Origin: a virus
IMG/VR virus record: IMGVR_UViG_3300031857_000318
Coordinates: 1 to 48,509 of that record
Length of the DNA stretch: 48,509 nucleotides
Reading direction: 5' to 3' (one strand)
Below, piece after piece: positions 1-48,509 of this stretch; position 1 is the stretch's first letter, and each line of letters opens with the position of its first letter. The position numbers and the translations under genes are program-made. The notes below the pieces were generated by a model. The model saw nothing but the letters and a program-made list of their open reading frames with translations, was not told the DNA's origin and did not search any database.

Positions 1-27
1 TAAATATAACTAAAAGAATTCTATATT

Positions 28-567
28 ATGAAGTACATTAAACTGTTTGAGACCTGGCAGGGTTTTAGTAAGAGTGAGGATGAAGAGGAGAAAGACTATC
101 GTGTTTCTCTAGATAAGTTGCTTACTTGGGCAGTTGACCAGGATTGGAGCAGTGATTGGAGCTGGATGCCTAATATCTTAATGGTAAATGACGAGTTTCC
201 TGATGAAGGGGAGTGTATAGGATACTTGGAACTTCTTAAGAAGAATCGTGAGGTAGAGATAGAGGTCTATTCTCAAATGATAGATGGACAGGTTGATAGT
301 AGTTGGGTAATTGACGATACTGTATTTGATCTTATTACTTGGGAATGGCCGTTTGAGGATGCTGATTCTTTAGATGATTTGGAAAATGCGACTGTGCGGA
401 AATTAGTTGATGAAATAGGCGAAGGTGGTCTTATAGAGATCGGCGCGAATATCGTAGATCTTATCGACTTTGTAGACTGGTCAGGTGACCGTGGAGAAGA
501 CTTGACTACCCTGACGCCTATTGGTTTTAGGAACTGGTTTAGATTACAGCGAGGCGGAGCCAATTAG
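28..567 (+). CDS. Leader-bearing late protein, unknown function
   Basis: A 179-residue acidic, tryptophan-rich protein of unknown function. Its N-terminus MKYIKLFETWQ is a clear copy of the capsid-targeting-like leader, almost identical to the proteins at 31015 and 17599. After the leader comes a strongly acidic stretch (SEDEEEKD) and then a globular-looking region with several W/D-rich segments. A partial AT-rich box (TAAATATAAC) at the window edge could be its late promoter. I expect a head-packaged protein by analogy with the leader family; no enzymatic motif is visible. Confidence 0.8.
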   Translation: MKYIKLFETWQGFSKSEDEEEKDYRVSLDKLLTWAVDQDWSSDWSWMPNILMVNDEFPDEGECIGYLELLKKNREVEIEVYSQMIDGQVDSSWVIDDTVFDLITWEWPFEDADSLDDLENATVRKLVDEIGEGGLIEIGANIVDLIDFVDWSGDRGEDLTTLTPIGFRNWFRLQRGGAN

Positions 568-582
568 TGCTGGACTCCGTAG

Positions 583-592
583 TAAATAAATA
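583..592 (+). promoter_or_regulatory. Late box upstream of 611
   Basis: TAAATAAATA lies 18 nt before the ATG at 611, with a purine-rich stretch (AAAAAAGAGG) between them that could serve as ribosome binding site. It fits the late-box consensus. Confidence 0.6.
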
Positions 593-610
593 ACTAGAAA
601 AAAGAGGCCC

Positions 611-1264
611 ATGTTAAAATCATTTGTTCAGTTCATTGCGGAATCCAGTAAAGAGCCGAACTCGTTTGAAGAAGCGTTAGATCGTGGAATTCCCGATTGG
701 GTGATTGACTGGGTCTGGCAAGACCGTTCGATCGGTAAAGTAGGCAGCCTCGAAGACTATCGGGGTTGGGTAGAACATGCCTATGCAGATTATTTCGTGA
801 CTCATCATTATTCTCGGTCAGACGAGATATTGCGTGCTTCCATATCCACGCCCACTAAGAGAGGCCAGGAAAATTTCAACAGCGCAGACGCTTTCTTTGT
901 TTCTCCGAAACTGGAGATATCCGAGGACAAGCTTAATTTCTTTATCCTGGTCCCAAAGGGTCTCAACTTTCTCCTCACTGATTATAACTTTAGCAATGCT
1001 CCAGAGATCAAGGAGGGTTTTAAGTTCGATCCCACATTGGAGACGGACTTTCGGTTACAGTGGTTCTCCTGGATTGGGGACAGGTCTAGGGAGCTTGGTT
1101 ACGATGCGATCGTGCCGGACGACGGTCGTTATGAGATCATAATAGTCAATCCAGAATCCCTAATACCTATGGGTTCGCTAAGGGACCTTGATGGTTTTTT
1201 AGGATACTTGGAACGGGATGAGACTGGACTCCGTAGTGACAACAGCGTTAGTAAACTGGTCTAG
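611..1264 (+). CDS. Leader-bearing late protein, unknown function
   Basis: A 217-residue protein whose N-terminus MLKSFVQFIAES is the closest match in the window to the T4 internal-protein capsid-targeting sequence, with I-A-E as a likely prohead-protease site. The rest contains no motif I recognise. A segment around residues 115-160 (hydrophobic strand, then FDPTLETDFRLQW, later RELGYDAIVPDDG) looks like a folded alpha/beta domain. It has a late box and a good purine-rich ribosome binding site. The sequence CTGGACTCCGTAGT near its 3' end (1224-1237) also occurs just upstream of this gene (570-583). Confidence 0.8.
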   Translation: MLKSFVQFIAESSKEPNSFEEALDRGIPDWVIDWVWQDRSIGKVGSLEDYRGWVEHAYADYFVTHHYSRSDEILRASISTPTKRGQENFNSADAFFVSPKLEISEDKLNFFILVPKGLNFLLTDYNFSNAPEIKEGFKFDPTLETDFRLQWFSWIGDRSRELGYDAIVPDDGRYEIIIVNPESLIPMGSLRDLDGFLGYLERDETGLRSDNSVSKLV

Positions 1265-1292
1265 TTGAGGAGTACCTGTTCTGTGTAGTTAG

Positions 1293-1523
1293 TTATATGG
1301 GTTCCGTGTTTTGGAGAAAGTTGCCTAGTTCAGTAAAGTATTCTCGAGTGCCGCCTTCTACTCTAAACTTGACCTGTTTCTTGGAGTCGACATAGTATTT
1401 GGGTTCTCCGATAAGTATGAGTCGGATGTCGTGTTCAAACTCAAACTCGTGGTCGTCGACTCCAATGTAGGGCCAAGGCGAGCGCTTTGCGCAGAGTTTA
1501 AGGATTACGGTGTAGCGTTTCAT
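1293..1523 (-). CDS. Small hypothetical protein
   Basis: A 76-residue basic protein with alternating hydrophobic residues suggesting a small beta-rich fold. I do not recognise it. A TATAAT-type box (1531-1541) sits so close to its ATG that the transcript would have almost no 5' leader. It lies alone between two late units of the leader family and is convergent with the gene at 611. Confidence 0.65.
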   Translation of the reverse strand: MKRYTVILKLCAKRSPWPYIGVDDHEFEFEHDIRLILIGEPKYYVDSKKQVKFRVEGGTREYFTELGNFLQNTEPI

Positions 1524-1530
1524 ATAGTGC

Positions 1531-1541
1531 TATTATACTAA
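1531..1541 (-). promoter_or_regulatory. TATAAT-type promoter box
   Basis: On the - strand this reads TTAGTATAATA, ending about 7 nt before the ATG at 1523. The same core occurs at 2248, 11421, 17568 and 22908, in each case oriented toward - strand genes. Confidence 0.55.
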
Positions 1542-1614
1542 ATGGGTGTTCTACTTTAAAAAGATAAAAGCATATTGGATCTTACAGGAGTCGGGAGACT
1601 AGCCCAGTGTTGGA

Positions 1615-2181
1615 CTAGTCGTGACTCCAGTTTGGAGAGTCTTCAATAGTGTATGAGTCTACCTCATCGTTAAACTCGCTAATGATAGTAAGGATATCGT
1701 CTACTGTGTGTATTACTGTTTGGCCGTAATATGTCCAAGTTGCATCGTACTGGTCCTCTTCATTACCATACTCTTCTTCAAAGTCGTCGTTAGCATAGCT
1801 TGCTCTTAGTTCAAGATAGGAGTCTCCGCCTAGGTAGATTACTACTGTGACTGGTTCTGTCCAGAGCAGGAAGTATTGATAATTATTATAGTGTTGTTCT
1901 GGCAGGTTTACCATGTCTGAACTAAGGGTAAACTCAAGTGTATTGTAAGGAGTTGGTCTAAGTACGGGTTTTCCCCAGATATTGGGTTCGGCCAGGTGTC
2001 GATCTTCTAGCTCCTGTAGTAGACGAGCCACCCATCCTGCAGGGTCGACTCTCTTTTTTGACCTTGCAAAATCGGTTCGGTCAATCATTCCCAAGTCAAA
2101 TAGTCTCTGTATGTCGTCAGTGGTTTCCCGACCAGGAGTCTCTTCATTTTCATTTATCCATGCCTGAAATCCTTTAATCAT
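1615..2181 (-). CDS. Leader-bearing late protein, unknown function
   Basis: The start at 2181 gives MIKGFQAWINENEE, a textbook leader with I-N-E; an in-frame ATG three codons earlier (2190) adds MLT and cannot be excluded. The 188-residue product is acidic, has a predicted helical region (residues 20-60) and ends in a D/E/Y-rich strand-forming part. A late box on the - strand (2200-2213) precedes it, so this is one of the few - strand members of the packaged set. No catalytic motif is recognised. Confidence 0.75.
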   Translation of the reverse strand: MIKGFQAWINENEETPGRETTDDIQRLFDLGMIDRTDFARSKKRVDPAGWVARLLQELEDRHLAEPNIWGKPVLRPTPYNTLEFTLSSDMVNLPEQHYNNYQYFLLWTEPVTVVIYLGGDSYLELRASYANDDFEEEYGNEEDQYDATWTYYGQTVIHTVDDILTIISEFNDEVDSYTIEDSPNWSHD

Positions 2182-2199
2182 AGTAAGCATCTATTTTTT

Positions 2200-2213
2200 T
2201 TATTTATTTATTT
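2200..2213 (-). promoter_or_regulatory. Late box, - strand
   Basis: On the - strand this is AAATAAATAAATAA, about 19 nt before the start at 2181. A TATAAT-type box (2248-2256, - strand) lies further upstream, so the gene may be read at two stages. Confidence 0.55.
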
Positions 2214-2273
2214 GCCGAACCGACCTCCGTAGTAGATGGTTAGTTATATTATACTAATTAGATGGGATCCTTT

Positions 2274-2285
2274 AAAATAAATAAC
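2274..2285 (+). promoter_or_regulatory. Late box upstream of 2301
   Basis: AAAATAAATAAC followed by the purine-rich AAAGAGAAGAG directly before the ATG at 2301. The ribosome binding site and the paralogous N-terminus fix this start rather than the upstream in-frame ATG at 2262. Confidence 0.6.
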
Positions 2286-2300
2286 TTAAAAAGAGAAGAG

Positions 2301-2909
2301 ATGTCATTTATTAATTGGGGCGGAGAGAGCCCAGAACAGCTTAGGCTACGTAAGAGATTTGAGGAGGAACAGGCTTTATTTGAACAGGCAGTCCGTGCTT
2401 CTAGTGCGATGGCCAGTATCGGTGGTGTAGGCGGATCGAGGTTACAGGTTCCTTATTGGAAGACTGCTACCGATACTGCATGGCTCTATCCAAAATCTGA
2501 CCTAGCAGAGGCTCTTGAGCTCACCAATGTTGAGTATACTAAGGTGGGCAATCGTTATGTTTTCGCGAACCTAGTCGACCTTGACCTGTTCTATTATGAC
2601 GTGTGGTACCGGACAAGTATTTCGCAGCCAGTCAACAACACGAGCTATTCGTTGGCCGTTAACACCGAGCTTAAGGGATCCCATGACGAGGTGTATCTTG
2701 ACCTGGCGAACGGTACTCGTATAATTACCTGGCAGCTGATGACACAATTGACTTCCCAGTCTAGCCTACCCAATGGTGGAGATTCCCCTGACGGGACCAT
2801 TGGATACGGTGCAATCTATTCCGATGTAGACGGTGATGGTGTGCCTGGACTGATCACTGATGTGGGGTCGGGTAATATCGATCCTCTTCGATTTGAGCAG
2901 ATCGGTTAA
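2301..2909 (+). CDS. FINWG-family structural protein, short paralog
   Basis: A 202-residue protein starting MSFINWGGESPEQ. Its first ~45 residues match the proteins at 13526 and 19069: the FINWG motif, then a charged helix with E-Q/R-K-R-F/M-E-E repeats, then a small-residue linker rich in A, S and G. The variable part that follows is beta-rich with many N, T and D residues, as in tail fibre, baseplate or spike proteins. I infer that the shared N-terminus is an attachment module for the virion and that the variable part is exposed. An upstream in-frame ATG at 2262 would add 13 residues but lacks a ribosome binding site. Confidence 0.75.
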   Translation: MSFINWGGESPEQLRLRKRFEEEQALFEQAVRASSAMASIGGVGGSRLQVPYWKTATDTAWLYPKSDLAEALELTNVEYTKVGNRYVFANLVDLDLFYYDVWYRTSISQPVNNTSYSLAVNTELKGSHDEVYLDLANGTRIITWQLMTQLTSQSSLPNGGDSPDGTIGYGAIYSDVDGDGVPGLITDVGSGNIDPLRFEQIG

Positions 2910-2975
2910 ATGGGCCGTACTGGTCTATATCCAGTCTACTCCGGGTCGGGTTTAAATAGGTCTTCTAGGTCCATT

Positions 2976-3812
2976 CTAATTGTGGTTTGGCATTAACTCA
3001 CGAAGATAACATTTATCTTGCGAAAAGATTGGGGTTTCTTTATCAGCTTCCCATTTGTTTCTTGAGAATGTTTCGTTTAATCTAGGATCTACTTGGGAAG
3101 GATTTACTTGAACTGTTTGTCCAGATTGTAATTTCACATAAGTCTTTTCTACTTTACGGATAAGAGATCCTCGTTTTTCTCTTGGGGTAAAATCATTCCA
3201 ATTGATTCCTTTTTCCAACATCAGCATGTCTTGCATTTCATTGGTTTTCTTTCCATGTAATTCCTTTGAGGAGAAGTAAGCTTGAGCAACAGAAGAAATA
3301 GAATTTCTTGTAGCATCTTGTTGTCTCCAAATAAAGTAATTAATCACTTCCTCTTGGTAAGGAATTTGAAATACTCGAGCATCGAACATTGCAAGTTTAG
3401 TTTCTTCCACTACGCTCATGATTTCGTAATCATGAAGTTCTTCCATTCTTCTTAGTGTTCTTAGTTGGTTAAACTTTGCAGTTGCCAATGAAGCAGCGAT
3501 ACTTGCCATTTTCTGCAAGTTACCATCAAACCAAGCATGTGTAGAAATGTCATCGTAATCAGTGATGAGAATTGAAATCTCATCTGATTGAACGTATCCA
3601 AATTTTGCACCTTGGATATTCTGACATAGGTACTCAGTTGTCTTGTTCATGTCTTCCATTAACCCTTCATCGAATGGACGCTTAAGTCCTCGAGTATAAG
3701 TATGGAAAGCTTTTCCGTCGATGCGGATGATTGTGTTGGTGCGACGTGCCAACTTGTAACGTGTTCGGTCTTCGTAAAAGTCCTTCATTCTGTCGCCTAA
3801 TTGATCGGTCAT
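2976..3812 (-). CDS. thg1: Thg1-like tRNA 3'-5' nucleotidyltransferase
   Basis: A 278-residue member of the tRNA-His guanylyltransferase family. Residues 29-41 contain IRIDGKAFHTYTR (metal-binding D32) and residues 75-80 QSDEIS (D77, E78), matching the two catalytic carboxylate motifs of Thg1. The length is close to cellular Thg1. Family members add nucleotides to the 5' end of tRNA in the reverse direction; bacterial and phage Thg1-like proteins mainly repair 5'-truncated tRNAs. In a phage this would fit tRNA maintenance or repair after host cleavage. It has its own upstream TATAAT-like sequence (near 3865) and stands alone between convergent and unrelated genes. Confidence 0.9.
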   Translation of the reverse strand: MTDQLGDRMKDFYEDRTRYKLARRTNTIIRIDGKAFHTYTRGLKRPFDEGLMEDMNKTTEYLCQNIQGAKFGYVQSDEISILITDYDDISTHAWFDGNLQKMASIAASLATAKFNQLRTLRRMEELHDYEIMSVVEETKLAMFDARVFQIPYQEEVINYFIWRQQDATRNSISSVAQAYFSSKELHGKKTNEMQDMLMLEKGINWNDFTPREKRGSLIRKVEKTYVKLQSGQTVQVNPSQVDPRLNETFSRNKWEADKETPIFSQDKCYLRELMPNHN

Positions 3813-3859
3813 TTTTATTTGTTTTTATTAATGATGATTTTTCATGGGTTTAGGTTTTT

Positions 3860-3876
3860 AATTATAAGTAAATGTA
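3860..3876 (-). promoter_or_regulatory. Possible promoter of the Thg1-like gene
   Basis: The - strand reads TTTACTTATAATTAA here. The same TTTACTTATAA string occurs upstream of the gene at 3909-4154 (about 4172-4183), so the two genes probably share a promoter type. Confidence 0.45.
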
Positions 3877-3908
3877 AAGATCTCTCGTGAAAAACTTAGA
3901 CTGAAGCA

Positions 3909-4154
3909 TTACCACTTAATTATAATTTCATCTCTTCCAAATTCAACACCCAGACATGCATCGTTCGTTATCCTAACTATTTTATCCATAGTGACCTCAA
4001 CATTACAGCCACTAGAGTTAAAATAGTATTCATCGTAGTGTTTACGTCGAGTAAACGATGCTTCTGATTCCGGAAATATTAAGACGATGTCTCGCATTTC
4101 ATCTCCGCCCACTACACCATACCTTGATTCAATTACTAATTTAAAGATTTTCAT
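3909..4154 (-). CDS. Small hypothetical protein
   Basis: An 81-residue protein, unrecognised, with a beta-strand-rich look (alternating V/I with charged residues). A TTTACTTATAA promoter-like string lies about 20 nt upstream. It leads into no obvious operon: the next - strand gene downstream is the Thg1-like gene, which has its own promoter string. Confidence 0.65.
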   Translation of the reverse strand: MKIFKLVIESRYGVVGGDEMRDIVLIFPESEASFTRRKHYDEYYFNSSGCNVEVTMDKIVRITNDACLGVEFGRDEIIIKW

Positions 4155-4208
4155 ATTTCTTTTTTGAGTTATAAGTAAATATTACTAATTTTTCGATTAA
4201 GAAAAAAC

Positions 4209-4628
4209 TTATGCTAATTTATTTTCTTCGACAATCTCAACGAGTTTTTGGAGACAAGCAAGTTCTGCTTCTTCATGCTTATAATACAAATACTCAGACA
4301 AGACGTCTTCTCCAAATCCCTCAAGGAACTGATCTGACTCATACTCTTTTATGGTAAAAGCAAACTTAGGTTCCATTGTCTTATCTACGTTTATTTCGCA
4401 GAATAAGTTGTAGTTATCTCTAAACCATCTAAATGCTTGTGAGAAGGTTGGACGGGAAACACATAAGTCAGACTTACCATTCCAATCCTTTGAATCACTA
4501 GGTTTTACTTCCAAGTAATGATCATAATTATTACCAGTATCTCCTGTATAGATGTACATGTAACATGGCAAATTGAATCCTAATGTTTTAAGCTTGACTG
4601 CTAATTCATATGATACAAAATCTTTCAT
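4209..4628 (-). CDS. Small accessory protein, QAFRWFR family, copy 1
   Basis: A 139-residue protein with the layout of a small protein family I associate with Bacteroidota phages: N-terminal 'YELAVKLKTLGF' helix, a central variable part, then 'PTFSQAFRWFRDNY' (about residues 78-91) and a C-terminal helix rich in E, A and K. It is a tandem paralog of the protein at 4633-5061, with 4 nt between the genes. Function is unknown; such genes usually sit in early or middle accessory regions. Confidence 0.75.
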   Translation of the reverse strand: MKDFVSYELAVKLKTLGFNLPCYMYIYTGDTGNNYDHYLEVKPSDSKDWNGKSDLCVSRPTFSQAFRWFRDNYNLFCEINVDKTMEPKFAFTIKEYESDQFLEGFGEDVLSEYLYYKHEEAELACLQKLVEIVEENKLA

Positions 4629-4632
4629 TGTT

Positions 4633-5061
4633 CTATTTCTTTCGTTCTAAAAGTTCAATAATAATTTCAATTGCTCTTTTTTGTGCCTCTTCATAGGTTT
4701 CAAAATCCTCATCATCTCTGTAATCAACATAATCCAATTTTCCAGATTCGTGTAAATAATCAATCGATAATCCAAAAGGCTTATTCTTACTTAAGCTGTG
4801 ATATGAATCTATATTAACGTGAAAATTCTTCTCTCTAAACCACCTAAACGCTTGTTGCCAAACAGGGATAGGTAACGACTCAACGCTGCGATCAATAGTA
4901 CAACCAGGATATGCGCAATGTACATTAGGTAATTGACATCCTCCAGGCTGTGCCTGATTTTCACAAATCTTTTTAACTGCCTCATACCTAAAGCATCTTT
5001 CATCAAACACAAGTCCTTTCATTCTTAAAGCCAGCTCATAAGGTATAAATTCTTTTTCCAT
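4633..5061 (-). CDS. Small accessory protein, QAFRWFR family, copy 2
   Basis: A 142-residue tandem paralog of the protein at 4209-4628, sharing 'YELALRMKGLVF' near the N-terminus, 'WQQAFRWFREKN' in the middle and an alanine/glutamate-rich C-terminal helix ('YEEAQKRAIEIIIELL'). Four cysteines in residues ~30-60 are not shared with copy 1, so it may bind metal. It is the middle gene of a run at 5420-4209. Confidence 0.75.
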   Translation of the reverse strand: MEKEFIPYELALRMKGLVFDERCFRYEAVKKICENQAQPGGCQLPNVHCAYPGCTIDRSVESLPIPVWQQAFRWFREKNFHVNIDSYHSLSKNKPFGLSIDYLHESGKLDYVDYRDDEDFETYEEAQKRAIEIIIELLERKK

Positions 5062-5072
5062 TCTATTCTGAT

Positions 5073-5420
5073 TTAATTATTTAAGACTTCATCCACTGAA
5101 AGTAGATCGCATACATCTTCAAGATAATTTTCCAAGTCCATGCCTACTTGTTCGTAATCACAAAATCTGTGAAAACAGTCTCCTTGTTCTCTATCTTGAA
5201 CACAATCTCTTTCTTCTCCGTTTTCCAAGAAAATACCACAGCCTGTACATTTATCACATACGTTTTCTTCTGGGTATTCATCATCTGTTAAAACTCTACT
5301 TTGCCATCCTTGTGAATACGCATTGTATATTTTTTCCAAAACAGATTTTGTTTTCTCTACAAACTCTTTTTGGCTCATCCTATATGGCTCTTGTGGTTCG
5401 ATTTTAAATAGGTCTTCCAT
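5073..5420 (-). CDS. Cysteine-rich small hypothetical protein
   Basis: A 115-residue acidic protein. The middle third contains C-x-x-C-x-x-C (CDKCTGC), then further C and H residues (DCVQD, GDCFHRFC), suggesting a small zinc-binding site. First gene of the run leading into the two QAFRWFR paralogs, 11 nt upstream of the first. Family not recognised. Confidence 0.7.
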   Translation of the reverse strand: MEDLFKIEPQEPYRMSQKEFVEKTKSVLEKIYNAYSQGWQSRVLTDDEYPEENVCDKCTGCGIFLENGEERDCVQDREQGDCFHRFCDYEQVGMDLENYLEDVCDLLSVDEVLNN

Positions 5421-5503
5421 CCTGTTTTTAAAGGTTAATTTCTTTATAGAGTAAATGATACTATATTTCAGAACTCTTTTAAAACTTGATAGAAAGAAAA
5501 TGC

Positions 5504-6025
5504 CTACGGCAAATTAGGAGAAAGAGTCTTGTTTACCTGGGTCTTAAGAGATTTAAGTTTTTTAAGCGTCTCCTGATAGGACTCGACTGCTTTACGATTG
5601 TCGGGTTCTGCATCCGGTCTGACCGTCATCATCATGACAGGTTCGTTTGGATCCTGTTTTTCGTTAGTATGCTTGTCATTTACCTTTGTGGGACGAGCGA
5701 CCGACTTTGCTCCGGTCTGGGTCTCTTGGATCATGCCATCGATTAGACCCATGATCTGCTGTTGTTTTTGAATCAGGTTATTTGTGCACAACTGTTGACC
5801 TGCAATAAGTTCACCATTTAGCGTCTCAATCCTAGAAGTAAGCTCCTTGATCTGACGAGACTGGCTAGCCAGTCTAAGTTCAAGCTCAGCACAGTCCTTG
5901 GTGTTCTCCTTAATTAGGGTCGGGCCCAGCGTGATAATGGTGATCGTAGAGACCAGGATGAGGAGTGCAAGGATTCGTTGTGCAGGTGAAAAGCTATTTA
6001 GGATTTCGGCTAGGTACTTGAACAT
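5504..6025 (-). CDS. Membrane-anchored coiled-coil protein, late
   Basis: A 173-residue protein with a single membrane segment (about residues 17-34, ILALLILVSTITIITLG), then a coiled coil (about 45-100, E/L/R/Q-rich) and a low-complexity basic C-terminus. The topology (short inner N-terminus, one helix, long coiled coil outside) resembles an inner-membrane spanin or a membrane-attached structural protein, but this is not certain. A late box (6044-6054) precedes it. The first residues MFKYLAEILNSF weakly resemble the leader. Confidence 0.7.
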   Translation of the reverse strand: MFKYLAEILNSFSPAQRILALLILVSTITIITLGPTLIKENTKDCAELELRLASQSRQIKELTSRIETLNGELIAGQQLCTNNLIQKQQQIMGLIDGMIQETQTGAKSVARPTKVNDKHTNEKQDPNEPVMMMTVRPDAEPDNRKAVESYQETLKKLKSLKTQVNKTLSPNLP

Positions 6026-6043
6026 GGAGCAGACGGTTTTTAC

Positions 6044-6054
6044 TTATTTATCGA
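6044..6054 (-). promoter_or_regulatory. Late box, - strand
   Basis: On the - strand TCGATAAATAA, about 18 nt before the ATG at 6025. Confidence 0.55.
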
Positions 6055-6086
6055 GCAAATACCGTACCTGCCTTGAGTGACTCGGG

Positions 6087-6452
6087 TTATCTACTATATG
6101 AGCCAGCCCGTATTCTAGCTTTGATTATTCCAAGGCTCCGTAAGTTAGTACAGTTTAAGATATCCTGTTCTAGATTCAGTTCGCTGAGTGGCTCCTTAAA
6201 TAGGATACGTAAATGATTAATATTGTCAAGATAGATGCGATCGCCTGCCTGTTCAAAGATATCGTGTAGCCGTATGCCGTGGATCACAGTTGAGTGGTTC
6301 TTATTTAAGATATCACCTATTTGAACATAGGTCAGACCGGACTCGCGTAATAAGCTAAATAGATAGTATCTTGCATAAGTTTGAGCTCGAGTCTTACCGG
6401 GTAGAATCTGAGGGTTTTTCTCAATGTACTCAATTATCTTTTCATTATTCAT
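6087..6452 (-). CDS. Stand-alone DnaA domain IV-like DNA-binding protein
   Basis: A 121-residue protein. Residues ~22-62 match the DnaA C-terminal DNA-binding domain: 'RAQTYARYYLFSLLRE' followed by a helix-turn-helix and the signature NHSTVIHGIR (52-61), corresponding to the D/N-H-(T/S)-T-V-x-x-(A/G) motif that contacts the DnaA box. The AAA+ ATPase part of DnaA is absent, and the C-terminal ~55 residues are unrelated. By family it should bind DNA, possibly DnaA-box-like sites; a role in phage origin use, transcription control or blocking host initiation is inference. Confidence 0.75.
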   Translation of the reverse strand: MNNEKIIEYIEKNPQILPGKTRAQTYARYYLFSLLRESGLTYVQIGDILNKNHSTVIHGIRLHDIFEQAGDRIYLDNINHLRILFKEPLSELNLEQDILNCTNLRSLGIIKARIRAGSYSR

Positions 6453-6544
6453 ATTGCTTCTTAATTTTTAGCGATGGTTAATAATGCGGTCAACCGTAGA
6501 GTCAATGCAAAGTACCAATAAATCCCATCCTTGTTCGCCACTTT

Positions 6545-6736
6545 CTATTCTATTATGCCAGTATGTTTCCATTCTTTCCAAGTATCAAAGTCTTTTAACT
6601 TTTGAAGGTCTTCTTCGCTGTATATCTTATCCGTGTTCTCAGCATACCACTTGGCTCCAGCCAGCCAATTGTCCGTTTTGCATAGGTTAGGATCTGCTAG
6701 ATTTGCCGCAGCCTCTTCAAGTTCTTCTTTTTTCAT
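6545..6736 (-). CDS. Small accessory protein
   Basis: A 63-residue protein with an acidic N-terminal helix, GAKWYAEN in the middle, 'IYSEEDLQKLKDFDTWKEW' and a short tail. The 'YSEEDL...WKEW' style is common in small proteins of Bacteroidota phages. Function unknown. It lies 16 nt downstream of the leader-type gene at 6753-7247 and may be cotranscribed with it. Confidence 0.65.
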   Translation of the reverse strand: MKKEELEEAAANLADPNLCKTDNWLAGAKWYAENTDKIYSEEDLQKLKDFDTWKEWKHTGIIE

Positions 6737-6752
6737 ATTTCTGATTTAAAAG

Positions 6753-7247
6753 TTAGTTTGAGTTATCCATTAACTTATTTCTTAGACGAGCAACCGCCAT
6801 CTCACGATCGGCTTCCCATACCATGAGCTTGAATTCTGCCGCCGAAAACGTCTCCGTTATCTGCTGTTCGAGCATGTCCTCCTCCCAATATTCTCCTCGA
6901 TCCTCGTACCAGTGTTCAAGCAGTCCGCCTCCAATGTAGTAGATGACGACTTCTCGTAAGTCATCCCACTTAGTAAGAATAGCACGTTCCTCGTCCAAGA
7001 GCTTGCCTGGATTATTTGGTATTACTACTGCATGGCAGGTTTTGCGACCGACTGTGTCTCCCCACCATATCCTGACCCGTTCACCAATCGGGTGTGGCTC
7101 GCGTTCAACCTTTACCCAGTCTCCTTCATCGACTAGGTAATCACGGATAAATCCCTCGATCTGTCGAGGATCATTCGATCGGATAAAGTCCTCGCCCGGC
7201 ATCCAGTTCCAATACTCCTGAGATATAAGCTCCTTAAACGTTTTCAT
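6753..7247 (-). CDS. Leader-like protein, unknown function
   Basis: A 164-residue acidic protein whose N-terminus MKTFKELISQE resembles the leader and T4's capsid-targeting sequence (L-I-S-Q-E). The body has W/R-rich strands and a C-terminal helix ending 'ADREMAVARLRNKLMDN'. The upstream - strand sequence AATATAAATTATAATTAAC could hold either promoter type. I place it in the leader family with less certainty than the others. Confidence 0.7.
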   Translation of the reverse strand: MKTFKELISQEYWNWMPGEDFIRSNDPRQIEGFIRDYLVDEGDWVKVEREPHPIGERVRIWWGDTVGRKTCHAVVIPNNPGKLLDEERAILTKWDDLREVVIYYIGGGLLEHWYEDRGEYWEEDMLEQQITETFSAAEFKLMVWEADREMAVARLRNKLMDNSN

Positions 7248-7261
7248 ATGTTAATTATAAT

Positions 7262-7890
7262 TTATATTAGTTCGGGTTTCATTGGTTCTTTACCTTGAGC
7301 AGCATCATCATAACCTTGTGAATAACCGTAGTTAGTGTCTGCTTGGCGTTGTTTGGCTTCCATTCTTGTTTAGGTTCGTCACAGTCAACCATACCTGAAG
7401 CCAATGAATATGTTATATGGCAATCTTCAGCACTTACACAACATTCATCATCACATTGTGTTTTAGTATGTGGGCAAATGTAACCTTCTTGCTTAGATTC
7501 TTCTTGTGGGATTATAATTTTGTAAATATATCTTACACAATCAAAATACTTGCTAATAACATTTTTAACCTTAACATCCTCACAATTTGGATTCTTCACA
7601 AACCATTCTAAGAATTCATCAGAAATAGATTGTACTCCATCTGTAATTAATTCTTGGTCTGTTGTTAGGATGATTTTGTTGTAAAATTTTTCATTATAAC
7701 TTCTACCAAATAGTATTACTTCATTAAGTTTTGACAAACCCCAATCCCCTTCTCTAATTTCTTCATCAGAAGTGATGTAGATTTGGTATTTCTTATAATA
7801 ATCTTTTGGAATAGTGTCTAAATGCAATTGATTTGCAAATTTGAATAACCTACTTGATTTTTCTGTTGGTAATATGTGTATGTTTTTCAT
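7262..7890 (-). pseudogene. Bacteroidota-phage accessory protein with a 3' frameshift
   Basis: The frame opened by the ATG at 7890 runs to a stop at 7279 (203 residues) and starts MKNIHILPTEKSSRL, with 'IYITSDEEIREGDWGL', 'KIILTTDQELI' and 'DEFLEWFVKNPNCEDV', a protein type widespread in Bacteroidota phages. After residue ~174 the sequence becomes atypical (WKPNNAKQTLTTVIHKVMMM). The next frame, from 7363 to 7262, reads MEAKQRQADTNYGYSQGYDD..., closely matching the protein at 11720-12127. One extra A at about 7363 (GAATGG to GAAATGG) would fuse the two and remove the odd tail. So the gene has either a real frameshift, a programmed slip or a homopolymer sequencing error. Function unknown. Confidence 0.7.
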
Positions 7891-7954
7891 TTTATATTTT
7901 TTTTAGTATTAAGCATCCATTGTCATCAAGAGTCAGTTATAACCATCTTCTTTT

Positions 7955-8215
7955 TTAATCAGTTTTGCTTTCATCTCGGGTAATCATTTTAATTTTTATA
8001 GTAGGCACCTGTATGCGCTCTCCATCACAGGTTTCTATGGTGCTCATTCCGTTATCACGAGAGACTACATTAGTAGATTTGATCAAAGTTCCATCATCCA
8101 ATGTGACCTGTTCATCACAGACCTTACTATCTTCAATAGCAAGATACATTATTCCGCCATATATTAACCCAGTTATTACTACAACTAGGATTATTGAACT
8201 AAAGTTTCTTATCAT
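7955..8215 (-). CDS. Small single-pass membrane protein
   Basis: An 86-residue protein with one hydrophobic segment (residues ~6-26, SSIILVVVITGLIYGGIMYL) and a soluble C-terminal part carrying two cysteines. It overlaps the 3' end of the NAMPT-like gene by 17 nt and so probably belongs to the same transcript. Function unknown. Confidence 0.7.
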   Translation of the reverse strand: MIRNFSSIILVVVITGLIYGGIMYLAIEDSKVCDEQVTLDDGTLIKSTNVVSRDNGMSTIETCDGERIQVPTIKIKMITRDESKTD

Positions 8216-9704
8216 CTTTTAAACGAGCTCTAATTTCAGTTAAAGTTGAAAATACACCAAATTCACCATCTTCATAAATGGTTTGGAGTGAACTAACTTC
8301 TTCACCTTCCCAAGTACAACGATCAACTAAAACATATTTACCATCATGATTGTGAACACTTAATAAACCTGTTGCAGATTTCTTTGTACCATCATCAGTA
8401 ATCGGATCCTTAAAGATTTCTCTACCAACACCATTTACCTCAACATAAGTTGCTTTCATTGCGAAACCAAATGTATCTCTGGTATTGTATTGATATGTGA
8501 ATGATCCAATACCTAACACTACGTTTGTTGATGCAAACCCTTTTGCTTCTAAACGCTTACAGATTTCGTTTGCTCTGTCAATCGTGATTGAGTCACCATA
8601 GATAGCTCCGATGTGTGAATCAAGAACTTTGTAACCTTGTTCATTGATAGTTCCACCGAATACATCCCAAAGTAATTCAATTACTCCCTTTGCGTCAGGC
8701 GTGTCATCCGTAGATTCGATATAAAATGATGTGCCTTTTCCTACATATTCACCATGTTTTGTAAATGTATTACCACAAAGAATATCAACGGGATCTCCTG
8801 AGTCAGGGCGAATAACTAACTTACCGTCACGAGACATGATCTCTTCTTTCAAAGTAACTACGTGTTCTGTACACACTTTAAATAAATCCCAAGTATCAGA
8901 TACAACTGAAAGGATTCCGGTAGGATATGTCTTCAACAATCTGCGGAATGTCTCAACTTCGTCCTCTTTTCCACCTGCACACATAACTGAGTGTTCAGTG
9001 GCAGGAACTGATCCGCAAAAGAAACCTTCTTCACCATAGTATTTACGAGCACCATAGATTGTTGGTAATGAATCGGTGCCCCAGAATGATGTTAAGTGGC
9101 CCAAGCCAGAACTAATTACCGCTTCTACTGAGTCCATTCCTCTCATTGAGAAGTCATGACCTTGCCAGTCAATGAATGAAGCATTGCCCTTATCTGTCTT
9201 TAACATCCACTCGGTCAATACTTTTCTGTACTGATGAGCAATTGTTGCTGATGTCATTGGTTTCCACAATAGGTTTGAAAGGATCGTTTCCAAGTAATTT
9301 GTTATCCAATAGAAATCAGGATGCGTGTTATAGATCGTAAGTACCGGAACTTTAATCGGTGCCTTGGTTCCTTCAGGTAGAGATTTAACATGGATCGGCA
9401 AGTGACCCAAGTCGTGTAGCTTTTCAAAGTGAGAAACGTCATATTCTGTTCCCAAATACATTGACAATTCTTGTTTCATTTCACGACACACATCATCTTT
9501 TGGTTTATCAAAGAAATCTTTTTGAAACATCTCGTGAAGCTGAATCATGACCATCTGTGTTCCAAACACTACTACTTCGTCACATCCTTTCGGTGCGTAC
9601 TTGTTAGATCGTGGTGTAAAGTTTGAATAGACTAGAGTAGTTCCTTCTGGATACTGTCTATTATGCGATGTTTTATAACCATCAGTTAATAATAATGGAT
9701 TCAT
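8199..9704 (-). CDS. nadV: Nicotinamide phosphoribosyltransferase-like enzyme (NAMPT/NadV or Namat)
   Basis: A 501-residue full-length NAMPT-family protein. It starts 'NPLLLTDGYKTSH', typical of the family, and has FWGTD (D211, nicotinamide-binding acid), ATEHSVM (H238, catalytic histidine), VVSDTWDLF (about 268-275) and the phosphate-binding IRPDSGDP (298-305). NAMPT makes NMN from nicotinamide and PRPP. In the phage NAD+ reconstitution pathway NARP1, the protein annotated as NAMPT (Namat) instead joins nicotinamide to ADP-ribose pyrophosphate to give NAD+ directly. The PRPP-synthetase-like gene is in the same - strand cluster, so either route is possible; the sequence alone does not decide. 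Confidence 0.95.
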   Translation of the reverse strand: MNPLLLTDGYKTSHNRQYPEGTTLVYSNFTPRSNKYAPKGCDEVVVFGTQMVMIQLHEMFQKDFFDKPKDDVCREMKQELSMYLGTEYDVSHFEKLHDLGHLPIHVKSLPEGTKAPIKVPVLTIYNTHPDFYWITNYLETILSNLLWKPMTSATIAHQYRKVLTEWMLKTDKGNASFIDWQGHDFSMRGMDSVEAVISSGLGHLTSFWGTDSLPTIYGARKYYGEEGFFCGSVPATEHSVMCAGGKEDEVETFRRLLKTYPTGILSVVSDTWDLFKVCTEHVVTLKEEIMSRDGKLVIRPDSGDPVDILCGNTFTKHGEYVGKGTSFYIESTDDTPDAKGVIELLWDVFGGTINEQGYKVLDSHIGAIYGDSITIDRANEICKRLEAKGFASTNVVLGIGSFTYQYNTRDTFGFAMKATYVEVNGVGREIFKDPITDDGTKKSATGLLSVHNHDGKYVLVDRCTWEGEEVSSLQTIYEDGEFGVFSTLTEIRARLKDDKKL

Positions 9705-9706
9705 AT

Positions 9707-9883
9707 TTATTGTTTTTGTTTTTCGATTACTACTGCAAATTTACCTTCAAGTTTTTCTGACCAGCTATGTGATCCTGCGGCTGCAACATGTTGTGCTGTT
9801 ACCGAAATTACTTCCCATCCATCACGTAAGTATGAATTTACTTCAGATGCATCATCAATGATTAAAAATTTTTGTTCTTTCAT
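9707..9883 (-). CDS. Small accessory protein between NAD genes
   Basis: A 58-residue protein (MKEQKFLIIDDASEVNSYL...) read from 9883, with 'DGWEVISVTAQHVAAAG' in the middle and a C-terminal strand 'GKFAVVIEKQKQ'. This compact 'YL-x-D/E-GW-x-V-x-x-V/I-x-A' protein type is common in Bacteroidota phages, where it has no known role. Its start overlaps the stop of the upstream deoxyribosyltransferase-like gene by 4 nt, and it ends 3 nt before the NAMPT-like gene, so all are likely on one mRNA. Confidence 0.75.
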   Translation of the reverse strand: MKEQKFLIIDDASEVNSYLRDGWEVISVTAQHVAAAGSHSWSEKLEGKFAVVIEKQKQ

Positions 9884-10356
9884 ATTATTATAGCTTGATT
9901 TATCGTAAGTGAATTTAAAAGATCGGCTAGGCTTTCGTATAGTGGAATGTCGTATCTCTCACACACGATCTCAACGTTGCCTTTTCTCCAGAATCCATCT
10001 GGGCAGCATACCAGTAATTTTCCACTACTAGCGTATAATCCTAATTCAAGAAGAGAGATAGGTGATTTGGAGTCAGGCAGGAGGTTCAGGATGATCAGAT
10101 CGGATTTATTAAGAGCATCCAGTTCCCAATTGACTTGCTGATAGAATTGAGGACTCTCGATCCTCTGTTCCCAACTTGAATCCCATGCCTCTCTACGTGG
10201 ATTTAATATCGTGCACTCAGTATTAATGAGAGCCTCTTCCACCTGGCTCTGCCAGTCATGGGAGTTTCCCATCTCTATCGTGCCGGCTAAAAACACTCTT
10301 TTGGTTCGTCTATCGTAGTTTTTCGATATTGAGTGTGGAGGTTTGATTATCTTCAT
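9880..10356 (-). CDS. Nucleoside 2-deoxyribosyltransferase-like protein
   Basis: A 158-residue protein of the nucleoside 2-deoxyribosyltransferase fold: VFLAGTIE (21-28), ILNPRR (50-55), 'NWELDALNKSDLIILNLLP' (77-94) and 'SPISLLELGLYASSGKL' (98-114), where E104 aligns with the catalytic glutamate of the family. The family cleaves N-glycosidic bonds of deoxynucleosides, and relatives act on other nucleotides including NAD derivatives. It overlaps by 1 nt the stop of the PRPP-synthetase-like gene, placing it inside the NAD cluster. Its true substrate is unknown. Confidence 0.8.
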   Translation of the reverse strand: MKIIKPPHSISKNYDRRTKRVFLAGTIEMGNSHDWQSQVEEALINTECTILNPRREAWDSSWEQRIESPQFYQQVNWELDALNKSDLIILNLLPDSKSPISLLELGLYASSGKLLVCCPDGFWRKGNVEIVCERYDIPLYESLADLLNSLTINQAIII

Positions 10357-11255
10357 TAGAATACGTTAAATTGTGTTACGATTTGTTTTGCAGCTCTTTC
10401 TGCATCAGTATCATCATTTTCATTCATGATATCTTTTACAGAATTGGATGTGTAAATCTTAGTAAAGTACTTGCTCAGATCTTCAAATCCTGCAGAAAAG
10501 ATTCCATGTGTTACGATTAAGTAAAGTTTAGCTTCCGGCTGCTGGGCATGAATTGCTTTTGCCAATTCAGTGAATGTTCTACCTCCATCACAGATATCAT
10601 CAACTATAACATATTTCATTTTTTCACCATCAAGAGAAGCTGGCAAGGTCGGAACTTCAGTATGATTGATTTTTCCAGTTTGAATGTCGCGGTGTTTCAT
10701 TGCCGTGACAAGATGATGAATTTGAAACTCGTGTGCGATGTCATAGATTTTCTTTAGAGCACCGCCGTCCGGTGAAACTAAACAGATTCTGTCTCGAGCG
10801 GCGTTTCGATTATCGATATTTGTAAGAGCATACTTAACGATTGTATGGTTATCAATCTTTCCGAAGTTATTTAAGCAAGCTTCGAGTACATCTGAGTGTG
10901 GATCTAAAACAATTACACAATCGAATTTTTGTGCATTGATGATTGGACAAATCACTTGCTTTAAGTAATTGGTTCCTCCTTGTTGAAATTTACGATCCGA
11001 GCGTGCACCCAAGAAATAAGGAACATATAAGGTAACGGTTCCTACCGCCATTTCTCTAAGAGCTTGATTGGCAGCAATAATCAATTCGATATCACGAAAA
11101 GAATTCATTCGAGAATAGATCTTAACATCTAATCCATTGATATACATTGGTGCAGATTCGATATCTACAGTTTGTTGTCCATCAGGAAACCGAGAGATCT
11201 TGAATTTTACATCCGAATCCATCGGATTTGTTAAGTTTAGTTTAGATATGCTCAT
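10356..11255 (-). CDS. prs: Ribose-phosphate pyrophosphokinase-like enzyme (Prs or Adps)
   Basis: A 299-residue PRPP synthetase-family protein. It has YVPYFLGARSDRKF (77-90, in place of the usual PYxxYxRQDRK), VLDPHSD (116-122), and the PRPP-binding loop VIVDDICDGGRTF (216-228). PRPP synthetase makes PRPP from ribose 5-phosphate and ATP; the NARP1 enzyme Adps has the same fold but pyrophosphorylates ADP-ribose. The replacement of YxRQDRK by LGARSDRKF changes a region near the ATP and ribose phosphate sites, which is at least compatible with altered specificity. First large gene of the NAD operon (prs-like, deoxyribosyltransferase-like, small protein, NAMPT-like). Confidence 0.93.
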   Translation of the reverse strand: MSISKLNLTNPMDSDVKFKISRFPDGQQTVDIESAPMYINGLDVKIYSRMNSFRDIELIIAANQALREMAVGTVTLYVPYFLGARSDRKFQQGGTNYLKQVICPIINAQKFDCVIVLDPHSDVLEACLNNFGKIDNHTIVKYALTNIDNRNAARDRICLVSPDGGALKKIYDIAHEFQIHHLVTAMKHRDIQTGKINHTEVPTLPASLDGEKMKYVIVDDICDGGRTFTELAKAIHAQQPEAKLYLIVTHGIFSAGFEDLSKYFTKIYTSNSVKDIMNENDDTDAERAAKQIVTQFNVF

Positions 11256-11265
11256 ATTAGTCGTT

Positions 11266-11355
11266 TTAAAAGTTATTTCTTTTCCACATCGCGTAGGAAA
11301 AAAGAATCAGTGCCGCAAAGGCGATCGGTATGAGAATTGCAATAATTGTTTCCAT
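11266..11355 (-). CDS. 29-residue membrane microprotein
   Basis: METIIAILIPIAFAALILF, then a short basic tail (SYAMWKRNNF), read from 11355. It is a single transmembrane helix with positive inside residues. It lies 10 nt upstream of the PRPP-synthetase-like gene and about 65 nt downstream of a TATAAT-type box (11421-11429), so it probably opens the NAD operon. Function unknown. Confidence 0.6.
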   Translation of the reverse strand: METIIAILIPIAFAALILFSYAMWKRNNF

Positions 11356-11420
11356 GTTACACCATTTTTAATTTACGTATTTCGTCGGCTGCTCTATAAT
11401 CGAGCTTCCGCCCTAATGAT

Positions 11421-11429
11421 ATTATACTA
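11421..11429 (-). promoter_or_regulatory. TATAAT-type box of the NAD operon
   Basis: - strand TAGTATAAT, the same core as at 1531, 2248 and 22908. It is the only candidate promoter found upstream of the membrane microprotein and PRPP-synthetase-like gene. Confidence 0.5.
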
Positions 11430-11438
11430 AATTATCTA

Positions 11439-11449
11439 CAATAAATAAA
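11439..11449 (+). promoter_or_regulatory. Late box, + strand
   Basis: CAATAAATAAA, 15 nt before the ATG of a 31-codon reading frame at 11464. It lies back to back with the TATAAT-type box of the NAD operon. Confidence 0.45.
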
Positions 11450-11463
11450 AAAAATTTAGTCGA

Positions 11464-11559
11464 ATGTGTAAAAGGATTCTCCGCATACTAGATCAGTTAG
11501 GTAAGTTGGAATCAGATAGGATCGCTGCCATGATCCATTCGGGTCGAGCATTCAACTAG
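11464..11559 (+). CDS. 31-residue basic small protein, possible late gene
   Basis: MCKRILRILDQLGKLESDRI followed by AAMIHSGRAFN, read from 11464. It is an amphipathic helix with K/R-rich start. It has a late box with normal spacing and ends 3 nt before the convergent stop of the gene at 11563. I call it because promoter spacing and frame agree; it is too short to identify. Confidence 0.45.
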   Translation: MCKRILRILDQLGKLESDRIAAMIHSGRAFN

Positions 11560-11562
11560 TTC

Positions 11563-11718
11563 TTACCCCTCCTTCAGATACCTTAAGAACACTTGATTCG
11601 TAAAGGACCACGATTTTCCGTTCCAGTAGGACTCAAGTCTCTGTATCCTACCCATCGCGGTCTTTGTTTCCACCACGTACTTTCCTTCCCTAATGGGATT
11701 AGCAGTCGTCCACTCCAT
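11563..11718 (-). CDS. Small hypothetical protein
   Basis: From the ATG at 11718 it encodes 51 residues (MEWTTANPIREGKYVVETKT...), with a beta-rich, aromatic pattern (VETKT, RIQRLESYWNGKSW). The longer in-frame start at 11772 would overlap the upstream gene by 53 nt; the start at 11718 leaves 1 nt between the genes and is preceded by the same AGAATAG(G) stretch seen before several neighbouring starts. Confidence 0.6.
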   Translation of the reverse strand: MEWTTANPIREGKYVVETKTAMGRIQRLESYWNGKSWSFTNQVFLRYLKEG

Positions 11719-11719
11719 C

Positions 11720-12127
11720 CTATTCTGATTTATATGTAGTATCTCCGCCAATGCCAATGCCTTCACCGTCAATATAAGTTAATTTCACAGTTTCCGTATT
11801 ATTTGTGATCGTTACGGTAGCATGCTCTTCTTGTGGTATAGGGTGAGTTGGTTTTATCTCACAACCATATTCCCAACAAAGTTGATCTAGTTTGTCAAGA
11901 AATTCTTTTATTTGCTTTCTATTTATTATTTTAGGTCGCATCGGTTCTTTACCTTGAGAGGCATCATCATATCCCTGTGAATAGCCATGGTTAGTATCTT
12001 CTTGGCGTTGTTTAGCTTCCATTTCTTTGGCTTGTTCCAATATTTCATCCCAACTTCCACCATAATTATTACCATTTTGCCTATCAACTAATTGTTGATT
12101 AAACCACTCTACTGTTGTTTGTATCAT
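11720..12127 (-). CDS. Bacteroidota-phage accessory protein
   Basis: A 135-residue protein: 'TTVEWFNQQL' start, 'DEILEQAKEMEAKQRQEDT' helix, 'GYSQGYDDASQGKEP' and a C-terminal beta part. The 'VEWL...L..A.EME..Q' layout is typical of small proteins in Bacteroidota phages. About 80 nt at 11942-12021 is a near copy (around 10 mismatches) of 7283-7362. The - strand TAGTATTATAG at about 12162-12172 is a likely promoter. Function unknown. Confidence 0.75.
   Translation of the reverse strand: MIQTTVEWFNQQLVDRQNGNNYGGSWDEILEQAKEMEAKQRQEDTNHGYSQGYDDASQGKEPMRPKIINRKQIKEFLDKLDQLCWEYGCEIKPTHPIPQEEHATVTITNNTETVKLTYIDGEGIGIGGDTTYKSE
11942..12021 (-). repeat. Diverged duplicate of 7283-7362
   Basis: Both segments begin GGTTCTTTACCTTGAG and end GCTTCCAT on the + strand, with roughly ten substitutions over 80 nt and no indel inside. 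Here the segment is coding in frame (EAKQRQEDTNHGYSQGYDD); at 7283-7362 the same reading is out of frame with the upstream gene. Confidence 0.75.
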
Positions 12128-12192
12128 TTCTCTATTCTATTTAGTAGTAATTGCTTGACTATAATACTAAAAAGTTCAGACCGGTTAAAAGA

Positions 12193-12203
12193 GATAAATA
12201 AAT
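12193..12203 (+). promoter_or_regulatory. Late box upstream of 12215
   Basis: GATAAATAAAT, 11 nt before the ATG at 12215; a good consensus match. Confidence 0.6.
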
Positions 12204-12214
12204 AAAAAAGACTG

Positions 12215-12880
12215 ATGAAACTACTAAGCTTTAATGAATGGAGACTTTTTGAGGAGGCCAATTATTCTTATGCAAACCTAATGACACCGGGAATAAAGGA
12301 TTCTGGCTTTATCAAGACGGGTCGACACACTCTCGAAGATTATGTATATAACCTAAACTATAACGTTGTCAGTCCTTTATCTGAAGACAAGGGCGGAGTG
12401 CTGGACAATGGGTTTGCCCTAGCAGTCTTTTTTAATCCAGTATCATTTGGCAGCGGCAAGTCATCTTGCAAGACTGGAGACCTGTATGCTGAGTTTGAAA
12501 AGATGCTGAGTCTCAAGTTTCAACCTTCTGCTGATACTCAAGTACCAGTAGTGTTTGTCTTGCAGGATACTAACTCTGAAATGAAGTTTGAGGGCATTCC
12601 TTCAGTGATAAATAATGAGACTCTCGATTATACTAGCATTGCTGTGAACGACGTGTACATTCAGGCATTTGGTCCCAATTTAGATCCAGACCATGCAAGT
12701 GCCTCTGCTTGGACCGCAGTGATTGAAAAGAAACTAAGCGGACCGGTACAAAGTTCCAACATAGAAAAGATGACAAAGTTCGGTCGTGGACTACTCATAA
12801 ACCGAAAGTCATTCGGCGGTAGCTGCATACTCGATCACGAAAAGGTAATGGCCGGAATCGTATCAAAAATGTTCGGCTAG
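12215..12880 (+). CDS. Leader-bearing late protein, unknown function
   Basis: A 221-residue protein with leader MKLLSFNEWRLFEEA. Hydrophobic strands (FALAVFFNPVSFG, VPVVFVLQDT) alternate with loops, so the body is a globular alpha/beta domain. The last 40 residues carry several K/R residues and two cysteines. It is followed 29 nt later by a second leader gene with its own late box. No known family. Confidence 0.78.
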   Translation: MKLLSFNEWRLFEEANYSYANLMTPGIKDSGFIKTGRHTLEDYVYNLNYNVVSPLSEDKGGVLDNGFALAVFFNPVSFGSGKSSCKTGDLYAEFEKMLSLKFQPSADTQVPVVFVLQDTNSEMKFEGIPSVINNETLDYTSIAVNDVYIQAFGPNLDPDHASASAWTAVIEKKLSGPVQSSNIEKMTKFGRGLLINRKSFGGSCILDHEKVMAGIVSKMFG

Positions 12881-12883
12881 CAC

Positions 12884-12895
12884 CAAATAAATAAA
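12884..12895 (+). promoter_or_regulatory. Late box upstream of 12910
   Basis: CAAATAAATAAA, 14 nt before the ATG at 12910, placed immediately after the stop of the preceding gene. Confidence 0.55.
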
Positions 12896-12909
12896 ATAAA
12901 AGTACTCCA

Positions 12910-13428
12910 ATGAAGAATCACGTCAAGTTATTCGAAGCCTTCGTTAACGAGGTTTCTAACAAAAAATGGAGAGAGATTGAGGCAAACTTACGCGGGAAAG
13001 GCATGCACCCATTCGCTGATCGTGTTGCTAGTCACAGAAAGGAGTATGCTAGCGATAAGGTAGCGAGTGAGATTAAGTTAATCGGTCGAAGCTCTTCAAG
13101 CTCTCCTTCCAAGAGGGAGTGCTATCTTTCTGTCACAGGAATAGACGTTATCCCAGATAAGTTTTTCGATCAGGCTTTTACCATAATCGGAAAAGATGCT
13201 GATTGGGGAAATGTAAACATTCTTGTGCAGGTTAATAGAAAGGCACGTAGGCTTCACCTTTTTTTAGAAGATACTCTGGCGCTGCTTGCGACCGATCGTA
13301 AAAATGCTCAAGACCTAATTGATATGGCAGTCGAGGCAGGCGTGATCGAACCCGGCACAATTGATTGGCGGACCTTTACTCAGGGTTACACTGATTTTGA
13401 TGAGATCTATACTAAAATATCATTCTAA
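12910..13428 (+). CDS. Leader-bearing late protein, unknown function
   Basis: A 172-residue basic protein with leader MKNHVKLFEAFVNEV; V-N-E is the expected cleavage site. The remainder contains a K/R- and S-rich segment (RSSSSSPSKREC, about residues 60-72) and a beta-rich centre (VNILVQVNRKARRLHLFL). Unknown function; the basic charge would suit a DNA-associated head protein. Confidence 0.78.
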   Translation: MKNHVKLFEAFVNEVSNKKWREIEANLRGKGMHPFADRVASHRKEYASDKVASEIKLIGRSSSSSPSKRECYLSVTGIDVIPDKFFDQAFTIIGKDADWGNVNILVQVNRKARRLHLFLEDTLALLATDRKNAQDLIDMAVEAGVIEPGTIDWRTFTQGYTDFDEIYTKISF

Positions 13429-13479
13429 AGAAGTCATGATTCCTTTCTTCTATAAAGTTTTAGTATGATACATAAAAAA

Positions 13480-13518
13480 TTAAAATAAATAATTAAAATA
13501 AATAATTAAAATAACTTA
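13480..13518 (+). promoter_or_regulatory. Tandem late boxes, 13-nt period
   Basis: The unit AATTAAAATAAAT occurs twice in a row, and a third copy ends in AACT, giving two overlapping late boxes before the FINWG gene at 13526. The same AATTAAAATAACTT string precedes the paralog at 19069. Confidence 0.6.
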
Positions 13519-13525
13519 AAGATAC

Positions 13526-14344
13526 ATGGCATTTATCAATTGGGGAGAAGAATCAGAAGAACAAAAAGCAATTCGTCGAAAAATGGAAGATCAGATGATC
13601 TTTGAACAAATGATGTCTGCAGCTGCAGCAGCCGCGGCTGCTGCAGCAGGTAGTGGCGGTCGCGGAATATCTCTTCCTAAATATTGCGGTGGAGAAAAAG
13701 CAATATCTCCACAGAACAATTATTTTGACTTGCAGTATCTAATCAGCGATCGCTATAGGATGACGGATGAGGACTTCGATACTTATGATAGACTTGTTGA
13801 AGATGATTTAGGGGTTGAGTTTAGGGCAGCTCGCGACCTCTATCTTAAAAAGCAAAGTGAAAATGCTGTCGCTCGAGAGTTAGGAAAAATTAGTAACATA
13901 GTTGAACTTCCTCCTCTGCCAGAATCTACGAAGTTCTATTCGAATGTGCTCACTGACTCTCAACATACTCAGTGGTTACCTGTGACTGAGTATGAAAGTT
14001 GGACTGAAGTGAAAGTGACGGGTTTTTCACCTGCAGACAAGATGCCAGGGGTAAAATACTTTAACTATTTGACTGAAGTAGCTTCACCCGCAAACCTACC
14101 GACTTCTGGAAATCCTGGAGAAATAGTACACGTTATGAGTGATGGAACATTCTACTCTTGGGACCCAGATGCTGGTGAATTTACCTCAAATTTCTTTGAG
14201 ACATATGTCGCAGACGTCGTATCAGTGCAAAGGGATAATAGTGGTGATGCTGCTAAATACAAAAATCAATTGAGTAATAGCATCACGTCTTTCCTATATG
14301 CAAACAAGTACATACTTGACTATAAAATAAAAAAATCTTTATAA
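13526..14344 (+). CDS. FINWG-family structural protein, middle paralog
   Basis: A 272-residue protein with N-terminus MAFINWGEESEEQ, the shared charged helix (IRRKMEDQMIFEQMM) and a run of ten alanines followed by GSGGRG. The rest contains 'GNPGEIVHVMSDGTFYSWD' (about residues 192-210), the pattern of a tail-fibre or carbohydrate-binding repeat that displays 'GT.Y.WD'. I infer a tail or baseplate protein, with the poly-Ala/Gly part as hinge. It is followed directly by genes at 14346 and 14701 without new promoters. Confidence 0.75.
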   Translation: MAFINWGEESEEQKAIRRKMEDQMIFEQMMSAAAAAAAAAAGSGGRGISLPKYCGGEKAISPQNNYFDLQYLISDRYRMTDEDFDTYDRLVEDDLGVEFRAARDLYLKKQSENAVARELGKISNIVELPPLPESTKFYSNVLTDSQHTQWLPVTEYESWTEVKVTGFSPADKMPGVKYFNYLTEVASPANLPTSGNPGEIVHVMSDGTFYSWDPDAGEFTSNFFETYVADVVSVQRDNSGDAAKYKNQLSNSITSFLYANKYILDYKIKKSL

Positions 14345-14345
14345 T

Positions 14346-14729
14346 ATGCTATTTGATTTATCCGACTATGAGGTTCTTGGAATAATTGGATTAAACCAAT
14401 TACCCGTAAGTGAAATAGCATGGAGCGATGCTGAAAACATCGCGATGACAACGCTGGAAGCAATAGATAACCAAGTAGAAATATACCTTGAAAAATCAAA
14501 CCTTGCTGTTTCTCCGTGTTCAGAAAAACTAAATGAGCTTCTTCAGCAAAGAATAGATTCATATAATGAACTTAATTTAAACTTTGAAACCTTTTGGACT
14601 GCCATGATAGCAGGAGATGCGACGCTGGCCGAATACGACCTATATCAAGGGTCAGTTAAAAACTACGTTAAAGCTATTCGCGAGATAATCGCTTTTATAG
14701 ATGGAGATAGATTCAAGATCGTTAAATAG
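14346..14729 (+). CDS. Hypothetical protein in FINWG operon
   Basis: A 127-residue acidic, mostly helical protein starting MLFDLSDYEVLGI. It begins 1 nt after the stop of the FINWG gene and overlaps the metallopeptidase-like gene by 29 nt, so the three are translated together. Heptad-like L/I spacing over residues 35-110 suggests a helical bundle. A chaperone or partner role for the structural protein is possible but not shown. Confidence 0.7.
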   Translation: MLFDLSDYEVLGIIGLNQLPVSEIAWSDAENIAMTTLEAIDNQVEIYLEKSNLAVSPCSEKLNELLQQRIDSYNELNLNFETFWTAMIAGDATLAEYDLYQGSVKNYVKAIREIIAFIDGDRFKIVK

Positions 14730-15270
14730 AGTAGAAGGACTCGAAGAATTTATCGACCTAATTAAAAGAGCTAGAACTGATATCTCACATGAAGCTCTAA
14801 AAAAGGTTAGCCAGTTCATTCAAAGATCGGGCTGTAATAAAATCAGTTTTACTGAATTGGGAAGAAGAGCTGCGGGTTTTTCTAAACCCGGTGAGTGTCT
14901 TCTTAATCTAATTGTGCTAAATTTTCCCATTGAGTATTTCATGTACATCGTATTACATGAGATATCTCACCAATATCAATATCAAAAATACGGTTGTGAC
15001 TATATGCTTGATGTTTATTCAAGTACAACTGATCTGCAAAAAGCTACTGATAAGCTTTTATTTGCAGAAAAGGTAGCAGATCGGTTCGCTTTAATAAAGA
15101 CTCATGAGATACTTGGACAAAAGGAAATAATTCCCAGATACTTAAACTTAACTGATTCGACCCACATTAAAAATTACATATCTAGTATTAGAATAGAAGC
15201 ATCAGATAGAAAAGCTAAATCAATTGACGAGATAAATGAGGCAATCTTTTTTCTACTTAAAAATGAATAA
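14701..15270 (+). CDS. HExxH zinc metallopeptidase-like protein
   Basis: A 189-residue protein. VLHEISHQYQ (85-92) carries H86-E87-H90, and 'LLFAEKVADRFAL' (119-131) has the downstream acid (E123 or D127) expected of a gluzincin-type zinc site. It has no signal peptide, so it acts inside the cell or in the virion. Last gene of the FINWG operon at 13526. A role in processing virion proteins or in cell-wall or host-protein cleavage is inference. Confidence 0.72.
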   Translation: MEIDSRSLNRVEGLEEFIDLIKRARTDISHEALKKVSQFIQRSGCNKISFTELGRRAAGFSKPGECLLNLIVLNFPIEYFMYIVLHEISHQYQYQKYGCDYMLDVYSSTTDLQKATDKLLFAEKVADRFALIKTHEILGQKEIIPRYLNLTDSTHIKNYISSIRIEASDRKAKSIDEINEAIFFLLKNE

Positions 15271-15288
15271 TGAAAAAAGAAATTTGAG

Positions 15289-15408
15289 TTACCCTTTAGA
15301 ATTAACCCCTTGATTAGAGCTGCCGTATGCATCACAAGAAGGCTTGCTTGATTTACAAGAACTAAGAAGGAAGAGTACGATCGATGCAATTATTATTAGA
15401 GCTTTCAT
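15289..15408 (-). CDS. Small lipoprotein
   Basis: A 39-residue protein MKALIIIASIVLFLLSSC-K... read from 15408: n-region K, a hydrophobic stretch, the lipobox L-S-S-C, then a short S/K/G/N-rich mature part with one more cysteine. Mature peptide ~22 residues. It is followed upstream (15417) by another - strand gene. Small phage lipoproteins often act at the envelope, for example in superinfection exclusion; that is inference here. Confidence 0.65.
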   Translation of the reverse strand: MKALIIIASIVLFLLSSCKSSKPSCDAYGSSNQGVNSKG

Positions 15409-15416
15409 AGTTATAT

Positions 15417-16061
15417 TTATTTAAAGGGGGTTTCGATTTTTTGTGAACTCTCAAATCCTTTAATGATGGCATCAGTCCTCTCTAAGGATTCCTTTCGCAC
15501 AGCCTGTTTTACTTTCTCTGGAGCATTAGGATAACTGTTCACGTATTCACTTGTGCCTCCGCTTCTTATCAGACCTAATTTAGATTTGACCTTAACTGTT
15601 TCCCTCTGATAGATTAACTGCTTTGTCCTATTCATAAGAGTGGACTTAGCTTTGTTCCAATTAAAACTGGAATTAAGGAAGGCTACCTCCTTTAGATAAA
15701 AAGCCATTGCTTTTTCTCTATCAAACTCAGCTTTAGGCTTACATAGGTTCAAGATGGACAGGATCTCCCTTTCGTTTTCTTCAAACACTCTAATCTTTAG
15801 GTCGGCAATCCTTTGGTCGAGCATTATCTTTCGGTTGATTAAACCCTTTTTTAATCGATCCTGGTTTAATTTAGCCCAGCTTTTACTGTATTCTCGATCC
15901 ATTTTTTCTTTGACTGGATCAAGGTATCGAGCTTTTCTTAATTCTCTAGTACATTTTTTGCAACTTAAATGAAGGCATGCACCATATGTGTATTCATAGA
16001 ATTCAGTCTCACCATGATTTTTACACACCTTAATTATGGTCTCGTGCTTGGGTTTTTTCAT
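15417..16061 (-). CDS. Zinc-knuckle protein, possible DNA-binding or nuclease-related
   Basis: A 214-residue basic protein. Residues 13-37 contain C13-x-x-H16 and C29-(x4)-C34-x-x-C37 in the arrangement C..HG.........C....C..C, as in the zinc fingers of phage HNH or recombination-endonuclease-type proteins. A long charged helix follows (residues 60-115) and then a K/R-rich C-terminus. No HNH catalytic triad is visible. Its - strand promoter is probably TAGTATATTAT at about 16066-16076, 5 nt before the ATG. Confidence 0.65.
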   Translation of the reverse strand: MKKPKHETIIKVCKNHGETEFYEYTYGACLHLSCKKCTRELRKARYLDPVKEKMDREYSKSWAKLNQDRLKKGLINRKIMLDQRIADLKIRVFEENEREILSILNLCKPKAEFDREKAMAFYLKEVAFLNSSFNWNKAKSTLMNRTKQLIYQRETVKVKSKLGLIRSGGTSEYVNSYPNAPEKVKQAVRKESLERTDAIIKGFESSQKIETPFK

Positions 16062-16090
16062 GTTTATAATATACTATAAAACTTTAAAAA

Positions 16091-16465
16091 TTAAAAATTA
16101 ATTTTCATGAGATTTTCAGCTGAATAGTAATCGACCTCTAGCTGACCCAACTCAATGTCACCGTTCGCATCCGCTTTAACGACGAAACGATCAATTCGAG
16201 GACGATCCTCATTTTCAAAACGAGCATCCATTTCTCGTAAAACATACACAGTAGTATCAAGCTCTTTGGCAAGTTTTTTTACGTCATCGATGCTTAGAGT
16301 GATGTCAATGTCTCCATACCAGATTTTTACTGGATTGTCTTCTCCGATCACTATGTTCGAATTAAAGACCGTTAGGTTGTTGGGATGATTTCTCATGTAG
16401 CCAGACTTGGATCCAGAGATCATGCGACCGTTCCAACCAAGTATTTTTTCTGCTGTTTCTTTCAT
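16091..16465 (-). CDS. Hypothetical protein
   Basis: A 124-residue protein with a beta-strand-rich middle (NLTVFNSNIVIGEDNPVKIW, then GDIDITLSIDDV) and a charged C-terminus. It overlaps the stop of the lipoprotein gene upstream by 4 nt (16462-16465), so both are on one transcript. I do not recognise the family. Confidence 0.7.
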   Translation of the reverse strand: MKETAEKILGWNGRMISGSKSGYMRNHPNNLTVFNSNIVIGEDNPVKIWYGDIDITLSIDDVKKLAKELDTTVYVLREMDARFENEDRPRIDRFVVKADANGDIELGQLEVDYYSAENLMKINF

Positions 16466-16710
16466 TTTATAAGTTTTATTTTTTTGATTTTTCCGTTTCT
16501 TTTTGTCTTGTACTTGACCCGTGTAGTATCCACGAATATGTAGTATCCTTCATCCAAGCACAGACAGTTCCACTCACAAGTCTCATGATAGTATAGATGG
16601 ACGTGGATCCGTTCAGTCTTTTTACATCTCAAGTAAGTAAACTCCTGATGCTGCCAATTAGCACAGCTTGTAAAAAGAAAGAGCAATATTACATAAAGGG
16701 TAATTTTCAT
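16462..16710 (-). CDS. Small lipoprotein
   Basis: An 82-residue protein MKITLYVILLFLFTSC-A...: hydrophobic signal of ~14 residues, lipobox L-F-T-S-C, then a mature domain with four more cysteines, ending in a strongly basic tail (KYKTKRNGKIKKIKL). Typical of Bacteroidota-style lipoproteins. Translationally coupled to the gene at 16091. Confidence 0.72.
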   Translation of the reverse strand: MKITLYVILLFLFTSCANWQHQEFTYLRCKKTERIHVHLYYHETCEWNCLCLDEGYYIFVDTTRVKYKTKRNGKIKKIKLIK

Positions 16711-16766
16711 AAATTATTAGAGTATGAGATAGTTAATTCTTCCATGTTAGTCCCTAAACCGCCAAA

Positions 16767-16874
16767 TCATTCCATCCCATAAAGCATCTCCATGAGATAT
16801 CCATGAACTGTGAGATCTAATCCTTCAAAATCTACTTTTCGTAGTTTTCCAAAGTGTACTTCTGTCTGGCTCAT
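16767..16874 (-). CDS. Possible 35-residue protein
   Basis: From the ATG at 16874 the frame reads MSQTEVHFGKLRKVDFEGL and stops after 35 codons. A promoter-like - strand string (TAGTATCTTATATTA) lies about 20 nt upstream. After codon ~21 another frame (SWISHGDALWDGMIWRFRD, ending near 16760) also looks protein-like, so the 3' half may be frameshifted. Low confidence that the annotated frame is complete. Confidence 0.35.
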   Translation of the reverse strand: MSQTEVHFGKLRKVDFEGLDLTVHGYLMEMLYGME

Positions 16875-16955
16875 TTTGTTTTCTAAATTTTAATATAAGA
16901 TACTAATAATCTGATCTGTTTAAAAATTATGATTCTATTATTTTTTTGAATATAA

Positions 16956-17561
16956 TTAAGTATTTAATGAATCAGGAAAGTAGGCTAAGGTCGGGTTCTT
17001 CTTTTGGATGTCTATTTCAGGAAACCTTTCTGAAAATGATTTGACATCGAACCGTTCAGTAATCAGATGATACCCATTCTTAGTAGGGATTTCACTTATG
17101 ATTTTATCTTTACCGAAAGGTTCACAACTGTCAATCGCAAGTTTAACATTGAATAACTCTTTAGTATCTTTACTATCAATATCAACAATCCAACGTTTTT
17201 CTTGAGTCTTGATTTGACCAACAACAGAATCAAATAAACCTTTCTGTCTATGATTACCGTCCTGGATTCTTTGAGCCAGTGCAACCATCATATTTAAAGA
17301 TACATCTCGATGATTCTGTTTTTGAACGTGGATGTAGGCTCGTGCCTTAAACATCTCGCAAAGCTGCTTGATCTCATCCCAGCGTCTCTCCAGGTGATCT
17401 ATGCTCTCGATACAATAGGATTTAATGGTTCGAACTGACTGGTGATTGTCGCGTTCCCTCTCGGGCTGATCCTTCTTACGTTTAAACACATAGAGCATGT
17501 AAAAATCTCCAGTCTCTGAAAAGTTAAGTAAAGGTTTGACCAGTTCAAGATTGTCTATCAT
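16956..17561 (-). CDS. Possible archaeo-eukaryotic primase-fold protein
   Basis: The start at 17561 (MIDNLELVKPLLNF, 201 residues) follows a TATAAT box by only ~6 nt; a longer in-frame start at 17609 would place this box inside the gene. Residues ~132-145 contain RWIVDIDSKD, a D-x-D after a hydrophobic strand, and about 25 residues later PTKNGYHLI, resembling motifs I and II of archaeo-eukaryotic primases (DxD, then a histidine after a G-rich turn). The third acid is not obvious. A nucleotide-transfer role is tentative; the protein could be another DxD enzyme. Confidence 0.5.
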   Translation of the reverse strand: MIDNLELVKPLLNFSETGDFYMLYVFKRKKDQPERERDNHQSVRTIKSYCIESIDHLERRWDEIKQLCEMFKARAYIHVQKQNHRDVSLNMMVALAQRIQDGNHRQKGLFDSVVGQIKTQEKRWIVDIDSKDTKELFNVKLAIDSCEPFGKDKIISEIPTKNGYHLITERFDVKSFSERFPEIDIQKKNPTLAYFPDSLNT

Positions 17562-17567
17562 GGGAAT

Positions 17568-17574
17568 ATTATAC
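17568..17574 (-). promoter_or_regulatory. TATAAT box close to a start codon
   Basis: - strand GTATAAT followed by ATTCCC and then ATG at 17561. With a normal start point 6-8 nt after the -10 box, the transcript would begin at or next to the ATG, implying leaderless or near-leaderless translation. Confidence 0.5.
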
Positions 17575-17584
17575 ACAAAAAACA

Positions 17585-17595
17585 GATAAATAAAA
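17585..17595 (+). promoter_or_regulatory. Late box upstream of 17599
   Basis: GATAAATAAAA ending only 3 nt before the ATG at 17599; unusually tight spacing compared with the other late boxes. Confidence 0.5.
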
Positions 17596-17598
17596 AAT

Positions 17599-18117
17599 AT
17601 GAAGTACATTAAATTATACGAAGATTTTGGAGATATCGTATACGATGCGATACTGATAGGCGGTCTTGACTATAGAAGAGGAGACTTTCCCATTGATAAA
17701 CAAGTCGAGATGTTGAAAAAGACGTATGGCGCTAACAAAAAAGTAAAGGGCTTTAGATACAAAGAACCGACCAAAAAAATATTGGACTTCCTAAAAGAAA
17801 ATCCAAAACGAGGAGTCGATATCTACATGTTTAGTGCGGGTTGCGGTAAGGCAGAAGACCTTGCTAAGAGTCCAGACGTTGATCCCAAACGTATATTCAT
17901 TATCGAACCCTATGCATCAAGCTCTAGAACAAAAAAGATAGTTGAGAATGCGGTTAAGGCAGGAGTGCCAGCACAAAACGTGTATGTTGGACCAAGCGTT
18001 CCTCGAGGAAAGGGAATCGTAGCTGGTGCATCTAACTCAAACAGCAGCGATCACTGGGGAGCCCTAAAAATGTATAAAAAGACCAGCCCTTCTCCTGAAA
18101 AGGATCAGTTGACTTAA
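17599..18117 (+). CDS. Leader-bearing late protein, possible hydrolase-like fold
   Basis: A 172-residue protein with leader MKYIKLYEDFGD, a variant with Y for F and no obvious (I/L)xE site. The body looks like an alpha/beta fold: 'AILIGGLDYR' strand and turn near residues 18-27, 'VDIYMFSAGCGKAEDLAKS' (about 74-92, a small-residue turn after a strand), 'RIFIIEPYASS' and 'NVYVGPSVPRGKGIVAGAS'. The FSAGC turn resembles a nucleophile elbow of alpha/beta hydrolases but I cannot place a full triad. Preceded by its own late box and convergent with the acetyltransferase gene (4 nt overlap). Confidence 0.72.
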   Translation: MKYIKLYEDFGDIVYDAILIGGLDYRRGDFPIDKQVEMLKKTYGANKKVKGFRYKEPTKKILDFLKENPKRGVDIYMFSAGCGKAEDLAKSPDVDPKRIFIIEPYASSSRTKKIVENAVKAGVPAQNVYVGPSVPRGKGIVAGASNSNSSDHWGALKMYKKTSPSPEKDQLT

Positions 18118-18452
18118 TCGATTACCTTTTCAACATAGGTACAGGTCTCGCCTGCATCAAATCCTTTTTCTATTAGGAGAGGCAGGGAAGCGGGTTTACA
18201 CCACGCATAGACTAGGTAGCCTCGATACTTTTGTTGAACGTATTCCCATCGAGCGTCCCAAAGCTTTCTAAATATTCCCTTACGCCGATGGTCTTCGTGA
18301 ACCCAAGCGTCTAGAAACTTGATCTTTTTGTTCTCCTCTCTTTCCATGTAGATGTGACCGACTATCTCGCCGTTTACCATGGCAATCCAGGTCTCAAGAC
18401 GCTGTGCGTTACTCTTTAGGTGAATCGCTTTGATATCCTCAATCATTTCCAA
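18114..18452 (-). CDS. GNAT-family N-acetyltransferase
   Basis: A 112-residue protein with the core GNAT pattern: strand 'IVGHIYMERE', strand 'KIKFLDAWVHEDHRRKG' and the acetyl-CoA loop RRKGIF (R-x-x-G-x-G/A type, about residues 57-62), then a helix and 'LIEKGFDAGETCTYVEKV'. The family transfers acetyl from acetyl-CoA to amines; the substrate here is unknown. It overlaps the upstream gene by 14 nt and is the last gene of a three-gene - strand run. Confidence 0.85.
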   Translation of the reverse strand: MEMIEDIKAIHLKSNAQRLETWIAMVNGEIVGHIYMEREENKKIKFLDAWVHEDHRRKGIFRKLWDARWEYVQQKYRGYLVYAWCKPASLPLLIEKGFDAGETCTYVEKVID

Positions 18453-18669
18453 GAAGACGTTGTATTACTGCGGACGGCAGACCCTCATATAGAGGAACGT
18501 TTCTAAACAGTTGAGGGTGAGTAAACTCATCAACTATCGTGAACTCAACGTCAGCTCCCTCAGTCAATTCAAATTCTGAAGAAAAGACGGGAATCGTTCT
18601 GATTTTGCTATAAGCGTTTCGGTATTCCACCATGCGTTCGCCTTCGCTAATTATGATCTTACCTTTCAT
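18439..18669 (-). CDS. Hypothetical protein upstream of GNAT gene
   Basis: A 76-residue protein with several beta-strand segments (KIIISEGERMVEYRNAYSK, ADVEFTIVDEF) and a short C-terminal helix. Overlaps both neighbours (11 and 14 nt), which indicates translational coupling in the run 18877 to 18114. Family not recognised. Confidence 0.7.
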   Translation of the reverse strand: MKGKIIISEGERMVEYRNAYSKIRTIPVFSSEFELTEGADVEFTIVDEFTHPQLFRNVPLYEGLPSAVIQRLLGND

Positions 18670-18877
18670 CTTCGTTTATTATTGATTTTAACCTTATGAT
18701 TTCTTTAATCACATCATCGCCAATCTCGATCTTTGACAACATGGTCAGCTCAATTACTTGACCTTCCAATAGATCAATCAATTGATCTCGCGCATCCTCT
18801 CCCTGTTCTAGGTATTTTTTGCGAACCGCTCGACCCAATTCTGAGTCATTAGGGTATTTTTTTATTAACTCTTTCAT
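18659..18877 (-). CDS. Small helical protein
   Basis: A 72-residue charged, mostly helical protein ('NDSELGRAVRKKYLEQ' then 'ARDQLIDLLEGQVIELTML'). The first gene of the run 18877 to 18114. The 'AVRKKYL' string is also found at the C-terminus of the leader protein at 25091 (AVRKKYLGE), probably by chance or as a shared helical motif. Function unknown. Confidence 0.7.
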   Translation of the reverse strand: MKELIKKYPNDSELGRAVRKKYLEQGEDARDQLIDLLEGQVIELTMLSKIEIGDDVIKEIIRLKSIINEDER

Positions 18878-18889
18878 GCTAATTATTAA

Positions 18890-18999
18890 TTATTTTCCAT
18901 TGCTGAATCCCATTGCCTTTTGTTCTTTTACTTTAGTGGTCTTCTTAAGTTCTTCTCGAATACGTTCGATTTCAGAATGTATGTTCTTCTTTTCATGTA
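18890..18999 (-). pseudogene. Small coiled-coil gene with single-base frameshift (tentative)
   Basis: In one - strand frame, up to a stop at 18890, the sequence reads NIHSEIERIREELKKTTKV... and ends MGFSNGK, a plausible coiled-coil microprotein, but it has no start codon. The only ATGs (near 18988-18996) lie in another frame and give a 24-codon basic peptide. One added A in the AAAA run after the ATG would give MKKKNIHSEIERIREE..., a 35-residue protein. A TATAAT-type string (TAGTATATTATG) lies directly upstream. Either a frameshift mutation or a homopolymer read error. Confidence 0.4.
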
Positions 19000-19041
19000 C
19001 ATAATATACTATATTGAAATCTATTTTTAAAATATGAGTAA

Positions 19042-19062
19042 GATAAATAATTAAAATAACTT
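19042..19062 (+). promoter_or_regulatory. Late box upstream of 19069
   Basis: GATAAATAATTAAAATAACTT, shared almost exactly with the box before the FINWG paralog at 13526. This pair-specific extension (ATTAAAATAACTT) is not seen before leader genes. Confidence 0.6.
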
Positions 19063-19068
19063 TTTAAC

Positions 19069-21861
19069 ATGTCATTTATTAACTGGGGTCATGAGACACC
19101 TGAACAAAAGGAGATCAGAAGAAAAATGGAAGAGCGAATGATATTCGAACAAATGTCATATAATGCGGCAATGGCAGCAGCTGCTGCGGGAAGCGGCAGA
19201 TTGCCTCGAACTAAGCAGGGTCAAACTTCATCGTATACGTATGAATCCGAGACCGGTCAATTTTATATTGGAATAATGGATTTTGAAAAAAAATCATTTC
19301 CTGCAGTATTTAATACTGGTCTTAATACTAGTGAAGATTGGTACTATGACGATAATAACTACGATGGGACGTACATTGTTCAAGATCGCGGGTATCTAAT
19401 GACGTTTAGTAATAACAGTTCGGCTGATCGAGTATTCTTCTTCTTTAGTGCAGGAGGAGGGCTTATCCAAAAATTAGAACTTACCACAATAGACACTAGC
19501 ATATACAGTGCAAATGGTAATTTTATTGTAGTATGTGATTGGGATGCATATAAACTATGGTGGTTCGATGGATTAGAAGTAAGGACTGAAGATCTTTCAC
19601 AAGATACGATTGAGTGGGATTATTCGGATGACAACTTATCAGGATTTTTTATAACATCATATACTGCTGAAGGTGATGGGCCCGAAGCTCCTGGTTTCTA
19701 CAATGTCTTCTTTACTGACGAATCTGGATTAAAGTTGATACGTAAAATTGAGGTTGATCAATTTGAAAACTATTACTTAGAAGTATACGAAAACTCAAAT
19801 ATTTTTAGGCTAGCTGTCTATAATGGTGATGATAATGAGTGGAAGAACATTTATTATTATGATAACGCTGGCGTTGAACTAGCAAGTCTTGACTTATCTG
19901 CTGGTAATTATACTGGTAAATTTGCAGATGTTTTTGGTGCAGGTAAACATGTCGATACCTTCTATAATAATACTGAATACTTTATATGTTATTATGATGA
20001 AGTAGTCGGTAATCTATTGACCACTACTCATGATCGAGTAAATTATCCTAATTTTGTAGTTAAGGGCCAATATCGAAATAACGGTAGTCAATACGATATT
20101 ATAACTGAAAACGGGCTAATTACATTCTCAGACGATCTTGGGTATAACAAAGACTTGCGTGATGTGACATATTGTGATTTTATTCGATTATATGACGGAA
20201 TGGAGGACTTATCGACAGTATATACTTTTGCTGACAACGAACCAAAGGCAATTAATTGGGACCAGATTCACGTTGCAGACTCAATATATTTGCCAGTATG
20301 TACAGATAGAGATGCGGTTCTACCTCAATTAGCTTACTTAAATTTTAATAGTAACGGTAATATTGGTACATCTCCGTTAATTTCATTTGATGATTACGAT
20401 TATTTTAATACTTATGAGTTAGGTAATCGATATCTAATTGATGCATATCTAGATGAGACTGACTCTCCTGGAAAATATTTTATAACAACGAAAGACGGTG
20501 ATAGCTTTTTAGAGTACTCATATGACGTTAGGGATTCAAATTATTGGGAGAAAGAAGGAAATATAGTAGTATGGAGAAATTCAAGCGATACTGATTTTCA
20601 ATCATATTATTTACCGGCTGAAGATCCCGCACCGTTTACGGCGAATATATTGCCTCCATTTGGACGAATCCAGACAACTTCAACATATCGCCAAAAAGAT
20701 AAACTGTATCCAGGAAATCTCTTGATCCAGAGCGGAGAAGGTCGTCGATTGTATCTATTTAATGATATTGGTGAAGATAGCATATCTGATGGCGGTGATG
20801 ACATGTACGATGGTGGAAATCGTTTAAACACTGATCTTGCATCTGAGATTGCATATACTCATACTCAAATGGAGGTAATACCTGATGTATTTAGCCAAAA
20901 TGATGAAGCTACTCTAAGTGTGTTTGAAATGGACGGAGCAGTAGTCGTTGGTGATGCTGACTTTGGAACAGGTTCACAATACTTTACTAACTTATATCCT
21001 GGATTATTTACGATGGTTGCTAAAGACGTAGATATCACTGAATTTTTTATAACGGGTTCAACTGGAATTGACACTAACGGATATAATACACTTGATTCAT
21101 ATGAAGTAACAGTAGGTGGTAATGAATATACTGCATTCCTAAAGACTACTACTGGTGGAGGTAGTGACATGGACGGCGAGTCTGATCCAACTATTAATCA
21201 AATCATAATTGTAAATGCACAAGATGCTGCATTAATTCAAGAGGTCGATACTGACCTTGATACTAATAATGATTATCACAAGATACTTGGACTAGATACT
21301 GCTGGCGTAACTGAAGTACACTATCTTCTAATGTCAACATATAATGAGTCAGTTCAGCACGGATTCACTGAAACAGATTTTCATAATGTGGTTGACGCAT
21401 ATTTAGCTATCGTTGATGATTTATCAATATCTGCTACATTAACTGCACTAAATGAAGATTATTCTCTTATAACTGACCAGATTACAAACACTGAATCGTA
21501 TACTTTAACTTTAGTTAAAGCTGATGGCTCAGTAATCGAAAAGGATTCGGTATTCTATAATGAAGGATTGGATTTAGGGCCGAATATGTGTGCATGTGCA
21601 TACAATAATGAAGATGGTTTTGCATGTGTTGATGTATACGATATCGACTTAGAATTAATTTCAACGTATGTATCTAACGAGACTAACGTAAATACTGTTA
21701 GAATAATTGATAATCGATTATATATCGTGACTAACTATTTTGATGAAAATGAGGATGAACATTCAATTATTGCAATAATGAAAGGAGATTCATTTATCAG
21801 GAAAGAATACATAAACAATGATGACTGGCGAACATCAAACGATTATGCAGCGTGGTACTAA
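19069..21861 (+). CDS. Giant FINWG-family structural protein
   Basis: A 930-residue protein with the FINWG module (MSFINWGHETPEQ, charged helix IRRKMEERMIFEQM, then AAAAAGSGR). The other ~880 residues are beta-rich, with high N, D, Y and T and very few cysteines, in repeated strand-turn units of the type 'GNYFIVxxxDGDSFxEYxYD', as in tail fibres, host-range adhesins or beta-propeller-like spikes. Codon use is more AT-rich than in neighbouring leader genes. I infer a virion-surface adhesin attached by the shared N-terminal module. No chaperone or endosialidase domain is recognised. Confidence 0.78.
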   Translation: MSFINWGHETPEQKEIRRKMEERMIFEQMSYNAAMAAAAAGSGRLPRTKQGQTSSYTYESETGQFYIGIMDFEKKSFPAVFNTGLNTSEDWYYDDNNYDGTYIVQDRGYLMTFSNNSSADRVFFFFSAGGGLIQKLELTTIDTSIYSANGNFIVVCDWDAYKLWWFDGLEVRTEDLSQDTIEWDYSDDNLSGFFITSYTAEGDGPEAPGFYNVFFTDESGLKLIRKIEVDQFENYYLEVYENSNIFRLAVYNGDDNEWKNIYYYDNAGVELASLDLSAGNYTGKFADVFGAGKHVDTFYNNTEYFICYYDEVVGNLLTTTHDRVNYPNFVVKGQYRNNGSQYDIITENGLITFSDDLGYNKDLRDVTYCDFIRLYDGMEDLSTVYTFADNEPKAINWDQIHVADSIYLPVCTDRDAVLPQLAYLNFNSNGNIGTSPLISFDDYDYFNTYELGNRYLIDAYLDETDSPGKYFITTKDGDSFLEYSYDVRDSNYWEKEGNIVVWRNSSDTDFQSYYLPAEDPAPFTANILPPFGRIQTTSTYRQKDKLYPGNLLIQSGEGRRLYLFNDIGEDSISDGGDDMYDGGNRLNTDLASEIAYTHTQMEVIPDVFSQNDEATLSVFEMDGAVVVGDADFGTGSQYFTNLYPGLFTMVAKDVDITEFFITGSTGIDTNGYNTLDSYEVTVGGNEYTAFLKTTTGGGSDMDGESDPTINQIIIVNAQDAALIQEVDTDLDTNNDYHKILGLDTAGVTEVHYLLMSTYNESVQHGFTETDFHNVVDAYLAIVDDLSISATLTALNEDYSLITDQITNTESYTLTLVKADGSVIEKDSVFYNEGLDLGPNMCACAYNNEDGFACVDVYDIDLELISTYVSNETNVNTVRIIDNRLYIVTNYFDENEDEHSIIAIMKGDSFIRKEYINNDDWRTSNDYAAWY

Positions 21862-21881
21862 TTAAAAAAATAAAAACACTT

Positions 21882-22160
21882 ATGAAATATTTTATTGACG
21901 TTACGATACTAGATTTAAAAACAAATACTGTTGCTCAAAAAATGGATTACGATGTTAATTTTGCGGATGATGCGACTGTAACAATTGAGTCTGTGAAATC
22001 TGAATTATCACAATGGGTGGTTATTCCTCGGGATAAGGTCTTAATAAATGAAAAAACTAAGATTAAGGGAAGTATTCAAGAAGATTCAGCGACAGTTAGT
22101 GATAAAACTAAGGTTTATTATACTGCACATCTTCAACAAAAAGTAAAAGATCAAAAATAA
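21882..22160 (+). CDS. Small protein downstream of giant structural gene
   Basis: A 92-residue protein starting MKYFIDVTILDLKTNT at 21882; the longer start at 21852 would overlap the preceding gene and adds a non-homologous tail. Alternating hydrophobic strands (IDVTILDL, VTIESVKSELSQWVV) and a K-rich C-terminus. Its placement after the adhesin-like gene with no terminator suggests a partner or assembly factor, but no family is recognised. Confidence 0.68.
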   Translation: MKYFIDVTILDLKTNTVAQKMDYDVNFADDATVTIESVKSELSQWVVIPRDKVLINEKTKIKGSIQEDSATVSDKTKVYYTAHLQQKVKDQK

Positions 22161-22901
22161 TTAACTGACGATTGGGATAATAATCCCTTCGACAAACTTT
22201 TGCATATCCTCGGTACTTATGGTGTCGAGGGTATCTTTTTTAGTATGACAGTTAAACAGCATCGAATAGTCAAGATAGGAACTTTCCCACATCACTTGGC
22301 TTGTGCCCTCTTCTAAAATAGGCAAGGGATTGATTACGACAGAGTCAATTCCGTTTCTCCTAAAGATCACCGAATCATTAAATGGCGTACTAACTATCGG
22401 GCAATCAAAGATCCCTCTAATGTGATCTAGTAACCTACCCGGATAATTTCCAACAAAGAAAGTAGAACCTCCACGACCCGTCAGCTCAAGGTTAAGCACC
22501 CAGTCAACCTCTCCAAAGTCTCCATCAAGTATCTGTTCAGACAGGTATTGTGCACCCAAGCCACCGACCTCCTCACCATCCAACAGAACGACGGTCACCT
22601 CAGGTTTAAGCAACTTGGTTGCGATCGCATTGATCACTGATGCTGAGTTGTCGTTTGCGTTATCTATATTTGGATTCACGATATCGTGATGAGCTGTGAT
22701 AATTTTACTTGAGCTTCCTCGCAAGACTATATTAAATCCAATAGTATTTTCGTCTACCTTAAACTCATGAAGTTCAGAATTAAGGCCAAGTTCAGAGGTC
22801 AGATCCATCAAGAATTTTACTCGAGGTGTTTGAGTTAATCCGTTTTTGTAGATTGAGCCAAAGTTACGAACCTTACAGAAATCATATATCTTATCGTACA
22901 T
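22161..22901 (-). CDS. M28-family zinc aminopeptidase-like protein
   Basis: A 246-residue protein of the peptidase M28/M20 fold. ITAHHDIVNPNID (68-80) supplies H71/H72 and D73, 'NANDNSASV' follows as in M28, LLDGEEVGG (106-114) has the catalytic E110 and metal ligand E111, NLELTGRG (137-144) gives E139, and NCHTKKDTLD (217-226) gives H219. It has no signal peptide and is shorter than secreted aminopeptidases. Members remove N-terminal residues from peptides; in a phage, host peptide turnover or processing is possible. The TATAAT-type box at 22908 lies 7 nt before its ATG. Confidence 0.85.
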   Translation of the reverse strand: MYDKIYDFCKVRNFGSIYKNGLTQTPRVKFLMDLTSELGLNSELHEFKVDENTIGFNIVLRGSSSKIITAHHDIVNPNIDNANDNSASVINAIATKLLKPEVTVVLLDGEEVGGLGAQYLSEQILDGDFGEVDWVLNLELTGRGGSTFFVGNYPGRLLDHIRGIFDCPIVSTPFNDSVIFRRNGIDSVVINPLPILEEGTSQVMWESSYLDYSMLFNCHTKKDTLDTISTEDMQKFVEGIIIPIVS

Positions 22902-22907
22902 GAATAT

Positions 22908-22916
22908 ATTATACTA
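22908..22916 (-). promoter_or_regulatory. TATAAT-type promoter box
   Basis: - strand TAGTATAAT, then ATATTC, then the ATG of the M28 gene at 22901: near-leaderless arrangement as at 1531 and 17568. Confidence 0.55.
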
Positions 22917-22941
22917 AGATAGAGGATTATAATAAAATGGA

Positions 22942-23166
22942 CTAGTCTAATTTTAAACCGCTTTCGCTTTTTAATTCATGAAGATGATCACGAACCTTTT
23001 CTAGAGCTTTATATACTTCTCCAGTAATTGAATCGTTATACTTTAATTCAGATCGTAAATGTTGATCTAGGTCCCACACTAACATTTTCCATTTCCATCC
23101 ATTGATGGCCGATTCCATATCTTCTCGGTCTTCAGTAGGATCGAATTCTAAGATTACTTTTGCCAT
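22942..23166 (-). CDS. Conserved small phage protein (unknown function)
   Basis: A 74-residue protein 'VILEFDPTEDREDMESAINGWKWKMLV', then 'WDLDQHLRSELKYN' and a C-terminal helix. The E-DREDxExAxxGWKWKxxxWDLDQxLR pattern is that of a small protein found in many unrelated phages, with no known role. A - strand GTATAAC box lies about 10 nt upstream of its ATG. Confidence 0.8.
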   Translation of the reverse strand: MAKVILEFDPTEDREDMESAINGWKWKMLVWDLDQHLRSELKYNDSITGEVYKALEKVRDHLHELKSESGLKLD

Positions 23167-23201
23167 ATTGTTTATGTTATACTCGACTGGGTTAAAAGGT
23201 T

Positions 23202-24722
23202 CTAGGTAAGAGACTCTCCGCTAGAAATAATTTGTTTTATCTGATCTTCGCTATCGACTGCCCTTGTCACTTGAGGATAAGCTGATCGACCTGTCCTAGC
23301 AAGGATGGCCTTAAGTCCTCTTCCCGGATCGTTCATGAGCCTGTCATTATTATCTAGAATTTTTCTTCTCTCCTCATCATTAAGATCAGGAATCAGGATG
23401 TTTATCATTCTTGCTGAGAAAGTAGAAAGAACTCCGAACTTCATGTAAAGATCGATTATTTTTTCTTTAGATAACTTTTTAGACAGCTGATCTCTTAGGA
23501 TTCCGATCACCACGTTTCTAATTTCTTCCTCAACATCTAGGTCTATTTTATATGTAGATTTAACTAGCGAAGCAAGTAGATCAAAAGGCTCGGAAGTATT
23601 GATGCCTAGTCCAGTAACGATCTGTTTGATGGTGGTTTCCATCGGAATGCTTGAGATGATTGATCTAGTCAGGTCATCAGAATATCCAAGAGATGAAAAG
23701 TGTTGACTAGGTTCTGAAGATTTTACGATGCTTGCATCGTTTTTATCATGAGAAGCATACACTCTTCCGTTTGAGTCTACCGTCGTTCCAGTGATGTGGT
23801 ATGGATGGGTGACAGGTAAGTTAAAATTAAAAATGTTATACTGTAGATAATTAGATTTTCCTCCATAACTTCCCCAAAGTCCTCGATTGATGCACCAGTT
23901 TGCTACCGAACAAAGCTCTTTCTGCGCGTTTTCAGTCCTAATGCTCATTACAAGATAACCTCCTCTACTGTATATGATACCCGCCTCAGGTTGTAAAGTT
24001 CGTAGAGCGTTTATCTTGCTTGTTAGGTCAGAATTAGAAACTCCTTCTGCCATTTCTTCAACCCAAACAAGGTATTTTTTGGCATCGCTAAATGCGTTCG
24101 ATTTCTTAAGTAATGATAATCGGTTGTTTGTCTTGTGCCCAGTATCAGGATCTTCAAAATCACCAGCATCTTCGTCTGCGTCATCAATCACCTTGGCAGC
24201 TTTATAAAGACGATCGATGTCTTCTGGTGGAAGCTGTTTTATGCTTCGACGTAGATCGCCATTGACCTTTTCAATGATCCATTTTTGTTTTCTACGTTGC
24301 TCAATGTTGTGAAACTGGTCCATTAGAGCCTCAAATGGATTTACTCCGTTTACTGTCTCCTGTTTTGAATACTCTTCGATAGTCATAGGTAGAGAGTTTA
24401 GGGAGCCGGAATTATCTTTTATTTTTTGATAAAGCTCCGAAAGATCGGTTAAGGTTGCTCCATGATCAAAATGAAATTTTACGAATGCATAAACATAACC
24501 GTCATTTCCTTTTAAAATCTCTCTGATTCTATCATATGATTTATTATTAACTGCTTTTTGTTCAACTTCTGGAGTAATCTCCTCGATCTTATGTTTTTCA
24601 GCATATCTTTTAATTAAAAAAGACTTAGCTGCTTTTACGTTTTCATTCAAGCTCGCTGATTTGGTATCCTTATTTGAACGAGTTGAGCCTGTCCATTGAG
24701 AAAAATTTAACATCGTACCCAT
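23202..24722 (-). CDS. Large leader-bearing late protein, unknown function
   Basis: A 506-residue protein whose start (MGTMLNFSQWTGSTRS) aligns with the leader of the protein at 46660 (MPGRVLNFNEF); an internal ATG at 24713 is possible. Regions: helical N-terminal half (40-210), then 'GGYLVMSIRTENAQKELCS' and 'ANWCINRGLWGSYGG' (about residues 257-292) with 'ITGTTVDSNGRVYASHDKND' (about 308-328), and a helical C-terminus. The A-N-W-C-I plus W-x-x-Y pattern may mark a known protein domain that I cannot name. A late box (24749-24757) is 26 nt upstream. Likely packaged in the head. Confidence 0.75.
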   Translation of the reverse strand: MGTMLNFSQWTGSTRSNKDTKSASLNENVKAAKSFLIKRYAEKHKIEEITPEVEQKAVNNKSYDRIREILKGNDGYVYAFVKFHFDHGATLTDLSELYQKIKDNSGSLNSLPMTIEEYSKQETVNGVNPFEALMDQFHNIEQRRKQKWIIEKVNGDLRRSIKQLPPEDIDRLYKAAKVIDDADEDAGDFEDPDTGHKTNNRLSLLKKSNAFSDAKKYLVWVEEMAEGVSNSDLTSKINALRTLQPEAGIIYSRGGYLVMSIRTENAQKELCSVANWCINRGLWGSYGGKSNYLQYNIFNFNLPVTHPYHITGTTVDSNGRVYASHDKNDASIVKSSEPSQHFSSLGYSDDLTRSIISSIPMETTIKQIVTGLGINTSEPFDLLASLVKSTYKIDLDVEEEIRNVVIGILRDQLSKKLSKEKIIDLYMKFGVLSTFSARMINILIPDLNDEERRKILDNNDRLMNDPGRGLKAILARTGRSAYPQVTRAVDSEDQIKQIISSGESLT

Positions 24723-24748
24723 AGTAACTAAAAAATATTTTATAGACT

Positions 24749-24757
24749 TATTTATCT
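24749..24757 (-). promoter_or_regulatory. Late box, - strand
   Basis: - strand GATAAATAA, 26 nt before the ATG at 24722. Confidence 0.55.
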
Positions 24758-24800
24758 TAATAGATATACTCTTTCTTTATCTAATTGATCTTGAGTTAGA

Positions 24801-24810
24801 GATAAATAAC
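24801..24810 (+). promoter_or_regulatory. Late box upstream of 24829
   Basis: GATAAATAAC, 18 nt before the ATG at 24829; divergent from the - strand late box at 24749. Confidence 0.6.
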
Positions 24811-24828
24811 TAAAATAAATCTATTTTT

Positions 24829-25101
24829 ATGTCTAGAAAGCACATCAAGACCATGAACGAAAGATTCGTGATGGACGATACTAAGACTAAACCGAAGACT
24901 GCTCCGCCCGTAACTGCACCTCCAGTAACTAGACCATTTCGACCAATTCCTACTAAAAGACCTAGCGAAAAAGAAAAGACCAAACCAATGGCCGAATATA
25001 AGGAAATGATTGACCTGTTCTTTGAAGAGCTAGAGAACATGAAGGACACACCAGAAGGAAAGAAAATGATTAAAAACTTACACAATAGGTATGCAAAATA
25101 A
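24829..25101 (+). CDS. Basic, proline-rich small late protein
   Basis: A 90-residue basic protein: N-terminal helix, a T/P/K-rich linker with 'APPVTAPPVTRPFRPIPTKR' (about residues 25-44), and a C-terminal helix ('MAEYKEMIDLFFEELENM'). It opens the operon with the leader protein at 25091 (11 nt overlap) and the papain-like protease. It lacks the leader. It could be a scaffold or DNA-associated head component; no family is recognised. Confidence 0.7.
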   Translation: MSRKHIKTMNERFVMDDTKTKPKTAPPVTAPPVTRPFRPIPTKRPSEKEKTKPMAEYKEMIDLFFEELENMKDTPEGKKMIKNLHNRYAK

Positions 25102-26590
25102 AGTATTCGATTTTAAATCTTTCTTAAACGAAGTATCGTTAGAAGGAAACTTAGGAATTCCAGGAGAAGGTGGAGATAAGGCTCCGTCCTGGTTAAAAAA
25201 GGTCGGTTCTGAAAAGACCTCAAGAATGGCAGAGTTCGAACGTGAGAATCGACAAGATATCATGCGATTCATGCAACTCGTTGGACAGTCTCAACAAATG
25301 CAAAGAGGTCATGAAGAAGAGCTATCTAAGCTAGCTGAAGATTCTTTTAGGACTCTTTTTAAAAGCCTATTAGACGACGTTGAATTGGATTTTAAACTAG
25401 GAAACGAGTCTAGAGAAGTCATTCAGGAAACTCCATCAGAGCAATCATGCATTGAGATGAAGATCGAAAATATCGAGGACGAAAAGATTCTTAGCGAAAT
25501 CCAAAGACGTAAGATACTAAGATCAATTCAACAGGGAAAGGGATTAACTTCAAAAGCCATCCTGAATCTTCCGATGTTTAAAAACGGAATCCGAGAGATC
25601 CTAGGTGATCGAGCACAGGAATACATTCAAATATTAAATAAAGTTTCAAGCATTGCACAGTTTAATGATTGGAGATTATCTGAAGAGATGATTAAACAGT
25701 TTTTAAGAGGAGGAACTGCTGGAGCGTGTAAGATCGAGTTTGAAGAAAAAGAGAATGTTAGTAAAAAAGAGTTTGAAGAACAGAATCAACAGTTAGCTGA
25801 TGAACTTTTAGATGAGATTGCAAAAGGCGGAGACCTTGAAGAGAGCGATGCTGCAAAGGATCTTATCGAAGGAACTGGTGCAAAGATCATTGCTCGAGGA
25901 GTGGACATGTCGGTCCTAATTCACGAAGCCATCAAGGGAATCTATATGTTGCCTTTACAGTTAAGCTTGGAGCACCTGTCTGAGGAAGAAGCAGAATTGG
26001 TGATTGCTAATACTGATACTCTACTTGATGAGGCTCAGGAGTTTAAGTATGGGCCAGAAATGCAAGTGTCTTTTTATAAAGCGATAACGTCAAACCCTGA
26101 AGTAAAAGAGAGACTAGACAGTTTTACAAGAACGCTAGATACCGACGATGCTTGGGACGAGATGGGAGCATTCGAAGAACAATTGTTCTGGATGGTATAT
26201 GGTTTACTTGCGACTGCACATCAAGATGATGCAAAAAGCATGTTAAAAATAGTATATTCAGTTTTAATTGAAGATCAGGAAGCCATTGAGTCTCTATTCT
26301 ATCCAATAGTTGAAGAAGCTCTTAATAACTTGGATGCAGAAGAAGAGTATCAGGCCTCACAAAAACAGGGATATTCTGCACCTGAACCGGAAGAATTTGA
26401 GGAATCACCATTGAAAGAACCCGAGATTGAGATGCCTGAAAAAGAAGACCTTACTCAAGATGAAATAAATGATCTGATCCTAGATGCCTATCGAACTGGC
26501 GGTAAGGAGGCGGCTGAGGCGGTTCGCAAGAAATATTTAGGAGAATCTGCTCTACTTCCTTATTACATTTGGATAAAACTTAATTCATAA
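25091..26590 (+). CDS. Large leader-bearing late protein, unknown function
   Basis: A 499-residue mainly helical protein with leader MQNKVFDFKSFLNEVS (L-N-E). Acidic, with long helices, an 'LIHEAIKGIYMLP' segment near residue 275 and a disordered E/P-rich region near residue 440 followed by a short C-terminal helix. It overlaps the proline-rich gene upstream by 11 nt, and its stop shares 1 nt with the ATG of the papain-like protease, so the three are made together. A virion or head internal protein by leader; no known family. Confidence 0.78.
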   Translation: MQNKVFDFKSFLNEVSLEGNLGIPGEGGDKAPSWLKKVGSEKTSRMAEFERENRQDIMRFMQLVGQSQQMQRGHEEELSKLAEDSFRTLFKSLLDDVELDFKLGNESREVIQETPSEQSCIEMKIENIEDEKILSEIQRRKILRSIQQGKGLTSKAILNLPMFKNGIREILGDRAQEYIQILNKVSSIAQFNDWRLSEEMIKQFLRGGTAGACKIEFEEKENVSKKEFEEQNQQLADELLDEIAKGGDLEESDAAKDLIEGTGAKIIARGVDMSVLIHEAIKGIYMLPLQLSLEHLSEEEAELVIANTDTLLDEAQEFKYGPEMQVSFYKAITSNPEVKERLDSFTRTLDTDDAWDEMGAFEEQLFWMVYGLLATAHQDDAKSMLKIVYSVLIEDQEAIESLFYPIVEEALNNLDAEEEYQASQKQGYSAPEPEEFEESPLKEPEIEMPEKEDLTQDEINDLILDAYRTGGKEAAEAVRKKYLGESALLPYYIWIKLNS

Positions 26591-27276
26591 TGACGGGATC
26601 AAGAACATTAAATCGAGTATACTCGCCTGATTCAAGAGATAAGAAGTATTTAATACGACAACACCTGCCCATCCAACAGACCGTGAGATACACACAACGA
26701 TACTGGGATGCAAACGGCTGGTGGGGAGATCAAGGAGACACACCATACTGTGTGGGTTATGCTTGGGCACATTGGATCGAAGACGGGCCCATTGGACATG
26801 CTGGAATAGCACCGATCGTTCCGCCCCAATTGATTTATAATGAGGCCCAAAAGGTTGACGAATGGGTTGGAGAAAACTATGAAGGTACATCAGTCAGAGG
26901 AGCGGCAAAATACTTAAAGGCAGCTAAAAAGATATCAAGCTACTATTGGGCATTCGATATCAGGACGATAGTAAACACTCTACTTACTACTGGTCCCCTA
27001 GTAGTAGGTACTAACTGGTACTCTAATATGATGACTCCAAATAGGCTAGGATTTATTCAGCCAGTTGGTCAGCTTGTGGGCGGTCATGCGTATGTTCTAA
27101 ATGGAGTAGACACTAAAGCAAATAAGATCAGGATCAAAAACTCTTGGGGTAAGTCTTGGGGTCAGGGCGGTCATGCATGGATCACAATTCCATACATGGA
27201 AAGACTGATCAAGTTACAGGGAGAAGCGTGCATCGCAGTCGAACTGACTGATGCTCAAATGAGAGTAAATTCCTAG
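26590..27276 (+). CDS. Papain-like (C1A) cysteine protease
   Basis: A 228-residue peptidase of the papain family. It has the oxyanion glutamine and catalytic cysteine in GDQGDTPYCVGYAWAHW (Q48, C54), the histidine in VGGHAYVLNGVD (H166) and the asparagine in IKNSWGKSWGQGGHAWI (N184), so all four active-site residues are present. It lacks signal peptide and pro-domain. It is cotranscribed with two late proteins, one bearing a leader. Papain-fold enzymes are uncommon in phages; cleavage of virion precursors or of a host protein is inference. Confidence 0.9.
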   Translation: MTGSRTLNRVYSPDSRDKKYLIRQHLPIQQTVRYTQRYWDANGWWGDQGDTPYCVGYAWAHWIEDGPIGHAGIAPIVPPQLIYNEAQKVDEWVGENYEGTSVRGAAKYLKAAKKISSYYWAFDIRTIVNTLLTTGPLVVGTNWYSNMMTPNRLGFIQPVGQLVGGHAYVLNGVDTKANKIRIKNSWGKSWGQGGHAWITIPYMERLIKLQGEACIAVELTDAQMRVNS

Positions 27277-27554
27277 CTTTTTTCTAAATCTGTAAACGGG
27301 GAACCGAAACATCCTCCAGATTTTATTTTTCCAAACTCTACTAGTTTTGATTTCATGAAATCAAGGTGGCTACACACAATATTTCCCATCTCTTTTTCAT
27401 GGTAGATGATGAGCTCAACAAGGAGAGCGTAAGTATATCGAGTTTCCCAGTTAAGCATCACCTTAATTATCTTACGCGCTTCACGTCGACACTCTTTCTT
27501 GATCCACTCGTCAATTATCTCGTTAAAATCGTATTCAACGATTCCTATTTTCAT
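27273..27554 (-). CDS. Hypothetical protein
   Basis: From the ATG at 27554 it encodes 93 residues (MKIGIVEYDFNEIIDEW...); the longer in-frame start at 27575 overlaps the upstream gene by 20 nt. The chosen start leaves 1 nt after the upstream stop (TAAGATG). The protein is helical, basic in the middle, ending in C/G/S-rich residues. Its 3' end overlaps the stop of the convergent papain-like gene by 4 nt. Function unknown. Confidence 0.65.
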   Translation of the reverse strand: MKIGIVEYDFNEIIDEWIKKECRREARKIIKVMLNWETRYTYALLVELIIYHEKEMGNIVCSHLDFMKSKLVEFGKIKSGGCFGSPFTDLEKS

Positions 27555-27555
27555 C

Positions 27556-27825
27556 TTAAGGGAGCGGGTCGCCATTATTAATCCTATTTAAAAACTTACT
27601 TAACTCTTCCAGATCTTTTTCTTGAAATATAAACTCGTCCCATTCACCAAACCTCGAAGAGTAACCGAACGCGTATTTTATTCCAGCAACAAGCCTTTTC
27701 CAGAAACTATTTCGTTGATTTAGGTGAATGTATACATATAATGCATCGTCATCCGCATCGTGCATGAATTTTACCTGATGCTCTAATGAGTGACAGTTAC
27801 AAACAAATATTTTGGTTTCTTCCAT
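27556..27825 (-). CDS. Conserved small phage protein (unknown function)
   Basis: An 89-residue protein: 'FVCNCHSLEHQVKFMHDADD' at residues 7-26, 'LYVYIHLNQRNSFWKRLVAGIKYAFGY' and 'FGEWDEFIFQEKDLEELSKFL'. The C-x-C-x-S-x-E-H-Q opening and 'W-x-R-x-x-x-G-x-K-Y-x-F-G-Y' centre match a small protein seen in many phages, role unknown. The C-x-C..H pattern may bind metal. First gene of a two-gene - strand unit. Confidence 0.8.
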   Translation of the reverse strand: MEETKIFVCNCHSLEHQVKFMHDADDDALYVYIHLNQRNSFWKRLVAGIKYAFGYSSRFGEWDEFIFQEKDLEELSKFLNRINNGDPLP

Positions 27826-28052
27826 TTATATCGTATTCTTTATTCTTAGCTAGAATACTAAAAGAAAATCTTATGGAAAATTAAGTGATAAAATAATAGT
27901 ATATTCAGTCCTTTGACCTAAGCGTCTGCATCAGTTAAAGAATCAATCGAAAACTTTCCATAAAAATGGAGTTAAATATAATTAGAGCCTGACACTCTAG
28001 TCGGCGTCGAGTTAATAACTTTTGAGTGGTATAAAGCCACAAAGACGTCTGC

Positions 28053-28065
28053 TTATAAAAATAAC
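28053..28065 (+). promoter_or_regulatory. Possible late box upstream of 28076
   Basis: TTATAAAAATAAC, 10 nt before ATG 28076; a weaker match than the other boxes. The ~195 nt between the divergent gene at 27825 and 28021 hold no gene I can support. Confidence 0.35.
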
Positions 28066-28075
28066 AGGTAAACTT

Positions 28076-28828
28076 ATGTACAATCAAACAATCTCGGGCT
28101 CAATGAGTCCAACTGCTAATATTGCAGTAAACAGAAATCGCCTAAAGTCATACGGCGAAAAAATCTATTTAAAGGACAAGACTCACTATGAGATCGAGCT
28201 CTTTAATCCAAAAACAACCAAGGTTCTAGCTAAAATCTATTTAGACGGTCAGCCGATCTCCTCTTCAGGAATCATCCTGAATCCTGGACAGAGAGTCTTT
28301 CTAGAAAGATGGTTAGACGAACCTCGAAAGTTCCTATTCGAGACCTACGAAGTAGAGGATTCAACTGAAGCAAAAGGAGCAATCAGAGAAAACGGAAAAG
28401 TCAAAGTAGAGTTCTATGATCAGTTCATTCCACCTACTGGTGGTCTTACTGTTTGGGGATCTAACTGGACTTATGAAAAAATGAGTCATCCGGTCTATGG
28501 AGGAAGCACTGAAAATACTATGTATTTTACAAGTAATGTATCATCGGATATTATCGGACAAAACAGTTCAATCGTTCCGACTTCTCTGTTTAGTTCAAAT
28601 TCTATTGAAACTGGTAGATCTGAAAAAGGAGAAGAATCTAAACAAGAGTTTGAATACTCAAACGATTCTTTTAACTCATGGACCTGCAATACTGTTCACA
28701 TGCAAATCATACCGGAATCTCAAAAACCAGTAGAAGTAAAAGAGATTAGAAACTATTGCACCAATTGTGGAACTCGTCACAAAAAATCGAGTTGGAAGTT
28801 CTGCCCTAACTGCGGAACGCGAATATAA
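28076..28828 (+). CDS. Zinc-ribbon protein
   Basis: Read from the ATG at 28076, 250 residues; an upstream in-frame TTG (28022) would add 18 residues with basic character. The N-terminal ~110 residues are a beta-rich domain (KTHYEIELFNPKTTKVLAK...), the middle is S/N/E-rich and likely flexible, and the C-terminus is a zinc ribbon with YCTNCGTR and FCPNCGTR (two C-x-x-C pairs). The ribbon may mediate protein or nucleic-acid contacts. It is followed by a strong terminator at 28849. Confidence 0.72.
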   Translation: MYNQTISGSMSPTANIAVNRNRLKSYGEKIYLKDKTHYEIELFNPKTTKVLAKIYLDGQPISSSGIILNPGQRVFLERWLDEPRKFLFETYEVEDSTEAKGAIRENGKVKVEFYDQFIPPTGGLTVWGSNWTYEKMSHPVYGGSTENTMYFTSNVSSDIIGQNSSIVPTSLFSSNSIETGRSEKGEESKQEFEYSNDSFNSWTCNTVHMQIIPESQKPVEVKEIRNYCTNCGTRHKKSSWKFCPNCGTRI

Positions 28829-28848
28829 AATTTAAGTCAGGCTCTATT

Positions 28849-28877
28849 AAAGGATCTCTAATGAGATCCTTTTTTGT
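28849..28877 (+). terminator. Rho-independent terminator
   Basis: Stem AAAGGATCTC / GAGATCCTTT with a 4-nt loop (TAAT) followed by a T-run, 20 nt after the stop of the zinc-ribbon gene. Confidence 0.85.
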
Positions 28878-28883
28878 TTTAAG

Positions 28884-28896
28884 AGATAAATAATAA
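28884..28896 (+). promoter_or_regulatory. Late box upstream of 28909
   Basis: GATAAATAATAAA directly after the terminator and 12 nt before the ATG at 28909; gives an isolated one-gene transcript. Confidence 0.6.
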
Positions 28897-28908
28897 AAAA
28901 CTATTAAT

Positions 28909-29238
28909 ATGTCAACATTTAATACTATCCATCTTTTTGGCTTTGGTGATTCACAAATCATTGGAAAAGATAATAAAGGCACAGTAAAGTCAGATACCTT
29001 AACTAACCTTACTGCATTCGTAGATCACATTAAAACATTTAAACCCGAAGACGTCACACTTACCGATTATCACGTAATTCATATCTTTAATGGAGCTGAC
29101 GTTAGATATCTAGGTAAAGGATCTGAGAATAATCAGGAAAAGACACATTTTAGTGTTAGTTTTTCTGATGTTGACTCGACTCTTTTAAATAACTTAGTCG
29201 ACGAGCTAGTAGCAGCAGTAGCGGTGCCTGCTGAATAA
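28909..29238 (+). CDS. Small late protein bracketed by terminators
   Basis: A 109-residue protein (MSTFNTIHLFGFGDSQIIG...) with mixed strands and helices, S/T/D/V-rich, ending in 'VAAVAVPAE'. It has its own late box and is followed by a near copy of the upstream terminator, as expected of an independently and strongly expressed structural gene. Its size fits a head decoration or tail protein, but sequence features do not identify it. Confidence 0.7.
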   Translation: MSTFNTIHLFGFGDSQIIGKDNKGTVKSDTLTNLTAFVDHIKTFKPEDVTLTDYHVIHIFNGADVRYLGKGSENNQEKTHFSVSFSDVDSTLLNNLVDELVAAVAVPAE

Positions 29239-29300
29239 TCTTCTTTGCATAGACACTATTGATTTATTTCGATTGACTCACGTTAAAGTCAAGCATCATT

Positions 29301-29328
29301 AAAGGATCTCTTATGGGATCCTTTTTAT
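29301..29328 (+). terminator. Rho-independent terminator
   Basis: Stem AAAGGATCTC / GGGATCCTTT followed by TTATTTTA. It has the same stem sequence as the terminator at 28849, differing at two positions. Confidence 0.8.
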
Positions 29329-29338
29329 TTTACTCATT

Positions 29339-29349
29339 GATAAATAAAG
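29339..29349 (+). promoter_or_regulatory. Late box of the cyclase-patatin operon
   Basis: GATAAATAAAG immediately downstream of the terminator and only 3 nt before the ATG at 29353; the three genes 29353-31341 have no other promoter candidate. Confidence 0.55.
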
Positions 29350-29352
29350 TAT

Positions 29353-30054
29353 ATGAAACATTTACTATCGTATCCTATTTGGGAAAGTGTCGACTCTTTA
29401 AAAAAGCTTCAAGAAAAAGAACAAGCTATTCTTTTTACTGATGTTAAATCGAGCTCTAAGCTATGGAAGCTACATGAAGCCGGAATGTTTGAAGCATTGG
29501 AAGAGCACGGAAAAAGAATCAAAAAGATCTTAGCTAAGCATGACGGCATGATTGTAAAAACAATCGGCGATAGTTACATGGTAAGCTTCGAAGGATCTAA
29601 CTCCTTACTTAGAGCGGTTGCAGCTGGGCTTGACATACAGATGGATCTTAGGGAAAAACCTATCAAGATAAAAGAAAAATCAATGACGATTCGTTTGGGA
29701 ATCTGTTGGGGTCCGCTCTATAAAAAACAGACTGATGTCCAAGGAAAAAAGCTTTGGGACTACTTTGGAAACACGGTCAATACTGCATCTAGAATGGAGT
29801 CAACTGTGTCTGAGCCAGGTTATGTGACCTTTAGCTTTACTGAAAACCTACCAAAGTCAGAAGAAAAAAAGATCGAGGACTTGGTGACATCTAAAAAGAT
29901 GAAGCTTGAGATCATCGATTATCAGCAGAGATGTTGGGAAGGCAAGAGAAAACGAAGCGGTCGACTCTTATCTGAACTTCAACTGCATTCGTGTGAACCT
30001 CTTAGGTCCCTTAAAGGAGTAGCAAAAACAACTGCATATAAAATAAAAGTATAA
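29353..30054 (+). CDS. Class III nucleotide cyclase with capsid-targeting-like leader
   Basis: A 233-residue protein. Residues 1-16 (MKHLLSYPIWESVDSL) form a leader; residues 25-~215 are a class III cyclase catalytic domain. FTDVKSSSKLW holds metal-binding D30, VKTIGDSY holds K69 and D73, IRLGICWGPL (113-122) is the usual strand, and DYFGNTVNTASRME has D136, N143 and R147. K69 and D136 are the base-selecting pair typical of adenylate cyclases; D30, D73, N143 and R147 complete the active site, so it should be catalytic, as a homodimer. The product may be cAMP; a pyrimidine cyclic nucleotide, as in Pycsar cyclases, cannot be excluded. It is followed 1 nt later by a patatin phospholipase. Confidence 0.9.
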   Translation: MKHLLSYPIWESVDSLKKLQEKEQAILFTDVKSSSKLWKLHEAGMFEALEEHGKRIKKILAKHDGMIVKTIGDSYMVSFEGSNSLLRAVAAGLDIQMDLREKPIKIKEKSMTIRLGICWGPLYKKQTDVQGKKLWDYFGNTVNTASRMESTVSEPGYVTFSFTENLPKSEEKKIEDLVTSKKMKLEIIDYQQRCWEGKRKRSGRLLSELQLHSCEPLRSLKGVAKTTAYKIKV

Positions 30055-30055
30055 C

Positions 30056-31015
30056 ATGGAAAAAATTAGAATACTGTCACTAGACGGAGGAGGTCTTCGT
30101 GGAATAATTCCCCTCTTGATATTAAAGGAGATTGAAAAGACCCAAGGTAAACTCATCCATGAGCTTTTTGATGTCATTGCTGGAACCTCGACTGGTGGAA
30201 TAATAGCCTGCGGATTGACCTATACGAAAGACGGAAAAAAGCCAGCAGTTAGCCTAGACCAGTTAATATCCCTATATACTGACAAGGGAACTGAGATATT
30301 TCCATATAAGAGAAACATATTTTCAAAAGCAATAACTGGAATAAACTCGATATTTAATCCAAAGTTTTCTCCTGATGGATTAGACAGGCTATTGGGTGAA
30401 TATTTTTCAGATTCTACACTAAAGGATACTTTAAAACCCATCATTGTAAGTTCGTATGACATTAAAAACAACGAGGTAGTAATGTTTAAAAGCAGGCTAG
30501 CTAGCGCTGGACCTGAATATAACGCTAAGTTAAAAGAAATATGTAGAGCAACTTCTGCTGCTCCCACATATCTTCCTTCATACGAGATGGATTTTAAAGC
30601 TAAGAGTCGTCTATTAGTAGACGGCGGAGTGTACATTAATAATCCAGCGATGGCAGCAGTAGCTGACGTCTTACGTAGCCGACCAGACGTTGATATAAGC
30701 AATATCGAGTGTCTTTCACTAGGTACTGGAATATATTCAGAAAGTTTAGATGAAAAAACAACTGGTTGGGGAGCAATAAACTGGATAAAGCCGATCACCT
30801 CTATCATGATGCAAGCATCAGCAAAAGCGGTCACATACGAGTGTGATGAGATATTGAAAAAACACCTACGTTTTCAAGTGTCAATCGACGATGAAAAAAA
30901 GAGCGACATGGCTGATTCTAGACCAGCAACCTATAAATATTTGATAGAAAGAGTATATTCACAGATACTAACTAATCCTGACGAGATGGAAAAATTACAA
31001 AAGTTTTTTAATTAA
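30056..31015 (+). CDS. Patatin-like phospholipase (CapV-like effector fold)
   Basis: A 319-residue patatin-family lipid acyl hydrolase. It has the oxyanion hole DGGGLRG (D10-G16), the nucleophile motif IAGTSTGG with S45, and the catalytic aspartate in VDGG (D189). The size and single-domain layout are similar to patatin effectors of cyclic-nucleotide defence (CBASS CapV), which are activated by a cyclic nucleotide and degrade membrane phospholipids. It has no signal or leader, begins 1 nt after the cyclase stop and overlaps the next ATG by 1 nt. Function here could be membrane damage at lysis, inter-phage exclusion, or lipid remodelling; activation by the neighbour's product is inference. Confidence 0.9.
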   Translation: MEKIRILSLDGGGLRGIIPLLILKEIEKTQGKLIHELFDVIAGTSTGGIIACGLTYTKDGKKPAVSLDQLISLYTDKGTEIFPYKRNIFSKAITGINSIFNPKFSPDGLDRLLGEYFSDSTLKDTLKPIIVSSYDIKNNEVVMFKSRLASAGPEYNAKLKEICRATSAAPTYLPSYEMDFKAKSRLLVDGGVYINNPAMAAVADVLRSRPDVDISNIECLSLGTGIYSESLDEKTTGWGAINWIKPITSIMMQASAKAVTYECDEILKKHLRFQVSIDDEKKSDMADSRPATYKYLIERVYSQILTNPDEMEKLQKFFN

Positions 31016-31341
31016 TGAAAAAGTACATTCAGTTATTTGAAAGTTGGCAGCGAGAGGAGGAGATCACTCTTAAGTCAAGAATGGGAAGAACGATTGAGAT
31101 CAAGGTAAAACACGGCAAGATTGAAGAGATCGATAACGAAGCAGGTGTCAGATTTCCATTCGTGACAGGTCAGCCTCTACAGAAACCATTTATGAAAAAT
31201 TGGGCCTGTCGAAATGGGTTTAAATGGAACGGAGAAGATCCTTGCGAACAACCCGAAAAAAAGATATTTGGAGTACGAGCGAAGGACATTCCTCACGGAC
31301 ATGAATGGAGAATGCTTTTTCCAGGAAAGTTTAGAGATTAA
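31015..31341 (+). CDS. Leader-bearing late protein in cyclase operon
   Basis: A 108-residue protein with leader MKKYIQLFESWQREE, nearly the same as the protein at 28. After it come a basic strand-rich region (LKSRMGRTIEIKVKHG) and a C-terminal part with two cysteines and 'RAKDIPHGHEWRMLFPG'. Third gene of the cyclase-patatin operon; overlaps the patatin stop by 1 nt. It may be a regulator or immunity partner of the pair, or simply packaged cargo. Confidence 0.75.
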   Translation: MKKYIQLFESWQREEEITLKSRMGRTIEIKVKHGKIEEIDNEAGVRFPFVTGQPLQKPFMKNWACRNGFKWNGEDPCEQPEKKIFGVRAKDIPHGHEWRMLFPGKFRD

Positions 31342-31724
31342 AGAATCCCCATCTCTTCCATTAGAGTTCTACACTTTTCCCAATCTACAAAGGGTCGATC
31401 TGACATTTGAGGGTCAACCTTAAGCGGAATTCCCAAACAGATATCGTCAATGATTAACTGACCGTATGCCTTAGGCGAACTCGTCCAAGCCCGTTGAGTT
31501 GGATTCTCTTGGATTCCATAAAGAGGTATATCATTCTTCTCAAACCAGTTAACTGCATCCTTTAAAAACTTTCCCTTGCTAGTATCGCTTCGCATGGTGA
31601 AAAGAATCAGGTTATGACCTGCGATGACAAGGTCTCTTAATACTTCCGGTGCACCTATCTCTTTTCCGACATATGGAAAATCGTGTGTTGTGCAAGTTCC
31701 GTCAAAATCTACTAATATGTCCAT
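31338..31724 (-). CDS. HAD-like hydrolase
   Basis: A 128-residue HAD-superfamily protein: DFDGT motif at residues 6-10 (D6, D8), LFTMRSD as motif II (threonine/serine after a strand), 'KGKFLKDAVNWFEKNDIPL' and 'QLIIDDICLGIPL' for the distal acids. The short length, without a cap domain, fits small phage HAD phosphatases. Convergent with the leader gene at 31015 (4 nt overlap). Substrate unknown. Confidence 0.82.
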   Translation of the reverse strand: MDILVDFDGTCTTHDFPYVGKEIGAPEVLRDLVIAGHNLILFTMRSDTSKGKFLKDAVNWFEKNDIPLYGIQENPTQRAWTSSPKAYGQLIIDDICLGIPLKVDPQMSDRPFVDWEKCRTLMEEMGIL

Positions 31725-31742
31725 CGTTTTAATTATTTTAAT

Positions 31743-31769
31743 GAAAAAGAGGCCTATATGGGCCTCTTT
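31743..31769 (-). terminator. Terminator of the SPFH operon
   Basis: On the - strand AAAAGAGGCCC / GGCCTCTTTTT with a short ATA-rich loop, then a T-run, 20 nt after the SPFH stop at 31789. The stem is symmetric enough to work on both strands. Confidence 0.7.
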
Positions 31770-31788
31770 TATTTATCAAGAGTTCTTA

Positions 31789-32691
31789 TTATTTTATGTT
31801 TAATAGAGTTCCTGTGTTTCCGGTCATTGTTGTAGGAAGCTGACCATTCCAACTAGTCCATTTAATGTATTCGATATAGGCTGGACTCAATTCTTGCTGC
31901 TTAAGCTTGATCGATAGAGCGGTAGCTTGGGCGTCGATGATCGCCTTAGCTGAGTCACCCTTTGCGATTGCAATTTTTTCTTGAGCTTCAGCTTCTGCTA
32001 CAAGCTTTCTTTGCATCGCAGCTTGCGCTTCCTGAACAGCCTTAGTTTTAGATTCAATGGCCTGTTGAAGTGCGGTTGGCGGAGTGATATTAGTTCTTAA
32101 CTGAGAAACAGTGAACCATTTAGAGAGCCTCTTATTACACTCAGCAACGATAGCCGCCTCAAACTGCTCACGATTATTGAATATCGCGTCGACTTCCCAC
32201 TTATTAGCGACGTCATTTACTGAAGAAACGATAGCGTTCATTAACCAGCCCTGCTCAATTTGTTTTATGTCTAATCGTAGGTTTTCAAACATGTTTCCTA
32301 TTGCATTTGGCTTAAGCGAATAGTTAAAGCTTGGTTTGATTGAAGCTGCGAACCCACCCTTAGTGATAACTGTCTGGTCCTTGTATTCGATGTGTTGCTG
32401 ATATGTTGGGAACTCTAGGAGCTGCTCAACCCAAGTGTTATACATCACCCATCCAGTCTTGTATTCGTAATTAGAAACTCCTCGATTATCGCCGGTCAGA
32501 TTAACTTTGATCCCAACGTGACCCGCATCGACTCTTTCTAGTGCAAACGGCTGAACGACCCCGATCACGATTCCAACTACTCCTATTATTATTCCTGTGA
32601 TGAATCCTCGTTCGTCATCATTATTTTTTGCGATCACCACTTTAACGATCGCTACGATTATAAAAATCGCGATTAAGATACCTGAAATCAT
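31789..32691 (-). CDS. SPFH/prohibitin-family membrane protein
   Basis: A 300-residue protein with two N-terminal hydrophobic segments (about residues 3-20 and 30-50), then an SPFH (band 7) domain from ~residue 50 ('ALERVDAGHVGIKVNLTG'), and a long alanine/glutamate/glutamine-rich coiled coil (about 205-265) typical of prohibitins and flotillins. These form large membrane rings and modulate membrane proteases or microdomains. Phage copies are known but their job is unclear. It overlaps the 78-residue membrane gene upstream by 4 nt. Confidence 0.88.
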   Translation of the reverse strand: MISGILIAIFIIVAIVKVVIAKNNDDERGFITGIIIGVVGIVIGVVQPFALERVDAGHVGIKVNLTGDNRGVSNYEYKTGWVMYNTWVEQLLEFPTYQQHIEYKDQTVITKGGFAASIKPSFNYSLKPNAIGNMFENLRLDIKQIEQGWLMNAIVSSVNDVANKWEVDAIFNNREQFEAAIVAECNKRLSKWFTVSQLRTNITPPTALQQAIESKTKAVQEAQAAMQRKLVAEAEAQEKIAIAKGDSAKAIIDAQATALSIKLKQQELSPAYIEYIKWTSWNGQLPTTMTGNTGTLLNIK

Positions 32692-32924
32692 TCTTCTTTT
32701 TTTATTTTATTAGTTATGTAATTGATGATCGTATTCACGATCAATTTAATTTGCCACCAAGTATAATAGATTGCAATTAGGGTGGATACCATTTGCAAAA
32801 TGGGATCAAACTCTCTACTGATGCAGTACTCAAAGTAGAGATTCATGATCGCGATGTAGGCGATCGTCAGAGCGACCACGCCCCAAGGACCAATTTTAAG
32901 ACTTAACTTCTTTTCATTTTTCAT
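32688..32924 (-). CDS. Small two-pass membrane protein
   Basis: A 78-residue protein with hydrophobic segments at about residues 10-30 and 40-65 and a basic C-terminus. It lies upstream of and overlaps the SPFH gene (ATGA-type coupling), so they probably form a membrane complex. A - strand GAGTATAATAT box near 32953 is the likely promoter. Confidence 0.7.
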   Translation of the reverse strand: MKNEKKLSLKIGPWGVVALTIAYIAIMNLYFEYCISREFDPILQMVSTLIAIYYTWWQIKLIVNTIINYITNKIKKEE

Positions 32925-32979
32925 AGTGTTAATAAGTAATTTTCAGGTTTATATTATACTCTATTTTAGATAAAGTTTA

Positions 32980-32992
32980 AAAATAAATAATA
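32980..32992 (+). promoter_or_regulatory. Late box upstream of 33007
   Basis: AAAATAAATAATA, 14 nt before a TTG start at 33007. Confidence 0.5.
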
Positions 32993-33006
32993 AAAAATAC
33001 CTGGAA

Positions 33007-33441
33007 TTGAAACACATACTTGAAAGAGAAGAATTCATGGACATTCAAGGCATTGACTGGAAAGGAATCAGATTCGTTCGATTAGAATCCGAAGGAAACT
33101 TAATGAATTTGGGAGTGATCCTTCCTGGAGAGAATGAACCCAATCCAGAAATACAGTTGACCATACAGGTCATCTACGATTATCTATATCAGCCTCACAT
33201 AACTCTCGGAGAAGAAATCAGAAGAAAGGGACTTGCTACCAAGATTTATCGAGCCCTAATCCAAAGGCTGGGCCATCTCTATTCTGGAAAAGGTCGTCGT
33301 CAGAACCCAATGGTGGATAAGATCTGGAACAAGCTAAAGAGTGATCCTTCGATAGACTGTGCAAGTAGCGAAATAGGTGATGCGTGCTGGACGCTAGACA
33401 ATCCTGATGGAGAAGATATCCGAGCTTTTATCGAAGGATAG
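33007..33441 (+). CDS. GNAT-like protein, TTG start with leader-like N-terminus
   Basis: The TTG at 33007 gives MKHILEREEFMDIQ, which resembles the leader and sits at the normal distance from the late box; the ATG at 33037 is an alternative without it. The 144-residue protein has 'EIRRKGLATKIYRALIQRLGH' (about residues 74-94), an acetyl-CoA loop of the R-x-x-G-x-A type, so it probably has a GNAT fold. The region before it is beta-rich as expected. Substrate unknown. Confidence 0.68.
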   Translation: MKHILEREEFMDIQGIDWKGIRFVRLESEGNLMNLGVILPGENEPNPEIQLTIQVIYDYLYQPHITLGEEIRRKGLATKIYRALIQRLGHLYSGKGRRQNPMVDKIWNKLKSDPSIDCASSEIGDACWTLDNPDGEDIRAFIEG

Positions 33442-34648
33442 TTAAGCTCCACTGTTTAAAACTTAAGACTGGTGAAAAGCTTTCGTTCGCTTGCCGAAAA
33501 TCCATAAAGATCTTTGTAGCCTCATCGCCATCAATTATAAAAGAAGAGTCCCATCCCTTAGTCTTTACATAAGGAAACTCGCTTGATCTTGAATCTACTG
33601 CGATATCTGTGACGGTTCCGATATTTACTAGCCATGAACCTCGACCTATCTCCTTAGCTAGAGCGATCTTTTCTCCTTTTCTAATGAGTCGATCAGTTTG
33701 CACCGGCAGGTTAAACATTGGTTTCTCCAACCAGTGTAACCACTTCTTGCCCACCTTTATCTGAACCTCGTTTCCAGTAGCTCCCTTAATCAGCTTAGAT
33801 TGCAGGATCGGAAGAGCTCCCCAAGTATTAAATTTTTCGTTTTTTTCAAGCAACCACACCTTTTCAGGAGTAACGTTCATCTGCTTTGGAATAGATTCAA
33901 GGCTAAAGGTTGATTCTCTTTCTAGGTCAGGTCGCATTCTGACCACTTCCTGTTTAATAACTAACGAGTCCTTTAAAAAGGATTCTAGTTGTTGTTCATA
34001 TGATTCTCCAGAATTAAAATTAAGCGAAATGATTGATATTCCTCCTGGAGTTAGAATGACCTTGTGTCTTTTCTCAAGCTCTTCACTCGATTCAAGATTT
34101 ACTGAAAAGACTCTTGAGATCTTAGCTATCTCCGCCTCTCTTTCTGATCGTAGATGTTCGATTGATTTATTAATTAAAAACTTTTTTTCGCTCGGTGAAT
34201 TACCGTCAACGTTATAAAGCTTGATCGTAGAGACCTGTGATCCCACCGAAAAAAGCCAAAAACATTTTCCCGTTCTAAAGACTTCTTTTCCGGTACTAGC
34301 ATCCGTTCTTTCATAGACTCTAAAGACTGGCTCAACTTCTTCTCCATTAGAAAGGGTGACCTTAGCTTTTCCCAATCGCAGGATTCCGATATTTCCGACT
34401 GGAACGTCGGCCTCACTAAATATCTTACTTTTAGTAGGGTCTGCTATCTTTGAAAGAACGTCTCTAAAAAACTGTTGAGCCTTTGCCTTTTCATCCGGTG
34501 AAGCTGATACTTGTTCTCCTTTCTTGTCAGTAAATCCTATTAACTCGAGCCGAGCGAGCCTAGTCTCGACTCTTTCTAAATAATGAGAACCTCCATCTTT
34601 TTTTAGAGTTAGTGCCTCGTTTATGAAACTTTGGAAATCCTTTAACAA
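33428..34648 (-). CDS. Leader-bearing late protein, TTG start, unknown function
   Basis: A 406-residue protein starting at a TTG (34648) that gives MLKDFQSFINEAL, one of the best leaders in the window; no ATG is in a position to give it. The body is mixed alpha/beta with many K and E; 'EVFRTGKCFWLFSVGS' and 'ALPILQSKLIKGATGNEV' are recognisable landmarks but no family is. The C-terminus ends 'FSPVLSFKQWSLTILR', a second leader-like motif (SFKQW) 20 residues from the end. A late box (34663-34675) on this strand overlaps the divergent late box of the gene at 34701. Confidence 0.75.
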   Translation of the reverse strand: MLKDFQSFINEALTLKKDGGSHYLERVETRLARLELIGFTDKKGEQVSASPDEKAKAQQFFRDVLSKIADPTKSKIFSEADVPVGNIGILRLGKAKVTLSNGEEVEPVFRVYERTDASTGKEVFRTGKCFWLFSVGSQVSTIKLYNVDGNSPSEKKFLINKSIEHLRSEREAEIAKISRVFSVNLESSEELEKRHKVILTPGGISIISLNFNSGESYEQQLESFLKDSLVIKQEVVRMRPDLERESTFSLESIPKQMNVTPEKVWLLEKNEKFNTWGALPILQSKLIKGATGNEVQIKVGKKWLHWLEKPMFNLPVQTDRLIRKGEKIALAKEIGRGSWLVNIGTVTDIAVDSRSSEFPYVKTKGWDSSFIIDGDEATKIFMDFRQANESFSPVLSFKQWSLTILR

Positions 34649-34662
34649 ACTGGGAACATTTC

Positions 34663-34685
34663 TTATTATTTATCGAATAAATAAC
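34663..34685. promoter_or_regulatory. Overlapping divergent late boxes
   Basis: The + strand reads TTATTATTTATCG, then overlaps CGAATAAATAAC. On the - strand CGATAAATAATAA serves the gene at 34648; on the + strand GAATAAATAAC serves the gene at 34701. The two boxes share their central bases, so a promoter complex on one side should exclude the other. Confidence 0.6.
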
Positions 34686-34700
34686 AAAAAAGCCGATCGA

Positions 34701-36074
34701 ATGTCAAACTCTAACAAGTTTTGTGCAACTTCATTTGAAGCGTTTGCACTGTTTGAAGATTCTAATTTAAGTAAAATGGGTCTTCCTAAAGAAATGATCC
34801 GAAAGATTCACACTAAAGAAGAGCACTACACCGAAAAATATCCTCAAATGGGACACACATATAAGTCAAGAGCGGCAGTACCTATGCCGTATAAGTACTT
34901 TATCCCTTCTCCAGAGATCGATATCCCAGAACCAATCAAGTTAAGGGGTCGTAAGTCTAACAGAAGCCCATTCCAAGACAAGGAGGTTAAGAGTGAGTAC
35001 ACTGATTTTGCATGGTATCTTCAGTCGATTCCATTTGGAGCGATCCGAATCTTCATCGTAAACGAGGACATTGATTTCTTTATGTTCCTATATCACAAGC
35101 AACCGAGCAAAGGAGCTACCGGAGAGCAGTATGCGGTAATGGCATGGGATCCAGAAAGAAAAAAGGTAGTTGATTATGGATATTCTGAGCTTACCACTAG
35201 CGGAGTAGACCGCTCTCAATTAAGAGGAGTTCACGATACTAAGGGAGGAAACACTAACGGTAAGATTCAGGAATTTGTTCGAGCAGTTACTAGACAAGGA
35301 GGTAAAAAATATGCTCCATCTCTAGAAAAACCCCTGTATGTTTACGTATTGCCTGTTACTCCAGACTACGAACCGAGAGTCACTAGAGAAGCTAGGACTT
35401 CGGCTAAAGGTGAAGCTCTTTCCACAGATTTCTTGAGAGTTTTCGCAGATCGTTTCGGCAAACTTGCAAATCGAGCTAGCGATTCGATTAAAGGAAAACT
35501 AATTGCTTCGATCGGTTCAGCGTCATATGCTTCAAAGTCTGATCCTGAGGTTGAAGAATTAGCAAGCGCTCTTGGAGCAGATCCTAGACGAGTTCAATCG
35601 TGGTTAATGACTTCCTTTGCAAAGTTCAGAAAGGAGCTTTTTGAAGAGGGTAGAGGTCGTGTTGAAGGAGCGCCAAGCGCATATACTAAGACTGCTGGAT
35701 TTGAGCTAGAAAAAGAAAATGATAATGCAAAGATGAAGGGTGTATGGGGTAACATGTACACCATCTCAACTAAAAGATTTAGCCCGGATGAGGAGAGCAC
35801 TGATCCTGAGACTGGATTTAGAGAGGCTCAGCCTGAAAAATATAAAAGGCAATTACCGATTTCTGGTAATTATGCCTCGATTCCAAGCATAATCGCAAAC
35901 CACACTCTAGACGGGGCAATTGATAAATTCGCAGCATTCCTAGTCACAGGTAAAATTAAGACTCCTGAAATAAGCATAGCTGGTGCATTAGGAATCACAA
36001 TGGACGATGCTGACGATGAATTTAAAAAATCATCTACTGCACAAGGAAAAAGCTCAGGTAACTGGTTATTTTAA
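34701..36074 (+). CDS. Large leader-bearing late protein, unknown function
   Basis: A 457-residue protein from the ATG at 34701, which follows the late box; longer in-frame starts upstream run through the promoter. N-terminus MSNSNKFCATSFEAFALFED is a variant leader (FEAFALFE). Landmarks: 'FAWYLQSIPFGAIRIFIVNED' near residue 95, 'GDPRRVQSW' type basic helix near residue 300, and an S/G-rich C-terminus. No family recognised. Its stop is 1 nt before the ATG of the lysozyme-like gene, so they are coexpressed. Confidence 0.73.
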   Translation: MSNSNKFCATSFEAFALFEDSNLSKMGLPKEMIRKIHTKEEHYTEKYPQMGHTYKSRAAVPMPYKYFIPSPEIDIPEPIKLRGRKSNRSPFQDKEVKSEYTDFAWYLQSIPFGAIRIFIVNEDIDFFMFLYHKQPSKGATGEQYAVMAWDPERKKVVDYGYSELTTSGVDRSQLRGVHDTKGGNTNGKIQEFVRAVTRQGGKKYAPSLEKPLYVYVLPVTPDYEPRVTREARTSAKGEALSTDFLRVFADRFGKLANRASDSIKGKLIASIGSASYASKSDPEVEELASALGADPRRVQSWLMTSFAKFRKELFEEGRGRVEGAPSAYTKTAGFELEKENDNAKMKGVWGNMYTISTKRFSPDEESTDPETGFREAQPEKYKRQLPISGNYASIPSIIANHTLDGAIDKFAAFLVTGKIKTPEISIAGALGITMDDADDEFKKSSTAQGKSSGNWLF

Positions 36075-36075
36075 G

Positions 36076-36702
36076 ATGAAACATATACTATCAATTAATG
36101 AGTGGAGAACTTTAAATGAAGATATCGAATCTACTGAAGGTTCCGAAAGCACAACAGCTGCCGATATCACATCAGCTGAGCTTAAAACTGCAGTAACTGT
36201 TGTCAATGGATTGATATCTAGGGGTTTCACTAAAAATGAGGCAGTTAGCTTAGCTGGAAACATGTCAGTTGAATCAAGATTCAATACTGCTGCAACTGAC
36301 GGTAAAGCAGTCGGTCTATGTCAATGGCAGGGAGCAAGATTAAAGGCGCTAAAAGCGTTCGCAGCAGCGAAAGAAAAAGCTCACACCGATCTTGAGACAC
36401 AAATGGATTTCGTAAAGCACGAAATGAAAGACTATTATCTACCTTATGTGAGCGGAGTGCCAAAGGACTTAGTATACATTAATTCAGGAACATCTACTGT
36501 TCCAAAATACACTAAGACTAGAAAGGAACTAACTAAGACTCAAGCAATATCTAGAGATTTTGAAACTGCGACTATTGCTGGAAAAAACGTGAGTGATCTA
36601 ACTAAGGAATTATGTAATAGAGTATTTAAGCCTACTGCTTCTCTTTCTCACATGGATAGAAGAGTTGCTAATGCTATAAAGATAAAAACGGCGGTCGGTT
36701 AA
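36076..36702 (+). CDS. Leader-bearing phage tail lysozyme-like protein
   Basis: A 208-residue protein from ATG 36076 (stop of the previous gene is TAAG-ATG; an upstream start at 36007 would overlap it). Residues 1-16 are a leader (MKHILSINEWRTLNED). Residues ~40-130 match the phage tail lysozyme domain: 'GLISRGFTKNEAVSLAGNM' then SVESRFN with the catalytic-type E66, 'AVGLCQWQGARLKAL' (79-93) and 'QMDFVKHEM'. The family cleaves or binds peptidoglycan during entry. Leader plus lysozyme domain suggests a packaged, injected enzyme rather than a tail-tip subunit. Confidence 0.82.
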   Translation: MKHILSINEWRTLNEDIESTEGSESTTAADITSAELKTAVTVVNGLISRGFTKNEAVSLAGNMSVESRFNTAATDGKAVGLCQWQGARLKALKAFAAAKEKAHTDLETQMDFVKHEMKDYYLPYVSGVPKDLVYINSGTSTVPKYTKTRKELTKTQAISRDFETATIAGKNVSDLTKELCNRVFKPTASLSHMDRRVANAIKIKTAVG

Positions 36703-37116
36703 TTAGTCTTCAATGGAGATCCCATTTTCTTGGCGATACTCTAACTCTTTTTTGTATAACTCGTTCGCAATGCTCTCTCCGAGCCCACGTTCTTCATTAT
36801 AAATGATACACGCTCGTAACCATTCGTCGCTCATCTTTGACATCGGCACCCAAGTAAGAGGCTGTCTACCGTCCTTACCTCGACCTCCGCGGTGAAAACT
36901 TTCACGAATCACTTCAAATGGAGAATCCTCATATATAGTCAGCTCTTCATATGGAGCCTCTTCATGAACGGTGCGTCGTAAGTATTCATTACCTCCATCT
37001 ACCATGTATTCAAGCCCGTTTTTATCAGTATATGTCACATAATCATGACGATGCATCGATCTTAGGACGGTTCCGTCCGGCGTCCTGATCTGGTTTAGAA
37101 TGATTCTTTTTTCCAT
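36703..37116 (-). CDS. Conserved small phage protein (unknown function)
   Basis: A 137-residue protein 'IILNQIRTPDGTVLRSMHRHDY', then 'YMVDGGNEYLRR' and 'RGGRGKDGRQPLTWVPMSKM'. This motif set, with RTPDGT-x-L-x-S-x-H-x-H-D-Y and GKDGRQPLxWVP, is typical of a widely conserved phage protein of unknown role. It overlaps the start of the gene at 37116 by 1 nt. Confidence 0.82.
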   Translation of the reverse strand: MEKRIILNQIRTPDGTVLRSMHRHDYVTYTDKNGLEYMVDGGNEYLRRTVHEEAPYEELTIYEDSPFEVIRESFHRGGRGKDGRQPLTWVPMSKMSDEWLRACIIYNEERGLGESIANELYKKELEYRQENGISIED

Positions 37117-37316
37117 TAGTCTAAGTTTATTTTATATCTTACTTCAACATCCCTTTTGGTTCCTATCTCAACCTTGCCTAGGGAATATTCATATGCATCC
37201 TCATGTACTACCATGTACATGTCATTAAAGCCCGTCCTAATCACGTGTATTAATTCTGGAGCTTCATCAAGCTGAAAGCATCTAGCTGTGCTGGGTAATT
37301 CTTTCCAATCAGTCAT
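37116..37316 (-). CDS. Small hypothetical protein
   Basis: A 66-residue protein with W, H and Y residues and alternating strands ('LIHVIRTGFNDMYMVVHEDAY'). Coupled to the conserved gene at 36703 by a 1-nt overlap and follows the gene at 37320 after 3 nt. Family not recognised. Confidence 0.68.
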   Translation of the reverse strand: MTDWKELPSTARCFQLDEAPELIHVIRTGFNDMYMVVHEDAYEYSLGKVEIGTKRDVEVRYKINLD

Positions 37317-37319
37317 GGG

Positions 37320-37724
37320 TTAATCAGTTTTTATATCAGTCATGTGTAAAACGTACTCTGAGTTTTTCGTCTTGAACCTTATTTTTCGATATTCATTAGA
37401 CTTTTTATCCTCAACTATCTCAGTCACCTCAGTCGTCATCCAATCGTATCCTGAAGCCAACGGAGATCCGCCATTTTCTGAATTGATGGTATATGGACCT
37501 AGACAGAGACTAAATCCGACTTGCGGCTCAGTGTGCACAGCCTTTCCTCGACCGCCCTCTGTCCATTCTACCCATACTAATCTTTTTGCAACATTACTGC
37601 GCCCATCTCCTAACCTCTGAAGAAAGATTGGATAGTTACAGATATCACACTTATTACAGACGATGTCGTGAAGCTTCTGACGATGCTGGGTAGGTTTTTC
37701 GCAAGACTTACAATATACTTTCAT
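37320..37724 (-). CDS. Zinc-ribbon-like small protein
   Basis: A 134-residue protein. C5-x-x-C8 near the start and C23-x-x-C26-x-x-C29 make a zinc ribbon (VYCKSCEKPTQH ... IVCNKCDIC); the rest is beta-rich with an 'EWTEGGRGKAVHTEP' turn. First gene of the run 37724 to 36703, probably DNA or RNA related, but no known family. Confidence 0.72.
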   Translation of the reverse strand: MKVYCKSCEKPTQHRQKLHDIVCNKCDICNYPIFLQRLGDGRSNVAKRLVWVEWTEGGRGKAVHTEPQVGFSLCLGPYTINSENGGSPLASGYDWMTTEVTEIVEDKKSNEYRKIRFKTKNSEYVLHMTDIKTD

Positions 37725-37741
37725 TTTAAGATAAATTACTA

Positions 37742-38110
37742 TTATTCTTCAAAAGATAAAACTTTTTTCGTGTATTCCACTAGGTCGGACCAGATCCCTT
37801 TAAAGGTGATTGCTCGGACCTTTCTATTATCGATCCAAACATATTCCTCGCCGTCTTTAATTCTGGGTTTGTCCATCACCAACGAGTGATATCGAAAACC
37901 TTCTTTTCTTAACCATAATTCAGTTACCTCACGGTCCTTGGATTCTCGAGCAGTAAAGAAATGGATTTGTGCACCCTTCTCGTACCAATCATTACACCTT
38001 TCTCGTGCACCTTCGATCGGCTTAGCTGAATAGTATAGGTAAGATTCCTCGTTCTTAATGTCTTCACAAACGGTTCCGTCGATATCAATTAGCAGTATGT
38101 ACTTCTCCAT
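37742..38110 (-). CDS. HAD-family phosphatase-like protein
   Basis: A 122-residue HAD protein with IDIDGTVCED (D9, D11), HFFTARESKDREVT (motif II threonine), 'LRKEGFRYHSLVMDKPRI' with the motif III lysine, and YVWIDNRKV for the distal acid. A compact polynucleotide-kinase 3'-phosphatase-like or sugar phosphatase type. It overlaps the lipoprotein gene upstream by 26 nt. The second HAD protein in the window (the other is at 31338), with only weak similarity to it. Confidence 0.82.
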   Translation of the reverse strand: MEKYILLIDIDGTVCEDIKNEESYLYYSAKPIEGARERCNDWYEKGAQIHFFTARESKDREVTELWLRKEGFRYHSLVMDKPRIKDGEEYVWIDNRKVRAITFKGIWSDLVEYTKKVLSFEE

Positions 38111-38354
38111 TATTTAGGTGTATTGGGTTTTTACAGTCTCCCTTATGTGATCCCCACTGGCGGCTACCGGCGTCAACCACTATGTATTCACAGCCGTCCA
38201 ATAAGTATACATCATACTGTTGATTACAGTATTTAGATGACTTATCTAAGTATCTTACTGGCGTGTGTTTTTTAGAATTAGAGTCTTCGATCACACAGGA
38301 ACGAAACAGCAATATGGTTAAAATAAGTATCGAAAATCGAAATAAGCCAGACAT
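38085..38354 (-). CDS. Lipoprotein
   Basis: From the ATG at 38354 the protein is 89 residues: MSGLFRFSILILTILLFRSC, with the likely lipobox cysteine at residue 20, then a soluble domain 'NQQYDVYLLDGCEYIVVDAG' and 'HKGDCKNPIH'. The Y-L-x-D-G-C-E-Y-I and H-K-G-x-C-x-N-P-I-H motifs mark a small domain I have seen in Bacteroidota phages. A longer in-frame start at 38438 would overlap the upstream gene. Confidence 0.72.
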   Translation of the reverse strand: MSGLFRFSILILTILLFRSCVIEDSNSKKHTPVRYLDKSSKYCNQQYDVYLLDGCEYIVVDAGSRQWGSHKGDCKNPIHLNNGEVHTAN

Positions 38355-38355
38355 G

Positions 38356-38673
38356 TTAGTTTTTAAAATTTTTATAAAAGTCTTTACCTGAACCCTCAAC
38401 GTAGTGAACGGATACTCCACCCGGTGTATGTAGCTCAATGAACATTGGATTTCCAGAATAAGTACAGAAAGTCGTGGTGTACTCTATGTTTTTAAGCTCA
38501 GTGATAAAGTTCCTGTTCTCACCCAAGATCTTTAAGGAAGCTCCCTTAATATCTAACTCTTCTGAGATCATGATCTTTATACAGCCAGTGTCGATAGCGA
38601 CTGCTTTAAAATCGTTTAGTTCGGGTTTGGTGTGCTTATCCACTTTACAATCATTAATTTTCAAGTCTTGCAT
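38356..38673 (-). CDS. Hypothetical protein
   Basis: A 105-residue protein with alternating hydrophobic strands ('AVAIDTGCIKIMISEELDIKG', 'PMFIELHTPGGVSVHYVEG'). It is followed 1 nt later by the lipoprotein gene and overlaps nothing. A - strand AGTATAGT string near 38684 may be its promoter. Function unknown. Confidence 0.68.
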   Translation of the reverse strand: MQDLKINDCKVDKHTKPELNDFKAVAIDTGCIKIMISEELDIKGASLKILGENRNFITELKNIEYTTTFCTYSGNPMFIELHTPGGVSVHYVEGSGKDFYKNFKN

Positions 38674-38768
38674 ATTTAGTAGACTATACTATTATTTAAT
38701 GATAAAATACACAAGTAATCTTAAAATTAAAAACTAGTTCGTTAAATAGTGTATAATTTTTATCTAGT

Positions 38769-38783
38769 GATAAAATAAATAAG
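38769..38783 (+). promoter_or_regulatory. Late box upstream of 38801
   Basis: GATAAAATAAATAAG followed by ATAAAAAGG; the ribosome binding site AAAAGGA lies 10 nt before the ATG. Confidence 0.6.
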
Positions 38784-38800
38784 ATAAAAAGGACCCAATT

Positions 38801-40735
38801 ATGTCATACCTTTTAAACTATAAAAAATGGTCTGCTCTCTACGAACAAGCCAAAGCGGATGCTGCTCTACTTGAAGACGGAGGAGATGATCTTATTGCAG
38901 CAGATGGAAAAACAGCAAAGGTCGATGGCAGTAAGATTAAGCCTAAAGAAGATGAAAAACTTCCTAGTGATATAGTAAAAAGAATTGAATATTTAGTAGA
39001 TAAATCTGTCGATACTGATTCGGTGGCAGTAAAAAATACAGCTAAACCTTCAGGATATTGGATTAGACCATGGGATGCTATCATGGATTGGATGTACGCA
39101 AAGGGAGATCCAGGAAAAGAAAATAATAATGTTAAAAAACTCATAGAGTATACTCCAAGTCTTGAGAAAAGATTTGAGTCAACTAAACCTTCTATGAAAA
39201 AAGAAGACATTGCTAGGTGCATGGAATACTGGCACGGAATAATGGATACTTCAAATACATCAAATAATTATGGGGTTGCTGATAGTAATCAGTTGATTAA
39301 ACAATTGGAACAATTAAGTGATCCTAAGAAAGTTAAATCTTTAATAGAGAGTGGATGGAACGCTAAATCTAAAACTGGATATCCTTTAACTAAATTTAAT
39401 ACTAATATGGATCCTGAATATGAGTTTGAGGGAACCAAATATAGTGCAGGAAAAAATGCATCAATTGATTTCGACCAGTCATTAATCGTTGAAAAGAGTA
39501 AAATTCTTTTACAAAAGGCAAAAGAAACGTTTGAGCAAAGCGGAAAATCAAGAAGAGATGCATTAGCTGATATGTTTTCTCCTGGAATGAAAAGTGATAA
39601 TGTATGGTTTTCAATCGATGATATTAAAAAGGGAAGAGAACAAACTGGCCGTTTTTGGTTATGGTATAAAATAATATCTGACGAGGCACAATTTAAAAAA
39701 CTATTAGATCGATTTGAGAATCCTACTTATGTTAGGACGTTATTTACAAAAATGACTGATCAAGATAAGATCAACATCATTAATGGAATAATGGAAATGT
39801 CAAGGGCTAGGTGGGGAAAAAGCACAAGCCTTAATCCAGAGGCAGCAATATATCTGGCATCTTCTATTACTTGGTGGCCAGCTGATGCACAGGAAACTAT
39901 GCCTAAGCCTATAGTAGTCACTCAAGGTAGCGAAGGAACTGAAGTTGAGGTTGAAAACGAATGGGATTTCGCTTGGCCGTATGCCAAAGGTAAGGGCGTA
40001 GGTGCAGAACTTGCGATGACTTATTTTAAAAGCGATCAAGCAGTAATACAAGACGGTAAGGATAAGGAAATTGAGAATGCAGTCAAAGAAATATTGGCTG
40101 AAATCGCTAATAAAAAAGGAAAGCTTATCTCTTTAACTTATAGAATAGTCGCATCAACTAGTGATGAGCCTTCTGCATATCAACCGAATGGGACTATCGG
40201 TAAACCTTACTCGACTAAAAATAATGAATATTTAGTTGTAGCTAGAGCTAAGGTAATTGAAACTGCATTAACGAATGCAATCAATACTCTCGGAATAGAT
40301 AAGACACTAGTAAAGAAAGAAGGTGAGACTCTTATTGCTAATAATACTTTACCGGACGGCAGCGCTAAGTATCAAGATAAAAAATGGATGCGACTTGACC
40401 ACAAAGATCCTAGAGCAACTCAACAGACTGATGCAGAATATCGAGCATTGTTTGCTAAACCTAAATACTCAGGAATCCTGTTTAATGTTGTATACATGAC
40501 AATTGAAAAATCAACAACTCCTCCGACTCCGGACGAGACTGTTGTATCAGATTATGAAGTAGTCGGAGAATGGCTATATCAAATCAGATGGCAAGGTGGA
40601 GGTTCAACTAGTAGAAAAAGAAGAAGAACTCGACCTAGAAAAGCAATTAGAGGAATTAATTGGGACAAAATTTTTCCAGATATGCCTGCAGGCGGAGGAT
40701 GGAGCGTTGAAGATCTATGCGATGCATATGGCTAG
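38801..40735 (+). CDS. Large leader-bearing late protein
   Basis: A 644-residue protein with leader-like start MSYLLNYKKWSALYEQAKAD. Landmarks: acidic linker (25-60), 'SGYWIRPWDAIMDWMYAKGD' near residue 85, a middle helical domain, a segment around 415-490 ('LISLTYRIVAST', then 'NEYLVVARAKVIETALTNA') whose strand-turn-helix pattern resembles OmpA-like domains, and a C-terminal arginine-rich stretch (SRKRRRTRPRKAIRG, about 610-624) suited to nucleic acid or lipid contact. No certain family. It is more AT-rich than most leader genes. Confidence 0.72.
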   Translation: MSYLLNYKKWSALYEQAKADAALLEDGGDDLIAADGKTAKVDGSKIKPKEDEKLPSDIVKRIEYLVDKSVDTDSVAVKNTAKPSGYWIRPWDAIMDWMYAKGDPGKENNNVKKLIEYTPSLEKRFESTKPSMKKEDIARCMEYWHGIMDTSNTSNNYGVADSNQLIKQLEQLSDPKKVKSLIESGWNAKSKTGYPLTKFNTNMDPEYEFEGTKYSAGKNASIDFDQSLIVEKSKILLQKAKETFEQSGKSRRDALADMFSPGMKSDNVWFSIDDIKKGREQTGRFWLWYKIISDEAQFKKLLDRFENPTYVRTLFTKMTDQDKINIINGIMEMSRARWGKSTSLNPEAAIYLASSITWWPADAQETMPKPIVVTQGSEGTEVEVENEWDFAWPYAKGKGVGAELAMTYFKSDQAVIQDGKDKEIENAVKEILAEIANKKGKLISLTYRIVASTSDEPSAYQPNGTIGKPYSTKNNEYLVVARAKVIETALTNAINTLGIDKTLVKKEGETLIANNTLPDGSAKYQDKKWMRLDHKDPRATQQTDAEYRALFAKPKYSGILFNVVYMTIEKSTTPPTPDETVVSDYEVVGEWLYQIRWQGGGSTSRKRRRTRPRKAIRGINWDKIFPDMPAGGGWSVEDLCDAYG

Positions 40736-40737
40736 AA

Positions 40738-41337
40738 CTAGTAAGTTCTATTTGTTATCAATAATGTAGACACTATCCGGTATTTTCCATGCCTGTTGAC
40801 ATAGACTTTTTGATATACTCCACAAACAGTTGCTTCTTTTTTCAATAGAGTTGAATTATGGCCCGGAGATTCAATCCAATAGTTTAAAACACATAGTGCA
40901 GATAGGCTGGGATCAATTTTTCCAGCCTTAATATTTTGAATCCACTGATCTCCTGAAATCTGATGTTTTGCCTCTTTAAATACCATCGGCCCAATATTTA
41001 AGCAGTTTTCAGCAACTCGATTACCTACATCTGCATTAAACCGTTTGATCCTTGATTCTGGTGAGACTAGGTTTTCGATTAAATGACTTGAATCTCTATT
41101 TGTCTCAATGTGAGCTCCTTCATCATAGACTGATAAGTATTCGCAATGATGAATGCATGCTTTCGTTAAATTACTATCAAGAATTAGCGAAGTTAGCCCA
41201 TTTTTATTTCGGTATTCGTTTATCTGATCAAGTAATTGAATCGAAAGATCAGCTTTATTTGTTATTAGATTGGCTGGAATCTGTGCATGGGAGATAGTTA
41301 CGACTAACGTTAAAAGGAAAAGGATCAAGCTTTTCAT
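40738..41337 (-). CDS. Secreted CAP-domain (SCP/PR1-like) protein
   Basis: A 199-residue protein with signal peptide MKSLILFLLTLVVTISHAQ (cleavage after A, HAQ style) and a CAP domain: 'LLDQINEYRNKNGLTSLILD' (about 34-53), 'LTKACIHHCEYLS', 'AENCLNIGPMVF', 'WIESPGHNSTLLKK' and 'GVYQKVYVN'. CAP proteins are secreted and in bacteria act in the envelope. A phage-encoded secreted CAP protein is unusual; a role in host envelope modification is inference. A perfect 18-bp inverted repeat starts 9 nt upstream of its ATG. Confidence 0.88.
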   Translation of the reverse strand: MKSLILFLLTLVVTISHAQIPANLITNKADLSIQLLDQINEYRNKNGLTSLILDSNLTKACIHHCEYLSVYDEGAHIETNRDSSHLIENLVSPESRIKRFNADVGNRVAENCLNIGPMVFKEAKHQISGDQWIQNIKAGKIDPSLSALCVLNYWIESPGHNSTLLKKEATVCGVYQKVYVNRHGKYRIVSTLLITNRTY

Positions 41338-41345
41338 AATTCTAG

Positions 41346-41392
41346 TTTAATGGTGAATAAGATAATAATACTAAATCTTATTCACCATTAAA
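41346..41392. repeat. Perfect 18-bp inverted repeat between two genes
   Basis: TTTAATGGTGAATAAGAT and ATCTTATTCACCATTAAA flank an 11-nt loop (AATAATACTAA). On the - strand the loop holds TTAGTATTATT, close to the TATAAT-type box. The element lies between the stop of the gene at 41394 and the ATG of the CAP gene. It could be a terminator without T-run, a regulatory RNA hairpin, or an operator. Confidence 0.85.
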
Positions 41393-41393
41393 A

Positions 41394-41576
41394 TTAGACG
41401 CTTGTTGATTTTATGTAGATTTCACGATTAGGATCGTCATAGTTTAGCGACATGTCCTTGACTATTGCCAAAAAGATCCAATTCGCTATCCTCTCATCGT
41501 CACAGGTGCACATCAATCGATCTGTCGAAACCTCTCCAGTATCTGGATCAATATCACGATATCGAATCTCAATCAT
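41394..41576 (-). CDS. Small hypothetical protein
   Basis: The frame continues upstream to 41591 (MNLSQ...); I prefer MIEIRYRDIDPDTGEV at 41576 because it shortens the overlap with the upstream gene to 8 nt. 60 residues, acidic, with one C-x-C (MCTCDDE). Ends just before the 18-bp inverted repeat. Function unknown. Confidence 0.58.
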   Translation of the reverse strand: MIEIRYRDIDPDTGEVSTDRLMCTCDDERIANWIFLAIVKDMSLNYDDPNREIYIKSTSV

Positions 41577-41775
41577 TTGACTCAAGTTCATTAGATTTTA
41601 AAAAATCTCCGTCTGCATCACAATGGGATGGAGGATATCCATGTTTACGAATGTTTAAGTGCCTCCAAAAACGATTCCAGACCTTAGCCAAGAAATTTGA
41701 AACTAGTGAGATCATGATTAGCATTCCAATAAAGTGCCAAAATGAGGTAAATGTAAATTCTAAAAAAGTCATCAT
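41569..41775 (-). CDS. Small single-pass membrane protein
   Basis: A 68-residue protein with a hydrophobic helix (about residues 3-30) and a charged C-terminal part ending in D/E/N/S-rich residues. It overlaps the following gene and starts 1 nt after the stop of the gene at 41777, so these are on one transcript. Function unknown. Confidence 0.62.
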   Translation of the reverse strand: MMTFLEFTFTSFWHFIGMLIMISLVSNFLAKVWNRFWRHLNIRKHGYPPSHCDADGDFLKSNELESND

Positions 41776-41776
41776 A

Positions 41777-42196
41777 TTAATTTAGTTTTTTATTTTCGAT
41801 TGCCTTGCGTATTTTCTCTGCCAGTCTTTTTTCGTATTCTTCATCACAAAGTGTTACCCACCAGCCTAGATCCCGTCTCAATTTACCCGGACGGCCTGTC
41901 TCTTCACAAGTCTCATAGCTCAATGTTTCTGCTTGAGAGATTCGATCATGTATTTCCTTTGAGCCATCGTTAATGTAAAAGCGAAGTCCGCCGAATTTTT
42001 CTTTAACTTGACAGATCTGTTTATTCCATCCCAATTTGATTAAGTCCTCTATTAGTTCCTGGATCAGTGGATACCAGCCCTCACCGCATTCGAAACAATA
42101 GGAGTCAGTGATGGGAGGACGATCCTTTTGATATCCGTTTTCAAGCCCGCCTATTGATTGTAAGTAGGCATCCATCTTTTCCTCTAGAGAGTCCAT
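41777..42196 (-). CDS. Conserved phage protein with zinc-binding cysteines
   Basis: A 139-residue protein with 'CFECGEGWYPLIQELIEDL' (C34, C37), 'ICQVKEKFGGLRFYIND' and 'YETCEETGRPGKLRRD', 'VTLCDEEYEKR'. The C-x-x-C-G-x-G-W / KEKFGxLRxY / CExxG / TLC pattern is that of a conserved phage family of unknown role, likely with a small zinc site. A TATAAT-type box near 42215 ends about 17 nt before its ATG. Confidence 0.8.
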   Translation of the reverse strand: MDSLEEKMDAYLQSIGGLENGYQKDRPPITDSYCFECGEGWYPLIQELIEDLIKLGWNKQICQVKEKFGGLRFYINDGSKEIHDRISQAETLSYETCEETGRPGKLRRDLGWWVTLCDEEYEKRLAEKIRKAIENKKLN

Positions 42197-42238
42197 ACCA
42201 GTAACGTTTAGACTATTATACTTAAAAAAAGAAAAAGG

Positions 42239-43123
42239 TTAAATAAATCTTGCGTGATTTTTTTTGATGAAATTTTCCAAGTCTTCAAAATCCATTGGTT
42301 TAACTATGCTTTCGATGTCAAAGGAAGGTTCCACTTCTTCTCCGTTGATGTATACTGATGTGACAGAATTTGAAACTTCTTCGAGTGTGATTTCTCCTTC
42401 TGGTGGAGTATCGTAATTTCCAGAATCATACCACTGACTGTATTTAAACTCGCACTCAAAATTTATGCTTAGTTCAAATCGACGAAGATCCTCTTGAGTA
42501 AGGGCTTCGTCTAATTCAGGTCGACCCACATAGAGACAATCGAATGATGCTTCCCAATCTACTGTATCAGTTCCTCGTGAATCGTCACCCTCTACGGTAT
42601 CGACTATGTCAAAATCAGGTAGAGTCCAATCTAGGACAATGACATTTTTTCCATCTCCAAAAATGGATTCAAGCGCATCTTCTAACACGATTGAATAGGG
42701 AGAAACTGGACCAGCTGATTCGAACACGTAACTTGAGTCAAGTAAGTCTTCTTCGACTGCATCTAGAGCGTCCTTTAGGTTAGAGTGTTTTAGAGTCTTC
42801 CAATGGTATGGAGTCTTGTTGTTATTACGAACGACACTCAGTTTTCCCGGAGACTTAAAATTAAGGACGTCCTTTAGGGAATCTTCGTCCTTCCAATTGA
42901 TTCGTATGCCCTTTAGTTTCTTGTCCTCCTTGACCACCCTATAAAAGGTATCAGAAAGAAAGAGCATGGTTGCTCCAGGGCGAACTTCTGCCCAATTGTT
43001 AACATGGGTCGCAAAGAGATTTTGCTCCCTGTCCTTGCCTCTTGGCTTGCCCTTGATCAAGACTATTCCCTGCTGTTTCATTGATTCGTTGATAGAATCA
43101 AATGACATAACATATCTATTCAT
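42239..43123 (-). CDS. Leader-bearing late protein, unknown function
   Basis: A 294-residue protein with leader MNRYVMSFDSINES (I-N-E). Body: 'GIVLIKGKPRGKDREQNLFAT' near residues 19-39, a globular region with many W and D, and a C-terminal acidic part. 'LFATHVNNWAEVRPGATMLFLSD' is a recognisable but unknown core. A late box on the - strand (43128-43139) ends only ~4 nt before the ATG. Confidence 0.75.
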   Translation of the reverse strand: MNRYVMSFDSINESMKQQGIVLIKGKPRGKDREQNLFATHVNNWAEVRPGATMLFLSDTFYRVVKEDKKLKGIRINWKDEDSLKDVLNFKSPGKLSVVRNNNKTPYHWKTLKHSNLKDALDAVEEDLLDSSYVFESAGPVSPYSIVLEDALESIFGDGKNVIVLDWTLPDFDIVDTVEGDDSRGTDTVDWEASFDCLYVGRPELDEALTQEDLRRFELSINFECEFKYSQWYDSGNYDTPPEGEITLEEVSNSVTSVYINGEEVEPSFDIESIVKPMDFEDLENFIKKNHARFI

Positions 43124-43127
43124 ATTA

Positions 43128-43139
43128 ATATTTATCTTA
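43128..43139 (-). promoter_or_regulatory. Late box, - strand
   Basis: - strand TAAGATAAATAT, followed by TAAT and the ATG at 43123. Divergent from the late box at 43166. Confidence 0.5.
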
Positions 43140-43165
43140 CAAAAAACTTTTAAAAAGATTAGTAA

Positions 43166-43178
43166 GATAAATAAAATA
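43166..43178 (+). promoter_or_regulatory. Late box upstream of 43195
   Basis: GATAAATAAAATA, 16 nt before the TTG start at 43195. Confidence 0.55.
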
Positions 43179-43194
43179 AATTATTTTAGTTGTC

Positions 43195-43941
43195 TTGAAA
43201 AATAGAGCAAAGACTTTTAATCAATGGATTAATGAAAAGGTAGAATATCACAAGGAACTTTGTCCAAAGATCTGGAATGACGATAAAATGGATCCAGAAA
43301 TAAGAAAAAGGCTTTTGGGAATAGCTGAAGACTTTTGGTCTTCTCTAAAGTTAGAGGTTCCAATCATGGACATACAATTAACGGGTTCGCTTGCGAACTT
43401 TAATTGGAATTCAGATTCAGATCTAGACGTTCATATCATAATTGATTTTGCTCAAATCGATCAGAACCTAGAACTGGTCAGAAAGGCTTTAGACGGGCAG
43501 CGTTTCATGTGGAACTTACGACATCCAGTAATCTTACGAGGACATGACGTAGAGTGTTATGTTCAGCATAAGGACGAACAACATATCGCATCCGGACTCT
43601 TTTCTATCTTGCGAGATAGATGGATAATCGTTCCCTCTTGGAAGAAACCTGAGTTTGATCAAAAAGACGTTGATGAAAAGATGAGAGTAATCAAGTCAGA
43701 GGTCAAGATGGTGAAACAGAAGGTAAGATCGACTAGCAGAAAGGATATTGAATACTTGTACCTATACGATTACTTAGATAGGCTAAAGAAAAAGATAATG
43801 AGCGATCGAAAGGAAGGACTTGCCAAAGAAGGAGAATTTGCGGTAGAGAACCTAGTATTTAAGGAGCTACGAAGAGACGGGACGATTGAGGAAATAATTG
43901 ATCTACTTTCAGAAATATACTCTAAGATCTATTCTGAATGA
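43195..43941 (+). CDS. Leader-bearing nucleotidyltransferase (pol-beta fold)
   Basis: A 248-residue protein beginning at TTG 43195, which yields leader MKNRAKTFNQWINEK; no upstream ATG gives it. Residues 63-81 (TGSLANFNWNSDSDLDVHI) are the polymerase-beta-type motif G-S...D-x-D with D76 and D78; the third acid is probably in GHDVECYVQ (E120). Such enzymes transfer nucleotides to RNA, proteins or small molecules. It lacks the HEPN or regulatory parts of toxin-antitoxin forms. With its leader it is likely packaged and may modify a host target. Confidence 0.82.
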   Translation: MKNRAKTFNQWINEKVEYHKELCPKIWNDDKMDPEIRKRLLGIAEDFWSSLKLEVPIMDIQLTGSLANFNWNSDSDLDVHIIIDFAQIDQNLELVRKALDGQRFMWNLRHPVILRGHDVECYVQHKDEQHIASGLFSILRDRWIIVPSWKKPEFDQKDVDEKMRVIKSEVKMVKQKVRSTSRKDIEYLYLYDYLDRLKKKIMSDRKEGLAKEGEFAVENLVFKELRRDGTIEEIIDLLSEIYSKIYSE

Positions 43942-43953
43942 TAAATAATAAAA
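43940..43953 (+). promoter_or_regulatory. Late box upstream of 43964
   Basis: GATAAATAATAAAA, 10 nt before the ATG at 43964, and overlapping the stop codon of the preceding gene. Confidence 0.6.
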
Positions 43954-43963
43954 AATAGAATTT

Positions 43964-44782
43964 ATGCACAAGTACTTTAACTTCGCTAGGATATTTGAAG
44001 CTGAGCAGATGGGAGAACCCCTTATGCCAGAAGAAATGGGTACACCCAGTTCAGGAATGCCAAAGGAATCGACTGAAAAATTGGAAGATTTTGGAGCTCT
44101 CGCTGAAACTCACATATTAGAAATTACTCTTACTCAAACTGATTTAGACACGCTGAACAAAGGAGAGGCCGTTGTTAAAGAAGATGCTAAGTGGAAAAAG
44201 AAAGAGAATAAGGCTGATTATCAGAACATTAAGATGGTCATTCTAAACACTAGTAATGAAAAACAAAAAAATGATCCGTCCGCTCTATTATTTAACTTAG
44301 ACGATCGTTTAGTGAAGGATATCACTAAAGGTGTAAGTGCTGGAGTAGGAGCAGGAGTACTTACGCAAGTCTTAACTGGACTTGCTCAAAACGGCACATC
44401 TATTCCTGACATCACGGTAGAGTTCATTAAATCGACTGATATCGACACTAGCGGAAGCGTTAAGGCAGTACCGGCTTCACCTGAGCAGATTGAGAGCGGA
44501 TCCGTCCTACCGGGAGAAACTGAAGGGACTTTTCCAAATGAATCTAAATGGATGCTTTCATTCGATCAATACGTGAATGAAAGTAAAAAGAAATCGATCG
44601 ATCCTATCGCTAAAGGCATGAAAAAAGGTCCTAAAAATAAGTTAGAGGGAGATAAAATGACTAAAGGTAAGGATAAGCTAAAATCTAAATCTAAGACAAA
44701 AGAAAAATTTCCAGACTTAAGCGGGGACGGTAAAGTTACTAGAAAAGACATTCTAATGGCTAGGGGAGTAATTAAAAAATAA
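43964..44782 (+). CDS. Leader-bearing late protein with internal leader and EF-hand-like end
   Basis: A 272-residue protein with N-terminal leader MHKYFNFARIFEAEQM. A beta-rich domain spans ~45-180, and near residue 200 a second leader-like motif (MLSFDQYVNES) begins a lysine-rich tail. The tail ends with PDLSGDGKVTRKDIL, matching the calcium-binding D-x-S/D-x-D-G loop of EF-hand or dockerin repeats. The internal motif could be a second processing or targeting site, making this a two-part precursor. It is followed 7 nt later by the next gene. Confidence 0.75.
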   Translation: MHKYFNFARIFEAEQMGEPLMPEEMGTPSSGMPKESTEKLEDFGALAETHILEITLTQTDLDTLNKGEAVVKEDAKWKKKENKADYQNIKMVILNTSNEKQKNDPSALLFNLDDRLVKDITKGVSAGVGAGVLTQVLTGLAQNGTSIPDITVEFIKSTDIDTSGSVKAVPASPEQIESGSVLPGETEGTFPNESKWMLSFDQYVNESKKKSIDPIAKGMKKGPKNKLEGDKMTKGKDKLKSKSKTKEKFPDLSGDGKVTRKDILMARGVIKK

Positions 44783-44789
44783 GTTTGAT

Positions 44790-45563
44790 ATGAGAATTAA
44801 CGAGTGTTCATGTGGGTGTGGAGGGACGTCTGACAACTGTATTAGAGCTAAAGAATCTGATCTAAACTACATGTTTTTTGGAAACCTTGAAACCATGAAA
44901 AGAATCATTGACGAACTTGTTCAAATGGATAGAACTCAAATTGATGAAATCCTAAAGAACGGTCACGAATGGGCAGTAGATCACATCGCATCTTCAGCAG
45001 ACGATATCCAAGAAGTGTATAACTTTTTAAAAAATCAAGTAGCGGTTCCTGTAAATAGAAAAAGAAATCCATTTTTAGAAGAGGGCATGTTTGTCAAGAC
45101 TTTTGAAAGCTACATAAATGAAGAGTCGAATAGAGACTGGATGGAAGACGACGATGACGTAAATAAAAAAAGAATGGATCCCTTTACTATTCGATTGCAT
45201 TCAAGCAACAAACGCATGGCATGGAAGTCACTTACTGACGACCAGCGTGCTGATGCTTTGCGTATGTTAGATTTAGATGGAATAGAAGAAGATATCGCAA
45301 ACGAGTATAGCTCAGCAGACTGGTCAGATATTCCAGACTACATAAAGGATCGCATTGATTTACGAGGAATGGATCAAGCTGATCGATCTGATGATAGAAC
45401 ACTGAGAGTAGGTGATGTTGTTAAATATGGCGGAGAAGAATATCGAATTGAACGATTAGGCGAGCCAAATTCAGCAGGTCAAGTATTTCACCTCGGAAGA
45501 TCAATGTCAAATAATTACACAGCAGCATCAATTCCACAAAGAGGAACTTGGGAAAAAATTTAA
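44790..45563 (+). CDS. Late protein with Cys-rich start and internal leader
   Basis: A 257-residue protein. The first ~20 residues are cysteine-rich (CSCGCGGTSDNC), the region to ~100 is helical, and residues ~101-113 (FVKTFESYINEES) are a full leader motif placed internally. The C-terminal half (about 115-257) looks like a separate globular domain with 'LRVGDVVKYGGEEYRIERLG', a small beta-barrel-like segment. Probably translated as a fused precursor cut at Y-I-N-E. It shares the transcript of the gene at 43964. Confidence 0.72.
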   Translation: MRINECSCGCGGTSDNCIRAKESDLNYMFFGNLETMKRIIDELVQMDRTQIDEILKNGHEWAVDHIASSADDIQEVYNFLKNQVAVPVNRKRNPFLEEGMFVKTFESYINEESNRDWMEDDDDVNKKRMDPFTIRLHSSNKRMAWKSLTDDQRADALRMLDLDGIEEDIANEYSSADWSDIPDYIKDRIDLRGMDQADRSDDRTLRVGDVVKYGGEEYRIERLGEPNSAGQVFHLGRSMSNNYTAASIPQRGTWEKI

Positions 45564-45569
45564 TTGTGA

Positions 45570-45685
45570 CTAACAGTACTTGCTACGCTACCCATTAGAA
45601 CAGCGTCCCAGAGCGAGTCTTTTAATACACCCGCTATGGTTAATGGATTGTGAAACACGGTCGCCCACACTTAGCGGGTTTTTTA
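45570..45685 (+). ncRNA. Candidate structured RNA ending in a terminator
   Basis: Downstream of the gene at 44790 lies a ~116-nt sequence with two stems: ACTTGCT-ACGCT paired with AGCGT...AGCGAGT (45578-45618, one G-U pair), and ACCCGCTA paired with TAGCGGGT (45629-45679) around a 35-nt loop, followed by a T-run (45679-45684). No reading frame fills it. It may be a small RNA or the 3' end of the late mRNA; the second stem is a terminator in either case. Confidence 0.55.
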
Positions 45686-45693
45686 TATCAAAT

Positions 45694-45957
45694 TTACATT
45701 AAATCGAACTTATTACCTAATTTTCGCTCAAGCTCTTCAAGAGTATACTTTTTTGCAGCTAAGTTCAATAGGGTCATTTTTTCTTCTATAACGTAGGAAC
45801 CTTCAAGTCCAGAATTAGACTTTTGTTCTTTAGCAGGTTCACTAATCTCTTCGAGGATCTCAGCTATTTCGGAATCTGATGCATGACAATTAATGTATTC
45901 CATGACATCTTCAAATTCGATCTCAACATCGACATCAGTTTCTACTATTTTATACAT
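45694..45957 (-). CDS. Small hypothetical protein
   Basis: I take the start at 45957 (MYKIVETDVDVEIEFEDV...), which leaves a small overlap with the upstream gene; the ATG at 45966 is an alternative adding MGR. 87 residues, very acidic in the N-terminal half, helical, ending 'LEELERKLGNKFDLM'. Coupled to the gene at 45950. Confidence 0.65.
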   Translation of the reverse strand: MYKIVETDVDVEIEFEDVMEYINCHASDSEIAEILEEISEPAKEQKSNSGLEGSYVIEEKMTLLNLAAKKYTLEELERKLGNKFDLM

Positions 45958-46363
45958 TCGGCCCATTTGGTTTGCTTTTAAAGATTGCGGTTAATTTATC
46001 TAAGTTTGACGACACACTGCAGGCAGTCTGCGTAAATTTTATTCGATAAGAATGAAACTCTTTTATTCTAGGAACCTTTATTCTCATGCGATCAAAGACT
46101 TCTCTAAAACTGTGAATGTTAGACTTTACATGTTGCCAGAAAGTTCGTTCATTCATTGGAGAACTAAACGTCCACGTAGCATCAAAATACATTCCCAATT
46201 CAATGCTCGAGCCGGTCTCAAGATCATCGATTGATACTTTTACTGCATGGCGATCAGTGAACTTGTAATTTAGGACTCTTTTAAAACAAAGAAGTCGGTT
46301 TTCAGGCAGCTCAATTGAATCTTCATAATAGACTCCAATTAACTTTTCCATTTCTTCTGTCAT
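45950..46363 (-). CDS. Hypothetical protein
   Basis: A 137-residue protein with beta-rich segments ('KVSIDDLETGSSIELGMYF') and a basic C-terminus ('RIKFTQTACSVSS'). The first five residues (MTEEM) contain a second possible start. Together with its neighbours at 45694 and 46377 it forms a - strand run convergent with the putative RNA. Function unknown. Confidence 0.68.
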   Translation of the reverse strand: MTEEMEKLIGVYYEDSIELPENRLLCFKRVLNYKFTDRHAVKVSIDDLETGSSIELGMYFDATWTFSSPMNERTFWQHVKSNIHSFREVFDRMRIKVPRIKEFHSYRIKFTQTACSVSSNLDKLTAIFKSKPNGPNV

Positions 46364-46376
46364 ATTCTAGATTTAT

Positions 46377-46583
46377 TTAGTTACTTTTCCAATAGATTTC
46401 GTCGTTCACCCTTATCTCAATAATATTTGGATCTTTTTTTAGGGCGGCACAGTATCTCTCTACATTTTTTACCTTATCGTAAACTAACAAGCGACCGTCT
46501 TTTGACAAGGTTGTGACCTCAGATCCTCCTGGGATAAGACTTAGGTCATTTTTACGAAAATCATCTTTTACTTTAATTGGCAT
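46377..46583 (-). CDS. Conserved small phage protein (unknown function)
   Basis: From the ATG at 46583 the protein is 68 residues ('PIKVKDDFRKNDLSLIPGG'), then 'EVTTLSKDGRLLVYDKVKNVERYC' and 'IIEIRVNDEIYW'. The K-V-K-x-D-F / G-G-x-x-V / D-K-V-K / I-x-V-N pattern matches a small protein found in several phages. A longer in-frame start at 46607 adds hydrophobic residues but no leader. Confidence 0.72.
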   Translation of the reverse strand: MPIKVKDDFRKNDLSLIPGGSEVTTLSKDGRLLVYDKVKNVERYCAALKKDPNIIEIRVNDEIYWKSN

Positions 46584-46632
46584 AAAACAAATTATTTTTA
46601 GAATCATTCATCTAAACTTCAAGTGAGCATAA

Positions 46633-46643
46633 GATAAATAACT
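46633..46643 (+). promoter_or_regulatory. Late box upstream of 46660
   Basis: GATAAATAACT, 16 nt before the ATG at 46660. Confidence 0.6.
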
Positions 46644-46659
46644 AAAATAATTATACACA

Positions 46660-47658
46660 ATGCCGGGTAGAGTTTTAAATTTTAATGAATTTTCTGACAA
46701 ATATTCTAGCGGAAGTAACGAACCTTCTAATATCGATGACATAAAAAACGCATCTTCTAACTTTGAAGAAGGGTTTGATGATGATACTTATGATCAGCCT
46801 CAAATAGGACCAAACAGACCTGTTTCTGGAAACTATGAGACTACTCCTGCTTCTCCTGGAGAAGAGGGTTCACCTGCATTTTCATCACAAAACACCCAAG
46901 AAATGAATGCCCCTGAAGAGATGGAGTCAGATGAACCTGAGAATGAAGAATCTGAAGAGGAAGAATCTGAAGAAGAGGAGACTGATGAAGTAGAAGAAGG
47001 AAATCCAGAAGCTGGTGCAAATCCAAAAAAGAAGGTAGAAGAAGGTTTTACTCTAGTAAAAGGATTTTCACAATTCGTTAATGAAAATCATGAAGATTAT
47101 TCTTCACAGAAAGATAATGATCTTTCTTTACAAGCAGAGGAAGCAGTTGATTCACTAACGTATAGAGAAAAGAAAATCCTTTCAGAATATTTAGAATCAA
47201 ACCCCGAAGAATTCAACGAGTTGGTTAAGGATGAAATTGAAGATCTTGAGACTGGCTCAAATCCTAGAGAAAGAGACTATGAATCTTTGGGAATGGACGA
47301 AAATGAATTCAAAGTTCGAAAAATAATTCATAAGATACTTGGAGGAATTACAATTGGTGCAGGATTAAGTATTATTCCAGCAGCAATGTTTATTAGCGGA
47401 GGAGTTGCGGCAGCATTAGGAGTAGCTTCACTCTTAGGTGCAACGACCAAAGATGCAGCTTTTTGGAAAAGAGGAGGACACCATTATAAAGCACAAGATC
47501 AAGCTGAATATGAGGATTTTGGATCTAATCCTTGGGAAGATGATGAGTATTTTGAAGATTATGATCACGATCATGATGAAGATGATGATACGTGTCATAT
47601 GTGTGGAGAAGTTCCGATATCAAATGAATACGGTTATTCTTGCGGATGCAACATGTAA
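46660..47658 (+). CDS. Leader-bearing late membrane protein with internal leader and zinc ribbon
   Basis: A 332-residue protein. N-terminus MPGRVLNFNEFSDKYSS is a leader variant. Residues ~25-125 are a highly acidic, disordered E/D/P/S region. At ~133-143 (LVKGFSQFVNE) a full second leader motif occurs, followed by a helical domain, one hydrophobic helix pair around residues 226-262 (ITIGAGLSIIPAAMFISGG), an acidic stretch and a C-terminal zinc ribbon (CHMCGE, YSCGC). Only the part after ~145 resembles a folded product, so the front ~140 residues may be removed in the head. No family recognised. Confidence 0.75.
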   Translation: MPGRVLNFNEFSDKYSSGSNEPSNIDDIKNASSNFEEGFDDDTYDQPQIGPNRPVSGNYETTPASPGEEGSPAFSSQNTQEMNAPEEMESDEPENEESEEEESEEEETDEVEEGNPEAGANPKKKVEEGFTLVKGFSQFVNENHEDYSSQKDNDLSLQAEEAVDSLTYREKKILSEYLESNPEEFNELVKDEIEDLETGSNPRERDYESLGMDENEFKVRKIIHKILGGITIGAGLSIIPAAMFISGGVAAALGVASLLGATTKDAAFWKRGGHHYKAQDQAEYEDFGSNPWEDDEYFEDYDHDHDEDDDTCHMCGEVPISNEYGYSCGCNM

Positions 47659-47682
47659 AAATCTCTTTAAATTTATCTAGCC

Positions 47683-48279
47683 ATGGAATCATTTACTGCA
47701 ATAACAATAGCTTTCATAACTGGTGTACTGGGCCCAGTCTTAATATTACTGATCAAAAACCGATTAGACCGAAATAAACCTGACATGTTGACAGAGGCTC
47801 TTAAGACCGGTGAACTTGTAATGGCTAGGCTCGATCATATCAGAGAAGAGTTCAAAGCGGATCGTGTTTGGGTGACCCAATTTCACAACGGCGGTCATTT
47901 TTACCCTACCGGTAAATCAATTGCAAAGTTTAGCGTCATCTATGAGACTGTTTCACCAAATACTTCTTCAATTCAAAGCAATTTTCAAAATATTCCGGTA
48001 AATCTCTTTACTAAATCGATGAATCAGTTATTGAGCGCAGATACTATTGAGATACCTGATTACAAGGACGATGCTGTAGCGACATACGGTTTAAAGTACG
48101 TTGCAGAAGAATCTAATTGTAAATCTGGATATCTTTTCTCGATAAAAACCATCGATGATAAATTCATAGGTGTCCTAGGCTTAGATTATACTAAAAGAAA
48201 GACACGACTTGATGTTGAATCAATCAATCATCTTGCAGTGCATGCTTCATCTTTGGGTGGAGCCTTAATGAGTCACTAA
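47683..48279 (+). CDS. Membrane-anchored GAF-like protein
   Basis: A 198-residue protein with one N-terminal membrane segment (residues ~4-24), a short coiled stretch, and a GAF-like sensor domain from ~60: 'RVWVTQFHNGGHFYPTG' then strands and 'GVLGLDYTKRKTRL', ending in a helix. The Q-F-H-N-G-G motif followed by Y/F is typical of a phage and plasmid membrane-GAF family whose ligand is unknown. It has no leader and lies 24 nt after the previous stop, so it may be cotranscribed. Confidence 0.75.
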   Translation: MESFTAITIAFITGVLGPVLILLIKNRLDRNKPDMLTEALKTGELVMARLDHIREEFKADRVWVTQFHNGGHFYPTGKSIAKFSVIYETVSPNTSSIQSNFQNIPVNLFTKSMNQLLSADTIEIPDYKDDAVATYGLKYVAEESNCKSGYLFSIKTIDDKFIGVLGLDYTKRKTRLDVESINHLAVHASSLGGALMSH

Positions 48280-48283
48280 TGCT

Positions 48284-48481
48284 ATGAGAATAGTTGAAAA
48301 CTTTAAAGAATTTTTAGACTTGGCGAGAATCAATCAGGGTCCAGACGGATGGTCGATATATGGATCGAATCCTAAAAGGAAGAAAAAGGCTAAACTAAGT
48401 CGTCGTCATCTTCCGCATCGCCTAGGTCGTATTGGTCTTGAAACGAAAGACGAGGATTTATCGGAGAATAATCCCAGTTGA
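48284..48481 (+). CDS. Short basic leader-bearing protein
   Basis: A 65-residue protein with leader MRIVENFKEFLDLAR and then a strongly basic part (NPKRKKKAKLSRRH, about residues 29-42). Its size and charge are similar to T4 internal head proteins that bind DNA. It is 4 nt after the GAF-like gene. If the - strand frame at 48390-48509 is real, the two overlap convergently by 92 nt. Confidence 0.62.
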   Translation: MRIVENFKEFLDLARINQGPDGWSIYGSNPKRKKKAKLSRRHLPHRLGRIGLETKDEDLSENNPS

Positions 48482-48509
48482 GTAGAACGTCGTCTAGCTC
48501 CTCATCCAC
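48390..48509 (-). CDS. Possible 3' end of a - strand gene, cut by window edge
   Basis: An open frame of 39 codons enters from the right edge and stops at 48390. It reads as an acidic C-terminal tail (VDEELDDVLLNWDYSP, later YDLGDAEDDDDLV). Acidic tails of this type are common in phage replication proteins. It overlaps the basic leader gene, so one of the two may be spurious. Low confidence. Confidence 0.3.
   Translation of the reverse strand: MDEELDDVLLNWDYSPINPRLSFQDQYDLGDAEDDDDLV

Follow-up and report, generated by a model that had tools for sequence, protein, structure and literature searches.

Can a T4-type capsid-targeting sequence (CTS) serve at protein positions other than the N-terminus? 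The question is raised by a 48.5-kb virus record (48,509 nt; the whole stretch is called the window here), in which leader motifs lie inside proteins 43964, 44790 and 46660 and near the C-terminus of protein 33428. The window is the reverse complement of positions 73824–122333 of a 125-kb parent contig (G001), matched at seven sampled points. The phage is T4-like, from an uncultured group, and its leader is of the CTS type. Both G001 and a close relative (G005) have matches over the Pfam cut-off to the gp21-type S77 protease (PF03420) and the gp23 capsid protein (PF07068). In the T4 CTS, targeting depends on residues 4 and 7 and processing on residues 8 and 10; the gp21 cut falls directly behind L/I-x-E (PMC9026906).

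Relatives were counted at 10 loci for 44790, 33 for 46660 and 13 for 43964, some of these loci being the same contigs. Among annotated phage records, only LR756502 matched, and only for the 44790 front; no cultured relative with a 43964, 44790 or 46660 protein was found in these records. Fronts and tails of all three proteins gave nothing over the curated cut-off in Pfam and weak matches only, to families of unknown function, in PHROGs. Fold searches with two structure models (43964 of the window and the 44790 relative from locus L004) gave no match at E ≤ 0.001.

Leader motifs in the middle of proteins

Each of the three proteins consists of a front, an internal leader and a tail:

43964..44542, plus strand: front of 43964 (residues 1–193), from alignments and an AlphaFold2 model
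44549..44581, plus strand: internal leader of 43964, WMLSFDQYVNE (residues 196–206), from the profile (PSSM score 14.3), the model and homolog alignment
44582..44779, plus strand: tail of 43964, variable and Lys-rich with a dockerin-like C-terminus, from tail comparisons
44790..45080, plus strand: front of 44790 (residues 1–97), CSCGC plus a helical NYMFF...GHEWAVDHIASS domain, without an N-terminal leader
45090..45122, plus strand: internal leader of 44790, FVKTFESYINE (residues 101–111), from the profile (PSSM score 17.6) and homolog alignment
45123..45560, plus strand: tail of 44790, species-specific; relatives have other cargo, a 35-aa module or none
46660..47043, plus strand: front of 46660 (residues 1–128), conserved across 33 loci, acidic, ending in KKKVEE
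47053..47085, plus strand: internal leader of 46660, LVKGFSQFVNE (residues 132–142), from the profile (PSSM score 22.8); 21 distinct motif sequences in the family
47086..47655, plus strand: tail of 46660, variable, about 45–230 aa in relatives

To score motifs, we used a PSSM in place of a strict regular expression, which overlooked true motifs. The training set comprised N-terminal leaders only, 59 distinct sequences from G001, G002 and G005. All four motifs that the first-pass annotation had placed inside proteins were found where it put them. Those in mid-protein start at M197 (followed by LSFDQYVNES) in 43964, F101 (VKTFESYINEE) in 44790 and L132 (VKGFSQFVNEN) in 46660, and thus lie within residues 101–206 of proteins of 257–332 aa. 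Their layout, F-x-x-[FY]-[VI]-N-E, is the T4 CTS layout of aromatics, hydrophobic residue and Glu. As a yardstick, the T4 IPIII leader reaches 18.7 on this PSSM.

The chance level was set by scanning 1000 versions of the G001 proteome shuffled at constant composition. Per shuffled proteome, there were 0.099 sites scoring at least 14.3, 0.016 scoring at least 17.6, and none scoring at least 22.8. Across 8 homologs of 43964, F200, N205 and E206 are invariant; across 12 homologs of 44790, F105 is invariant and K103 and E106 nearly so. Single sites scoring about 10 do arise in shuffled proteomes, but the idea that an amphipathic helix resembles the leader by chance is contradicted by the scores, the conservation and the cargo exchange described below, and is barely conceivable. 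Reading frames are unbroken across the motif, both in the window and in two contigs identical to it, and the fused form recurs in relatives that come from other samples, which rules out assembly error. The internal motifs are confirmed as a true feature of these proteins. A further mid-protein leader, PVEEGKAYSSFQRFVNED, was seen in G001:26982–27842 (minus strand), and is conserved in G005 (75328, plus strand).

Structure models place the leader in a poorly ordered linker. The 43964 front has a leader-like N-terminus (MHKYFNFARIFEAE), a folded domain at about 43–156, and a linker that ends in PNE; residues 181–195 of this linker have pLDDT below 50. The internal leader is modeled with modest confidence as a helix (200–209) flanked by two disordered stretches. 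For the L004 relative of 44790, the leader falls inside a stretch (86–114) with pLDDT below 50, as a short helix (105–111) between a helical front and a better-predicted beta-rich tail, again with modest confidence.

Could the motif instead be the N-terminus of a second tagged protein, translated in the same frame from an internal start, as in the case of T4 gp21'? T4 gene 21 has such a start. In the 43964 family, an in-frame ATG lies no more than 10 codons from the motif in all 10 distinct sequences, just before it in nine, and AGAGGA lies upstream of the ATG in several. But an ATG within 10 codons upstream is found in only 5 of 10 sequences of the 44790 family and 3 of 21 of the 46660 family. 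We rejected internal start codons as a general explanation because they are not general across the three families, and we regard this account of the motif as highly improbable.

Exchange of tails behind the motif

In relatives of all three proteins, the front and the motif align and the sequence after the motif is replaced. Loss of the motif with both flanks kept was not seen in close relatives; these retain the motif and have a new sequence downstream of it. The one setting in which the 44790 front lacks this motif is a distant phage group, whose leaders are of a different type. The first-pass annotation had suggested a removable front part, and this is not supported, as conservation is in the front and variation in the tail.

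Tails vary within each family. In the 44790 family, one type is a 150-aa cargo (L004–L008) and another is a 35-aa DGDxDFADAK module (L009, L029, L036, L041, L048, L052, L054 and L055); the window has its own tail, L040 has another, and L010 and L011 have none. A stand-alone copy of the window 44790 tail was sought, and none was found. Tails of the 46660 family mostly close with a conserved Cys-rich ...YGYSCGCNM (SCGCNM at the C-terminus; 46660–47658 in the window), and three relatives (L054, L055 and L057) have no tail, the protein stopping at the motif. Relatives of 43964 have other, unrelated tails behind the motif, and the Dockerin_1 match of the window tail is weak, below the Pfam cut-off. 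The dockerin-like ending of 43964, FPDxSGDGKVT+KDIL (44711–44779), also closes an unrelated protein of 584 aa (L095:2321–4075). At the other end of the neighboring protein, a Cys-rich CSCGCGG at the N-terminus is conserved in the 44790 family (44790–45563 in the window).

Three tails recur elsewhere behind an N-terminal leader. The first is represented in the window by a stand-alone gene:

12910..12951, plus strand: N-terminal leader of 12910, MKNHVKLFEAFVNE, of a stand-alone cargo gene, from the leader PSSM
12952..13425, plus strand: cargo of 12910 (VSNKKWREIE...), homologous to the tails of 44790 relatives L004–L008

The 44790-family tails of L004–L007 match 12910 from residue 15 onward (39–46% identity, E from 1e-33 to 4e-41), directly after FVNE of its N-terminal leader. 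This is the clearest case, with the join immediately after the motif Glu in both settings. Each contig has a single copy of this cargo, only as its own gene in G001 and only as a tail in G002 and G005, although any of these contigs may be incomplete. A single-protein scan with the 12910 cargo matched its own contig only, and the exchange came from comparing tails.

The second case concerns L006, where the relative of 43964 has a tail of 250 aa. In L123–L125 this tail corresponds to a stand-alone gene (73% identity over 240 aa), whose N-terminal leader is of another type. The gene after this cargo in L124 is the 44790 front domain, and so L006 looks like a fusion of neighboring genes; here FLNE stands directly before the cargo, about 20 residues past the internal leader. 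In the third, the internal leader and cargo of L041 align to the N-terminus of a protein of LR756502, a 642-kb phage record (45% identity over 84 aa). That protein runs on into the 44790 front domain, such that the order is reversed.

Because these three tails recur behind N-terminal leaders, fusion of a leader-bearing cargo onto another protein is well supported. The parts do exist as separate genes with N-terminal leaders of their own, a check that had been proposed at the outset. Of the suggested head-to-tail fusion of two tagged cargos, the fusion stands, and two tags do not apply in general: only the 43964 front has a clear N-terminal leader, 46660 having a weak one and 44790 none. The motif might also be a scar, i.e. 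an N-terminal leader stranded inside when neighboring genes fused, with no present role. L006, which joins genes whose homologs adjoin in L123–L125, fits such an origin, but the motif is conserved over many divergent sequences with different tails and persists where the tail is gone, making a mere scar very unlikely.

The other phage group (L024, L026 and L123–L125) shares the 44790 front domain and has an N-terminal leader type LTExDLxxIVKxxLxE and a C-terminal NESLKDLIKKILRESL. One of its proteins (522 aa, L124:878–2446) fuses small basic domains found as separate genes in L024 and L026 and is possibly another head polyprotein.

Proposed docking and cleavage, and scaffold repeats

We think it probable that these proteins use a T4-type CTS away from the N-terminus, with docking, a cut after Glu once the shell is made, and exchange of cargo at the join. 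Docking onto the prohead core would be through the aromatic pair, F-x-x-[FYW], and the prohead protease, of gp21 type (S77), would cut at the [ILV]-x-E that follows. A conserved front and an exchangeable tail would share one mid-protein tag in 43964, 44790 and 46660. After shell formation, a cut after ...[VI]-N-E would free the tail, and a second hydrophobic-x-Glu (h-x-E) just upstream of the tag, where present, would free the front. This upstream h-x-E is absent in 4 of 10 44790-family sequences, which means that the front would not be freed in every case. Phages would swap cargo at or near the join after Glu, and the same cargo would thus be seen either as its own leader-bearing gene or as a tail. 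Processing in the head is plausible, given that h-x-E follows each internal motif and that the genome encodes a gp21-type protease. C-terminal copies, with an aromatic pair and no Glu, would serve docking alone.

Such a copy is present in 33428, which also has an N-terminal leader:

33431..33472, minus strand: C-terminal motif of 33428, PVLSFKQW plus SLTILR; the targeting half, without the P1 Glu
34616..34648, minus strand: N-terminal leader of 33428, MLKDFQSFINE, from the leader PSSM

PVLSFKQW spans residues 393–400 of this 406-aa protein and scores 13.8; an ortholog (405 aa) keeps it as QVLSFSEW. Nothing lies behind it, contrary to the idea that it marks a polyprotein junction. We scanned for similar copies with the targeting half of the profile, ignoring Glu, at a score of at least 11 and no more than 20 residues from the C-terminus. 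There were 3 in G001, 5 in G005 and 2 in G002, versus about 0.2 expected in each, although several are orthologs, leaving roughly six families and a small effective sample. Glu is present in none of the 10. Counting against our reading, Glu stands in precisely the expected place in only about 60% of the N-terminal motifs that this half-profile detects. Enriched but lacking the cleavage Glu, the C-terminal copies resemble docking sites, and probably they only dock.

Could docking be the sole function of the internal motifs as well? The motif would then be a core-binding helix of the front, an uncut structural part of the core, with the tails as tolerated extensions. The enrichment of Glu-less C-terminal copies is in line with this, as is the fact that the front is the conserved part. 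Moreover, L010 (FINK*) and L057 (FIRASN*) stop at the motif without Glu, and the 46660-family members of L054 and L055 have an intact YVNE and then just five residues to the end, their Glu without cargo behind being counter-evidence to cleavage for release. Yet h-x-E is retained wherever cargo follows the motif, in all four families seen, despite one-residue insertions (FTVNEA, YILSES), and the joins of exchanged cargo lie at or near Glu. We therefore consider docking without cleavage unlikely. On the simplest reading of these sequences, the aromatic pair would dock, and Glu would be retained when something behind it must be freed.

What might the tag dock onto? Outside the window, at G001:42022–43998 (L061, minus strand), a protease–scaffold fusion was observed. 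The S77 protease forms the front of this 658-aa protein, and residues ∼290–445 repeat every 14 residues (50 lag-14 identities, versus a shuffle maximum of 31). This scaffold-like part has about eleven tandem 14-residue units, e.g. NESINYAEYIKENV, that resemble the leader. The fusion is also found in G005, G011, G013 and LR756502, the repeat being stronger in the last. On the leader PSSM, the units have low absolute scores (best, 4.6), yet the top eight average -0.15 versus -5.7 after shuffling, where the highest value among 300 shuffles was -1.04; the likeness is hence significant but modest. Scaffold repeats have a Glu 8 residues ahead of the next aromatic. A Glu 8 residues before the first aromatic is found in 5 of 10 44790-family sequences and in 16 of 21 of the 46660 family, where the acidic front makes this spacing partly expected from composition; in the 43964 family, 9 of 10 have Glu 7 or 8 residues before it.

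The resemblance of the units to the leader suggests that tagged cargo may dock by mimicking the scaffold. More tentatively, and with the balance somewhat against it, the CTS could be one scaffold unit that cargo mimics at any position, the h-x-E cuts that destroy the scaffold would free the cargo, and a mid-protein unit would make a head polyprotein with two products. T4 gp22 was examined for a 14-residue period, and none was found. In another phage group (G009), the leader is of a different type, and a stretch of the scaffold, EEINQLVKESLSEQ, is loosely similar to it but not long enough to serve as evidence.

Relation to known systems

Defined strictly, as an N-terminal element, a T4 CTS is not what the internal motifs are; most likely they act like one. 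We infer targeting, cleavage, docking on scaffold repeats and delivery into the host, the packaging and cutting on the strength of established T4 biology. Searches of open-access literature turned up no description of a mid-protein CTS, which is not proof of absence. If our reading is correct, a known head-targeting tag is no longer confined to a removable N-terminus and becomes a position-free module. That cargo is exchanged at the tag in nature is demonstrated. The repeats offer a testable idea for the partner of the T4 CTS, namely the scaffold, bound by resembling its own repeat. There is also a rule here for finding head-packaged proteins of uncultured large phages that N-terminal searches overlook.

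The system resembles the CTS of T4 IPI, IPII and IPIII and its processing by gp21, with an aromatic pair and then hydrophobic-x-Glu, and with a gp21-type protease and gp23 encoded. As with the T4 internal proteins, varied cargos stand behind a common tag. The CTS of T4 is N-terminal, whereas the tag here also occurs inside proteins, where two parts share it, and at C-termini, where it lacks Glu. In T4 itself, Alt is known to carry a propeptide at its C-terminus (PMC9026906).

Polyvalent proteins of phages and conjugative elements likewise have several head-borne units per polypeptide that are proposed to be cut apart (PMC5512222). There, an encoded peptidase domain is the proposed cutter; here no such domain was found, and the joins are head-targeting tags. 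Polyvalent proteins are recognized by several effector or peptidase domains, and 43964, 44790 and 46660 have no Pfam family over the cut-off. Internal head proteins of giant phages (SPN3US and the phiKZ group) also undergo Glu-directed processing by a prohead protease, sometimes at several sites; in the excerpts of those papers, the propeptides are mainly N-terminal, of 20–254 residues, with A-x-E sites, and exchangeable cargo at a mid-protein tag is not described (PMC5694885, PMC10052503).

Inside the T4 prohead, the protease cuts the core proteins gp22, gp67 and gp68 at numerous h-x-E sites, and processing at such sites is what we propose here. The scaffold of this phage differs in its fusion to the protease and in its tandem 14-residue units, which resemble the leader.
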